Shown: positions 1 through 64,000 of the stretch, piece after piece
Layout: every line of letters begins with the position of its first letter
Position numbering within the stretch: the first letter of the stretch is position 1
NCBI GenBank assembly: GCA_018287875.1
Contig: JAGVVL010000022.1
Location: forward strand, 2,790,001-2,854,000
Length of the DNA: 64,000 nt
Source: Nigrospora sphaerica
Lineage: Eukaryota > Ascomycota > Sordariomycetes > Amphisphaeriales > Apiosporaceae
Direction of reading: 5' to 3'
Translations under genes and position numbers: made by a program
Notes under the pieces: generated by a model
Told to the model about the DNA's origin: nothing
Seen by the model: the letters and a program-made list of their open reading frames with translations, nothing else
Database searches by the model: none

Positions 1-376
1 GTTCAACCATGACCTGGTGGGCGTGCTCGGACTCCTTGAAGGCCCGGGTCTGCTCTGCCATGACCTCGCTGAGCGGCTGGCCGGGGCCGGCACGCGACGC
101 GGGAGTGTGGCCGTTCTGGCGGCTGTTGGGGGTAAAGGGCGTTGCGCTCGAGGCCAGGCCGCTGGAGAAGCCCGATAGGTGATTGAGGGAGGTGGCCGCG
201 GCCGCGTGGGAGGTGTGGTCCTGCTGGAGAGATTGGTGGTGTGGTTGTGCGTGGGAATGGTGCTGTTGGTGGCCGGCCTGTGACGGGACAAAGCCGTACA
301 TCATGGGCCCCATGGTCCGGCTGGCACCAGGGACGCCATTGAGGCGCGAGTTATGCCCTTGCTGCGGGCCGTACAT
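1..376 (-). CDS. ccr4: CCR4 deadenylase (N-terminal part, runs off the window)
   Basis: Partial gene. Reading the minus strand from the ATG at 376-374 gives about 125 residues rich in Gln, His and Ser that end in an AEQ..KESE.AH motif. This layout (MYG..QQGH..R.NG, then a QNGHT segment, then AEQ...KESE.AH) is what I recall of the N-terminus of filamentous-fungal Ccr4, the catalytic poly(A) nuclease of the CCR4-NOT complex. The leucine-rich repeats and the exonuclease/endonuclease/phosphatase domain would lie outside the window, before base 1. The start is uncertain: another minus-strand frame from about 540 down to a TAG at 420-418 also looks coding and resembles the upstream part of these proteins (a PSPAHYNTLSDD segment), but it is out of frame with the ATG. 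A 5' exon or a sequence error is possible. Confidence 0.7.
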   Translation of the reverse strand, partial: MYGPQQGHNSRLNGVPGASRTMGPMMYGFVPSQAGHQQHHSHAQPHHQSLQQDHTSHAAAATSLNHLSGFSSGLASSATPFTPNSRQNGHTPASRAGPGQPLSEVMAEQTRAFKESEHAHQVMVE

Positions 377-3300
377 ACTGGCGGGGGGTTCAGGTCGACG
401 GGGATGCCAATGCCAAGCTAGTCGTCAGAGAGGGTGTTGTAGTGGGCGGGCGAGGGACTTTGGTCATATGAATGCGTCGGGGTAGGAATCGGCATGCGCA
501 GTCCACCTCGTCTTCCGCCATAGGAGTCACGCTGTAGAAGCGAGCAGCGGTGGGGCAGTTCGGTACGAGGGGGGGAGGCCAGGCAAGGCCAGGAGATGGG
601 CTCGCAGGTCAGGGACAGGACAGACCAGTCCGCCCGTCGGCAGGGCTGTCGGCTGGCTGGCGGCGTCCGTGTTTGCGTACCCGTGTCGCCTTCGTCGGCT
701 TGTCGGGGCTGTTGGGACCGGCGCTGTCGTCGGGACCTCGTGATGGGATACTAGGGGCGTGTCTTGATCGTCTTCACCTCGGCCGTCGTCCAGCGAGAGC
801 GATAGTCCCGGGGGGGAGGGGGTTGCGCGGGGACCAAGGCGGCGGCAGCCGGGACGAGAGGCTCGGCAAGGCGGTGTTCCCAGGGCAACGTGGCCGCACT
901 CGAGGCAGTGGCACGGTCGAGAGATGCGACTGTCAGGGGAAAGGGGAGCGTTTGTTCAGGGCTGTCGGCCGGGCGGCGAGCATGCGGTGTGATATCAGCC
1001 ACTGGCACGGCAAGGGAGCAGGAGGAAAGTGGTATGGAGGACAGAGGGGAACGAGGCAGAAGAAGCCCTCGAAGTTGGTCAAACTTCTACAGAGGGCAAT
1101 GGGTGGTGGTTATCGAGCTGGGTCGACCCAAGTGGAGAAAGAAGCAATCGAGGTGGCGTGGGGAAGGGAGGGGCGAATGCTGCTGCACCCAGTCATGCAG
1201 GGCAGAGCAGAGCAACAGCAAACCTGCGACGGCCTGGCCGACCGCGGTGAAGCTATACGTACCAGTGTCGTCGTCGCGCATCGATGGCCGGCTGGGGTAT
1301 GCGGCGGGCGGGCGGACGGACGGGCGAGAGCAAGAATGGCCACTGATGGTGGTTGTGTCAGCCGCGGTGGTTGGCGGCGTTTGGTGGTGCCCAGGCGGGT
1401 GGAGTTGGTGATGTGGAGGTAGCTGAGCGCCAGGTTCCCAATAGCGGGCGCGCACTCGTGCGTGAGTGAGTGCGTGCGTGTGCGTGTGTGTGTGCGCGTG
1501 CGGGTGCAGCCATGCCTGTATGCCGGTATGCTTGTATGCGTGGATGGGTCGGTGTACGTACTTACCTTAGGACCCGCCGGCTTTCCGATGCATTTTGGTA
1601 GTACCTTCGCAATGATGGTGAGCAAGGTCCTGATTCCAGCTTTCGAAACTGCTTTCGCGCAGAGCCTGGACTGCCATCACATCCTGGTATACGCCAAGTG
1701 CTTCGCGAGAAGACTATATGTGCCTCTTCGTATCCAACTCGGGTACTTCTGCTAAACGCGATCTCGTGATTCCGCTCATCCAAGTATCTCCCGAGCAAGA
1801 AGAGCCCTGTTCGCAACAGGTCGGCCCCCTACTGTCTGTCACTCTCTACTTCTTCCTCACTGGATATACACACTGGCATACAAATCACGCCCCCTCTCTT
1901 TTGCCATGGCCATCTTGCTTTCCTTCCTCGAAGCTCCCTCTTGGAGACACTGCCTCGCTCGCTGTCTTCTTCCCACTCGTATTGCATATCCAGGCGAAGC
2001 GTGCTTAGGTTGCTAACCTTTCAGTCCTTCCACTCTCCTAAATCTTAGCCAATGAGGTCAATGCGTGGAACGGTGCTCTGATTGGCTAACTATATCCTCC
2101 CGGCCCCTTGATTTGGCATCTGCTACTCCATACATACGCTGATGCTACAAGATATAGGTACCGACCACACGAGGGCCCAGGTACCTCCGCGCATCGCGTA
2201 CATATCTTCATACAAGACACAAGTTCCCTTGAAGGACTTGTAAGGCCAAAACAGCACCAACTCGCTTCAGGCTCGCCTGTGGCCGGCGGCCGGCCCCGCC
2301 GGTTCCGTGTGCATGGTAGGAGCAACAACTGCGTAGCAGAGACAACAACTTGCTTATCCGTCATCCGATCTCGCTACAAAAGACGCCGCATCCCCTTGCT
2401 GCATATCCGTCCACGTGGACATCGCGTGCCAAAGCGGTAGCTGCCGACATCACTACACCAGCTGCTGCATCAACACTGGACGTGGTAGTTGGGATTCGCC
2501 CCAGGCCTGGTCCGCACGGTGGTGACGGACCTAGCATCCAATTGTTTGCCTGAGTGACGCTGTATGCTCGCCTGCTCGGTATGTTCGGCACCGGGGCCGA
2601 GGCTGGGGAAAAAGACGACGCCATCACGAAGTTGCTGTGGCGCCTTGCGCCAACGGTTGCGAGTTTCCCAACCCGTACAGGGGGCGGGGGAGCGGGAATA
2701 CAGACGGGCAACGCGGACGGTCAGATCATGTGAGTCCGTGCCGGCTCTGCGCGGCAGCCAGGCATGTGAGTTGCGCCTATCGTGCTTATACTGGTGCCGG
2801 CTTCCTTCGCTGACAGTCACTCAGCCACCCACATCCCTATTCCTCTTTTTTGTCAAGTGGCTCCAGATCACGGCAGTGTCGCGTTTTCTTCAAGTGCCAC
2901 ATATGTCTCTCCTGCTTCGCAATTATATAGGCTGGTTGTTGAAAGCTCGCATTGAGCCCGCACCCTCACATGACCTAGAGACTACCGGACCACCACCTCG
3001 AAAGAGTATGGCCCAGTCATTGTTTTGGCTGTCTACATGTCCCCCGGGATTCAGGAGCTGAATGAGAAACGGGTGGGTAACGTCTTGCTGGTGGCGCCAT
3101 TGACCTTGGGTAGTGCAGTATAGAGTTTTGCGCCTCTCGTAGTCGAGCCACGGCGACATCCTCCCTCGCGCGCGCGCGCGAGAGGGGGGGGGGGGGGGGC
3201 GGGGAATAAGTACAAACACACATACCTAGAAAGCCCGTCCGTGATGACATCTGTTCTTGAAGACAGCCCCTTGCGTTTCGGCCGTGCACAGCGTATTCGA

Positions 3301-3693
3301 ACCATTGGCCCCGCCAGCCATACAGCTCACAGCGACATCGACCAGTATGATGGCGGCTGCCGGAGCAAGATTGAGAGTATCCCAGCAGCGTACATGACGG
3401 TCAGCGATAGACGACCCCTTGGCGGAGGTATAACATACCCTCGGCCCAATTTCGGACAGCAATACCCCAGTCGAATTAGGCGGCACCTGCTCCTGAATTT
3501 TCCAGGTGACGCCGGGTAGACAATCATGCTAATAAGGAAGCCGGACAGGCTCGATGTGTGAACGGGAGTTTGACGGGTGCGGAGAGGACGCCGTCGAAGA
3601 ATGATGGCGAGGTATGCCTGACGAGAAAAACATACCCTGAACAGCCCTGATGAGTGGCAGTTTCGGAGAGAGCTCTGCGCACGCCGGTTCACG
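377..3693. other. Gene-free stretch upstream of ccr4
   Basis: No coding gene could be supported. The part nearest ccr4 is probably its promoter and long 5' leader. There is a TG/CG-rich simple-sequence patch at about 1459-1506, and an alternating CG tract followed by a 16-base G run at about 3166-3199. Open frames here are short, have low-complexity composition and show no recognisable domain. Confidence 0.5.
3166..3199. repeat. Alternating (CG)n tract followed by a G16 run
   Basis: About 15 bases of alternating C and G are followed after a short spacer by 16 consecutive G at 3184-3199. Such a tract can form Z-DNA or G-quadruplex structures and is also a common site of sequencing error. Confidence 0.85.
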
Positions 3694-5610
3694 ATGGAAC
3701 ACGCGGCGAACTGGACGTATCTTGCGACGCCAAACATCTTCCCTAGCCGCAAACAACCGCTAGAGTGTGCCATAGGCAACGAGATCAAGGATGGGTTAGC
3801 TCGAGGAGAAGAGGCCATGGCCTACCTGCGAGGCCGCCAGGTACATTCAGCAGCGGCTGGAGAAGACGGCAACAACAATAGCAGCGGCAGCAACAGCAAG
3901 AACAACAAGAACAGCAAGAACAACAAGAACCACAACGACCACAGGGGATTTGACGCCGTGGAAGAGAACAACTGGGGGCTTGACCTGCCTGTGCCCGATG
4001 CCGTGTCGTTCTCTTCATTCTTCCGGTTTATGGTGCCCACGATGCCCGAGTCGGGCCAGATACTGGGCGTACAAAGAAAGCGATACGTAGGCAAGGGCGC
4101 GAGCATGAGCCGAGAAAAGGACGACAAAGGGCATGACGGTAGCGGAACAGGGCAAAGGAAGACAGCGGCGTGCGATCCATCCTCAGCCGGGGTCATCGAA
4201 GAGCAACTCCAGGTTTGCGGCCGGGACCAGAAACGCGGAAGAAGTCGCGATGCCGCCCGCCGTCGCGTCTGTACGCCTGCCATCGGCACCGACGCGAGCA
4301 TCAATCCCGTCCACCGCCACCGTGGTGGTGATAAGGTCACCGCGCCGCCGCCCATCGCCAGCACCTGCACCGGCACCTGCACCGGCACCTGCACCGGCAC
4401 CGGCGCCAGCGTCCGAACCGCCACCTCTGCAATCTCACCAGGAACCAGGGAGGTCGAGGGCGTAGTGGCGGCCAACTGCAGCAATGCCAATGGCAGATAC
4501 GAAAGGGGGACGGACAAGGGCGACAGCGGAAGAAGAAGAAGAATAAGAAGAACAAGCAGAAGAAGCAGAAGAAGGAGAAGTGATACAAGTACGAGCACGA
4601 GCATGAGCACGAACACAAACACAAACACGAACACAGACACAAGCATGGGCACGAACACAAGCACGAAGGGTAGGGGTGATTGCGATGGCAGAAGCGTCCA
4701 GGCCGGCCCAAGCAGGCCAGGCCCCAGCAAGAACACGAACGGGGGCTCGAGCATCGCCCACGCGCGCGCCCGCGTCCGCGTGCGACCCCCTATTGATTCG
4801 ATGGCGGCCTTCGTGCTCGCGTCCGGTGCCGGCGTGGGTTGTGGTGCCGTGACGGGCTCGTCCGCTGCGTCTCGCGCGGTGCGGGCAGCCCCCCAGGCAG
4901 AGGTACAAGTAGCACCGCTGCGCGCGCCGGCTGTAGCGGTACCTCGGGCTGTACATTGCGGTACCGCTACAGTGGGAAGATGCCCCCCTCCACCCACTTC
5001 TCCATCCAATTCCTCGTCCAGATCGTCGGCTAAAGACCACGAGCGCGACCCCCGCTCTCCCCAGCAAGCACAGCAGCAGCAGCAGCAGCAGCAGCAGCGG
5101 CGGCGGCACCAACAGCAGCACCATCTACAGCAGCACCATCTACAGCAGCACCATCTACAGCAGCAGCCGCGGTACCACCAACACCACCAACAGGCCCCCC
5201 CTTCTCCTCACCACCACCAACGCAATCACATCCACACCCATGCCCCGTCGCTCTCTTACTCTTTTTCCACTTCCCCCTTCTCCTCCCTCGCCCTCTCCTG
5301 GCCATTTTCCCCTCCAGTCGCGGGGTCTCCCACCGCCGCTGCCACTGCCACTACCAGTGCTGCGGTCGCTCTCATTGATTCCCGGCCCTCTGTCACCGAC
5401 ACCGAAACCGAAACCCGTTCCAAACGCCACCCGCCGCCTGTGCTTGCCCACGCCGTCGCCCAGAACCCCAACCGCCACGTCGGTGGCGGTCACGGCCAGC
5501 GACTGACCCGGCAACTGCACAACACTCATCAGCACCACCATCTCCCCTCCAACTCCACAGCCCCTAACCATCGAACCCACGTGCCTCGCCGTCTTCTCGC
5601 GGCCCCGCCG

Positions 5611-5645
<35 letters not shown>

Positions 5646-7422
5646 TTCTTCTTCTTCGTCGTTGCCTTCGTCGCCGCTGCTGCTGCCACTGCCGCCGCCG
5701 CCGTCGCCTGCCCCTGTCGCTTCTGCCCCAGGCACGGCCCTTGTGTTCTCTTGCCCTGCTCCTGCGACCGAGACTGGTCATTGTCGTCAGCCAAGTCCCA
5801 AGACCACTGCCGACACCACCACCATCACCTCCTCATCCTCGACCGCCCACGCCTGCGTGCCGGCCCGTCGTGGGGCGCAATCGCCGGTAGCCAGCTATTC
5901 TTACCCAGCATTAAATTCGCCCGCGGCCACTACAGCTTGTGCCAAGAGCGAGCAGCCGCCACGCGCTCCTCCTCTCGTTACTTCGCCCCGGCTGTTTCCC
6001 TCGCGCCATGCCACCGCCACCATGACTCCTGACGAACAACACCGCGCCGACAGCGTTTCCTCCGCGTCGGTCACCACGCATTCCAATGTGGGCGTTATGA
6101 CGTCGTCCGATACGCTCCCTCCTTCCTCTACCGAGGGTTCCATAGCCGCCTCGAATGCCTCGACATCGGCAAAGCCGCGCCTGGCCGTTGGCCCGAAACC
6201 CTTGGTGATTCGCAACAACCGCACCTATATTTCCGATGCTGACCTGGCATACCCACTGCCCGTGGACCTGGCAGAGTTGCATCGCCAGTCCCTGCGTACT
6301 CTCCTCCTCTTTCAGCTGTTTGGCGGGCCCATTACCTCTCCGGCCTTTGCCGCCAAGCCCCCGGCCCGCGTGCTCGAGGTCGGCTGTGGCTCCGGCTTCT
6401 GGAGCATGATGTGTCATCGTTACTTTGACCAGCACGGCCACGGATCCATCTCCTTCACGGGCTTGGACATTGTGCCCCTCTGCGGCTCCGGGCTCGACCC
6501 CAACTCCAAGCCTGACAAGGATATGCGCTGGCGCTTCGTGCAACACGACATGCGTCGCACGCCTTGGCCGCTCGACGACGGCGAGTTCGACTTGGTCATG
6601 GTCAAGGATATGTCTTTTGCCAACACCGGCCAACTCGCCCAGAGATTCATGGACGAGTACCTACGTGTCTTGCGGCCCGGTGGAGTACTGGAGGTGTGGG
6701 ACGCCGACCACACCATTCGCATGCTTCGGCCGCACGCCCCTCCCAATCGTACTCCGGGCGCCACCATTGAAGAAGCCGACGAATACGACGAGGACGACGA
6801 GGATGACCAAGATGATTCCTCGGACGATAACGAGGAGGGTAGCGGATCTGACAATGGCGAAGAAGACCACGTTACCAGATTGGGCGCCTACCCTGTTACG
6901 GGTAACACGCCACTGTCAACACCCCTCAACCCCTTCTTAGTCGAGTATAACGGGTGGCTGAGCAAGGCCCTTGACGCACGCGCTCTCTCGGCAGTCCCCT
7001 GCACCATGACGGGGCCTGCACTACTCCAGGAGGATGGCCTCGGCGACGTGCGATCCAAGCGCCTAGCCATACCGCTTTCCGAAGTTCGCTGGGAGCGCGA
7101 AGGTGTCGGCGGCGTGGTGACCAAGGACGGCAAGACGTACATCGACAGCCAGAAAGGGAAGACAAAGGTGGGGGAGGTCAAAGCGGCCCGGGGCGGGAAG
7201 TCCCTAACACTGGCCCAGTCCGCGGTCCGACGAACGGCGCTCGAGACGTGCGTGGGCATGATCCAAGCCCTGGAGCCCCTGTTGCGCGAGAGCAGCGGCA
7301 AGAGCCAGGACGAGTGGGATGGCTGGGTAGGCAAGATGATGAACGACCTCTTGCAGCAGGGAGGTACGAGCTGGGGCGAGTGCTTAGAGATTGGCGCATG
7401 GACAGCCAGGAAGCGGAAATGA
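3694..7422 (+). CDS. SAM-dependent methyltransferase with long low-complexity N-terminus
   Basis: One open frame of 1242 codons. The last 450 or so are a class I methyltransferase. Motif I reads VLEVGCGSGFW near residue 891, followed by an LDIVP acidic motif, a DLVMVKDMSF segment and the post-motif VLRPGGVLEVWD. An acidic Asp/Glu run interrupts the domain near residues 1028-1055. This C-terminal part matches a conserved fungal methyltransferase family; the substrate is unknown to me. The first 750 residues or so are Ser, Thr, Gln, His and Pro repeats: a 12-bp unit near 4360-4406, CAG runs near 5078-5097, a 15-bp unit near 5119-5163 and TCG runs near 5612-5645. The true start is uncertain. In-frame ATGs include 3694, 4801 and 6022. 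A SYSFSTSPFSSL segment near residue 520 looks family-like, so translation probably begins upstream of it, perhaps at 4801. Confidence 0.75.
4360..4406. repeat. 12-bp tandem repeat in the methyltransferase N-terminal region
   Basis: The unit GGCACCTGCACC is repeated about three and a half times, adding alternating Cys/Thr/Gly residues in the long frame. The repeat length is a multiple of three, so copy-number change would keep the frame. Confidence 0.8.
5078..5163. repeat. CAG run and 15-bp tandem repeat encoding Gln/His tracts
   Basis: A run of CAG codons (about 5078-5097) is followed by three copies of a 15-bp unit, CACCATCTACAGCAG (about 5119-5163), encoding HHLQQ repeats. Both are in-frame coding microsatellites or minisatellites within the methyltransferase frame. 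Confidence 0.85.
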
Positions 7423-7944
7423 GCCTCACAACCGCACGAGGATAGGAGGTTCTTGTTGGCTATCCTCTGTACCTAATCCTTGCCCCCTGTTCTCATGCCT
7501 CCGCCAAGCAGACTCCTCCTCCGGCCTGGGCGTATGGCACCTGCGTTTGCATCGCCATGGGCCGGCCAAGGCGGGCTTCGTCCAAGTTTGTCGGTCCGCT
7601 ACGTTGCGCCATACCTCTTGCGGAGAGTCCGATATCGTTTCAAATAGTATCTTATACCCCGGGGGCGCATCAGTATTTCTATTTTCATTGGATACCTCGT
7701 TGGATAGAGTGTTCTGTGCCCGTATGGTCACGCCTTAGAGGGGGGTAAGGGCATTGGTGATTCGAGTTATGGGCTAGTCTGCGAAAGATGGCGGGCGAGC
7801 GAGGCGTATCACGGACGGGAGGCGTCGTGGTAAAGCACGGAGAATGTTGGAGGGCGGCACAAGGACCGGAGGGAGCATACAAGCAGCGTATTAAGGCGGC
7901 ACACGATGTAGGCTGCTAATTCATTGACAAATGGCGCCTTTGAC
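7423..7944. other. Convergent intergenic region
   Basis: Lies between the methyltransferase stop and the 3' end of the minus-strand LYR gene. Presumably holds the 3' UTRs of both. No gene seen. Confidence 0.5.
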
Positions 7945-8406
7945 TTACAGTGCTTCGATCTCTGCCGGAACGTGGGGTGTTAGCTACTCTGAGACACACA
8001 GACATACATACACACATATGTACGCATGCGTGTAGACTCACCTTTCCTCACGAAATCAGCGCGCGCTATGCACTTCTGGATCTCATCGTCGCCGCGTAAG
8101 TGGGCATTGGCCATAAAGGCCCTGTGCAACCGCGGCCGAAAGTAGGCGAAGCCCAAAGGGTAATCCTTACCCAGATGGAGCAATTCTGAAGGGCACGCGA
8201 CCAACATTAGCGGTGCGCGGTCTGCGGTCCGTGATGGGCCATCGGCCGGCGATGCGATGGCTGACAATGGGTAGATTCGCAGCCGGTATGGGGTTGTACC
8301 AGTGGAAACGACAGACATGGGGGATGCTGGGGCGGGAGGCAGATGTACCTTTGTAGATGGCCTTGACTTCACGCTGGAGCGCCAGGTTTGGCACGGCGTG
8401 CGCCAT
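7945..8406 (-). CDS. LYR-motif protein, ETFRF1/LYRM5-like
   Basis: Three minus-strand exons fit: 8406-8349, 8185-8042 and 7961-7945, with donors GTACAT and GTGAGT and acceptors TTCAG and GGCAG. The spliced product is 72 residues. It holds an LYR-family core: a VKAIYKELLHLGKDYP segment followed by a conserved F..RL...F and a DEI.KCI.RADFV helix. In this family a small mitochondrial-matrix protein binds acyl carrier protein and, in the LYRM5 branch, regulates electron-transfer flavoprotein. The ATG at 8406 has a good context. The protein is about 15-20 residues shorter than I expect because the stop falls just after EIEAL, where relatives continue with a Tyr/Lys-rich tail. A GTAAGT overlaps the stop codon, so a fourth exon is possible, but I found no clean in-frame acceptor. 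It shares a 444-bp divergent promoter region with the thioesterase gene. Confidence 0.75.
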
Positions 8407-8850
8407 AATGGCAGGTGGCAGAGGGACGATAGAGGAGCGTACCGACGCACGCATAGATCCAGGGCGCACAGCGGATGCAGAGAGGGCGCCCAAGGGCGTA
8501 CGGACGGGAATGAGGGAGTGCGGGACGGAGGGAGTGAGCAAGTGAGCGTCGGTGGATGAAGGTGAGGGAGTGTGTGACGTGATGTGACGCTATGCCATTT
8601 CCGCCTGGTGATGCTGCCTTTGGGCCCCGCCGCTACCCTCTTCACCACCCTTTGGAAGCTTCCTCCACCCGGCTTGTGGGTGGATGGATCGAGGTACATA
8701 AAGTCAGCTGCATAACACCCATACCTCCTTTCCGCGACGAGGTAGATGCGTATCATTTACATCACATCTCAACATAACAACGCACCCCAACGACGTGTCC
8801 CCTCCCATCTGGTTGGCTGTGTAAGGCACCTAGAACCGGCGAAAAAGACG
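8407..8850. promoter_or_regulatory. Divergent promoter region, LYR gene / thioesterase gene
   Basis: This 444-bp gap separates the divergent start codons of two genes for probable mitochondrial proteins. No specific factor site is assigned. Co-regulation is an inference from the head-to-head layout. Confidence 0.4.
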
Positions 8851-9901
8851 ATGCGGCCGGCGCGGGATCTAAAACCAACTTCCCGGCTGCTCGGGGCAGC
8901 TCGGCGCCCCTGGTGCCACGGCGTGCACTGCGTGACCAGCCGACAACGGCAGCCCGCGCGGTACCGGCACTCGTCCAAGGCCCCCGATGCGGCCGTCCCG
9001 AGGGCCCTGACGGCGACCCGCCCCCCGCCGCCCGCGCGGTGGCATGCGGAAGCGATGGCCCGGCTGGGCAAGTGCATTATCTTTGGGTGTTCCCCCGCGC
9101 AGATGGGGCAGGTGGCACGCATCGCCCGTGCCCTCGCGACGGAATGGCGCGGCCTCATGGCCGGCTGTGACGGCTTTCTCACCGGCGGCGGCCGAGGCTT
9201 GGACAGCCAGGCCGTGGTCTGGGGCGAGATGGACAGCTTTGTGAGTGAACAGGACCATCGGCTCCATGTCGTCCCGCTTCTCGGGCTGAGCAGCCGCTTA
9301 CGGCCGTGCCATAGCAACACGTCAACAACACGGCCTATATCCGCTACGCCGAAGCGTCACGGGTCAACTGGGTCACGCACTTTGCCCGTATCGACGCTGC
9401 CCGTGCGTCCGAGTGGCGGAGCTTGATGAGTCCCCGGGACGTGGGTCTGATTATGAAGAGCATCCGGGCCGACTACAAGTTTGTAAGTGACGGCCGCCCC
9501 CGCGAAGCTGCCTGCCGGGAAGGGCCCTGCTAAGCCCGTGGGGGAAGCCCCTCGTCTACCCCGACCGCGTCTCGGTTTATCACAAGCTGGCTTCATTGCC
9601 TACGGCATCCGACACGTCCCTCGTCCTCGACTGCGTGGTCCTGTCGCACAGGCACCGCCGCCCAGCCGCCCGGACGGCCGAAGACGTTGTCATCTACGAC
9701 TACCGACAAGCCCAGAAGACGACGATGCCTCCCTTTGTGCTTGACGTCTTCCAGGACACGTGGCGGCTGCAGGAGCTAGAGAAGCAGAGGGCCCTTGCGA
9801 GGATATGGGAGCTGCTCGAGGACGTCAAGCGTTTGGAGAAGGGCACTTGGGACCGCGAGGATGCCGTGGAAGACACGGGGGCGGGGCCGGCCGGTGGATG
9901 A
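8851..9901 (+). CDS. Mitochondrial hotdog-fold acyl-CoA thioesterase-like protein
   Basis: Three exons: 8851-9240, 9315-9482 and 9548-9901, with donors GTGAGT and GTAAGT and phase-0 junctions, giving 303 residues. The first splice creates the hotdog signature DSFQHVNNTAYIRYAE around residues 128-143, typical of 4-hydroxybenzoyl-CoA thioesterase-like enzymes. A PLVYPDRVSVYHKL strand and a DVVIYDYR segment follow, as in the fungal thioesterase-superfamily proteins I recall. The Arg-rich N-terminus (residues 1-60) looks like a mitochondrial targeting sequence. The predicted reaction is hydrolysis of an acyl-CoA thioester; the substrate is unknown. An in-frame ATG at 8746 would add 35 residues. 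I prefer 8851 because the targeting-like sequence starts there. Confidence 0.8.
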
Positions 9902-12900
9902 TGCAGCGCGTGGCCCGCAATAGCCCACTGGCCGGATGACTGTATGGGCGGATACTACGGCGTCGCCCGCTTCCATGTTAGGGGCGTGGGGGACGCGCAG
10001 GTCCGTAGGAACCCGAAGCAGCCGCGAGAGCTTTGCCGCCGTCGCCGCCGACATGACCTGGGGTCACCAGGCTGCTTCTCACTGCCATATACTCCGAATA
10101 CGGCCCAGGAGAGGGTCGGTGCCGGTGTGACTCGGGGGTATAGGAAAGGTACATGCCTCGTCCGTGCGAGGGGACGACGTCCGTGTGCCCCCTCCTCCCT
10201 GGGCACCCAGTAGCCTCGGGCAAGGTCGGGCCTTAAACCGCCTGCGTATGCCGTTCACTCAGCCGAGGGCCGGAAGCGGGCCCTGGAACTCGGGCCGTCG
10301 TACACTCATTAGGTAGCGGCAACGACGAAGATCCGTTGGATTGGCCGGCAGGGGCTTCCGCTTCTGTGGGCGGTGACGCACAAGCTCGGACCGTCATCCC
10401 TTATGCACGCAAGGCCCGGGCTCCCGGTCCTTTAACATCCTGGCTGGATCCAAGCAGACATGGCCGCCGCCGCCGCCGCCGGAAAAAAAAAGAAGAAAAA
10501 AAGGCCGGTTGATGTTTAAGACTCAGGTGTAACGGCCAGGCGACGGGCGGCAGGCAGAGAGGCAGGCGGGGACGATGCCTCTCCGAGCCGCGGGCCGACC
10601 AAGACGCAAAGACCCCCCGTATCACGTCGTCCACTGCAGTCTCCCAAAACGTGTGGCACTGGAGCAAGGGTCAAGAAAGCATCCATGGAAAAAGGATTTA
10701 AGGTATAGTAGGTGCTACATTCACAGCCAATGACGGGATGATGAAGCATCGCCCCTCCACAAAAGAAGGTTGTCAAGTGCCGGCACGTCCATCACTGCAA
10801 CGCAAAACTCTGCCCGTTGGATGAAATTGTCGGGAAGTGGAGGTGGTGCCGGCCGCGGCCCAGGCGAGCCAGAGTCGCCCGTCTCACGGTGATTGTCGTG
10901 CGGGCGCCTGTTTACTCGTAGGTATCGCAAGTTGCGCCCCCAACGCAGACCAAGCGCAAGCCGTCTCTATGGTACTTTTACATGGGTATACATATACAAG
11001 CATTATAGGTCCTCGTCGGTCGCACTGGCTTGGGGCGATCGACAAGGGCAATTAAAATTGGCCAACGGTGAGTGGCCAAGACGTTGTCTGCGTGACACTG
11101 CCCGCCCCGTTTGTAGTCCATCGTAGGGGCGGCACCGGCCCACCGACTCTCGTTGCGAGCACGTCGGCATTGGCTGAGAGAGCCGCCAGTGCCACCGTGA
11201 CGTGACAAGGAGGTGGTGGTAGTGCATATGGAGTACTGAGAATACTCCAGCTGCCAGGCCGAGACACCACGGCCGGCCGCAGGAGACAGACGAGTTGTTG
11301 GAGAGCCGGCCTTAGGGGGCCACCCATGGCCCGTTCCCACACGCAGACGGGTCTGCGCCTCACTTACGAACGGTCGGGGCCAGGTGCTAAGCAACATCCA
11401 ACTATGGATGCCTTCGGCCTGGTCCACCCAGGAGCCAGGGGAACAGGGAAGGGGAGGGAAAAGGGTGGATGGGCAGCCCCGATCAAGATTGGAGCCCGGA
11501 CGTCCGAGTCAAGCGGGACGAGCATGCAGCAGTGTCGAGCGGGACTCGTGTGAAATCTCCAGGCTCTGGCGCCGGGGAGTCGAGGGGGGGTGGTAATGGG
11601 CCGGTACACAGTACCGTCGGAACCAGATGGCCAGAAGCCCCTGGAAGTAGTCAAGAAAGGATGGAAGATTCTTCAACGCCAAACCCGCCGCCCCCTTGGC
11701 CCGGCCCCTGGCCCCGTCCAGCTAGCTAGTTGTAGGTTGGATATCGTCGTTTTCATGTCCGATTAGCCCTACCACCCATGCCTACGAGTGCGCTCCGCAC
11801 TTGCAAAGCACGACTAACGCGCCACCAGCCAGCCCATCGACCCGCCCCGACCCGGCACCACATATGTCAAAATGTATGGTGCGGACGTTCCGGGCATCGT
11901 ACGGGTGTACGGGGGCCTACGCGGGTGATTGCTAGGTTGCTGGGTCACGACTGGACTGGACCGCATTGATCAGCGCCTTTTTCGTACGCAGGGGTCATAG
12001 GGCAGCCAGCATGGACATGGGCGAAGCCACACACTATGTAGCAGTACTTTGCGCTTTGCATTCATGACCTGAGTACATGTACAACCTACCTACCGATCTA
12101 CCTTACTTAATCAGAGGCAGTACCGTGTAGTCCGAAGACCAAGAGGGACTTCGAGAACTTGCATGTAGGTATGTATGTATGGGATGCAATGGATGCATTT
12201 GTATGCATATATTGGTAGAAAAACGAGGCAGGACACCTAATCAATCGGGCAGTGGCCGCCCCAGCAGGGTCCCGTCTGTCTACGACTAAGCTTGCTCTGT
12301 AAGTCCTCTAGTCACGAGGAGGCGCAAAGGCGTCCGCATGCTACTATCTTCGCTTATTGACCAGATACTCGTCTAACAGTTACTGCTCCGCACTCGCCGC
12401 CATGATCGTGTTAAATCTTAAATCCGCTGTTAGGCCGTTACTCGGCCAATACACGAGAATGGGTGTTTTGCTGCTATTGGAAGTCTGTGACTAGGTTGTC
12501 TACCTAGATGACTATCCACTACATGGATAGTTGCCTGTAGGTAGGAGGCAGACAAGCAAGGTAGGAGAACATCACCGTGTATTCAGCAAATGAAAGAGCA
12601 ATGACATATCCACGTCCCCGCTGTAAAACGTACGAATACCGCTCATCGTCACAGTGCTGGCAGTGGAGACTAACGCTGGTTCCGATATCCGACCCGGGTT
12701 TATTAGACAACACAGTTGATGCCTCAACGGCAGGACTAGCAGTTTTCTGGTCGTTGGCAAGGAACAAGGCCGTTGTGGCAACGTTGGATGCCGTCAGTTC
12801 GAGGTAAGGGGGGAAAAAAGCATTCGCTGTGGCTTCATACCTTGAGGACCAGCTCTAGTGATGTAAGATGTACCTAGCGACCTCTTCCGCATTTCCACTT

Positions 12901-14038
12901 GTAGTCAGGTAAGTACCTACAGTGGGCCGAGAGATGCTCCGCAAACATCCCCTGGTACGCGCGGGCAGTTAGTCACTCTGTGAGTGCAAGCGTCGGATCC
13001 CATGTTTTGACTCCTTACGGAGACCTGCAGTAGGACCTCAAGGAGCCATTGCAGCCATGGCAGGGGGCTCTTTTCGGGCTTGTTAGCGTCTGAGGTCTCC
13101 ATTCCATTTGCATGGGCCCGTGGCTATTGCCGCACCTGCGGGATCCCTAGTATTCGTACGGTGCGCCGGTACATACATAGGGTACTTCCATACATTGAAT
13201 GACTGGCCTTTCTACCTACCTTTGCCAGCCTATGTGAGTGGTGTCCGTGTGCCTCTTTGCATTTTTTCGCCGGGCAACTCGTCGCCGGTTTTTTTTCAAC
13301 ACCGTCCCCTGCTCCAGTCCCAACGTCAGCTCTCCCGGTCGGCATCTTCTCCCAGGTGGACTCGGCATGATAATCGGAAGAGAGAAAGAGAGCGAGTGAG
13401 CGCGAGAGGTTGAGAGACAGATACACACACACACACACACGCACACACACGCACACACACGCACACACACACGCACACACACGCGCGCGCGCGCGCACGC
13501 GAAGGCCATCTAATCTGCCTCCTCACTAAAGTAGTACTTGACTCCAACCCGCCTGAGTCGGGTATTCTAACCCGTCCAATCTACATACCCGTACTACTCT
13601 TTTTTGTATTTCTACTTTTCCCTCCCTCCCTCGCATCCCTCACGCCCTGCCCACCTCAAGGCGCTTGCTTCACTCCCACACTACACCTCCCACCCACACC
13701 CCCTCCCCAGGGGCCGCGAGAGCCAAGGGAGGAAGAATCCAATCGATCCCGGCCTGCCTACCAAGGTACACAGCCGCTTCGGCTCTTCCGCCCTCCGTCT
13801 CCTTCTTCATCGGGAACACCCTCCCCCGCCCGCCGCAGCAATCGTCGCTTCCCAAGCCCTACCTCCAAGCCCCGGCCAGCCATCACCGCGCCGCCCGCTG
13901 CCCTGCCACTCGACTGCCCCATGACGGCCAGTAACCTCCCGGGGTAAATTTCGTGCTGTTCCGGGAAGGTGACAAACAAACAGCCCACGCTGCCTCCCCC
14001 CCCTACTGCAGCCACTTCGAGGAAAAAAACGACTTTCT
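9902..14038. other. Four-kb gene-poor region
   Basis: I see no supportable gene between the thioesterase and acrB. Open frames are short and lack domains. The stretch includes a CCG run next to an A-rich patch at about 10467-10502, AT-richer sequence at about 12050-12250, and a dinucleotide microsatellite just upstream of acrB. The 3' part from about 13.5 kb is CT-rich and is likely the acrB promoter and 5' leader. Confidence 0.5.
13423..13500. repeat. (AC/GC)n dinucleotide microsatellite
   Basis: About 78 bases of alternating purine-pyrimidine repeat, first CA with occasional G, then pure CG at the 3' end. It lies about 540 bp upstream of the acrB start. Confidence 0.9.
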
Positions 14039-17000
14039 ATGCCTCGCGTCTCTTCGTCAGCCAAGCGACAGCACCAGCCAGCCTCCTCGTCGTCCACCGC
14101 CAACACTACCACCCGCGACGCTCGCCACGAGAATGGCCTGGTAGGCCCGGGGAAGCGCATCCCCAAGCACCAGAAGAGCTTGGCCCAACTGTCCGCCGCC
14201 GCCGCCGCCGCCGCCTCCCCCAAGAGCCCGCCGCTCCTGCCCGACGAGCATGGGCCGTCGGACCGAGGCCCAACGCCCGCTTCGCCCGCCGCCCTCACAA
14301 ACATCGTTCCCTGCCCGTCGACCTCGGCCCTCTCTGATGCTGCCGTCGACATGGCCGCCACCGCTTGCCCCCCCGAGAACCCTGGCCGGCGCGCCTCTTT
14401 GGGCAGCTTCACCGAGTCCGAGTCGTCCGAGTCGTACAACACCACCCCGGGTGCCGCCCACGCCGTGACCGGTGATAATCACCGCCGTATCGATGTGAAC
14501 GCGACAAAGAACTCCAACGTCCACCGCGACCCCGGCCCCCTGGAATTCGCCCTCACCGTTCTCCGCTCCTGCCCGCTGCAAGACACCATCGCCATCCTCA
14601 TCATTCTCATGCAGATCCCCCCCGTCGCCCTGTCGGCCATATACATGCTCTTCACCCTGTTGACATTTGTCACCACTAGCAGCGGCCTCAGCCTGAGCGA
14701 CATCTTCGAGTGGAACCTGGGCGCCCCGTCGGTGGCCACCGTGGTTTGTGTGGACGGCATTGTGCTCCTGATCTGGCTGTTTCTGTGGGGCCCCATCCAG
14801 CATGTCATCCTGGATCTCGCTCAGATGGTCATTGCCCTGGGACTCGGCGGCGGCTCTAGCTCCCGGGACGGCGGCTCCATGAAGAACTCGCTGATATGCC
14901 TGAGTATGATCCTCCTCTCCCACGCGCTTCGCCACACCAGGATGAGGTACTCTCCCATCGGATACCTGCTCGGGTCCAGCCGCTTCATGACGCCCGATAT
15001 TGACGATCCCCTCGAATCCCTCGACTCGATACGCGGCTACGACAAGATTCAAACCGGCTGGGTCAACTGGGTGCGCAGTGTTTTGGCCATTCACATTCTG
15101 ACTCAGGGCTTGGTCAAGTACATAAGGGATTGGTACCTGCGCAGGGAAAGGCGCGACAACCTGGCCCAGACAGCCGACCCCGAAGCTGGCAAGCCTTTCG
15201 CCGGGGACCTGTCGAACGACGGTGGGTTTTCGACTCCGGACAGCGACGCCGCTTCCCTCCAGCCGCAGAACAACACGAATACGAAGAAGAAGCGGAAGCA
15301 GAGCGCCCAAATTCGGAACCGCCAGCCTCTGTGGGCCGCCATAGCGAGTACCAAGATCGTCGTGGTCAAGGAGTACGAACTGACGCACAGCGCCGCTGAT
15401 TCGGCCGGTGCCAATGCTACCGACATCCACAACCTGGGCAATGCTCCCTTCAACACGCAGTCCGGCCAGATTTGGATCTCTTACGTGGGCTGCGATGAAG
15501 TCTGCTTCAACACGAGTCATTTTTCTACCCATTCCAACTTTCAGGCCCAAAGCAACGAGGCCGCCTCTGCCGCCGCCACCGCTGCCGTCGCCTCTGCCGC
15601 TGCCTCTACGACAGTCACCAGTGCGGCAGCGGCCGCCGCCCGATCTGCCACTGCCGGCGGCATTGACACGACAAAGCCCTTTTACGTCCGCGTCAACAAT
15701 GCTGTCTGGCAGCCTACGCGGATTGCCTCGGTCGACAAACGAGGGGAAGCTGATGGAAGAACAGAGACACGATGGTGCGGTGATATCTACGGCCTGACTC
15801 CAACATCCAACTACGAATGCGAGTTTGTCAGCACCACCACCCACGAGGTTCTTTTTGCCACGAGCGTCCGGACCACGCAGCCGAAGACGGCGGACGTAGA
15901 TGCAGCGACCCCCCGGCCCAACGGCCAGCGATCTCTGCGGCCTGATTCGCCGTCGATGACGTTGAAAACATCCAACGCCGCAGCCGAGGTCAAGCTGGCG
16001 GAGGAGAAGGCTCGACAGAAGACGCTGCGCAAAGAGTGGCACCGCAAGACCAACGGCCTCAAGAAGGAAAACGAGAAACTGTCTGCAGCTGTGCAGTCTG
16101 CTGGGACGGGGGATGACAAGCTACGACAAAAGGTGCAGCAGAACACGACGCAGCACAAGCAGGCCGAGCAGGCCATCAGCAAGCTCGAGTCTGAATTGAA
16201 GGAGTTGGAGACAGTGCCCGAGTCTCTGAGGGCAAGCTGGAAGGCCAAGCAATCGGCGTTCAACAGCGAGAGGTCCAAATTCGACAAGGCCCATAGCGGG
16301 TTCAAGGCATTCAAAGCCTTAATCGACAGCCAGGTCAAGGCGCTGGCGGACGACAAGGCCAGTCTCGAGGCCAAGCGTAACAAGATCAGCAGCCGCATCG
16401 CCAAGGTGGACGGAGAACATGCCCGCATCACGGACGCCAACGCCCGCGGTCTGGACGAAGCCGAGCGGCGTCGTCAAGACCGTGCGACGTTGGAGAACAA
16501 CATTGGCAAATGGGAGCGGGAGCTGTTGGAGAGGCTCAACACTGCCGAAGCCAAGCTGATGGAGAAGGAACAAACCATTCACGGTCTGAAGCTGCAGCTT
16601 GCTTCGTTCCACGGCCAGCAGCAGTCGGTGGCCTTCTACCCCGGCGCCTTTGACTACGATGCGGCAGCCGCCGGTCCGCTCCACGCCGGACCAGTTGTGG
16701 GCTCAGCCCCGTATGACCCGGCCACGGCATGGACCAACTCTCCGTACGGGGCCTCGCTTTGGGGCCCGTCCCCCCTCGCGCCGGGGTTTGTGCCCCAGTC
16801 GTCGCCCTTGTCTCAGCTGCCGTCGTCGGCCAAGAAGTCGCGCGGCCGTTCGTCGTCGATGCTGAGCGACGTCTCGGGCTTCACGCAGTCCAGCTCCAAC
16901 GAGGAGGGGGCGGACATGGGCGTGGCGGAGCCGACACAACACGGTGGTTTCGGCACTTTTCGGCCGCCTCCTGGTTTCGGGTACCCGCCTCAGCTGAAGG

Positions 17001-17116
17001 CGGATGGGGATGTTGCCAGTGTCGACAGCGGGAGCGCGAGTGGCAGCGGGTCGTCATCGAGCAGTGGCAGCGAGAGTGCCGGGGATCCCACCAGCCCGGG
17101 CCCAACAGTGACGTAG
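14039..17116 (+). CDS. acrB: Ubiquitination network signalling protein AcrB
   Basis: Uninterrupted 1025-codon gene. A Ser/Ala-rich N-terminus with an ASLGSFTESESSESYNTTPG segment (about 118-140) leads to a conserved block with several hydrophobic helices at about residues 175-360. It contains PLQDTIAILIILMQIPP, FLWGPIQHVILDLAQ and SLICLSMILLSHALRHTR. Then come an Ala-rich stretch, a long coiled coil at about 645-860 and a Gly/Ser-rich tail. This is the architecture of the Aspergillus nidulans AcrB family, described as a coiled-coil membrane protein in the CreB/CreC deubiquitination network that affects carbon-source regulation and acriflavine resistance. The start is the first ATG after a CT-rich leader and gives the family-like N-terminus. 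Confidence 0.9.
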   Translation: MPRVSSSAKRQHQPASSSSTANTTTRDARHENGLVGPGKRIPKHQKSLAQLSAAAAAAASPKSPPLLPDEHGPSDRGPTPASPAALTNIVPCPSTSALSDAAVDMAATACPPENPGRRASLGSFTESESSESYNTTPGAAHAVTGDNHRRIDVNATKNSNVHRDPGPLEFALTVLRSCPLQDTIAILIILMQIPPVALSAIYMLFTLLTFVTTSSGLSLSDIFEWNLGAPSVATVVCVDGIVLLIWLFLWGPIQHVILDLAQMVIALGLGGGSSSRDGGSMKNSLICLSMILLSHALRHTRMRYSPIGYLLGSSRFMTPDIDDPLESLDSIRGYDKIQTGWVNWVRSVLAIHILTQGLVKYIRDWYLRRERRDNLAQTADPEAGKPFAGDLSNDGGFSTPDSDAASLQPQNNTNTKKKRKQSAQIRNRQPLWAAIASTKIVVVKEYELTHSAADSAGANATDIHNLGNAPFNTQSGQIWISYVGCDEVCFNTSHFSTHSNFQAQSNEAASAAATAAVASAAASTTVTSAAAAAARSATAGGIDTTKPFYVRVNNAVWQPTRIASVDKRGEADGRTETRWCGDIYGLTPTSNYECEFVSTTTHEVLFATSVRTTQPKTADVDAATPRPNGQRSLRPDSPSMTLKTSNAAAEVKLAEEKARQKTLRKEWHRKTNGLKKENEKLSAAVQSAGTGDDKLRQKVQQNTTQHKQAEQAISKLESELKELETVPESLRASWKAKQSAFNSERSKFDKAHSGFKAFKALIDSQVKALADDKASLEAKRNKISSRIAKVDGEHARITDANARGLDEAERRRQDRATLENNIGKWERELLERLNTAEAKLMEKEQTIHGLKLQLASFHGQQQSVAFYPGAFDYDAAAAGPLHAGPVVGSAPYDPATAWTNSPYGASLWGPSPLAPGFVPQSSPLSQLPSSAKKSRGRSSSMLSDVSGFTQSSSNEEGADMGVAEPTQHGGFGTFRPPPGFGYPPQLKADGDVASVDSGSASGSGSSSSSGSESAGDPTSPGPTVT

Positions 17117-17590
17117 GAGTATTGCCATCAGCTAGATACATGCGCGGGATTGAGCTATATAAAACGTCGTCTTGACCGTGACCGTCCCTTGACATGATGG
17201 GCACAAATGAGCGGCGCCGCTTTCTTGTTCTTCTTTTCCGTGATTTTCTTTTCTTTTCCCTTTGGTACTACTAGCACCGGCGTACGCTGCGAGTACCTGT
17301 GTAGCATCCAAGGGAGGGGGTGCGGCAGATTGTTGCATTTGGAAGTTGGCAGGCGACGTTGGAGGGGCGGGTTCTGCCACGACCCACCGCCAAAAATCGG
17401 CCAGGGCCGGGCTCCGATGCAGGACGTGACTGAGGCCGTGACTTACAACTGCAGGCATGACTTACAACTACTCACATCCCGCCCGCCTTTGCTCACACCC
17501 TTGACCACGATTTCCCTCAGTGGTCTGTCCCAGCCAGCGCGTGAGCCCCGTCAGCGCCCATCTAGTGCATTACGCGTCTCGGAAGCTCTC
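17117..17590. other. acrB-argJ intergenic region
   Basis: Holds the acrB 3' end and the argJ promoter. A TATATAAAA element lies at about 17155-17163. Paired TGACTTA sites nearer argJ are listed separately. Confidence 0.5.
17427..17469 (+). promoter_or_regulatory. Candidate Cpc1/Gcn4-type sites upstream of argJ
   Basis: TGACTGA occurs at 17427-17433 and TGACTTA at 17439-17445 and 17458-17464. The last two lie inside a 12-bp direct repeat, TGACTTACAACT (17439-17450 and 17458-17469). Each differs by one base from the TGACTCA core recognised by Gcn4/Cpc1, the bZIP regulators of cross-pathway amino-acid control. The sites are 120-165 bp before the argJ ATG, a sensible place for an arginine biosynthesis gene. 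Function is inferred. Confidence 0.45.
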
Positions 17591-19021
17591 ATGGTGTCGC
17601 TTACTCGGGTGCCGGCCCAGCTCGGCCGGCGCATGTACTCGGTGCCGGCAGCCAAGAAGAAGTACGTGCCGACGAGCGGCACGTACCCGCGCGGCTTCCA
17701 GGTTTCGGGCACCGTGGTCGGAGTCAAGCCAGGCAACACGACCAAGCCCGACCTGGCCTTCATCACATCGGACCGCCCGTGTGCGGCCGCGGCCGTCTTC
17801 ACCAAGAACAAGTTCCAGGCGGCCCCCGTGACCTTCAGCCGCGCGCTGCTGCAGGCTAAGCAGAACCTGGGCCTCCAGGGCGTGCTCATCAACTCGGGCT
17901 GCGCCAACGCCGTCACGGGCCGGGGCGGCCTCGAGGACGCCGAGGCCATGGCTGCCGAGGCCAACCGGGCCCTGCAGGCGGACCAGGCGACCATGATCAT
18001 GAGCACCGGCGTCATCGGCCAGAGGCAAGTTCCCCGACCCGCCCGCGCCACCCAGGCCACGCAAGCCCCGCGGGCCGGCTAGGCTAGCTAACACGGCGCC
18101 AGGTTACCCATCCGTAAGATTCTGGACAAGGTGCCGGCGGCGTACGAGAACCTCGGCGCCACGCACCATCACTGGCTGACGTGTGCGACGGCCATCTGCA
18201 CCACCGACACCTTCCCCAAGCTCGTGTCGCGGACATTTCGCCTGCCCTCGTCGCCGTCCATCGAATACCGCATCGCCGGCATGACCAAGGGCGCCGGTAT
18301 GATCCACCCCAACATGGCCACGCTCCTCGGCGTCGTCGCCACCGACGCCCCCGTCGCCCCCGCCGCCGTAGCCGGGCTGCTCAAGACGGCCGTCGACAAG
18401 TCGTTCAACAGCATCACCATCGACGGCGACACGTCGACCAACGACACGGTAGCGCTGCTGGCCAACGGCGCAGCGGGCGGTCGGGAGGTGGCCGACGAGG
18501 CGTCGGAAGACTACCAGGCCTTCCAAGCGGTGCTCTCCGACTTTGCGACGGAACTGGCGCAGCTGGTGGTCCGCGACGGCGAGGGCGCGACCAAGTTTGT
18601 CACCGTTCGGGTGACGGAGGCGTCGACGGAACAAGGGGCCCGCAAGATCGCGAGCACCATTGCCCGGTCTCCACTCGTCAAAACGGCACTGTACGGCAAG
18701 GACGCCAACTGGGGCCGCATCCTGTGCGCCACGGGCTACTCGCTGATCACGGAGCCCGGGGTGCCGGCCCAGGGCCCGGCAACCGACATCGCGCCCGAGA
18801 AGACCAACGTCTCCTTCATCCCGTCGGACGGGAGCGACGAGCTGAAGCTTTTGGTGGACGGCGAGCCCGAGATGGTCGACGAAGCGCGTGCAGCGCAGAT
18901 CCTCGAGCACGAGGACCTCGAGATTCTCGTGCGGCTGGGCACGGGCAAGGAGCAGGCAACGTACTGGACCTGCGACTTCTCCCACGAGTACGTTACCATC
19001 AACGGCGACTACAGGACGTGA
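17591..19021 (+). CDS. argJ: Arginine biosynthesis bifunctional protein ArgJ, mitochondrial
   Basis: Two exons, 17591-18024 and 18103-19021, encode 450 residues. ArgJ is ornithine acetyltransferase with N-acetylglutamate synthase activity. It transfers acetyl from N-acetylornithine to glutamate in the mitochondrial acetyl cycle. The autocleavage motif is visible as [14 protein letters not shown], with cleavage expected between Ala217 and the new N-terminal nucleophile Thr218. Other family segments are [25 protein letters not shown] and a C-terminal YSHEY-like end ([14 protein letters not shown]). The N-terminus is Arg-rich and fits a mitochondrial presequence. The intron (78 nt) has a GC donor, AG|GCAAGT, and ends GCCAG. 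It is needed to join ..IGQR to LPIRK; the only nearby GT gives the wrong frame. Confidence 0.93.
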
Positions 19022-20075
19022 GGCGGCGCGGCCAAGCACGTGAGGATCCACTTCCTCCCGTCAGCGCCCTGCCCGAGGAGAAGGTGTCTAGGCATAACAA
19101 GCAAGGACCTTGATCCTTGGTGAGAAATGTTTCCGAGCCCGAAAGTCGATGTGCCTTGCTGCTTCCCGTGATATGGGAACGAGGCTGGGGTGCTGGGTGT
19201 GTCCCCGGGCGACACCGCGGGCAGGTTTCGGAGCAAGAAAACATAGGATGTAGATGTAGGCCCGCCGGGGAATCCTATTCACCTGGCCAGGGGCCTGGCC
19301 ACCCACGACGCCGTCAGAGGGAAGAGGGGGTTGGACGGGTAAGTTGTATGGGTGGAATGGCATGGTGGAGGAAGGGTAATACTGTGTATGTCCATCCCGC
19401 TTACCTATGTAGATTAGTACTTACCCACCGCAAAGTACACTGGATTCTCGTATCCAATAGTCGAGCTCAAATGCCACAAAGAGTGCTCAATGAGGCCCTT
19501 ATTATTGAAGGGGTAGGCAGTCAGACAAGGGTCGCCCGTCCACCCATGGTAGTATGTACTCATGATAAATATATATATTTGTATATATATACATCTCTCA
19601 CTCACTCTCTCTTTCTCTCAAAAGCCAAAGCTTGTAATCACTGACATAATGTACATTAGCTGTAGAATATTGGAGTACATGTACATAAGTACTAGCTACA
19701 TTTTAGCGGACGCGTACAGTACGTACGAGTGGGGTCGACCGACTGACGCGTGGGGAGGAAGCTTTTTGCCGAGCCCAAGCCATCCCGTCCATCTTGACGC
19801 GTCGTCGTCGCGTAAATTGGCTGGAAACCATCCCGATCCGACTACCTCCTACCTCTTCGCCCGCTTTGCCGCGTCGCCATTGCGCCTCTCCTCTGTCCCT
19901 CCATCTGCGGACCGGCCAACAAGTTTTGCTGCCCCTACGGCCCCCTCGGATCTTGTTCGCAACGGTGTCGAACCCTTTTCGCGACTGCACCGACAGGGCA
20001 GGACCCGGACGTCCCTCGTCGCTTTCCTCTTCCTCGCCCACGCCTAGACGCGCAGACGAGCCCGGGTGCCACACG
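19022..20075. other. argJ-rfc4 intergenic region
   Basis: No gene supported. AT-rich TATATA runs occur at about 19568-19592. The last 300 bases are CT-rich and probably form the rfc4 promoter and leader. Confidence 0.5.
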
Positions 20076-21236
20076 ATGCCGGCGGCTGCGGCGGCCAAGG
20101 AGGAGGTCGGCGAATCGTCGACCTCGGCGGCCAAGAAGGCGCTGACGGGCGCGGCCAGCGGCGCCAGCGACTACGAGCTGCCATGGTGAGTTGCCCGTCC
20201 CCTCGTCGCCCTGCCCGCGCGGGGGAGCCGGGGCCCGGCTGACAGGCGCGCGGGCGCGTGCGGCAGGGTCGAAAAGTACCGGCCCGTCTTCCTCGACGAC
20301 GTAGTGGGCAACACGGAGACGGTCGAGCGGCTCAAGATCATCGCCAAGGACGGCAACATGCCGCACGTCATCATCAGCGGCATGCCCGGCATCGGCAAGA
20401 CGACGAGCGTGCTGTGCCTGGCGCGGCAGCTGCTGGGCGACGCCTACAAGGAGGCGGTGCTCGAGCTCAACGCCTCGGACGAGCGCGGCATCGACGTGGT
20501 GCGCAACCGCATCAAGGGTTTCGCGCAGAAGAAGGTGACGCTGCCGGCGGGCCGCCACAAGCTCGTCATCCTCGACGAGGCCGACTCGATGACGAGCGGC
20601 GCGCAGCAGGCGCTGCGGCGCACCATGGAGATATACTCCAACACGACGCGCTTCGCCTTCGCCTGTAACCAGAGCAACAAGATCATCGAGCCGCTGCAGT
20701 CGCGCTGCGCCATCCTGCGCTACGCCCGCCTCACCGACGCCCAGGTGGTCAAGCGGCTGATGCAGATCATCGACGCCGAGCGCGTGCAGCACTCGGACGA
20801 CGGCCTCGCCGCCCTCGTCTTCAGCGCCGAAGGCGACATGCGCCAGGCCATCAACAACCTGCAGAGCACCCACGCCGGCTTCGGCTTCGTCAGCGGCGAC
20901 AACGTCTTCAAGGTCGTCGACCAGCCCCACCCCATCAAGGTGCAGGCCATGCTCAAGGCCTGCCACGACGGCCGCGTCGATAGCGCCCTCGACGCCCTGC
21001 GCGACCTCTGGCACCTCGGCTACTCGAGCCACGACATCGTGAGCACCATGTTCAAGGTTACCAAGACCATGGCGACCCTGAGCGAGCACAGCAAGCTCGA
21101 GTTCATCAAGGAGATCGGCTTCACCCACATGAAGATCCTCGAGGGTGTGCAGACGCTGCTGCAGCTGAGCGGCTGCGTCGCGCGCCTGTGCAAGATCAAT
21201 ATGGACCCCAAGCGTTTCGAGACGGCCAAGGCGTAA
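20076..21236 (+). CDS. rfc4: Replication factor C subunit (yeast Rfc4 / human RFC2 type)
   Basis: Two exons, 20076-20185 and 20267-21236, give 359 residues. The donor GTGAGT splits the Trp codon of ELPWVEKYRP, the RFC-box start shared by clamp-loader small subunits. Walker A is GMPGIGKT (residues 75-82), Walker B is LVILDEAD, and sensor and arginine-finger regions include [15 protein letters not shown] with the SRC motif. The C-terminal collar domain ends in [11 protein letters not shown]. The protein is an AAA+ subunit of the RFC complex that loads PCNA in the nucleus during replication and repair. Length and motifs are standard for Rfc4. Confidence 0.94.
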
Positions 21237-21580
21237 CCGACGGCGGCCGCCGACGGGGGAGAAGCCCGGTTCTGCGAACCGAGGTCGTAAGAAGCAAGGC
21301 ATCTTTTGCATTGGTATGGCACGGCATGGCGTTTTTGTGGGAGTCACGGGGTTGCTTGTATGCAGGCTGGGCCGGAGTCGGAATTCCAAAATGTCACATT
21401 CCATCTGGCGGACAGACGATGGCCATAAAGACGGCAGGAAACAAAAGTACTGCCAAGGATAAATACACTGTCCTCGTGAACCCTTTCTACTTGCCCATCA
21501 CTCAACCGGCGTACTCGTCAGGCCCCTGCAACGTCCGCTTTTGTTTTTTTCTTCCTTCGGCTGGCACGAGATGGGGTACT
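21237..21580. other. Convergent intergenic region
   Basis: Lies between the rfc4 stop and the 3' end of the small minus-strand membrane-protein gene. Nothing recognised beyond presumed 3' UTRs. Confidence 0.5.
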
Positions 21581-22262
21581 TTACCCGTCGACTTCGCGCA
21601 GATGCTTGGGCCTCGGCGGCGGCGGCGGCCCGCCCTCCTCCTCGTACTCCTTTTCAAAGGTTTCCCACATGGCCCTGTCGCGGGCGAGGCGTTTGTGCAA
21701 CTGGACGCGGTGCTTGTACTGTTGCACGCGGGCGTCGGCATCGATCATGCTGCCCAGAATCATGCCCGACATTTGTATGTACCTGTAACGCGGGGTTCAG
21801 CAGCGGGCCTCTCTCTCTCTCCCTCTCTCTCTCTCCCTCTCTCTCTCTCCCTCTCTCTCTCTCCCTCTCTCTCTCTCCCTCTCTCTCTCTCCCTCTCTCT
21901 CTCTCCCTCTCTCTCTCTCCCTCTCTCTCTCTCTCCTCTCTCTCTCTCCCTCTCTCTCTCTCCCTCTCTCTCTCTCCCTCTCTCTCTCTCCCTCTCTCTC
22001 TCTCCCTCTCTCTCTCTCCCTCTCTCTCTCTCCCTCTCTCTCTCTCCCTCTCTCTCTCTCTCGTCTCGGCGGGGTTGTGGATATCAACTTACACCTTGAA
22101 CTGAATGGTCAGACTGCGGTAGACGGGCGAAAAGACGTAGCCGGCAGCGCCCAGCAGGGCCGTGGCAGCGCCCCATTTGATGGCCCCGATGGAGCCGCCA
22201 CGCACCGCTTCCCATTGGGCCTCGCGAGCCTCGTCGCTGTTGAGGGCGTCGTGGGCCTTCAT
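21581..22262 (-). CDS. Conserved small fungal membrane protein, function unknown
   Basis: Two minus-strand exons, 22262-22093 and 21782-21581, splice at GT|GTAAGT...TTACAG|G to give 123 residues. The N-terminal half has a KAHDALNSDEAREAQW helix, a glycine-containing hydrophobic segment (about residues 23-45) and the motif YRSLTIQFKVYIQMSG. A second hydrophobic stretch (about 58-70) precedes a charged helix with an Arg/Glu-rich region, and the tail is Pro-rich. I believe similar proteins exist in other Sordariomycetes but cannot name the family. Two short membrane helices and the small size hint at an organelle membrane; this is inference. The 310-nt intron is long for this genome and mostly simple repeat. 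Confidence 0.65.
21809..22062. repeat. Higher-order CT microsatellite (14-bp unit) inside an intron
   Basis: About 254 bases of CT repeat in which an extra C recurs every 14 bases (unit CCCTCTCTCTCTCT), with one disturbed unit near 21925-21937. It fills most of the intron of the minus-strand gene at 21581-22262. The transcript therefore carries a long GA-rich purine tract immediately before the 3' splice site. Confidence 0.95.
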
Positions 22263-23257
22263 CTCCTGATCCGCCGTGTCTACCCAGGGTCCGTGTGATG
22301 CCGGCGTGCTCCGGATGGCCGGCGAGGTAGTTAGATTCGAATAATCGGGCGCTGGGTCAGCGCGCCGTCTCGCTCAGGCTACGGAGCGGCGACGGGGCAA
22401 TTGGCTGATGATGGTCGATCCGGTCGTGCGGGGCAGCGGCGTTGCCGTCGTCGAAAACTCCCACATGCAATGGACCAGGTAAGTTGGTACCCGGACTGAC
22501 CGCCCGTTTTACTGGGTAGATACCTATGTAACCTAGGTAATGCACCGGCTCCGGCGGGCAAGTCGTAGTATGGGGTGGAGATTCGTGCTTTCCCGTACCT
22601 CTATCCAGCTTTACTGTGTCTGCCGGAAGGAGCGGATGCAAACGCGAGAACCCGGAAATGCAAGCGATTGGTGTCCGGCTCAAGTTGGCAAGTTCCCCAG
22701 TCGAGTACAGAAGTTATCAGCTCCGTCACTCGGCATGTAGGCAACATGCGCGGGAAGGGACATGGAATGGGCACGTAGGGTAAGAAAAGATGCAGGTCGT
22801 CAACTTGGGTACCATTTCCTGGCGTCATCGTGCGTGTGTGTGCACGCACGTGCTGGGTCAAATCCCGTGTGCCCCGCAGATCCCGGCGCGTCGCCCATGT
22901 CGCGTTTGTGCGTACGAGCAAAGGCCGAATAGGACAGACGGAAGAAGCTGTACGACCAAGCACAGACAGGTGTACACATGCCTACCTCTTTTAAACACAT
23001 ATTTTACTTGTAAAATACACACATACGCGCACACAGCCGACGTCTACCTACCGGTATGAACAAAATTTAATAAGTTGACTATGTATATAGAAAACATACG
23101 CCGAAGTCCTTCCATGGCTCCCATATTTTTACCAATCAGGTACGGTATATTTGTATACACCACACATCCCAACGCCATCCCATGCTCTATGCTGTTGCAT
23201 CCCCCCAACCCACCGCCATGACCGTGAAAAGAATGACAAGGAAGATAACATGATTGT
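22263..23257. other. Intergenic region
   Basis: About 1 kb between the starts of the small membrane-protein gene and the stop of the mitochondrial carrier gene. It is AT-richer at 22980-23160. No gene or RNA recognised. Confidence 0.5.
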
Positions 23258-24646
23258 CTAGGCCAGCAAGATGTCGTACCCGTCTTTCGTGATGCGCACC
23301 TCGTCGCCCCCCAGCCCGTACTTGCGCCGGACCAGCTCGAATATGATAAGACCGGCGCTCGTGCTGGGCACCTGCCGGATCGTGTTCCACCAGAACCCCC
23401 GGTAGAGCCAGCGCGGCACCTTTAGCCCTTCGGCCTTGGCCTCCGTCGCACACTGCACCCACGTGTCCCTGTAGGCGCGGTAGTACGCCCGCATCATTCT
23501 CCACCGGGGCCCGGGCCGACCGGGAGCCGCGGCGCTTCTGGCGGCCCGGAGCCGGTCCGCCTTGGCGTCCAACTCCTCGAGGTGGTCCCAGTGCTTGACC
23601 TGGATGTGGCCCAGCGGGTGGAGGATCACCTGCTGCCCAAACGACGCGCCTATGCCGGCGAGCAGCAGGAAGATGGGCTCGATGGCGTAGTGCGGCCGGA
23701 TGACGGTGGGCATGCCGCCGCGCTCCTCCTCGGTGCCTGCTTGCGCCGGGCCCGCGTGGCGCCCCCCAGGCCGCTTCTGGGCCAGCAGGTCCACAATGTC
23801 GCGGCTCAGGCCGCCGTAGTACCAGCGCACGAACGAGTAGTAGCCCTGGGCCTTGATGTACTCAAAGGTGCTGAAAAAGACGGCGCAGCCCATCGAGTCC
23901 TTGAGAAAACTCAGCCCCCAGCCGGCGAAGATGCCACGGAGGCCGATCTCGCGGAGCTTCTCGGCGCTGAAACGCCACATGCTCCGGGGCCGGCCCTTGC
24001 CGTCGGCCGGCATCAGATCCCGGTGGTCGTAGCGGGCCTGGATGGCGTCCAGCGGGGCGGCAATGACGGACTGCAGGGTGCCTGCCAGGAAGCCGGCCGA
24101 GAAGGTGTGGGCGGGCTCGGGCGGCGGATAGACGCGCTTCCGCGCGCGGGAGCTGTCCTCGTGGAGATGGCCGAGGATCTGCAGGTAGCTCGTGTACAGT
24201 ACGGCGCCCACCGTCACGTTGGCCATGAGGGGCGGCAGGACCTGCTGGGGGATCACGGCCCAGCCGTCTTGGCGGACGGCGCTGGTCAGGACGCCGGGCG
24301 TGGTGGAGCGGAGGATGGCCCAGGCCTGGTGCATGACGGCCGTCAGGCGGGACGAGGTGCCCTCCCGCGCGGCCTGGGCATAAAGGCGGGCCTCGGCCTG
24401 GTGCAGGGAGCGGGCATAGGCCAGGTAGTCGACACGGGTCCGGAAGAAGGCCTTGACGGGGGCGCGGAAATAGAAGGCCACGGCCTGGGCCGTCAGGGCA
24501 CGCACGCCGGCAGCCGAGGCGGCCGTGGCGGCGTTGTTCCGCGGCTCCTTTGCGGGCAAGGCGCCGCCGTCCGAGGGAAGGACGGGGCCAGGCGCGCCGC
24601 CATGGTCGGGGAACGAGATGATGGTATCATCGCGCCTGGATGTCAT
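23258..24646 (-). CDS. Divergent mitochondrial carrier family protein
   Basis: Single-exon gene of 462 residues. A carrier signature PLDAIQARY (near residue 193) and a degenerate second one, HPLGHIQVKHW (near 337), are visible, each followed by a second hydrophobic helix and a GIFAGWG or YRGFWWNTIR segment. This is the repeat pattern of SLC25 carriers, but it is degenerate, and the first repeat is hard to recognise. The protein is longer than canonical 300-residue carriers, with an N-terminal extension and an inserted charged loop near 355-385. It would sit in the mitochondrial inner or outer membrane; the substrate is unknown. The gene is divergent from the GFA-domain gene across 1.28 kb. 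Confidence 0.75.
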   Translation of the reverse strand: MTSRRDDTIISFPDHGGAPGPVLPSDGGALPAKEPRNNAATAASAAGVRALTAQAVAFYFRAPVKAFFRTRVDYLAYARSLHQAEARLYAQAAREGTSSRLTAVMHQAWAILRSTTPGVLTSAVRQDGWAVIPQQVLPPLMANVTVGAVLYTSYLQILGHLHEDSSRARKRVYPPPEPAHTFSAGFLAGTLQSVIAAPLDAIQARYDHRDLMPADGKGRPRSMWRFSAEKLREIGLRGIFAGWGLSFLKDSMGCAVFFSTFEYIKAQGYYSFVRWYYGGLSRDIVDLLAQKRPGGRHAGPAQAGTEEERGGMPTVIRPHYAIEPIFLLLAGIGASFGQQVILHPLGHIQVKHWDHLEELDAKADRLRAARSAAAPGRPGPRWRMMRAYYRAYRDTWVQCATEAKAEGLKVPRWLYRGFWWNTIRQVPSTSAGLIIFELVRRKYGLGGDEVRITKDGYDILLA

Positions 24647-25929
24647 GATCCCCGCGGTTCATTTTGGAGTCTCGGACGGACTCGCGGGGGGGGGGTTGGG
24701 CGCGACAGCGGGGAGCGGGTGTCGATGGAAGGAGAAGGGGATGCTAATGGTGAGATGAGATGGTGAGGCTGTTCGTCATTCGGCCAGGTCACACGTGGTA
24801 CCGACACTACTAACTAACCCAGACTGTCGCCATTTCAGATACCCCCAGTACTAGCGCGGCCGGAACTGGTATGAGCACGGGAGCACGGGCAGCGACAAAC
24901 CCCCCAAGCACCAGCTGGCGAAAGCGGACTTGCCAGCTGTCGCGGCATCCAGCCTGTGTGTGTGGTGCAAACAGACTTGCTTGCAGTCAGGTCACCACAC
25001 ATCACAGCAGCATTCGTTCATTGCACACGACTAATGGCTCAATTCGTCGACCACGTGTGTGAGCAAGGGAACATCCGAAGGGCAGGTCCATCCATCCCAT
25101 GCCGTCATTTCGTGCATACCCGACAACTTAAAGTAGTTGTACACACTTTTAGCTGCTGCAGCCTCCCCCACGCCCACACCTAGGGGGCGGAGCTGACCTC
25201 CGGTGAATGACATAATATCGGCGATGCTCCATCATGATGGTCCTTCAGGACCAACACGACGGGTCTCACTGGGACCCTTCCGGAGCATCACCACCACCAC
25301 ACACGAACCACCCACGCGAGCCGCGCCCGCCCAGACGTCATCAAGTTATCCAACATGTTACGAGCCCCCCTTAAACATGTACGGGTCCCGTACTATTAGA
25401 CATGCTTCGTAGAGGTAGAGCATGTAAACGTAGCGCGGGTACTTTGTCTAGGCGACTGGGTATTCCCGCCCTCCCCTCCCCGTGCCTGGAGCCTCAAATC
25501 GCGACGACGACTCGCTGGAAAGCGGCCCCGATCCGACGGGTCACTTTTGCTTTTGCCCGCGCCTGAGGCCCCATTCGGTAGTCCGAAAGTCTTTTTTTTT
25601 TTTTTTGACAAATGTATTACACGTGCATGTGTCCCCCCGTACGACGGCTGCAGCAACGTGCCCGTCCGTCTGCATGGCACACTCGCCCGCGGATCAGAAA
25701 CACGGGCCCGTCATCGTATTTGCACGGATGTCCCAGTAGAGTAAGTATGCAAGGAGGAAGGTAGGAAGGTACTTGTATACCCATCGGGATACTTCCGGCA
25801 GGCAGTACTTAAGGGCGTGATGGAGCCGCTTCCCCTCGAGAACCGCTCTCTGCCTGTCAAACGGAGGCACGACCGGTAGGACAGAACCCAAGGTACGTTA
25901 CATATACCGCCACGCAGACAAAGGCATCC
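24647..25929. other. Intergenic region between divergent genes
   Basis: No gene supported over about 1.28 kb. The main feature is a nested inverted repeat at 25220-25292, listed separately. A T-run lies at about 25593-25606. Confidence 0.5.
25220..25292. repeat. Cloverleaf-like nested inverted repeat
   Basis: Outer arms GATGCTCC (25223-25230) and GGAGCATC (25282-25289) are perfect complements and extend by two more pairs after one mismatch. Inside lie two separate hairpins: GGTCCT/AGGACC (25239-25244 with 25247-25252) and GGGTC/GACCC (25261-25265 with 25273-25277, plus a wobble pair). A 10-bp palindrome, CATCATGATG, sits at 25230-25239. The whole element is 73 bases and folds as a three-way junction on either strand. 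It could be a structured RNA, a regulatory site or a mobile-element remnant. It lacks tRNA A and B boxes. Confidence 0.6.
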
Positions 25930-26926
25930 ATGCTCGGGACGAAAAGCGCCAGAGCTGTGTCTGCTCAACTTCCCATACGCCACCTCTTATTCTCCTTGCC
26001 GCCCAAAGCCCCGGCCGCGAGCCCATCTCTGCTCCGTCCCCGCCACCCCGCGGCCTTTCCGCCTCGTCGCCGCGGCTTCACCACCACCTCGCCCACCATG
26101 TCTTCCGACTCGGCCCCCATGAAGCACAAGCGGGAAGATCCCGGCCAGACCACGTCGGCCGACCTGGAGCCACACGAGATGGCGAGCGAGGATTCCAAAA
26201 TGGAGGACCCTTACTACCCCAAGGGCATCCAGCACGAGAGCCGGGGCATGCATGACACCACCACCACCCACGAGGACGAGGAGGCCCTCAAGCGCCGCGC
26301 CGGCCACGAGTGGCGCGACCAGCCCCCCTACCGCACCGAGAGTGACAACTACACCTTCAACAAAGTCCACGAGGCCCAGTGCAACTGCGGCCGCATCAAG
26401 TACTGGCTGAGCGAAGAGAAGCCCCTGGCTTCCAAGTACTGCCACTGCACCGACTGCCAGAGCCTCCATGGTACGTGAACCCTACCTCCCGCCCGTCCGC
26501 GCGTCGTGCCCTTGCTGAACGGGGTCCTGCGCCAGGTGCGCCTTTCCAATGGGCCGCCGTTTTCAAAAAAGAGCATCTCCATTTCGAGAACGGCGCCAAG
26601 GGCCTGGCTTTCTACCACTCCCAGAAGAAGCACACCCACCATGACCTACCTTGCAAGGTCAGCTGTGCCTACTGCCATGCCCCTATCATGGACGAGGGCC
26701 GCAACATGGTCATAATGTTCCCCGCCATCATCAAGTTCAAGAACAAAGAGGCAAAGAAGGCCTTCGAGCCCACGTGAGTCCCGTGCCCCCGGCCTCCGCT
26801 ACACAATCCTGACCATGGCCCAGCATGCACATCTTCTACTCAAGACGCTGCCTCGACATCATCGACGGCAAGCCGAAATGGGACCAGCTCGACGAAAGCA
26901 GCGACTTGATTGGCGAAACCGACTGA
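25930..26926 (+). CDS. GFA/CENP-V-domain protein (glutathione-dependent formaldehyde-activating family)
   Basis: Three exons: 25930-26470, 26536-26773 and 26824-26926 (donors GTACGT and GTGAGT), encoding 293 residues. The zinc-binding cysteines of the GFA fold are visible as CNCG (near residue 150), CHCTDC (near 174) and CAYCH (near 227), followed by a NMVIMFP strand. The family includes glutathione-dependent formaldehyde-activating enzyme and CENP-V. The exact role here is unknown. Residues 1-57 are Arg/Pro/Ala-rich and end in RRRGFTTTSPTM, so translation from 25930 may yield a mitochondrial form and from the ATG at 26098 a cytosolic form. It is convergent with ORC2, with stops only 86 bp apart. 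Confidence 0.82.
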
Positions 26927-27012
26927 AGGCCAGTTGAATCCGGCCACACACAAATGTGGAGGTGCCCAACGACGGCAAACGTTCCTCTGTCTTGTCCTTC
27001 GGGAGCAGCACG

Positions 27013-28959
27013 TTAGGACATGAGATCCTCAAGAATCGCCTCCAGCTCCTCTCTCCGAAATGGAACACTCAAGAGTTCGGTGCCCAACACGTCTTTGCGA
27101 CTGGTAATCATCTGGTGGTCGTGGAATCTGGAGGCCTTTCGTCAGCGCCAGCCAGGCGGGAGCGGGGGAAATGGAAGCAACACCGATGTGGTAACTTACT
27201 CTTTGAGCAATGTTCGGAAAGCCATTTCCGAACTGCAAATAAATTCCTCCACTGCCTTGTTGTACAGTATGCGGTATTCAATGCCAGGATTCTCACCTGC
27301 CACGACGCCCCCGTCATCCATTGCCACCAGTACCTCGCTCACAAGTAGACGGAACAGATTCTTGGCGTTCTCGGGCAGACTGCGGAGAACGTAGGTAACT
27401 CCTTCTTTTCCGCCTATGCGTCTCGCCCTCCGGCCAAGCAGCTCATGTACCTCGTCTACAACATCGATCTCGGCCGTAAATGGGGCAAACGTGGTACAGT
27501 CGTGAAAGACAAAATTGAAAGCCGACCGCAGCCCACTGTCCCAGAGCAGAGAGAAATCGGGCGTATCAGCCGAACAGATGAGCCGTACCCGCGGGTGGGC
27601 GGCCAGCTGGGACAGAATAGCCTGCATGCCCGCCTTCCGAAGAGGAACAGCATCGATAGAGTTGATGACTATGGTGATGTCGATATGATGTGAAGACAGG
27701 AGCGCCCTCACATGGTCCAATGTGGCCGAGGGGTTTCCTGCAGGAAGGCGGTACGTAGGGTCCACAGCGGCAGTGACGGTGCCGAGAATCTCGCGGATGG
27801 AGTTGTTTCGGACGTATCCATTGATAACGAGGATCTTGTTGGCTTGCGGCTCGGCTGTGTGTTTGTACACGTACTTGGCGAATTCATGAAGGAGTCGTCT
27901 TTTGGAGCCGTAGCCGTAGAGACATATGCTGAAGCCCTCGATCAGCTCAAACGACCATTGCGGGAACGACTCGGCATGCCACGACTGCAGGAACTCGAGG
28001 TCTTCAGCGTGAGGGTCCCGATAGCCGTGTACCGTGGAGAAGTACTCGTCGTGTGTGAGCAGTTGTAGGGAGGCCAGGGTGTTGCTGGACGTTTTGGTCG
28101 CACCGGCGCGGTTCTGGGCGAAGTAGAGCTCATGGGCCGGGAGGTCTCTAGGAGGCGTGGGTGATTTCTTGCGTGCCCGCGTCGACGCCCCCTTCTTTTG
28201 GCTCCCACGGGCTTTCTTTGACGGTGTCACGGCTGGGTTTGTGTTGGCCCCGGCCTCGGCATCGTGGGCCTCCTCTCCTTCGCCCAGCTCGTCCGCATCC
28301 TCATCCTCGCTGGATTCAAAAATCTGGCGGGCGATCTCGTCGTCCTCTTCATCATCTTCACTGGCGTTGCCGGTCACCGCACGCTCGATGAGCGCCCTGG
28401 CGCTCTTTTTGCGAGCCGAGCGGTCATTTCTGCGCCACTGGGGAGTCTCCCCGTCCGCCACCCTCCGTGGCCCTGTGGGGGTGACAGCGGTGCTGAGTTT
28501 TTCTTTCCGGCCGCCAGGCGTTGTCTTGGGCCCACCGCTGCGCATCACAGCGGATTCCACAAGGCGCATGGCCTTTCTATTGCGTCTTGGCGTCGTGGAG
28601 CCGCCGTGGCCATCCTGTGAGCCAGAATCTTCATCCTGCTCTTCCCCCAGCTCGTCTTCATCCTCGGTGCCCGCTGCTCGCTTCGCGGCGGATGTCTTCT
28701 TGGTGCGTCCTTGGTCGTCGCTGCCGTCATCGGCATCGTTGTCAGTGGGGACATCATAGATCGACTTCTGTTCCTTTCGCGCGCCATCGTGCGGCTGGTT
28801 TTGTGCGGCAGTGGTGTGGCTGCCGCGAAGTCTTTTGGCTGGTGATACAGGGAGGGGTGCTTCGGGTTCATGGCGAGCGGCAGCTCTCTTCCGCGCAGAG
28901 ACTCTCGTGGCGGGCGCAGCGGTGCTGGCCTCCGAGTCCACGGCCTTGCGTCGGGGCAT
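27013..28959 (-). CDS. orc2: Origin recognition complex subunit 2
   Basis: Two minus-strand exons, 28959-27200 and 27127-27013 (GTAAGT...CCAG), encode 624 residues. The first 270 are a basic and acidic disordered region with many Lys/Arg clusters and acidic runs, as usual for fungal Orc2. The conserved domain follows: HDEYFSTVHGYRDPH, QWSFELIEGFSICLYGYGSKR (a degenerate P-loop-like region) and LVINGYVRNNSIREIL, then HIDITIVINSIDAVPL. The last exon supplies the short C-terminal FHDHQMITSRKDVLGTELL segment. The protein is a nuclear subunit of the six-protein ORC that marks replication origins. Confidence 0.93.
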
Positions 28960-29628
28960 GATTAAGTTGGCCAGGTCTGCCGGAAGGGTTCGCTAGGGAG
29001 TTACAGCTGTGGTGGAACGCGCTGTCATGGCCGGCGACAGCGACAGGATGCACAAGGAGAGTCTCTAATCGACCACGAGCTTTGGGCCTCGGGGGCGAGA
29101 CAGTTGTACGGGGCCTTGTTCCTTGTTTCTAGGCAAGCGATTCGGAGCTTCCCACGGGCCGGGTCAGATCGAGGAAGCTCCGGTGCATGGGTGTATACTA
29201 GTACTCACTCACTAGGTGACCCAAGTACCTGTGGACGTGTTCAGCTTCGTGCATGACCCATTAGAATTAGAGATGGGAATTGGAAATCGCGTCAGCGCGT
29301 CGGGCGCGTCCGTGGCAGCAGGCAAGTGCGGTGGGTCCGAATCCACTTTCCATGTGCGCTTGGCCTCCCCCGGTACCTTCCAACTTGGCGGGCTTATCTA
29401 ATACAAGCTTGTTCGGCCTGCATTCACCGGGCCGGCCTTGCATCTTCGGATCTCTACCCGGACGTTACGGTGAAAAGGCTGTTGGTTCGTACGCCTACGT
29501 GTGGCCCCCCCCTCTCTCTCTGACTCTCTCAGTACAATCAATACCAGCGACCTGACCGTTGACTTTCTCATAGCCCGGGCTGCCCCAGTAAGACTTCAGG
29601 GGAGCGCAGCTCCGCCACCAGGGCCGAC
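28960..29628. promoter_or_regulatory. Divergent promoter region, orc2 / gep4
   Basis: A 669-bp gap between divergent start codons. No specific factor site assigned. Confidence 0.4.
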
Positions 29629-30397
29629 ATGAATCTAAATCTCTCGGGGGCTCTTAATGCATTCAAGCTGCTGGCAAAGCCGTCGTTGTGTCTTCCCCAC
29701 GCCACCGTTCCCACCTTCAATGACCTCCCCGTCCCTTTGGAGAAGGCCTTCGAAGGGCAGGGACGCAAGGTAGAAATCCGGGCTGTGGTCCTGGACAAGG
29801 ACGACTGCTTCGCCTATCCCGAGACCAATGAGATACACCCCCCGTATGCTGTGAGTTGCCATCCGGCACAGACTGGTCGCCGGGGAAGTGGCATCGTGAA
29901 CTGACGGCAGAGTCGGAGCAGACACGGTTCCGTCAGCTGCAGGAGGAGTACCCGGGCCGCCGGCTGCTGATCGTGTCCAACACGGCGGGCGCTACCAGCC
30001 ACGACAAGAACGGCGAGCTGGCGATCGAGCTGGAACGTACCACGGGCATCACGGTGCTCGCTCATCGAACCAAGAAGCCCGGATGCCAGGCCGAAATTAT
30101 GGCCTACTTCAAGAAGCACCCCGAGGCCGGGGTAACCCACCCCGCCCAAATCGCCGTTGTGGGGGATCGCCTCATGACTGACATGATGCTGGCCAATACG
30201 ATGGGCAGCTGGGGTGTTTGGGTCAAGAACGGCGTGGCCCCTTGGGACCGCAAGAGCTTGGTATGGCCATTTCTGTTTTCGAACCGCTTCCTGCCGCGCT
30301 GACCCGCCTCCAGTTCGCACGGTGGGAACATCGCCTGGCCCCTTTTCTGCTGGCGCGTGGTTTCAAGCCGAAGGACCCCCAAAGTCCGTTCGAGTAA
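29629..30397 (+). CDS. gep4: Mitochondrial phosphatidylglycerophosphatase Gep4
   Basis: Three phase-0 exons: 29629-29850, 29913-30260 and 30314-30397 (donors GTGAGT and GTATGG), giving 217 residues. The N-terminal MNLNLSGALNAFKLL and the HAD motif I VVLDKDD match fungal Gep4, which dephosphorylates phosphatidylglycerophosphate in cardiolipin synthesis on the matrix side of the inner membrane. Motif II (LLIVSNTAG) and motif III with IAVVGDRLMTDM follow. The second acceptor is the unusual CAGAG before TCG, chosen because it keeps the frame. The C-terminal EHRLAPFLLARGF is family-like. No length anomaly. Confidence 0.92.
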
Positions 30398-31453
30398 ATT
30401 TGGCTGGCTAGAGTCACCACTCGGGCTTGCCAGCGGCTACCCTAGGTCCATCATTGTTTGTACCCCCCCTGTCCCTCTCTGGAGTGGCTGGTAAGGGGGG
30501 TTTGTCTGTAGTATGGATTAGCAAGTGTTGATGTCTGCAGGTGTAAGCTCGGCTACACGACACCTGCTGGGTGTGCGTGCCTTTGGACGCCCCTTTCCTG
30601 GCAGTAAACCATGTGAATGGGGAACAATGTGAGGGGCCGGGCAATGATGCAACTTCCATCAGCTGCTCAGTCACCCCCTCCGTCTCTCTACCGAGTCGAT
30701 GATTCAGAGGCAAGAATGATGACGGGCATCCGCCCCATAAAATACCACATACAAGTAGCGGCATGTAAGCTGTTCAGTTCATTGACTTGAGATGCCATGC
30801 GCCTGTCGTGATTCATCTCAGGTCAAGCTAGAGTCAGGACGACGTCTATTCGGTCCAGCCCTGCCCACAGACGTCGCCGAGATGTGACTGAGAATGAGGC
30901 AGGTCCCCATTCACGGGTCCTCAGGGTCAGGCCCCCCAAATCTATTTCAGTCACGCCTTCTCGCCGCGCCTGGGCTTTCCTGTTGCCTCATCCATCTCCG
31001 GCTGCAAGCCAAATTGGTGCTCTCCCTAGCAGCATCTCACAGCCGATACCCTCCGCACACTGCCCTTGGTTGCAAGTTACACATGAAGTCTGTCAGCTTC
31101 AAAGCACATCCTCCCCGTCCCCCTGGACAATCGTCTTGTTTGTTCACCCTGTTCCCCACCACCTGGGCTCAGCATTGCACCAACTTGTCCGCAGCTCTAC
31201 TGCTGCCCCTACGTTTATTTGTTGGCCGTTCTTGCCTGCTGGTCCCTCGTTCATCTTCAGTCGCCAGGGAGTCAACGCAAGTCTCAGTGCAGTTGGTGGT
31301 TTTCCTGACTAACCACCAAGGAGCGAGATCTAGTGTCAGTGCTGAGGTGAACCCCTTTTCCCCAAGTCCGCCCAACGCCGCTGGCCCTGCTCCTTAGCAG
31401 CAGCGCCGAGTCGACTTGCTTGCTGCACACAAAGAACACGGAGGGTCGAAGAG
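30398..31453. other. Intergenic region
   Basis: About 1 kb, pyrimidine-rich towards its 3' end. Two long overlapping frames at 30884-31397 have no domain and look spurious. Probably promoter and leader of the Myb-like gene. Confidence 0.45.
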
Positions 31454-32338
31454 ATGGGGGGAAGAGTGTGGTCCGTTGCGGAGGAGAGATACTTCTGGCG
31501 TACAGCCATGTCTTTCTCTCCCAAGCGCGTCGGCATCGACCGCAGCAAGCCTGAAATGTCCTGGCCCCAACTTGCTACGCAAATGCAAGGCGCCATGGGT
31601 GGCGAAGCCCGCCGACAGTACACAGAAACCATGATGTGTAAGTAGGGACATGGCTTGCCCGGGGAGGTTCCGTTCCGCCCGGTCCCGTCGTCCACCATGT
31701 GAAGGCGTCGCTTATTGACGTGGCATCCAGTCGAGCACTACTTTCAGAACATTGAGAGCCAGCGCGTTTCTCCCAATGCGGTGCTCTTTGTCTACGAGTA
31801 CAACATGAAAAAGGGTCAAGGCCACGCTGCCGTTGAGGGCAAATCCTACCACGAGCCCCGTGGCTCCCCATCCCCAGCTCCCCGTGTCCCGATGCCGCCA
31901 TCCAAGCCTACTGGGACCCAGAAGACGGAGACGGATCTGGAGGCAGAGACAGACGACGTGCTGTCCTCGGGCACCCCCAGCCTCGGTTCCCGCTGTCCCG
32001 GCTCCCGGACCCTTGGCGGCCACCGTAGGCTTCACAGTTACCATCCTTATGCGCGTACCCCGGCTCCGTCTTCCTCATCCCCCGCCCGTTCTGGCGGCCC
32101 CCGCTCCACCGGCCCACTGACGGTGAGACGCCTTCCATATGCACCCGACAGGGACTCGCAACACACGATGCGCATGCCTTCTCCTCCGTCTCGGCAGCCG
32201 CCGATGAACACGCCCGCGCAACCAACCGCTTCTCTGGAGTATAGCGGGGGTGAAACTTCAGGCCCTGACGAGGGAGAGTTTTCCGGGTACGGCGGAGGCG
32301 AGACTTCGGACAGCGACGAGGGCGAATCGCTCAGATAG
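31454..32338 (+). CDS. Myb/SANT-like domain protein
   Basis: Two exons, 31454-31637 and 31731-32338 (T|GTAAGT...CCAG|TC), encode 263 residues. The splice makes a continuous helix-rich segment, residues about 5-80: W..AEERYFWRTAM...KRVGID...SWPQLATQM then ARRQYTETMMFEHYFQNIES. This resembles the short SANT/Myb-type unit seen in many poorly characterised Sordariomycete proteins. The remaining 180 residues are Ser/Pro/Arg-rich and look disordered, ending in Gly/Glu/Asp-rich repeats. DNA binding is plausible but unproved. An ATG at 31508 would remove part of the first helix, so I prefer 31454. An earlier 5' exon cannot be excluded. Confidence 0.6.
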
Positions 32339-33036
32339 ACGGGCTTCTTCCGTCATTGCTGAGAGCTGGCTGGCTCATGAGGCGCCCGGGTTATGTTGCG
32401 TTCTGCGATTCTTCCCGGATCGCCATGTTGCGCAAGCAGTGAGGGCCTGTCGGGGCTGTGATGCCTTGTTCCCGGCTCTGAGAGTCCTGCTCGGTGCAGG
32501 CTCCCTTCCCAGCTTGCTTTGCCTCTCCGCGGAGCACCACACGGCGTTTGTTTTACATATACATTCCAGAATCGACTCCTTGTCAACCCAGGATTTGTCG
32601 CCTGTGCTGGACAGTATAGTGACAACTCAAGAAGGGACGTCTACCGTGTTTCATGTGGCCAATGCGCCTTAACTCTGCTATGCCGGCTTGCCTTCAACAG
32701 CCATGGCTGCCTTATCTCCCAGTACGTACGGTGAGGAAATCAAAAAGTGCCTGCTCGTTGTGCCGGGATCGCAAGATGCAAGACGACGGCAGGTCCGTAG
32801 TGGCCAGGAGGCGCGTGTTCAGTAACAATCTTAGAATGGTTTAGTGGATATCCTGTCCGGTATTTTATCCTCACCCCCTTCTCTCTCTCCGTCTGCGGAT
32901 AGAAGAAGATAGCTCGGCCTCCCGTGCCTTCAACCCCCCACTTCCACGCCCTTCTCCTTCGTCCCGCTTCAGTCTCGGCATCCCCATTCGGATACGGCCT
33001 GGAATCAACGTGCTTGCCAACCGCGAGCAGCATTCA
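32339..33036. other. Intergenic region
   Basis: Presumed 3' end of the Myb-like gene and promoter of cutC. Nothing else recognised. Confidence 0.5.
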
Positions 33037-33828
33037 ATGGCGGTCCAGCTCGAAGTCCCCGTATTCGGCCCCGCCTCGGCTGAAGCCGCCGTCCGAGCCG
33101 GTGCAAGCCGCATCGAGCTCAATGCCGCTGGCTCTTACACGCAGGGCGGCCTGACGCCCACGCTCGACGAGCTTTCCGCTCTGCGCTTCCTGACGGTGCC
33201 GGTGCGCGTCATGATACGGCAGCGTGGGCCGCCCGGGCCCCCGGCCGCGGACTTCGCGTACACAGAAGGGGAGATCGACGCGATGGAGGCACTGATGGGA
33301 GAATTCAAGGCGTCGGGCCTGATGCAAGCGGCCAGGGGAGACGGCTTCGTCTTTGGCGTGCTGCGCCCCGCCCGCCGTGAGCGCATGGCCCTGCACGACG
33401 ATGCTGTCGCGCGGCTGGCCGCTGCTTCCAAGCCTTACAAGGCAGTTTTTCACCGCGCGTTCGATGTCCTCGTTGGCCGCGGCGCCGACGCCGTTGCCAC
33501 CCCAGGGACGCCCTCCGAATGGCAGAGAGCAATCCATCACCTCGCCACCTGTGGGGTTGACGGCATTCTCACATCTGGGGGCCTCGGCAATGCCGAAGAC
33601 AACATCGAAGCACTACATCATATACGGAAGGAAGCAGGCAGCAAAATCGAGCTCATTGTGGGCGGCGGTGTACGCAGCAGCAATATAGGCAAGCTACGAA
33701 GTCGCTTGCGTCTTGTCGCCGGAACGGATGGCGACTGCGCATGGCTGCATTCTTCATGCTTGACGACTCCCGGTGACGAGGCTGTCGACACGCTTGAAGT
33801 GTCGCGAATTTTAACCGAAGCTAGGTAA
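33037..33828 (+). CDS. CutC family copper homeostasis protein
   Basis: Single-exon gene of 263 residues starting at an ATG in good context (TCAATGGC). The CutC TIM-barrel signatures are clear: LEVPVFGPASAEAAVRAGASRIELN, then GGLTPTLDEL, VRVMIRQRG, FGVLRPARRERM, VFHRAFDVL and ILTSGGLGNAEDNI followed by IELIVGGGVRSSNI. CutC proteins are cytosolic and linked to copper handling in bacteria and animals, with an unclear biochemical activity. Length and motif order are normal. Confidence 0.9.
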   Translation: MAVQLEVPVFGPASAEAAVRAGASRIELNAAGSYTQGGLTPTLDELSALRFLTVPVRVMIRQRGPPGPPAADFAYTEGEIDAMEALMGEFKASGLMQAARGDGFVFGVLRPARRERMALHDDAVARLAAASKPYKAVFHRAFDVLVGRGADAVATPGTPSEWQRAIHHLATCGVDGILTSGGLGNAEDNIEALHHIRKEAGSKIELIVGGGVRSSNIGKLRSRLRLVAGTDGDCAWLHSSCLTTPGDEAVDTLEVSRILTEAR

Positions 33829-34391
33829 ACGGAGATTGGCCTGGCGATACATTGGTGCTTCACCATATATCTTGTCCCCGGATGCACTCATCTCAGATAT
33901 GAGGGGACGCATCCATCTCACCTACTACAACGGACAAAATAATTTTCCTACTACACCAGCTCGTCATTGTCGCCTGCAACACCCATCACCACCGTGGTCA
34001 CGACGGTGTGGCTCGAACATGGTCAACAAGTGGATACTGCGTCAAAACCCGAGACCAAGACCCGAAGGGAGGTGCGCTGGTATAAGGGGCGTCGGTTGTT
34101 TTGTATAGTATTATGTTACCCAAGGGGGCAGCACTATAGACAAATTTGGTAACTGCCGATACCGCCAGGCAACTTTGGAAACCCAAGCAGCTATGGGACA
34201 CGAGGGCTCTTGGCTCTACCCTCTTGCCGGCGCAACTGACCGACAAGACCCAGAGCGAGACAAGGAGCTGCTCCAAAAACAAGTGCTTTGATGTGGCTAA
34301 AAGCCAAAGTGAGAACCCGATGACGTACCTACCTGCGTGGAGCACCCTGGCTCAGTCGAAACACCACAAGGGGAGGAACTCGCCTTCACGG
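33829..34391. other. Convergent intergenic region
   Basis: Between cutC and the 3' end of the AdoMet decarboxylase gene. No gene seen. Confidence 0.5.
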
Positions 34392-35963
34392 TTAGAGTTC
34401 CTCGCCGACGCGTACGCCGGCACCACCAACCCAGCCCTCGCGCTCATAGTAGCGGAACACCAGATCGTAATCCTCGAAATCGTGCACGATACGATCAATC
34501 CGACGGTATCCCTTAATGTTCTCCACGCGCTTGGAACGGGCAGCTCCCGCAATCAGGTCGTACTTGGAGCTCTTGGCCTCGAACAGCGTGACGCTGAAGT
34601 GCCCGGGCTGGAAAATGCCGACCACCTGCTCAATCACGTCTGACGTGGCGCGACCGTTCTGACCACCAGGCACATTGGTCTCAAATGAGGCGTAGGAGCA
34701 CTGCGGCTCCGGCGTAACGTGGACAGTAAAGTAGTGGCCCGCGTTAACGCCGTCACTCTCCGTCGGCGCGGCAGGGATGACTCCGTTGGCCGAGAAGCCG
34801 CAGGGGTCGAACATGTACGCGTCAATGCGCGCGTCGGGGTACTTGGACTTGGGATAGACGTCCGAAAGACCGCAAGCGTCCGAGACGACGGTGCCAAGCG
34901 CGTGGCCGCTAGTCGCCATGTGCGCGGCATCGGTGTGCTCCGACATGGGGGTGTGGGAGCCGTGGGGATCCGAGTCACTGCTCACGCTTTCGGCATCAAA
35001 CGTTTCCTCGACAGAGCTCTCCACGGTGCTGATGGTCTGGATGGTGGCCGTGCTCTCGGACAGGTCCCCGAGATTGTCCAAGACGTTCTGCTGGGCTTCC
35101 TTGATCTGCAGGGGGAATTCGGCGTGCGCGACCGCATTCGCGCGCTCCATGTAGAATTGCTTGGCGTTTTCGGGATCAAGATCCGTCATAAGGATCTCCA
35201 AGGTCTCGTCGTTGGTATCGCTGGGGGGACTGTGGAAGGCCGAGGCGAGGCCAGTTGGAATCTTGGTCGTTCGGGGTGCGGGTGCCGCGGCGTCCTCGCC
35301 CTCGGGCGTACGAGGCGGGGTCAGGGTCGACGGCGGCGACGTGATATAGAGGTACCAGTGGTCACCGTTCATCTTGCCTACCATGTAGGCGCTTCCATGC
35401 TCGAACGTCTCGTCGAGGAACCTGACCTCCTGGCTCCAGCTTCGGTGCGGGAGGGGCTGCTTCTCGGGATAGAGAAAGTTCTTGCGGCTGTAGAACACTC
35501 GGTAGGGGGTAGCGGCGACATGCTCGTCCTCCAGACTCGTGACGTTGTGGAAAGGGAAGCCGGCGTCGACAGCGGCAATGCGCAAGAGGCTTTGAAGACC
35601 CCGGAGCAGCGTCGTGGTGCCGCACGTCTTCAGGATCAGTTTGTGGGGGAACACGAACATGCTCGACTCGGAGAGGAGGTAGGCATCGACGTTCTCCGAG
35701 TTGACAATGGACAGCACCTTGCAGTGGACTTCATCCAGCATAGGAACCCACGTCTGGGCGGGGACAGCCTTCAGACCGTTCGGCTGTGCGCCGGCGGGCA
35801 GGGCGTCTGCGCTCGGGGCGAACCATACTTCGAGGAGCTTCTCCGGGCCTTCAAAGGCGCTCGAGGAGTCTAGATCTGCCGTGACTTCATGGTTGATCGT
35901 CAACTGAGGAGTGTCCTCAGATGGCGAAAAAGTCTGGGTGGTAGGGTTCACGGGATCGACCAT
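34392..35963 (-). CDS. spe2: S-adenosylmethionine decarboxylase proenzyme
   Basis: Minus-strand single-exon frame of 523 residues from the ATG at 35963-35961. The enzyme makes decarboxylated AdoMet for spermidine and spermine synthesis in the cytosol. The proenzyme self-cleavage site is visible as LLSESSMFVF, with cleavage expected between Glu99 and Ser100 to give the pyruvoyl group. A TCGTTTLL segment and the C-terminal GHYFTVHVTPEPQCSYASFE block are also family hallmarks. A Ser/Thr/Asp/Glu-rich region of about 180 residues (roughly 235-385) makes it longer than yeast or human enzymes; filamentous fungi commonly have such an insertion. The frame stays open upstream of the ATG to a TAG near 36059 with no other ATG. 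Regulation through a leader uORF is possible. Confidence 0.92.
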   Translation of the reverse strand: MVDPVNPTTQTFSPSEDTPQLTINHEVTADLDSSSAFEGPEKLLEVWFAPSADALPAGAQPNGLKAVPAQTWVPMLDEVHCKVLSIVNSENVDAYLLSESSMFVFPHKLILKTCGTTTLLRGLQSLLRIAAVDAGFPFHNVTSLEDEHVAATPYRVFYSRKNFLYPEKQPLPHRSWSQEVRFLDETFEHGSAYMVGKMNGDHWYLYITSPPSTLTPPRTPEGEDAAAPAPRTTKIPTGLASAFHSPPSDTNDETLEILMTDLDPENAKQFYMERANAVAHAEFPLQIKEAQQNVLDNLGDLSESTATIQTISTVESSVEETFDAESVSSDSDPHGSHTPMSEHTDAAHMATSGHALGTVVSDACGLSDVYPKSKYPDARIDAYMFDPCGFSANGVIPAAPTESDGVNAGHYFTVHVTPEPQCSYASFETNVPGGQNGRATSDVIEQVVGIFQPGHFSVTLFEAKSSKYDLIAGAARSKRVENIKGYRRIDRIVHDFEDYDLVFRYYEREGWVGGAGVRVGEEL

Positions 35964-38435
35964 CTCCGTTTCGTACTGGCACGTCGCAGGACGCGGAACG
36001 GCGGCGATCAAGGCGGAGCTGGGGTCGGACGGGTAGTGGTCGGCAAGGAGTCGCAGCTACCGCGGGACACTGACTGCCGCCCAAACGAACCTTGCGGTGT
36101 TCGTTTGAGAGAGTAGGCCCACAGGTGGGTGGGAGGCAACTCGAGGCTGGCTACGCCAGCAGCAGTGTGCAGATATGGAAAGTCAACGTCTCACGTGGAG
36201 GACGTTAAGGGGGGCGACCGCGGGGCGGAAGGAGGAAGACTAGTGACGAAGGAATGGTGACGCGGTTTCAAGGGCCTCGTGCTGACAAGCAACCGATACC
36301 TATGGTGGAGTATCGGACCCGGCAGACGAGGATATCTGCGACAGTGTTCTTTGAGGGCGGTTTGTGTAGGGCGGGAGTAGAAAGTGTGGGCTTGGCAGAC
36401 GTCTAGTTGTTCGTCTGGACGGGTGTTATCTGGGCCTGGCGGTTTGTGTATTAGTCACGGCGCCGGAAGCAAGGAGCTGGCGGCCACGGGCAGCGACCGC
36501 AGGACGACAAACGTACTTTGCTGGCTTGGAGAGGAAGCGTAGCAGGTCCGCCGGGTTCATGGAAGCCTTGGAAGGGCAGAGACGATAAGGGATCGGGTTG
36601 ACTCGCAGTCGGGGGGGAAAGATGTTCAGAACATTCGAACCGAGATCAGCAGAGCAAACAAGCAAGCGTCAACCTGGCTCGCTGGCGGTACGCGGGCGCC
36701 GGCAGGGAGAAGCAACGTGTACGTCGTCAGATGGGCGTTGCGAGGCAATGTGAGACGAAGAAGATGCAGCGGCCGAGAGCTGGCGCAAAGTAGTCGCAAC
36801 AACGAGTGTGCGAGTGGTGTGGAAAGAAGCCCCGCTTGGTCAAGAGCACGTAGGGCGAGGACTGATGGAAATTGAAGGGGAATGTTCAATAAGCAAGCGA
36901 AGCAGAGGGCGTGTCGGTGCCAGACTTTTCGATGGGCGAGGGACGGTGAGTGATTTTCCTGATTTCGAGGAAGCGAAAAGCGGCGGTGCTTGGGTCGTCT
37001 GGCACAAATTTTGGTGGGTGTGGTGGGCGATTTTTTTTTCCCTCTATTACTTACTTCCATGCATCCAAGTACGTTTTTTTTACCGGACCTGCAGCCCAAA
37101 GCTGGGACGAGCAAGGCAACGTAATAAGTGGTCTGAGGTCACTGGGAGCTGAAAAGTGGATCTGGCTGGGGCGCAAAAGACGGACGTGCACAGACGGACG
37201 CGTCTTGCCCAACCGACGGTACCATCGCATCCCGTCCATCCTCGATCATGTATGGAAAGGTAGGTACCCGAGGCAGGGACAGGTACATATGTGCTGAAAT
37301 TATGCCCGAATAACAGGCAACCATGTTGCGAGGAGTTACTCGTCCACGGCCTTCCTCGGACATCATGGTGTCGAGATTCCAAAAGGTAGCACGCGGGTGG
37401 TTTTACTAGGGAATGGAAAGATAGCTTCCAGACCGAACCTCTACCCGACCGTTTTTCTTCTCTTGCTTTTTCACCCCTCTAGTCCATACTTACAATGAGG
37501 TGGCACTACCCCGCTGCCAATGCGATGGATTCTTCAAATGCTCCCGGACAAGTAGCTCCAAATCATCCATCCCTTTCGTCCGTTACCTTTGGGCTTGCAT
37601 CATACATGCTTCTTCTTTGGGACGTATGCAAGCTAGCGAGCCTTGTTGTAGATACCGCGGCCTAGGGGATCGCCCGTGGCGGCACACGTATGCCGCCCTT
37701 TGGGAGGTTGCAGTGTCTGCCGAGAGCCATCCGAACTCGTTGGAACCTCCTCGTACCGTACAGACGGTGTTGCATGGGTTAAGCCCCGAGCGGTGACAGA
37801 CGGCCCAGCTTCCGGCATAGGATATTTGAAACAGTGCGGGAGAGCCTGCCGGGCAACATGCCCAAATCTCCCGCCAAGATGTTCGCCGTTCTTCGTCTTC
37901 TCTTATTACGGCCATGTAAGGCTCCGCTGGATCCGTATCATCCCCTTTTCCCTACGGATTGCCCCGTGCGGGTGCGCCGCCGCTGGGCAGCCAGCAAGCA
38001 TGAGGTTGGGCTCCCACGGCCGGGCAGGTTGGACAACGTCGCCCGGGGCGATTAATCGTGTTCCTGCCGATCGCGATCCCCCCAGCAGTCCGGTATCCAT
38101 TTCTACCTAGCCTCCATTGGTCACTGCTACATGCCGCCCGGTATCTGACTATGACCGCATGAATGTGTGGAATGTAACGGCGATGGCGACGGGGACGTCG
38201 TCGGCGGTCAACAACTCGAGCATGCAAGTACATAAATCCACAAGTAAGCCTGGACAAGCAGGTGATATATACGTACTTTACCTAGTACCCGCTTGGATAA
38301 TGCCCCCGGACATGGCGAACAACGCCGGCCTCAGCCCCAACCACCAGCCCCCTTCGCTTCGCTTCGCTTCGAGACACCCACACCCCGCCCTCTCCGCGGA
38401 ACCCTCCCAAGGTTGACTCGCGCTCCCGCCGTCTC
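35964..38435. other. Leader and promoter of spe2, plus intergenic DNA
   Basis: About 2.5 kb without a supported protein gene. The part next to spe2 is probably a long, spliced 5' leader. The distal part (about 37.1-38.4 kb) shows no recognisable gene. Confidence 0.45.
36513..36558 (-). promoter_or_regulatory. Candidate uORF exon in the spe2 leader
   Basis: On the minus strand an ATG near 36558 opens a frame reading MNPADLLRFLSKPA. It runs into a strong GTACGT donor near 36512. Splicing to the CGGTAG acceptor near 36058 would close the frame after about 30 codons, some 50 bp before the spe2 ATG. AdoMet decarboxylases in animals and plants are controlled by leader uORFs that sense polyamines. 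Here the uORF and its splicing are inferred. Confidence 0.3.
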
Positions 38436-39406
38436 TTAACCAATGGCCGTAAGGACGTCTTGGGTCATTTTGCGAAAGAGCGGCTCCAGCGAACAGCTGC
38501 GGTACTTCTCGGCCAACAAGCTCGCTGTGTTCGTCAGCGCCGGCTCTGACCCGCCGTCGACCGAGGCCTCGGACAGATCCTTGCCGTCGACGACGGTGCC
38601 TTGCGGGTAGACGGGGCGCGCTCCCGTCTCGATCAACATTACGAACTGAGGATCAATGGGCACGGCACCCAGAAACCGCACGTTAAACTCCTGTGCCATC
38701 ACCTGGCCGCCTCCTTTGCTGAAGATATTGGTGCATTCGGCGCAGTGCGGACACACAAAGCCGGCCATGTTCTCGACGACGCCGATAATGGGGATGCCCG
38801 TTTTGGAGCAGAAATTGAGCTCCTTCCTGACGTCGGCTGTCGCGACGGCCTGCGGCGTCGTCACCACCACGGCGCCCGCGACCTGGCCCGGCCGGGTGTC
38901 CTTGAGCAACGTCTCGGCAAGTGAAATGTGCTCATCCGATGTTCCAGGCGGCGTGTCGATCAGGAGGTAGTCCACGTCACCCCAGAGCACGTCGGAGAGA
39001 AACTGGCGAACCATGGCCGTCTTCTTGGGGCCTCGCCAGACGACAGCATCGCCTCGGCCCCGTAGCAGAAAGCCCAGGCTCATGCAGCGCAGCTCTCCGA
39101 CCCCGGCTTCCGGATCGGCGTCGTGGACGGTAACGGGAAGCCAGCCCCCCGGGGCCTGAGTGACCTTTGCGTCTTCGATATTGAACATTCGCGGCATGGA
39201 CGGGCCGGTCAGGTCGACGTCGAGGACACCGACCGAGTGGCCAGCTAGCGATAGCGAAAGGGCCAGTTGGGTGGTGACGGACGACTTGCCCACGCCACCC
39301 TTGCCCGAGAGCACCTAAAGGTGGACTCCGTCAGTATGCGCATCGGCAACACGCGGGCGGGGACTGTGCGTACCAACACAATGTGTTTGACTTTAGATAG
39401 CGACAT
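38436..39406 (-). CDS. cfd1: Cytosolic Fe-S cluster assembly factor Cfd1
   Basis: Two minus-strand exons, 39406-39374 (11 codons) and 39314-38436, splice at TTG|GTACGC...TTTAG|GTG to give 303 residues. The N-terminus is [22 protein letters not shown] with the deviant Walker A at 15-21. [26 protein letters not shown] and the C-terminal CPHC cluster-binding motif follow. This is the Mrp/NBP35 ATPase subfamily. The absence of an N-terminal cysteine cluster marks it as Cfd1 rather than Nbp35. It partners Nbp35 as the cytosolic scaffold for Fe-S proteins. The tiny first exon is easy to miss. Divergent from the 801-residue gene. Confidence 0.92.
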
Positions 39407-40979
39407 GGTGCGGTGACCGACAGTGAGTCGCAGATGCAGTACGGCAAGTGTATGTGTTGGGAATGAGACGTTCCCGGGTTTTCGGAAAGGCAATACCCAG
39501 CTGAATTCACCTACTAAGGTACCTAATGGATGGTACTGACCAGGCGATTCCGAGTTGTCTTCCCTGGTGAGCGGCGGCAGCAGCAGTAACAGTTCTTATC
39601 CGCAGGTTCAACTCGACAGCGATCATCGGCGACGCTTGCGGCTTTGGGCGCATTTATCAGCAGCCGCCTACCTTACCTACGCAGTCCAGGGACTCGGTAC
39701 GTACTCAACCAGACACTTGCAGTGTCTACAGTACAACAACCAAAAACAAAAATGAAAATACGTCGAGTGACCTTCCCGTAGTCCCTGGTCCTAATAGCTA
39801 ATGTTCAAATGCTAGCCAGTTACCACCTCTCCATGATTCTACCTGAAAAGGAGAGAAAATCGGGAAGTAGTAAGTGGGAGGCGATGCCGGGGGCTGTTGG
39901 AAAAAAAAAAAAAAAGGTAACCCCACCTAACACTGCTAAACTTTCCGCGGGGGGATGATGCAATGATACCTCGTGGTTCTCCCGCGGTATCACGCAGGGA
40001 ACATACCTACCTCAACCTACATGTACGGGTATGTGCCTATATTGGATGTAGTTAAGTAAGCCAAGAACCCGTGCAGGTGCAACCGTTCTTTTGTAGAGGA
40101 TATGAAGTGTGGTATCCTGGAAAATCAACATCTATGAAGAGTGTTTCGTACCTTCCAACGTGGTCAGGGCCGCTTCCTCGTCTGAGCCTACCTAGCTCTG
40201 TGTGGCCACATAATAAGTCGGCGTCGAGAAAAAGTAGTGAACGGGTGCTTGTGTGTTCGGTCCAAACCTCCAATGAATGTTATTACAATATCCGCGACGG
40301 GTTCCCACAGCACGAGCACGGATTGATTCCATTCAAACGCTTGGAGCACGAACAGAAGTTCGCCCCGCGGGCTTCGCTGCATCCATCCGCCTTATCCATG
40401 GCGACTGCGCGCGTGTGTGTGGCCGGCGTCGCCTGCGTGTCGCGCCCCTGACAATCCTGGGCTAGGCGCGCCCCTCAGCCCGTCGGGGGCCTTATGCAAC
40501 AACGCAATCCCCTGCAGCCGTCAAAGCGAGGCGGCTGTTTCGGAGACTTCTGCGGCTTTGTCACGACGCCTTAGCCCTGCTGGTCCCCCTCAAAACAACA
40601 TTTTGGCCTCTTCGGCCTTCTCCCTGGTGGATTACCTACAACCGCTCCACTCCCTTTCAACCATCCATTTACCTACATACATCCACCATACTGACACGGG
40701 ATCCGACGCGTAACTCGCAACGTTGCTTCAGTAAACTCAGGAGTCCATACGTACATCTAGCGTATGCGACTGCGGGAGGACATTTGTCTGGGCCCAATGC
40801 GGTAATAACGCGCCGTCCGAGACTCGAGGTATTCGCCCTCCTGCCGTGCGACTAACTGGTTCTTGCCTAGCCGACGTACGTGCCTGCCTACGGTACTTCC
40901 CATCGCCTCATGATACCCACCATCGTTTGCTGCGCGCCAACATGAGCATTGATTTCCGCTCGTCATCACCCGGGAACAC
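39407..40979. other. Intergenic region between divergent genes
   Basis: About 1.6 kb with an A15 run near 39901-39915 and AT-richer sequence around 39.7-40.3 kb. No gene supported. Confidence 0.5.
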
Positions 40980-43385
40980 ATGGACGATCCTTGGGGCTCG
41001 CCTTGGGCAAGCTCGGAAAACGTGCCCAGGTCGTTGTTGAGCCCACCGCCCAAGGCTTTCTTTGGCGGGGGAGGAGGCACAGTCGGAGCCGGCAGTGCCG
41101 CGAGCTCGCCCGGCCTTACCCCCTGGACCGACAACGCCGCTCTCGGGGGCTGGCCGTCGCCCGACTATGGCGACAACAACATATGGGCTGCCGGGGCGGT
41201 CGATTCGCCCGCCCGGACACCGCATTTAACGGCCAAGCCCGACGGCCAAACCGCCTCGATTGCCTTTCCCGAGAATGCCGCCGCCTCCCCGGCCTTCCCA
41301 CCATCACTCCGATCGCGTACCTCGTCCGTCTTTCGCCAGTCTTCGCCGGACCCGTGGGCTTCCGACTCGCCGTGGCTCGATTCCTCAGTGTCCCTGCCGC
41401 AGCCAGAGCTCAGTAGTCGCCATGACGACGGCGACCACAGAGCGACCACACACAGCAGCGACCGAGCCGGAAACACACCGGACGACGTCGTGATCAGAGT
41501 CGAGGAACCCCCTGTGACGCCGCGCGCGCCCCCTGCTCCCCTGAGTGTCGCGACCGAAACGAAGGATGCGCAGCCCGCAGCCCAACAGGATAACAGCCGT
41601 CAAGCCGGTGTTTCGGAGCACCGTGACGTTCGCTCCAAGCCCCCCTCCACATCTTCTGCCGACAGCGATCGTGGACCAGATCGACCCGACTCGCCCATAA
41701 CGTCGGTCGACGAGGACCCCACTCTAAGGCCACAGCAACCTGCCCGACGGGTGTCGGGCAAAGTCGCGCAACTGGTGGATAAGTTTGATGGTATAGCGCG
41801 CGCTCTTTCCACAGAATCGACGGAGCGCCGAAGACAACCGTCCACCACATCGGACACCCGGGACAGCTTAAATAGGGAACCCGAGGCTCCCGGTAGTTGC
41901 GCTCCCGATGTCTTTGTTGCAGAAGATCCGGGGACGGGTGCTCTCGGCGAAGCAGAGATGCCGAGTCCTACTCCACCCCTTTCGCCCGAACCGGGTTCGG
42001 CGCCACCGGCCGATCTGGAAGACCGCTATCATGAAGGCGCGCACACGGAACCTTCGACTCAGCACTCTGCGGGGCCACGGGCACCCTCCAAACCGGTTCA
42101 GGAGTTGATAGAGAAGTTCGGTCCAATACAGTTCTCGGTCAACGTGAATCGTCTCGATCATCTCCCGGACCTTGTGGTGGACCCATCTGCCAACGAGAAT
42201 AGACCCATGGCTAGCGAGGTGTCGGATCGCATCATCTCGGACAGCTTTGAAACGGTCCAAGAAAGAAAAGCATGGTATCGCATTTCACGATACGGGTCCA
42301 TGCGTAAGCACAACTCGGGTGACGAGGAAAACTACCATGGCGTGGTATGGTCGTCTTCTCAAGTTCACAGCGAGACCATCAAGGTTGTGCGAAGATGGAT
42401 GGAAGAAGACTCGTTCTCGGGGCGGCCGACCTTTGGAGGCAGCAAACGGACGGGCGTCTTCAATTGGGATGCCAAACCAGCCCCTGTCGACATGGACAAA
42501 ATTTTTGGCCCGAGGTCTTCGGCCGCACCCTCGAGAAGCAACTCTGTTGCTCTTCAAAGTCACACGCCGAGGTCTTCAACCGACTCGGGCCTCAACTCGT
42601 TTGAGCAACAGAGGGTGTTCAATTCTCCCCCAGCCGAAACGTCGTCACCTATCTCATCGTCGGCGGCAAGCTTCGGCTGGAACTCCCCTGCTCCCAATTC
42701 TCCGTCTACCAAACCACCATTTGTGGCGTCCAGATTTCCCGCGCCGCCCAAGGCACCTACCCCTTTGAGCCTGCCACCTCTGGTGCCTAGCGCGCCACCA
42801 GTCGACAAGGCAGTGTCCCCAGTACCCTTGGCACAGAGCGGAGAGGGTGGGTTTGGAGACGACGACGACGACTGGGGCGAGATGGTCAGCTCGCCTACCC
42901 ATGAACTTGACTTGAGCTTCCCGGACCTGTCGACACCGATTGCGGAGCTGGCCAGGGCTGTTCCGGATCCCCTAGGGCACCAGGATTCCACCCTACCGGC
43001 GGGGAGATCAGTCGACTTGGACCGGGGTATTCTTGTGCTGGACCGGGAGCAGGTTCCCCATGCTGCCCCAGACGCCAGGCCGGCGTTGAATGCGGCGCCG
43101 AAGGCGCCCGTCGTGGATGCGTGGGCGTATGCAGATTTTTCCCTTTTCGAGACGCCATTGCCAGCTGCCGATACCCGGCCTCCACGGGCAGATACGTTGG
43201 AGACAGCACTCACAAAACCTGCCGGGGCACAGAGAGCCAATACCAGCCCCAGCCGAGTCGTGCCGGCAACGCCGACCAACGTAGTTCTTGGCCCGGTCAT
43301 GGCCCCCAAGATCGAGGAAGAACAGGACAGACTCGTCCGGAGTATAATTCAAAACCTACCCGACCTGTCTTATATGGTCGGGTGA
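40980..43385 (+). CDS. Large disordered fungal protein, function unknown
   Basis: Single-exon frame of 801 residues with MDDPWGSPWA at the N-terminus. It is Ser/Pro/Asp-rich throughout and carries scattered WG, PW and DW motifs (PWTD, GGWPSPDYGDNNIW, DPWASDSPWLD), which resemble short adaptor-binding motifs. A more ordered, conserved-looking middle block (about residues 410-500) includes ISDSFETVQERKAWYRISRYGSMRKHN followed by GVVWSSSQVHSETIKVVRRWM. The C-terminus ends in an amphipathic VRSIIQNLPDLSYMVG. The MDDPW start and the central block look like a conserved ascomycete protein, but I do not know a function. Confidence 0.75.
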   Translation: MDDPWGSPWASSENVPRSLLSPPPKAFFGGGGGTVGAGSAASSPGLTPWTDNAALGGWPSPDYGDNNIWAAGAVDSPARTPHLTAKPDGQTASIAFPENAAASPAFPPSLRSRTSSVFRQSSPDPWASDSPWLDSSVSLPQPELSSRHDDGDHRATTHSSDRAGNTPDDVVIRVEEPPVTPRAPPAPLSVATETKDAQPAAQQDNSRQAGVSEHRDVRSKPPSTSSADSDRGPDRPDSPITSVDEDPTLRPQQPARRVSGKVAQLVDKFDGIARALSTESTERRRQPSTTSDTRDSLNREPEAPGSCAPDVFVAEDPGTGALGEAEMPSPTPPLSPEPGSAPPADLEDRYHEGAHTEPSTQHSAGPRAPSKPVQELIEKFGPIQFSVNVNRLDHLPDLVVDPSANENRPMASEVSDRIISDSFETVQERKAWYRISRYGSMRKHNSGDEENYHGVVWSSSQVHSETIKVVRRWMEEDSFSGRPTFGGSKRTGVFNWDAKPAPVDMDKIFGPRSSAAPSRSNSVALQSHTPRSSTDSGLNSFEQQRVFNSPPAETSSPISSSAASFGWNSPAPNSPSTKPPFVASRFPAPPKAPTPLSLPPLVPSAPPVDKAVSPVPLAQSGEGGFGDDDDDWGEMVSSPTHELDLSFPDLSTPIAELARAVPDPLGHQDSTLPAGRSVDLDRGILVLDREQVPHAAPDARPALNAAPKAPVVDAWAYADFSLFETPLPAADTRPPRADTLETALTKPAGAQRANTSPSRVVPATPTNVVLGPVMAPKIEEEQDRLVRSIIQNLPDLSYMVG

Positions 43386-44209
43386 AGCGCAGCCTGCAGG
43401 TCTTGACGAGCTATCTAATCAGCAATGACGATCTGAAATGTGATATTAGCATAATGAAACGAGGGTCCTTTTTGTATGGCTTTGGTACGTGGGTTCCGGT
43501 GGGAGGCGGGCGTCTCAATGTTTTGGAATATTTGACATTTGGATGATGGTGCGAGTCTTTTCGTCTTGGCCGCCAACCTACCTGTTCAAGAACCTGCCCC
43601 TCCCGGAAGCTGTATGTGCCAACCAGAACACCATATTTGACGTCAGCTTCTCCCTCCTTCTTGCTCCGCGGCTCGTGGAAACGGAAATCGAGACGACGAA
43701 GGTTCGGGGACCCGTTTGCGGGCAGAAGGTAGGGCGCCTCTCGCCGACCTCCCGGTGCTAGAAAGGAGGCAAACAACGTAGATTTCGTGAGCAATGGACA
43801 TGCACCGACGTTCATGAAGAGGGCGACGAGTGTCCATAGCCACTCGGGCGAGAGATCCGTCGGCCGGGACTATGGACGACAACGACAGACCCCAGAGACG
43901 GATTCATCGAGGATGATAGAGTGTAGTGGAAATTGTACCTCGTACTGAAGTATCATGTTGGTATGTACTTCTTATGAAGCATTTTGGGCCCAGCCTGGGC
44001 GCCTCACAACCAACCGGTCTATTACATTCCATTGCCAACTGACTGTATCTCCGACTTGGACTAGCACGCCCGTCTTTCCGGAACTCGCCCGCTCGCCACT
44101 ATTCGAAGCCGCAGCGAAGATCGTTCGTGGGCGTCGACGAGTTTGCAGACGTTCTCGGTATGGCGGCAGCAAAGCGCGCCAGCGAGCGCTTGCGTGGCCG
44201 TAGCGACGC
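43386..44209. other. Intergenic region
   Basis: About 0.8 kb between convergent genes. No further gene recognised. Confidence 0.5.
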
Positions 44210-45857
<1,648 letters not shown>

Positions 45858-46356
45858 AATCGACTGTTGCTTCCTCGGCCGTCCGCTTGGGCCGGCAAGG
45901 AATCTGGGGATGCTACCGGCCGAGAAGGCAATTGGGAAGCACAGAAGCGGGGTAAGAGGACGTCTCGGTGAAGCAGAATAGGCTGGTCAGCGATGCACTG
46001 CGCGTACCATGCACGGCGCGGATAATATAGGTGTCTCGCCTCGGATTGGCGTGCCGGATCTACGCCACACCAGTCCGGTGCTAATGCTTATATATAGGCT
46101 GACGAGAAAACAGACGATGACACCGAGCGCACACGGTGAGGCGTGTCCCGCCTCAGACCGCCAGGGCGGTCCCGGGGAGGGAGGCCCCTCCCGTGTTGAG
46201 ATGTGCCGGCTTCATCGTCGGCGCACACAACATCCCCGGCCGGTCGGGGCCACGCCTGAGGCCGTGTACGTCTATGCGGGGGCTATCTGGGTATCTATCG
46301 TCACTCGAGCCAACGCTCTCGACCCCGGCAAGGCGAGTCCGGATGGACCCGAGACA
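45858..46356. other. Intergenic region upstream of the FAD monooxygenase
   Basis: A 499-bp gap between two minus-strand genes; likely the monooxygenase promoter. A TATATATA run lies near 46090-46096. Confidence 0.45.
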
Positions 46357-48488
46357 TTAGGCGTCCTCCAGAATGGTGTCGCTCGCCTTCTGGCCCAGCA
46401 TGGTCGTGGGCAGCACGGGAAAGGCACCGGGGGCAATGGGGAAGACACTTCCGTCCACCACACGCAGGCCCTGCACGCCGAAGACGCGGAACTTGGCGTC
46501 CACGACGGCCAGGACATCGTCCCGGGTTCCCATTTTGCACGTCCCGACGGCGTGGTGGCCGAACGTCTGCTCGCGGATCCACTGGCTATCCTCTTCGGGG
46601 ACGGAGCAGATACCCGTCTTCGGATCGTAGCCTGACGGGCACGGGGGCTCGATGGTTTCCAAGATGGGCCCATAGGGCGCGGGGAGGGCCGCAAAGGCGC
46701 GTCTCACCCAGGCCACTGCGTCCATCATGGCGCCCACGTCCATGTCGCCGCCCGCGACGTAGTGGTTCAGGTTGATCTCGGGCGTGGCCGTCGGGTCGCT
46801 CGAGGCGATCCGTACGTAGCCGGCGTTGTTCTGCGGGCTCATCCGAGCGATGCTTCGCCAAAGCGTATTGGGCGAGTCGGTGAACAAGCCCAGATCCCTC
46901 CGGTCTGTCGGGGGCGCGAAACCGCGCAGGACGCCCGGGGGTCTACCAAAGCCGAGTCAGCATAAAGTGAGTGCCCCCGCCATTCGCCAAGGGCAGCCAG
47001 TTGGGGGTCGGGGGGTCGCTTACCCGAATGTGAGGACGTCTCGTTTCCCGTTGGGGCTGTGGTCGGTACGCAAGAAGGTGCACTCGCTATTGCCCGGCGG
47101 TCCTCGGTAAGGACCCTTGCCCTCGTACCAAAGCTCGAGGCAGGGGTCGCCCGGCGCCCCGCGGGTGCAAGAGAGCCACAGGGGGTCGTCCTGGGTGAGG
47201 GTGATGTTGACGGGGCTGTGGCCGGCGACAGGAAGCTCCTGGTTGTCACGTAGGTTGAGCCCAACGCCGGGGAGGTCGACGACGACGTCGATGCCGAGAG
47301 ACCGCAGGTGCGTGGCGTTGCCGATGCCGCTGAGCTGCAGGAGCTGCGGAGAGTTGAAGACGCCGCCCGAGACGATGACTTCCTTTCTCGCATAGGCACG
47401 CTTCTTGGTTCCCTTGGCCGCCGTGGTCGCGTTGTACTTCCAGGTGCCTTGGTAGACACCGGCGCCCTCGAGGAACTCAATCCCGACGGCCCGGGGGCTG
47501 GACTTGTCGTCGGAGAAGAGGACCCTGGTGGCCAAGGACTCGAGCTGGAGCTGGAGTCGCGATGTCGAGTTGACGGTCGAGTGGATCAAGTCCCGGGGCG
47601 ACCAGCGTCTGGCGTTGGGTTTGTGTGCAGGCAGGCCGTACGGCTCGGCCGCCTCGTCTCGAGACGGCCCTTCAAAGTTGGCGTCTCGCTCGAGATAGCC
47701 GAGCAGCGCCTCTGTGCCGTTCACGTCCCCGACGAGGCTCTTTGCAAGGGTGTCCAGCAGTGCCAGCCGGCCTGGGACCTGGTTGTAATAAGACGAGGAG
47801 CCCTGGTCGATTTCCATAAAGCCGTCGAACCCGTGGCCCGGCGTGTCCCTGGGAAGGTAGTAGTTCTTCTCCATCCTTTCGAAGACCTTACGCATCGGGC
47901 CGTGCCTGCGTGACGGGTTAGTTCCCAGCCGGCGACAGGAGGGGCGGTTCGTACTCACGACCAAGACTCATCACCCGCCAGAGCGGCAATCTCGTCCCAG
48001 TCGGCGTCGTTGGGAAGCAACGACGCGGCGGCGTTGACGATGGCACTGCCCCCCAGGGTGTTGCCGCGGGGATACCACACGCCCTTCAGGACAGCGCCGT
48101 CGGGCGCATCGGCCCCCTTGCCCACCCAGTAGCTGCCGTCCGGGAGAAGCCAGGTGAGGAGGCGGAAGCGGAGGTTGGCGTCGTCGTCGCCATGGTTCCT
48201 GGCGAAGAAGGACCACTGCAAGGTCTCGCCCCGGGGCTGTTCAAGGGCGGTCACCAGGGTCTTGATGTTGTCGCTGTCGTCCCGGCCGGCCTCGATGAGC
48301 AGCACGCTGTGGCCGGCAAGGGCTAGGTTGCTCGCCACGACGCCGCCGCCCGGCCCGCTGCCCACGACAACATAGTCGTAGGTGGTGGCCGCGTCGGGCG
48401 CGCCCTGCGGCAGGGCGAGGGCCGGCAGAGCCACAGAGAGGGTGAGGGCCGACAAGGCGCGCACGGCGACGCTGGACCGGAAGAACAT
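46357..48488 (-). CDS. Secreted GMC oxidoreductase (AA3-type)
   Basis: Three minus-strand exons, 48488-47959, 47905-47024 and 46942-46357, give 665 residues. Residues 1-26 are a typical signal peptide ending in ALALPQG. The ADP-binding motif is YDYVVVGSGPGGGVVASNLA, followed by VLLIEAG and the GMC signature GNTLGGSAIVNAAA. The second GMC signature is VIVSGGVFNSPQLLQLSGIG, and the catalytic region FGHHAVGTCKMG lies near the C-terminus with VVDGSVFP. These are marks of glucose-methanol-choline flavoenzymes that oxidise alcohols, sugars or aryl alcohols outside the cell. Several N-glycosylation sequons are present. The substrate is unknown. It is divergent from the rhodopsin-domain gene. Confidence 0.9.
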
Positions 48489-50074
48489 GGCGAGATGAGG
48501 ATGTCCCGGAAGACAGGAACGCCAGAGTCAGAGTCGTTGAGTAGGCCGGACCAAGCGGGCTCGGGTGAGTGAAGACTGACCAGCAGGCGGGGAAGCGGTT
48601 ATATACCAGCACCGTCCTACATCATGAGAAGTGCCCACGCTACCGGGCCGGTGTCCCACGGGCTTGCGGAAGCCCACAGACGTTCGCCACGGCGCGAGAG
48701 GTGGCTTCAGCACTCGAGGCCGAGCAAGGGGTCCACGATGGGGCCTCCCGGGGGCGTGGCAAGCGAGCATGGCTAGCAACGTCGGCAGATTGCAGGAAGG
48801 CTGGGGATGGCGGCCAGGGCGTTTCTGGGCGCCTTGGCGATAGCCGGGGGGGGGAGGGGTGTGAAAGGCGCCGGAGCCAGGCCCGTCAGTTCAGACGGAC
48901 GAAGACATCCCGTCAGTGGCCATGGCAGTAGCAGCAGACGCATCAGCAAGCAGCATAGCAGCAACAGGCGCGCATGGGCTGACCGACGGGAGCCAGGAGT
49001 AGGGGGGATGGGAAATTGCGGCGTGTTCCCATGATGCCTGGGCTGCAGCTCTCGTCTACAGGTGCATCGGCCGGACCAGACGGATTGAGATGCCAAGATG
49101 CCCACCCATCCAATGCCCCGCTCGGCCGGCCTACAGTATGCGAGCACACTGTATGCAACCAAGGATGCATGGGCCTTGGGAGGAGAACCCGGCACACCGG
49201 CTGCGGCTCGCACTTGTTCGTATCCTCCCCCGATACAACACCGTCTACCTCTGCGCATGCTGCCTTGAGGCACAGGCGGGGGTTGGTCCACCGACACACA
49301 CGGATGGATAGAAGGCGGCCGAAGGATACGTCGTCCGCTTCCAGGGGCCGTGTCCGGATCGTCCGTCCCCCCCCCCTCACAGCCTATGGCTGCATCGCCT
49401 CGGCCGAGACCCTGCGTTCGTATGTGCCTGCATGCGCCCACCTGCGCCGCTGCCAGGGCCGGCCCTTTCCATGACAGCGCGGGAACGATGCTGGGCGGAA
49501 ACGCTTCCCGACGGAGGCTATACCTCTCCGCTCTCCAGCTCTACCCTGCCTGTTTCACCCGTTTCGGCCCTGGGCAACCTCTCGTCGGATATACTGCCCT
49601 CTCCCCAAGGGGAAGGAGGCTGCAATAGGGCGTGGCATTCTCATTTCGCTGATTTCTCTGCCCGTCTGGTAGCCATGCCCAACGGCGGCCGCCTCTGCTG
49701 TCTCGGCATGCCTCCCTGGCTGCCTTCTTCTTCAGACGCCTGGGTCTTGCCGACAGCGTCTCACCACCTGCCGTAAGGAAGAGATGGCAAAGATTGGGGA
49801 CGGACAAAAGAGACCGCCCCCCGGTCTACCGGCCTCGACTGCGTACACACACATGGTTGCTACCGTGTTGCTTTGCGCCGACCGGGTCGCTCGGGGAAAT
49901 CCTTGAACGCTTTCCCGCGTCCAATATTTATCGCGTGCGTCGTCCGCCCTGGCGCCCACGCCGGCGACCTCGGAACGCTTCGTCGTGTTGCTCGCAGCGC
50001 CTCCATCGCCTTTCGCTGTGCCTCGTGCGCTGCACACTGCCGTTTTGCTCACTCGTCCACTTGCCCCTCCCCCA
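48489..50074. other. Intergenic region between divergent genes
   Basis: About 1.6 kb without a supported gene. Open frames on both strands here are GC-driven. Presumed promoters of the GMC oxidoreductase and rhodopsin-domain genes. Confidence 0.5.
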
Positions 50075-51484
50075 ATGGCCGTCCCTCGTGCCCTCCAATG
50101 GTTGGCGGCCAGGCTGGACTCGCCCGACGCGCCCGGTCCGCCTCCTCCCGCCTCTTCTCCGCTCGACTTTTCGAACTATCCCAGCTCCGGCTTGCAGCAG
50201 TTCGGCTTCTTCGTGCTGTTCTCCTTCCCCGCTCTCTCTCTCCTCGTCGTGGCCCTGCGCCTGTACGGCCGCCTGTCCACCAAGACGTTCGGATGGGATG
50301 ACGTGTTTATCATTCCCGCCTTGGTAAGTTGGGTTCAGAGGGGACTCGGTCGTGGCCCTGAGCACCACCGCCTGTTCCGGACCGAAGAGGCTAACGCATG
50401 CTGCGGCCCGCCAGTTGACCGCCCTAGCCGAGGCCGTGTGCTCCTATCTCATGATGAGGCTGCTCTTCATCGGGGTCCACGCCAGTGACATACCCGTCCC
50501 CAGGCCGAAGACGGGGAACCTGGCCGGCATCATGAACTACGTCGTCGTCATGCTGTACAACCCGCAGGCAAGCAACCAAAGGTGCTAAAAGGCGGATAGG
50601 ATGCTGACCGTCAAGCAGCTGGGCCTCGTCAAGTCGTCGGTCCTCTTCTTCCTGCTGCGTTTGGGCGGACAAAAGACGATTATCCGGTGGTCGATACACA
50701 TCCTGAATATTGTCAACCTTGCCATGCTGGTGGCCGTCTTCGTGGCCTCCGTCTTTACCTGCGTACCCATTGCCAAGTACTGGGACAGGTCCATCGACGG
50801 CCGTTGCAACAACAAGGGGCTGCAGTACATCGTTACCTCGTCCATCACCGTGCTGACGGACGTGGCCGTACTGGTGCTGCCCTTCATCATCGTGGTCGGC
50901 CTTCAGCTGCCCCGGCGGCTCAAGATCGGCCTCCTTACGCTGCTGTGTTTGGGCCTGATGTAAGTTCAGCTGCCGCCGCTTCCACCCGCCGTGAGGCCGG
51001 ACTGACATGGAGCAACAGTGCGACCGTCTTCAGCGTGCTCCGGCTCTTGATGCTGGTTCGCCTGCACTACGGCACCGCGGGCCCCGACTCGACGTACAAT
51101 ATCGACTTCGTCTACTCCACCGTCGAGTGCAACCTGGCCATCATCTGTGCCTCGATCCCCGCCCTGTCCAACCTCCTGAAGCAGTGGTGCCCTCGCTTCT
51201 TTACCAAGGCGAGCGGTGCCGAGGCCGGCATGCCCTACCTGGAGGGGACCGACTATAGCGGCTCGGGCGCGACGAAGACCATTGGCGGTACGTCGATGGT
51301 GCTCAAGACCATCAGGATGGGTCCCGGCCGCAGCGGCTACCTGCGGAAGAAAAGCCTGACCAGAAGCGAAGAGGACATACTCGGCGTAGACCGGCTTGCC
51401 CGGGCTTTCGAAGACGACATGACAACTGACGACCGACACGCTCCCCACGAGGACGTGCACCTGCCTTGTTATTATCCGAAATAG
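50075..51484 (+). CDS. Fungal rhodopsin-domain integral membrane protein (Pth11/SAT4-like)
   Basis: Four exons: 50075-50323, 50415-50567, 50619-50959 and 51019-51484, giving 402 residues. Seven hydrophobic helices are visible from about residue 40 to 295, with family motifs FGWDDVFIIPAL, YNPQLGLVKSSVLFFLLRL, CVPIAKYWD and VYSTVECNLAIICASIPAL. This is the fungal rhodopsin-like domain found in Pth11-type receptors and in the SAT4 family. No CFEM domain is present. The second intron (50568-50618, 51 nt) has a GC donor, AG|GCAAGC. It restores the family motif YNP.LGLVK, and no GT alternative keeps frame. The cytosolic tail is Lys/Arg-rich. Signalling or accessory cluster membership is inferred. 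Confidence 0.88.
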
Positions 51485-51704
51485 AGTATCGTGCGCCGCC
51501 ACCGCCGCTGTTGCCCGGTTCTAGCAGGTCGACTATTCAAGTGACCGTGCGTAGTGGCATAACTGCACCAACGAACTCTGACATTATCTTGGGGCCAAAA
51601 GGCGTGGTCGGGCCCGACGACGGCGTCAATGTCCTCATTACGTACCACTTCTATCGAGACATGCCGACAAAACGCGTATGCACCCCACGGGAGCATACCT
51701 GCTG

Positions 51705-53460
51705 TCAGTACTTGAAGAGCCTGACCTCTCCGCCCCTGTTGGCTTGCAGGATCTTCTTGTTCCTCCACCCGTAGTAGAGCCTCAAGAGGACACAAACGAC
51801 GACCACCATAAGTAGCAGGCCCGCGTTGGTCCAGTGCCCCGTCCCATAGCCCGTTTTAGCCTCGTCGGCTTTGTAAATCCATACGCCGACAATCTGGCCG
51901 GGCGCCCCGCCCAGGCCAATATTCAGCGCAATGGCCAGACCAACCGAGGCGGTGCTGAACATGTTGGACGAAAGCCAGCCCAGGAGGGGCGGGATGCAGG
52001 CAAACGAGCCGGCAGCGGCCACGATGAGACAGCCGTAGCGCGAAGAATACGAGTGGGCCGGGAGCAGTGCCGAGGCCAGAAAGCCCGCGGCGCCCATGAG
52101 TGCAAAAGCGGCCGAGTGGAGGCCCCGGGCGTTGAAGTGGTCGGCCGACCAGGAGCCCAGGACCTGCACGACATAGGCCACGGCGTAGGGGGGCACCGTC
52201 ATGAGCTGGGCGTGGAGGTCCTGGTAACCGAGACCTGCCGTGATGGAGGGTGTAAAGAGTGACAGCGAGCTGAAGGGGGCCGATATGCCAAAGTAGATGA
52301 GGTAGTGGGCCCACAGCCTAGAACGCGAAGGGCGTGAGTTGAAGCGGCCCGGCGGAAAAGGACGAAACTCACCTCCAGTCCACCAGGGTCGACTTGGCAT
52401 CCTCCCATGTCATGGCGCTGGCGCCGCCTTTGGAACCCTCGAGGGACAGGCGCTGCACCGCGACGGCCCGCTCTTCGTCCGTCAACCAGCGCGCCTCCTC
52501 GGGCCAGTCGGGCAGGACGAAGAAGACAACCAAGGCAGATGCGCACGACGGGGCTCCCTCGATGATGAACAGCCAACGCCAGGCCGAGAGACCCTGGGCC
52601 TGGTTCATGTGGCCGATGGCGAAGGCGATAGCGCCGCCAAAGGCGCCTGCGAGGGTCGCCGAGGCCAGAATGATGGCGACGCGGAAACTCCTCTCTTCAG
52701 TCTTGTACCAGAATGTCAGATAGTAGACCTGGAAACACGGTCGGTTAGCAAGGCCCATGAGGATCACCGGCACGCCGTCGACGCCGAGCGAGGAAACGCC
52801 TACCAAGCCAGGAAAGAGGCCAGCTTCAAAAACACCAAGCAGTAAACGGACCACGACCACGCCGGCGTAGTTGTGTACGCCGCCGAGTCCCATGGTAAGC
52901 TACCGAGCGTCAGTACCATCAACGGGTGAAGGTATGCGGTGGGCTACGTACGGCCCCCCAGGAGAACATGAGAAAGGCGATCCATCGCGACGGGCGTAAC
53001 TTCTTCAGCAGGATGTTGGAGGGAACCTCGAACAGACCGTACGCGACGAGGAAGCTGTATGTGGAGGTGGTCAGGAACCCGAAGGCAGGCGGCATTTCAA
53101 GCTCGGCTTCCGTCGAAAACCCGGCTACTTACTACAGATGGGTTAACGGCTGAGGCGGGAGGAGAGGCATGGTGCAGAGCTTACCATCATTAAAGCGATG
53201 GTGAATTGGTAATTGGTCATGCCGGTCTCGGTGGCGAGATCATTGTGGGTGTTGGCATTGAGCACCTTGGCATTGCCGATGTTGGAGCGATCCAAGTAGC
53301 AAAGAAAGTAGATGGAGGCAGACAGCGGAATGATGCGCATGTCTTGCTTCCATCGTACCCGGCGTTCCGTCTCGGGGTCAACCTGGAGGGAGTGGTCGGT
53401 GTAGACGGCATCGTCGGCGAGGCTCTTCTCCTCCAGGGCGGCGGCAGAGGCAGCGGCCAT
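51705..53460 (-). CDS. MFS transporter, allantoate permease (anion:cation symporter) type
   Basis: Six minus-strand exons fit: 53460-53185, 53149-53133 (17 nt), 53054-52952, 52899-52804, 52728-52373 and 52317-51705, giving about 486 residues, normal for the family. Motifs include FLCYLDRSNIGNAKV (helix 1), YGLFEVPSNILLKKLRPSRWIAFLM, EAGLFPGLVYYLTFWY and AWRWLFIIEGAPS, with twelve predicted helices. This is the Dal5/Tna1-like group that moves organic anions such as allantoate, nicotinate or tartrate at the plasma membrane. The region after exon 1 is difficult. It needs either a 35-nt intron plus the 17-nt microexon, or a single intron with a GAG acceptor that adds 14 residues. Otherwise the gene is broken there. 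Confidence 0.82.
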
Positions 53461-55235
53461 GATGGTGTTGACGGCGTGGCTGTCGGGGTTGACTAGCGGG
53501 CTAGTTCTAGCTGCGTCTTGGCCGGAAAGCTTGTGTCTCGCGCAGATGCCCACGAGACGACGGGAAATACCCCGAGACACTACCTAGGCTCGAGCCCCTT
53601 TTGGGCCTCTTTTAAAGGGCCAACTTCACTTCACCCCAGTGTCCGTGTCTTTTTCCGTGCGGGGGTTCGGGGGAGGGGCGCTGTGGGGGGGGGGGGCCAG
53701 AGACTCAGGGCCATTGGCCATCTTGGACCGATAGAGTCCAGGGGTGCATGGAACCTTCTGAGCGCCTACCGCTTCTCGGCAGTTTGCGGGCCTCCAACCT
53801 CCCGACTGATGGGGCCGGGAAGTTGGCGGGGTCAAGGAAGAAGCCACAAAAGGGCCGACAGGTCCGATGGCCTTTGTCGTCTCGGTTGTTTTTGTTTTAC
53901 CAGGCGGCTGCAGTCTCGGGGCTGCTTCCATTCTCTCTTGATTGACGCCTAGGGGGGGCAACCAAGGCCGTGGTGAGGATGCCCGCCGAGATAAGAGCAT
54001 CTCGGCCTGCCTGGCATTCTCGTATCGCCGCTGGCCGTAATCCGCCACGTGCCCGTCTGATCCGGCCCTCTGCTTGCCGAACACCGGATCCGTGGGCCTA
54101 ACAAGAGCTCCCCAGCAGTGACTTAGGGCCTTGCATTAGTTGCGGCACGGCGGGTTGTAGTATAGTGACCACATTCGGCCTGTCAGTTCCAGATCCGAAT
54201 CAAACACCCTCAACAAATCATGACAACAAGATAATAGCACTCTATCCAGGCGACGAGCCACACTTTGCCGGGATGGGTCGAACTCATCCACCACACTTGT
54301 GCCAAAAATGGCCTTTGGTGAGACTGGCACGAATCAACCCCCGGCAACGAACCGACTCGCCGTGCGGTCCAGTAACGACGACGCATATTAGTTACGCACC
54401 GAGGCCGCCTGACTTGCTCGTGATAGGGCGGGCGCGGAGAAGATGAGGAAGACGCTAACCCCACATCCGAGGTTTCGAGCTCATCGGTGGTTGTCGTGCC
54501 GAGGCGCCATAGCTCGAGCAGCTCGGGTATAGTGGCAGCGAGTCTCCCCTCCCTCACCTACGTGGTGGCGTGGGCGGTGTGGGCATGACGGGTGAAACCA
54601 AGTTGATGATAGACCAGACCGCCTCACCCACGAGCCTCTCGGTACCTGGTTGGTTCCGGCAATGGACAAACGAGCCGAACAGTGCTGTGAAGAAGACGGT
54701 CGCAAAACGGGTAAGATGCGGGACGCGGCGCAGGACCGGCGCAGGAATCCAGAACGGGCAAATGGACGGTCTCGGAGTGCACGGTAGAGAAGGCAGTCGG
54801 GCTACGGACAGCGCCAAGTAGCCCTGAGACGCAGGAGGAGATGATGAGGAGGAGGCGGACAACAGCGGGTGATTGGTGAAGGGCAGGTACGGATAGGGAA
54901 CTAGCCTTCCTCGGGTCTGGAGGGGTGTTACATACAGTCAGATAGGGAGTTACGGAAAAGGGCTGCGGCCGTATCGTGGCTGTGTCACGTGAGTGAACCT
55001 GCCTCGGTTCTCCGCCGATGCGATCAATGCCGATAGTGAGATTCCGCCGTATACCATTAAGCCAAGGTCCCCACGCCGAGCAGCGGTTTAAAGAAACGCC
55101 TTCAAGGGAACACGCCGCGTCTCGACTTCTCCCGCCGGCCATGAGATAGGCCCATGCCCCCTAGCCGCTGGTAAACCGAACAACTGCAACTTGCGCGTTG
55201 GTTCTCCCCTAGCAGAGGCCGGGCCGCTTATCACC
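53461..55235. other. Intergenic region between divergent genes
   Basis: About 1.8 kb. A G-run lies at about 53687-53696. No gene recognised. Confidence 0.5.
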
Positions 55236-56419
55236 ATGGCAGCCCCTGAGACCGTAGGGCAGGTCGGCGACCGTCTCGTGTTCCAGGAGAGCATGCGGCT
55301 GGTCGCCCTGCCCGACAGGATGGCCGATGGAAGGGTGGTCAAGCGTTACATGAGCCAGCGCGCCGCGTGGGTGCCGGGCCTCGACCTTCCCAAGGGCCTC
55401 CGTGATGCGATACGCTTCAAGGGTGCCGCGTTCGGCGGCCATGTCTACTGTCAGTCCGGCCTTGCCGCCTCGCGCGCTTTCGCCGAAACTCGGCCTGTCT
55501 CGGGCCAGACAACCCAAGACACCCGGACCTTCGGCATACACGTACGTGGGCGCCCCTGCCCGCCCCCGTGCCCACCGTGGTATTCTGACTGTCGGCCTAG
55601 ACTATCCACGGCTATTTCTCCGAAACGGGAGCCACGGACCGGCCCTTCATCTACGAAGTCTCCATCGTCGCTGCCAACCCGTCCTTTTGGAATCTGATGG
55701 TGTCAGCCCGCCAGCCGCAGGTACCCAGCAACAACCCCGACGGCGACCACTATCCCCTAGCCGATGCCCAGCTTCCCCTCGGTCCGCCTTGCTTCACGGC
55801 CCTTGTGTCTTTCAGGCCATCAACCCCGTCCCAGGCTATCGAGCAGGAGCCATCGCCCCAGCAGCGATACGCCGACATCCTCAGCGCCCGTCCGCCCGCC
55901 GACTGGGAGCCGGCGCCTGTGGTCGACGTTGCCGGCCTCTTCGCCGCCCTGCCGACGCGCGAGATCGGCACCTTCCCGGCTGTCGACATGAAGAAGGTCG
56001 ACATGGAGCTGTTCAACGAGGACAAGCCTCTGCACGAGAAGCGCGAAATCATCCTGTACCGGCTGCTCGCACCGCTGCCGCCATCGGATCCCGACGCCCA
56101 CGCCATGGTGCATGCCTTCGAGGCTGACCGCAACGGTCTACTAATGTGTGGCAACCATGTCGGCTATGGCTTCTCGCGGATGCGCGCCGCGACGCTGAGC
56201 TACTCGTTTGTCGTCCACGTGAACCCCGAGGACGCCGTCATGGAGTTTGGCGACGACCAGTGGTGGGTCCAGGAGGCAAGCTTTCCCCGCGTCGAAGCCG
56301 GTCGTTGTGTTGTTATGTCCAAGATATGGAGCCCCCAGGGCAAACACGTCGCGACCGAGTACCAGGACGGCATCGTCAAGAAGGCGTCGCCCCCCGGCGA
56401 AGCCAAAGGGAAACTCTAG
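55236..56419 (+). CDS. TesB-type acyl-CoA thioesterase
   Basis: Two exons, 55236-55541 and 55601-56419 (GTACGT...CCTAG, phase 0), give 374 residues. Double-hotdog acyl-CoA thioesterase features are visible: a FGGHVYCQSGLAASRA helix near residue 65, IHGYFSETGATDRPFIYEV near 102, and in the second half HAFEADRNGLLM, LSYSFVVHVN, WWVQEASFPRVEAGRCVV and IWSPQGKHVATEYQDG. It hydrolyses acyl-CoA to free acid and CoA, in peroxisome or cytosol. No obvious C-terminal peroxisomal SKL is present; it ends in KGKL. An apparent second intron near 55721 is not needed because the frame stays open and the residues there look family-like. It is unrelated in sequence to the hotdog protein at 8851-9901. Confidence 0.85.
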
Positions 56420-56997
56420 CAGCCGAGGCTGCATGCTTACCTATATTTTACGGCGACGGGCAGCCGGCCGCCGAAGTCGAGTGACGGCGGCTTCTTACGC
56501 CTCTATAGGTCCCTTGTCGTTATGCGGTTCACGGCGAAATGCCAAGCCTCCCGCTTACGCCCCCGAGACTTTTACAGTACCAGCGTCGTTCCCGGCCAGT
56601 CGTCGCCTGCTGCTGAACTCCACCATCCACCAACCAGCCCCTTGCTTTCCGTAGACAAATCTCATTTAGACCCCACGCTGCTCATCTCCAGGCCACGATG
56701 GCCCTTCCCGAATCGTCAACGCCGCGTCTTGGCTCTGACGAATGATGCATGCAGCTGAAAACCGCCCTGGCTGTTCACCCACCCCGGCACCCACCATGAA
56801 CCCGACGGCTGCGCCTCCCTCGAGGCGCCCAAAGAATGGATTTCCCCGAGGGATGCGACCTGTAGTACCCGAGACCGAAGACCGTCCCTACCATTCTGTC
56901 GCTCCTTCCTTCTTTTGTCCTCTATTCCTCACGTCGCTACGGCATCCCCGTTTCCCGGTGGCTCGACAAGGCGACACTGGTCGTTCACGGGTTCGCT
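56420..56997. other. Intergenic region
   Basis: About 0.6 kb; presumed promoter of the polyQ membrane protein gene. Confidence 0.45.
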
Positions 56998-58071
56998 ATG
57001 AACAACGCGGGTGACGCACCCGAAGTGGTACTCACTTCGCAGAAGGAGGTCGTATATCAGCCGCCCCAGTCGCCACCCGGCGAGTACCACACGGTTCAGC
57101 AATCGCCCGGAGCGTACGCTCAGCAGCAGTACCCACAGCAGCAACAGCACCATCATCAATATGAACAGCAGCAGCAGCAGCAGCAGCAGCAGCCGTATGA
57201 GGACTACATCAAGCCGTTCGAAGGCAGCAACTACTCTCACAATGCTGTCTCGGCCATGCCTTCGCAGTATAATGTGCCGGCCGAGCCGCACCAAGAGCGC
57301 AAGGAGAAGAAGACGGTGTGCGGTCTCGCCAGGCGCACCTTTGTTTTTCTTGTGATCCTGGCCATCGTCGTCGTTGTCGCAGCTGTCGGCGGTGCTGTTG
57401 GGGGGTCTTTGTCCGTGCAGTATGTTCATGACCCAGCTTGTACCGCCGTTTGGTAAAAGTGGCGGTTCAAAGGGCAGACGACGTCTTGCTAACGCGGATT
57501 CGCCCTTCTTCTTGACAGACGGTCCAGCCAGCCGCAAGCGGCGGCATTGCACTCGACCGCTTCCTCGTCGGCCGTCGCTACACCAACAACAACGGCCGGC
57601 GGTTCCTCCAGCACCCCGACGACATCATCATTTGTATCGGTGCCGAGCGATTACGGCAAGCTCAGTCTTGACTGCCCCAATCTTGATAAGACAACAAAGA
57701 AAGTGGCGCTGGGCTCCAACACGTGGAGCTTTGCTCTCGAGTGCGGTGTGGACTATCCGGGCGCCAAAAACGATATCCTCGCAGTCACTGTATACACTCT
57801 CGATGACTGCCTCCGGTCCTGCTTGAGTTACAACCGGAATCTAGGCCGGGCCGATTGCGTGGGCGTAGCTTTCAACGCTGGTAAGTAATACACTGGCTAG
57901 GCATTGTATTGCCACGAATACCTATACTGTTCACGTGGCTGATCTTTTCCCCTAGATATGGCCGGCAACGTGGAAGCGAACTTTGGTAACTGCTGGGTCA
58001 AGAACTCGACGAGCACCGTACGCAGAAGCAACTCGAATGGGAATATCGGGGCCCGGCTGCAGCTCCAATGA
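56998..58071 (+). CDS. PolyQ type II membrane protein with Cys-containing extracellular domain
   Basis: Three exons: 56998-57419, 57519-57880 and 57956-58071, donors GTATGT and GTAAGT, giving 299 residues. The N-terminal cytosolic part is Gln/Tyr/Pro-rich with a polyglutamine run near residues 56-65. One strong membrane helix (about 112-136) follows a KEKKTVCGLARR segment. The outer part has a Ser/Thr linker and then a domain with LDCPNLDKTTKKVALGSNTWSFALECGVDYPG, DDCLRSCLSYN and DCVGVAFNA. This resembles PAN/Apple-like cell-surface modules. The last 20 residues look less family-like, so the terminal exon may differ. Its 3' end converges with the next gene after 268 bp. Confidence 0.7.
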
Positions 58072-58339
58072 TCGCATTGGTGCGTTGCGAGTCGCGTGCG
58101 GGCGGCGGCTACGGCCTTCCATTGCAGGTCGGACACGCTTGTGCTTCTCTTTGTTAAACCAATATATCACATGCTTGCTCAAAGGCATGCATGGCTTTTT
58201 TGTGCATAACCTATGGTTGAAAAATGTCATTATGCACATGCCTTCCGGACACCCGGCTCCTAGGTTCTATCCTCTACTCTAAACACACCTGATTAACCGA
58301 GCCAGTATCATGGGCGTACTTCTTTACCCATCACGCCGC

Positions 58340-59904
58340 TTAGCGCCCAGGAGGCGGCCCAGGAAAACTCGTCTTGATCTCGTTGGATTCGACAGGGCGA
58401 CCCGTTCGACTACGTTCCTGGCCCTTTGCACCTCCCCCAACGAGCGTCTTTATTGGTGGCCCTGTAACCGGCCCCCGAGGGGGTAGCACTGGCGGATCCC
58501 AGGTCGGGTCTCCATGGTCCCAAGCGCGGCCGAGGAGGGGGCTTGCCGTAGATGCCGAAGTAGGGCTCGAATAAGTATGGATATCCGGAGACACGGCCGT
58601 GTTCATCTGTGGCATCGTAAAGACGTATTCGGCTGGGTTATAGGGCCTGAGTGGGAGGAGCTGCGACGAGCCCTTGGTGCTTGTAGCACTGACCGGTGTG
58701 ACCGTCTCAACAGGCGAAAATCCTTTAGCCTTGGGGGAGGTTGAATAATGCACACTGTCTGGTGCAGTTGGGGGAGCCCCAGTCGTGATGTTGTGCAAAG
58801 ATAGTCCTCCGCCATCGCCCCCATGAAGGTTGCGCCCTGAGCCGAAGCCAGACCTTCCTTCCCATGCGGAGTTTGGGATGACTGCAGGGGGTGGGTGGGA
58901 TCCAAGTGCCTCACCGGGGCCCATGTAGCCCTTTTCGTCTCGTACAGGCGAGCCTGCAGCATTGGTGAACGTATGCGGTGTTCGGGGCGACAAGTGAGTC
59001 TGGCATCGAAATGAGAGAGGAGAAATCGGCCCGGCGTTAGAACCTTTGTCTCTTGACAGCGGATCCAGTCGCAGGCGGCGATTTCGACGCCTGCAGCAGT
59101 GGATGACGAGGAAGCCCACGATCCCGAGAACCACAACAATAACAGCTACGACAATGCCAACGATGGTTGGAGTTGCGATGGCCGGGCTCCCAGCAGATTC
59201 ATTGATCGAACCAGTCGGGTCTGTGACGCTGATTATCGTTGAGGAAAAGACGGTGCTGTTGAGGCCCACGGCGGTACCGATAGCAGGTTTCTGGGTGCAA
59301 CCGGCCTGGAGAGCGACCATGAAGTTGGCCAGGTATTTCTGGCCCTCGGATGCAGATACGCAGGATATGCACCTTTCGATTGGCGTGTTCATCATGGCAG
59401 CACCGTCAGCGTGACAGTAGCCGTACGGGTCCAAGCCGGTTGCATCAAGTTCGTCGCCCGTGAGAGCGCGCTCTAGCGTACCACATGCTGTCGAAGTTGA
59501 GCATGGGGTAGATGCAACATTAGAGGCATTGGGAAAGCCAAAGACACAATGGTCGAACGTGTACCGCAAGTTATCTAACAATCGTGTCAGCAACAGTCAT
59601 TGCTATCGAAAAGAGTTTCCCTACATAGAAACCAAGCTTGGTCGTTCTCGTCGCCCTGGGCAAACTCGCTGTTTTGAAGACAAGTGAGACACTTCTGGAA
59701 CTTCTGACCGGCTGGTGATGTTGTGTATTCCGAGTCATAGCACGTAATATCTTGATTCAGGGTGTTGGAGGAACTGGGATCGGAGAAGTCCAGGTCGTTG
59801 GCGTCGAGGCAAAAGGAAGAACAAGGAGAGTTCGGCGTGACTTGCAAGCCAATAGCGCCGGGCCCAAGCAAGGCTGTGAGGAGAGTGAGTAACAAAGCCG
59901 CCAT
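58340..59904 (-). CDS. LPXTG-domain-like type I membrane protein
   Basis: Two minus-strand exons, 59904-59625 and 59574-58340 (T|GTAGGG...TTAG|AT), give 504 residues. A signal peptide (about 1-19) leads to a Cys-rich outer domain starting TPNSPCSSFCLDANDLDFSD, then KCLTCLQNS and the splice-generated WFLYNLRYTFDHCVFGFPNA. A Ser/Thr-rich stalk, a strong membrane helix (about 237-260) and a basic cytosolic anchor HCCRRRNRRLR follow, with a long Ser/Pro/Gly-rich tail. Fungal databases label this family LPXTG-domain-containing. There is no sortase in fungi, so the name says nothing about function. Probably a plasma-membrane cell-wall-facing protein. Confidence 0.82.
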
Positions 59905-62414
59905 CTCGCCAGGAGATATAGGTGGAGTTAGTCGAGTTTAGCACCGCGGTGGGCCAGATGAAGCTGGGTGAGTGTGCGTATTCGGCTCTCGGGGGCCGAG
60001 AGAACAAGTGCAGTATTACAATAAGATATTGGTAGGCTGTGTTGAAGAACAGACTGCCAGCCTGCTGGGGAATGGGTATAACGGTGCGTAACCAAGGAAA
60101 ACAGCGAAACACTAAAGCTGAAAGCGACACCAGTGGCCTGGAGGACGAGAGACGTAACGGCAAGAAGCGAGGCAGCTGGGCAGGCATGTATATATGTGAG
60201 TATGAGCTTGCAGGCAAGTTCTAGACACTAGTAGATGCCCAGTGAAGCGGCTGGGATCTGGTGCACAGGTGCCGCAGCGCGGCGCGCCACGATTGTTGTC
60301 ACCTTGGTGGTACGAGGAGCACACGATGCAGGATGGGTAACATCGCCATGGAGGCACACCTTTGACCAAGCAGTCACGAGGTGCGGGCACCATTGATCAA
60401 CCAACGCGCATCGATCCCGGGGCAAAGAGCCAACACCTTCCCACGGCGTCGGTGCCGTTAAGAGAGCTGAATGGCACCCGGAAGGGATAAGGATAGGTGG
60501 GGTCGTCAGGTACGATGGAGGAAACGAGCCAACCGGATGCGAGCTGAGTCTGCGTCGGCCACGTGCAAGCGCTGTGATCTAAGGGCGGGCGGTTCTAAAC
60601 GGGGTCAAGGGTTGGGTCGTGGGCGGCTGCTTCGCCGGTGGCCTGCATCGTGAGAGGTTCGAGCCGGGCCAGGGCTTGTGAGCTCAGCACGCCCTTGCAT
60701 GCCGTGTGACATCGGTCCCTGGAGGTCATGGCAAGAGAAGAGGCCAGCCGAGACGGGCCCGTTGCTTGGAGAAGCTTTCCAAGCGGCCGCTCAGGCGTGG
60801 TGTCATCTGTCGCAATCCCACGGCCGGCCCAGGGATGGAACGAGGCCAGATACAGTCAAACGGGCCATGGCAAGGGAGGAATCCCTGCTTACTATCGCGA
60901 GTGTTTTTGTTTTCAATGATGGTAGTACGGATGGCAGGACATGGGCGATGAGAAAATGGGGGGAACAGGTAGGCGATAGCCAGCATGCGGCGATGCGGAA
61001 TAGCAGCACCGAGTCCAGTCGTGGTGATAACTCGCCCGCAGCCAGCCAAGCTTGCGACCAGAGATTCCGATCTGTTGGGGAGCCGAGGCAGAGGGGCCAA
61101 CCGCCTGCCACGCATCAAGCCGCGCCCGAGAACCTTGAGTTGGGATTGGGGGTCTGGAAGGTGATGAAAATGGCACCAGCTGCAGGTGGGCGCTTATTTT
61201 TAGAGCGGCCGTTGCGAGAAGGTGTAGGTGTCGATATGCATCTTAAGCTCGCTTGCTTGGCTGTACAGCTTGCCAGCCTAGCTTCCGTAGCGCCCCGCTT
61301 GCTGTTAGTCGCACTTGCCCACAATGGATGGGATGCTGGGTTTTGGATAGATTCATTGGAGGATGTTCCGCAGTAGTGGATTGCGCCATGCACAAAGGCC
61401 CAGCGGATAGGCTCGACAGCCCCCTTGTGAGGTGATTTTTGGTGGGGCAAACGCTAGGCTGCCCCTCTCCACTACGCTACCCTTCCAGGACGTGCCTTCT
61501 TGACGCCCGCTTTGTGAAGACGAGACGGGCCTTCATCGAGAACGGCTCGAGAGGGGGGAGTGACTTCACGGCCGGAACCGGGACGGGTGACTATGGGAAT
61601 GAGATAGTAGCGATGGGCTTGGGCCCACTCACAAACTGTGTCCTTCCTATCGTCTTGATTTCCTGACGGTGCGGTACAGATGCGTCACGGACTAACGCAG
61701 GCTCAGAGTGTATCGGCGTCATTAACCATGTTCCCTTTCGTCCCTGAGCCCTGTACCAGTACCTATGCAGCTACAAACAGGGATCGATCGCAACTCTCAC
61801 ACGGGGGACGCTACGTCGATAGTTTTAGTGTCCTCCTGGTTGCGGCTTTCCGCTCCCGCCTCAGCGACAACGATTGTGCAAAGACATGAGGTTTGTAAGA
61901 AATCTACAGTTGTTATTGTTCTAGCCGCCTGGACATAGCAAACCCCCTCCTACCTATGCTGCTCAAGGCCGCCAGCGCGACCAGGCTGGAGACTATACAT
62001 TGTTGTAAGTCCTAAGGACAGAAGATCTAAGTACAAGTAAGTATATATGGGTATAACTGTTGCCGCCTTTTGCGCCCACGGCCACCCATCTCTATGCGTA
62101 TTCGACGCGGCGCAGGGAAACCGGCGGTGGCTTTTCCCTCTCGTCTTTCCGGGTAGGAGTTCGTTCATGGCGCCAGCCAGATGTCCCAGCGATGTGCTCC
62201 GGAGCAGACCGATCCTACCAAGGCCATATTGCCACCGCCGTTATGCGCATCTTCGCTTTTCCCTCTCCGCGCTGCACGTGGCAACCTTGCCGCGAGCCAG
62301 CCCAAACGCCGCCCAATGCAATCGTCTAACCCAATGCCCGCTAAATGTATCAAAGACATCTCGCAACAGGAGACCGAGCTCCTTGCGGCGTCTGGCTTCT
62401 CCGACCGCTCCGGC
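59905..62414. other. Gene-poor region
   Basis: About 2.5 kb with no supportable gene. The longest frame (about 60678-61376) has a GTG start, no domain and overlapping frames on the other strand. The piece next to 59904 is likely promoter of the surface-protein gene. Confidence 0.5.
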
Positions 62415-63908
62415 TTACCGGATGCCGTCCACACCGTCGAGTACCACCTTCTTCCCTATCACGTCGATGTTGGACTGGAAGAAGCAACGCCCTTCGGGGC
62501 AGTCGGCGTGGAAAACAATGCTGCTGCCGTCCACCACGGGGGTGGCGCCGCCGGGCGCCGTCAACCCGAAAGCATCGTTGGTCCGGACCAACGGCCCGCT
62601 GGGGCTTCTGGTATACGGGCCCTTCACGCTGTCGGCCACGGCGTAGTCAACGTTGTACGTTGGCGACGTGAAACACCCCGAACTGAAGAACAGAACGTAT
62701 ACCCCGTCTTTGGTGCGAAGCAAGCTGGGCGCCTCCACCAGCGGCCCATCGACGTCCTCGCGGTCCAGAATCTGGATGGGATCGCCGATCTTGGTGAGGC
62801 CGTCTTGTCCCACTTCTTGAAGAAGGATGGGCGTCGGGACAAAGGGCGCGATGCCGTTCAAGCAAAGTCCTCCGCGTCCAATCGAGTTTCCGTCAATCTT
62901 GTAGACAACATAGCGTTTCCCGTCCGCGTCTTGAAAGCCAGCAGGGTCAATCGAGCCGCCGACCCTGACGTCGCAAGCAAACGGTTCCTCCGACGGCGTG
63001 TAGGGCCCCAAAATGGTCTTGGCCGTTGCGGTTCCGATGCAGTGATGTGCTGGCGATGCTTTGACCTGACCTGAGAAATACATGACGTAAGTTCCGTCGT
63101 CCATGCGACGAATGTCCGGCGCCCATGTGTTCATGTTGTTTGTCCAGGGGCCATCATCGGGGAGGAGGTCGACATCGAGCCACTTCCAGGGCCCTCGCGG
63201 ATGAGATGATTCGGCTGCTTGGATGTGTTTCCCGTTTCCAGCCGTGGCAAAGGCGTACCATGTACCGTCCACGTCCTGAAGAATCGAAGGATCTGGAAAG
63301 TCGGTTGCGATCTGTGGGCTTGGACTCGACCGGCGCCAGAGGGGCATCTGATCCGACGGCGCCTGGGTGGCTAATGTTTCATTGAAAGCCGACGTTCCAT
63401 TCAACGCCGTGGTGCCATTGAAGGACACGGTGGCGTTGAAAGTTGTGTCACCCCTGAAGACCGCGGTTCCGTTGCGGATCGAGGTCCCGTTGAGAGTGGT
63501 GGCCACGTTGAAAGCCGGCGTCCCATTGAAAGCTGTAGTCCCATTGAAAACCGCAGTCTCGTTGAGAGCTGCAGTTCCGTTCCAAAAACGCGTACTGTTC
63601 CAAGACGCCGTACCATTGGGGAATAGGGTGGCATTGAGCATGGTAGAGCCGTTGAAGGAAGTTGTGCTGCTCAGGGCTGTGGTGCCGTTATAACGGGATG
63701 TGAAATTCAGCGCCATGGTTCTGTTGGAACCCGATGTTCTGTTGAAGAGCGCGGTCTCGTTGAAAATCGAAGTGCCATTGAGAGCGCGCGTCTTGTTCGT
63801 GGCAACACATGGGTCGAATGGCAGTTCGTTCGTAGTAGGGGCTGCCCGCGCCAAGGCGAGCAACGCCGGGGCTACGGCCAGAATTACGACAGTGCCCTTC
63901 ATGACCAT
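62415..63908 (-). CDS. Secreted GH43-type glycosidase with N-terminal hexapeptide sequon array
   Basis: Minus-strand single-exon gene of 497 residues from the ATG at 63908 (the ATG at 63902 is an alternative). Residues 1-23 are a signal peptide. Residues about 37-179 are 24 hexapeptides with Asn at every sixth position. A short linker leads to the five-bladed propeller domain of glycoside hydrolase family 43. Candidate catalytic residues are Asp206 (ATDFPDPSI, general base), Asp321 (GGSIDPAGF, pKa modulator) and Glu392 (LVEAPSLL, general acid). NTWAPDIRRMDDGTYVMYFSG is also typical. The family cleaves arabinan or xylan side chains; subfamily unknown. The catalytic domain looks complete. Confidence 0.87.
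   Translation of the reverse strand: MVMKGTVVILAVAPALLALARAAPTTNELPFDPCVATNKTRALNGTSIFNETALFNRTSGSNRTMALNFTSRYNGTTALSSTTSFNGSTMLNATLFPNGTASWNSTRFWNGTAALNETAVFNGTTAFNGTPAFNVATTLNGTSIRNGTAVFRGDTTFNATVSFNGTTALNGTSAFNETLATQAPSDQMPLWRRSSPSPQIATDFPDPSILQDVDGTWYAFATAGNGKHIQAAESSHPRGPWKWLDVDLLPDDGPWTNNMNTWAPDIRRMDDGTYVMYFSGQVKASPAHHCIGTATAKTILGPYTPSEEPFACDVRVGGSIDPAGFQDADGKRYVVYKIDGNSIGRGGLCLNGIAPFVPTPILLQEVGQDGLTKIGDPIQILDREDVDGPLVEAPSLLRTKDGVYVLFFSSGCFTSPTYNVDYAVADSVKGPYTRSPSGPLVRTNDAFGLTAPGGATPVVDGSSIVFHADCPEGRCFFQSNIDVIGKKVVLDGVDGIR
63375..63797 (-). repeat. 18-bp coding tandem repeat (hexapeptide N-x-T array)
   Basis: Twenty-four consecutive 18-bp units within the GH43 gene encode F/L-N-G-T-T-A-like hexapeptides. 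Asn falls at residues 38, 44, 50 and so on to 176 without any change of register. Only positions 80 (Ser) and 152 (Arg) are substituted, and Asn134 has lost its Thr. Twenty-one units keep an N-x-S/T sequon. Confidence 0.95.
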
Positions 63909-64000
63909 CAGAGTTACCAGTTGAATAGTCGTCACCGGGGCCGGGAAACCTCCAGAACAGTAAATGGAGCAGCTGTTGGCAGCGATGATGTTGATCAGAG

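Follow-up and report, generated by a model that had tools for sequence, protein, structure and literature searches.

A predicted secreted glycoside hydrolase of family 43 (GH43) of Nigrospora sphaerica carries, ahead of its catalytic domain, an array of 24 six-residue units, most of which are N-glycosylation sequons (N-x-S/T). Judging from its sequence and that of its relatives, this array is probably a greatly expanded, N-glycosylated pro-region that aids the secretion of the enzyme and is cut off by Kex2. The gene lies in a stretch of 64,000 nucleotides, hereafter called the window, whose features are collected in Table 1; ten open reading frames (ORFs) were also searched against Pfam, and the five with a match are included.

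Table 1. Coordinates of the GH43 gene, of its parts and of other ORFs of the window with Pfam matches
Feature	Position	Strand	Basis or remark
Single-exon CDS, 497 aa plus stop: signal peptide, pro-region with array, GH43	62415..63908	-	ORF list, translation
Signal peptide, residues 1-23, cleavage near ARA/A	63840..63908	-	Predicted by sequence inspection
Inferred pro-region, residues 24-193, enclosing the array	63330..63839	-	
Array, 24 six-residue units, residues 36-179	63372..63803	-	22 in-phase Asn, 21 sequons, 20 NXT
R192-R193, P2-P1 of LWRR (residues 190-193), Kex2-type site	63330..63335	-	Alignment with nearest relatives
GH43 catalytic domain, residues 197-491, without sequon	62436..63320	-	Pfam PF04616, E 1.3e-31
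Methyltransferase-domain protein, short tandem repeats in ORF	3622-7419	+	Pfam
ORC2	27199-28992	-	Pfam
S-adenosylmethionine decarboxylase	34395-36056	-	Pfam
GMC oxidoreductase	47023-47967	-	Pfam
Fungal rhodopsin domain	50600-51481	+	Pfam

The start codon is an ATG at position 63908, with an in-frame stop 132 bases upstream and no Met codon between the two. One of the two closest relatives, P0001, as listed starts approximately 30 residues earlier than the window protein; given this upstream stop, the start of P0001 may be over-called. A segment resembling MKGT...AAPTT at the signal peptide is also found in P0001 and in the other close relative, P0002. The preliminary description of this gene had called it a signal-peptide protein with a GH43 partner for the array. 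Inspection of the sequence agrees with the former, and the Pfam search with the latter, with a match of 110.4 bits to PF04616 against a curated cut-off of 32.2. When run on the whole protein up to E 10, this search returned GH43 alone, with neither a wall-binding module nor a hexapeptide family. D206, D265 and E392, which we take to be the catalytic Asp, Asp and Glu of GH43, are invariant among 45 aligned sequences. We predict an enzyme of the GH43 arabinanase type; endo-arabinase/arabinanase or beta-xylosidase are the source annotations of some relatives, and for the window protein the activity is a prediction.

Asn residues are found at positions 38+6k (k = 0-23) in 22 of the 24 units, the exceptions being S80 and R152, and N134-V-A is the third unit that does not form a sequon. 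The earlier counts, namely this register with two substitutions and sequons in 21 of 24 units, therefore hold exactly; the coordinates first assigned to the array (63375..63797) span N38 to T178, whereas whole units take in the slightly longer segment given in Table 1. The array sequons are the sole sequons of the protein. When the 144 residues of the array were shuffled 100,000 times, the best single phase harboured at most 12 Asn residues, versus 22 observed. In 20 of the 24 units the Asn is preceded by F, L, Y or W, and in 18 of the 24 a small residue occupies the sixth place. On the complementary strand, a 108-residue ORF (63367-63693, +) shows a hexapeptide rhythm of the VPLKxx type; it mirrors the array and is not a gene candidate. 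Elsewhere in the window, a CT repeat of approximately 260 bases (21808-22067) consists of 18 copies of a 14-base unit with 99% matches.

At the DNA level, the 18-base units have diverged: units lying 1 to 11 places apart share, on average, between 8.8 and 10.2 of their 18 bases, no pair exceeds 14 identical bases out of 18, and TRF detects only two partial arrays over the region. The register is thus exact over diverged DNA units, as had been noticed at the outset. The corollary drawn at that time, selection at the protein level, is borne out for the sequons. Between the 24 units, pN/pS is 0.07 at the N codon and 0.22 at the T codon, versus 0.69-1.00 at the other four positions; as the units are paralogous and their distances saturated (with a pS of 1.3 for the N codon), these values can be relied upon only as a contrast between positions. 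The first two bases of a codon depart from the consensus in 6 of 96 cases for N and T versus 74 of 192 for the remaining four codons (p 7.5e-10), and third bases do so in 24 of 48 cases in the N and T codons and in 46 of 96 in the other codons compared. The hydrophobic position before the Asn displays no extra codon constraint relative to the other non-sequon places (16/48, p 0.49). Change is thus resisted more strongly by the codons for N and T than by those of the other positions, and the feature held by selection is the sequon. In addition, 20 of the 21 array sequons are of the NXT type, versus 116 of the 180 sequons of 118 array-less relatives (Fisher p 0.003, in a test that treats the units as independent). 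This preference for NXT over NXS suggests selection for occupancy.

A left-handed beta-helix, or another solenoid made of hexapeptide coils, had also been envisaged for the array. The hydrophobic residue before the Asn and the small sixth residue would both suit such a fold, as would the similar conservation of the hydrophobic place and of the Asn between orthologues (see below), and the AlphaFold2 model of the array by itself (three sequences, glycan-free) is rich in strands. However, the mean pLDDT of that model is 52.5, the five models ranging from 26.0 to 52.5, and in the full-length AlphaFold2 model (45 sequences) the block-mean pLDDT values are 24-45 in the array, compared with 92-98 over residues 201-490 of the GH43 domain. 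A Foldseek comparison of the array-only model with the PDB gave no match at E <= 0.001, the best having an E value of 0.1. Together with the Pfam search, which gave no hexapeptide family, and with the ordinary codon constraint at the hydrophobic position, these results make a solenoid highly improbable: the models do not support it, and structure prediction did not yield the confident solenoid that would have spoken for it. Two entries that emerged from sequence searches of the PDB were discarded. Chain 0q of 9e5c (E 6.4e-9 with the array alone, E 6.4e-5 with the whole protein) is a long E/A/T/V/N-rich repeat whose single stretches score 9-16 bits, and we regard the similarity as compositional; 6j55 (E 0.55 with the array) is not a match.

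Among the best 120 of the 873 relatives of the enzyme (E <= 1e-10), the array is common to two, P0001 and P0002, and each of the remaining 118 has fewer than two sequons ahead of the catalytic domain. A search with array words, in which 4192 proteins of approximately 273-870 residues were scored, returned the same two proteins with E <= 0.01, and the presumed rarity of the module is thereby supported. The preliminary description had also considered that orthologues might lack the array or harbour it in random register, and here the picture is mixed: the 118 relatives lack it, and in the two closest ones the arrays (20 units and 16 sequons in P0001, 22 units and 17 sequons in P0002) keep the register, save for one five-residue unit in P0002. 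Since the other relatives have the enzyme without the array, the latter is not generally required for the former. The nearest named relatives, at 65-71% identity, belong to Neoarthrinium, Apiospora, Truncatella, Seiridium and Pestalotiopsis, and on this evidence the array appears to be a shallow, lineage-specific addition. We rejected the loss of catalytic-domain sequons as proof that the array has taken over their role: 37 of the 118 array-less relatives similarly have none in that domain, and a sequon-free domain is therefore not diagnostic.

The array evolves much faster than the enzyme that it precedes. The catalytic domains of P0001 and P0002 are identical to that of the window protein at 300 and 295 of 304 residues, respectively (97-99%), versus 83 of 120 and 85 of 131 aligned residues in the array (65-69%). 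In the three pairs formed by these proteins, the proportions of differing residues are 30.8%, 35.1% and 28.6% in the array versus 1.3%, 3.0% and 1.6% in the catalytic domain, which corresponds to a 12- to 23-fold higher difference in the array. The Asn is kept between orthologues in 16 of 20, 17 of 22 and 16 of 20 units in the three pairs, and the hydrophobic position in 16 of 20, 16 of 22 and 14 of 20; at this level the conservation of the former is not clearly better than that of the latter.

Such fast change would also be expected if the product were the freed glycopeptide itself, i.e., a peptide of approximately 170 residues with many glycans, secreted after Kex2 cleavage, which might for instance coat the surface or act as a decoy for lectins, with copy number and sequence changing fast for that function. 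The boundaries of the array, a signal-peptide cleavage site (identified by eye) on one side and the LWRR motif on the other, are in line with this reading. However, a spacer under weak constraint should change equally fast, and we consider a functional glycopeptide unlikely. In another scenario, slippage of an 18-bp unit would have spread a hydrophobic repeat without any benefit in a tolerant pro-region, and the sequons would persist solely to prevent the aggregation expected of an F/L repeat without glycans. The position in the pro-region, the variable numbers of units (24, 20 and 22), the losses of single sequons and the restriction to one shallow lineage would all be consistent with such self-addiction. 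It nevertheless seems distinctly improbable, both because the preference for NXT points to selection for occupancy and because an array that brought nothing but costs would be expected to disappear readily, whereas the three known bearers retain at least 20 units each.

To place the array relative to the mature enzyme, 121 sequences, i.e., the window protein and the best 120 of the 873 relatives, were aligned on the FPDPS motif. The 22 nearest sequences that include an N-terminus are the window protein, P0001-P0017 and P0019-P0022, the fragment P0018 being omitted. In 21 of them, P0022 being the sole exception, a [KR]R pair begins 11 or 12 residues ahead of the Phe of this motif. Among the 20 nearest array-less relatives (P0003-P0022), the pair is found in 18 of the 19 that have an N-terminus. 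As a control, [KR]R was counted in five-start windows taken from the catalytic domains, where it occurs in 2.2% (151/6830). The P4 residue is Leu or Ile in all 21 sequences with the pair, and the aligned motif reads (L/I)x(K/R)R. As only 40 of the 121 sequences have a dibasic pair at that place, it appears to be a feature of the nearest clade rather than of the whole family. Kex2 is described as favouring an R at P1 preceded by K/R at P2, with an aliphatic residue such as Leu at P4 (PMC8528282). In the window protein, R192-R193 is the only [KR]R pair of the inferred pro-region, which it ends, and no dibasic [KR][KR] pair is present inside any of the three arrays (window protein, P0001 and P0002).

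The pro-region of the array-less relatives, judged by eye, comprises approximately 10-15 residues. Because the Kex2-type pair is placed as in the nearest of them, we infer that the array was inserted or has grown within a short, pre-existing pro-region, and cleavage would remove it. As it ends just before LWRR, it is predicted to be an expanded propeptide and not a stalk on the mature enzyme. The stalk was a natural reading of the array, put forward in the preliminary description, but it is probably wrong, as a Kex2-type dibasic site, conserved among the nearest relatives, separates the array from the catalytic domain. For a stalk to exist, LWRR would have to remain unused, leaving the array as a stiff, protease-resistant spacer that ties the enzyme to the cell wall. 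The length of the array and the selection on its sequons would be compatible with that function, and dense glycans could in principle shield a nearby site. Nevertheless, the site has fitting P1, P2 and P4 residues at the place seen in the nearest array-less relatives, and GH43 alone, with no wall-binding module, was detected by Pfam, making a glycan stalk unlikely.

We thus return to the expanded pro-region, for which the following course of events is proposed. Signal peptidase would take off approximately the first 23 residues, and in the ER oligosaccharyltransferase (OST) would attach glycans to many of the tightly spaced N-x-S/T sites, of which there are 21. The glycans would keep the nascent protein soluble, offer many docking sites to lectin chaperones and help ER exit. 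In the late Golgi, Kex2 would cut after R193, releasing the sequon-free catalytic domain without the array. Over evolutionary time, the array would grow and shrink by gain and loss of units and change fast, with selection holding the sequons. STT3 is present in the genome, as is a proprotein-convertase P-domain (a match over the cut-off to positions 1-57 of 86, with one internal stop that may mark an intron). With these components and two fungal precedents for pro-region glycans, described below, we favour, by analogy, a throw-away glycan leader that would aid folding, solubility and ER exit. In a study of the Rhizomucor miehei lipase, deglycosylation of the propeptide reportedly enhanced activity, which goes in the opposite direction to the role proposed here.

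Some of the crowded sites of the array may stay unused. The sites that one OST complex is described as skipping in mammalian cells include NXS sites lying close together (PMC4750078), which would fit the NXT preference of the array, with the proviso that these data are mammalian and the host is a fungus. If the proposed mechanism is right, evolution has placed a long, tunable and disposable glycan leader ahead of a secreted enzyme through repetition of an 18-base unit, and the selection on the glycosylation site can be traced in individual codons. It would then be possible to test how many closely spaced sequons oligosaccharyltransferase uses in a row, and whether the number of pro-region glycans sets the secretion yield.

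To find similar arrays elsewhere, a profile of the three arrays was used to score the 7991 candidates sharing the most words with them, among proteins of approximately 90-280 residues. It retrieved a single protein, the hypothetical protein P0121 from Colletotrichum falcatum (235 residues, E 2.2e-5), with a signal peptide (by eye) followed by LVAR, eight N-x-T units and another domain. Its array (residues 36-82) has an exact six-residue spacing, and all eight sequons are of the NXT type, the residue before the Asn being F in six units, L in one and T in one. The units roughly alternate between FNGTAT and FNATDI, giving a 12-residue super-unit. This small, presumably secreted and otherwise unrelated protein resembles the window protein in having N-x-T units every six residues soon after the signal peptide, but its downstream domain, for which Pfam gave no family over the cut-off, is different, and its array is located after, not before, the possible LVAR cleavage site. 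Because of these two differences, we lean to convergence rather than module transfer. The genome under study encodes a homologue of the P0121 domain (C12:5757000-5757487, L016; E 5.3e-10), in which the domain directly follows a signal peptide (by eye), with no array. This homologue was matched in two frames and is probably split by an intron.

Searches of the genome for arrays, in which the best candidates were scored, pointed to only one other place, C1:1537465-1537602 (L010; E 0.0038, with an overlapping match at E 0.0855). We rejected it as a second array and regard it as a shadow frame: another frame of the same strand reads RD/RE repeats and is the likelier gene frame. The NGTA-type sequon repeats spelled by the shadow frame illustrate that short repeats in DNA are able to imitate an array of this type. 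A recurrent fungal module, i.e., a slippage-grown [FL]-N-x-T-x-x array after the signal peptide that forms a removable or N-terminal glycan brush, arises repeatedly and outpaces the divergence of its cargo, is a tentative possibility. If it exists, it would have arisen on the GH43 enzyme and on P0121, and the brush would tune how unrelated secreted proteins fold, leave the ER or behave at the surface.

The expanded pro-region can be compared with several known systems. In titles and the beginnings of abstracts of open-licence PubMed Central papers, we found no description of sequons arrayed at a fixed period, either for fungal propeptides or for GH43 proteins. KEX2-processed repeat proteins (KEPs) are described as having signal peptides, tandem repeats and Kex2 sites, features also predicted for the window protein, but their Kex2 sites lie between the repeats (PMC6339444); as the three arrays are free of internal [KR][KR] pairs, we rejected membership in that class. 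Fungal Kex2-processed pro-domain (K2PP) proteins have an N-terminal pro-domain, often without secondary structure, that ends in KR/RR or LxxR and is proposed to be a folding aid (PMC8528282). The LWRR motif at the end of the pro-region conforms to this description; nevertheless, the class was defined on effectors, and its account in that source describes no periodic sequon array.

Further parallels are pro-regions whose glycans are described as promoting secretion, those of the yeast MF-alpha (PMC12141369) and of the Rhizopus chinensis lipase (PMC4417512). Like the MF-alpha prepro leader, the window protein has a signal peptide, a pro-region with N-glycosylation sites (in this case sequons, 21 of them upstream of R192-R193) and a dibasic Kex2-type site before the product. 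However, the MF-alpha pro-region comprises 64 residues with three N-glycosylation sites and no array, and the product released by Kex2 is a peptide (PMC12141369). The R. chinensis lipase shares with the window protein the fungal origin, the nature of a hydrolase destined for secretion and a pro-sequence that harbours N-glycosylation sites, which in the lipase are removed by Kex2. As described for its production in Pichia, the glycan at N-60 of the pro-sequence is key to secretion, an effect tested in a construct with the Kex2 site removed; otherwise, Kex2 removes three glycosylated sites (PMC4417512). It differs from the window protein by its enzyme family and by a 94-residue pro-sequence with three scattered sites, of which Kex2 leaves 27 residues on the lipase, compared with 21 sites at a strict six-residue period here. 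The array would thus belong to a known kind, the N-glycosylated, Kex2-cleaved pro-region, from whose other members it differs by the periodic arrangement of its sequons.
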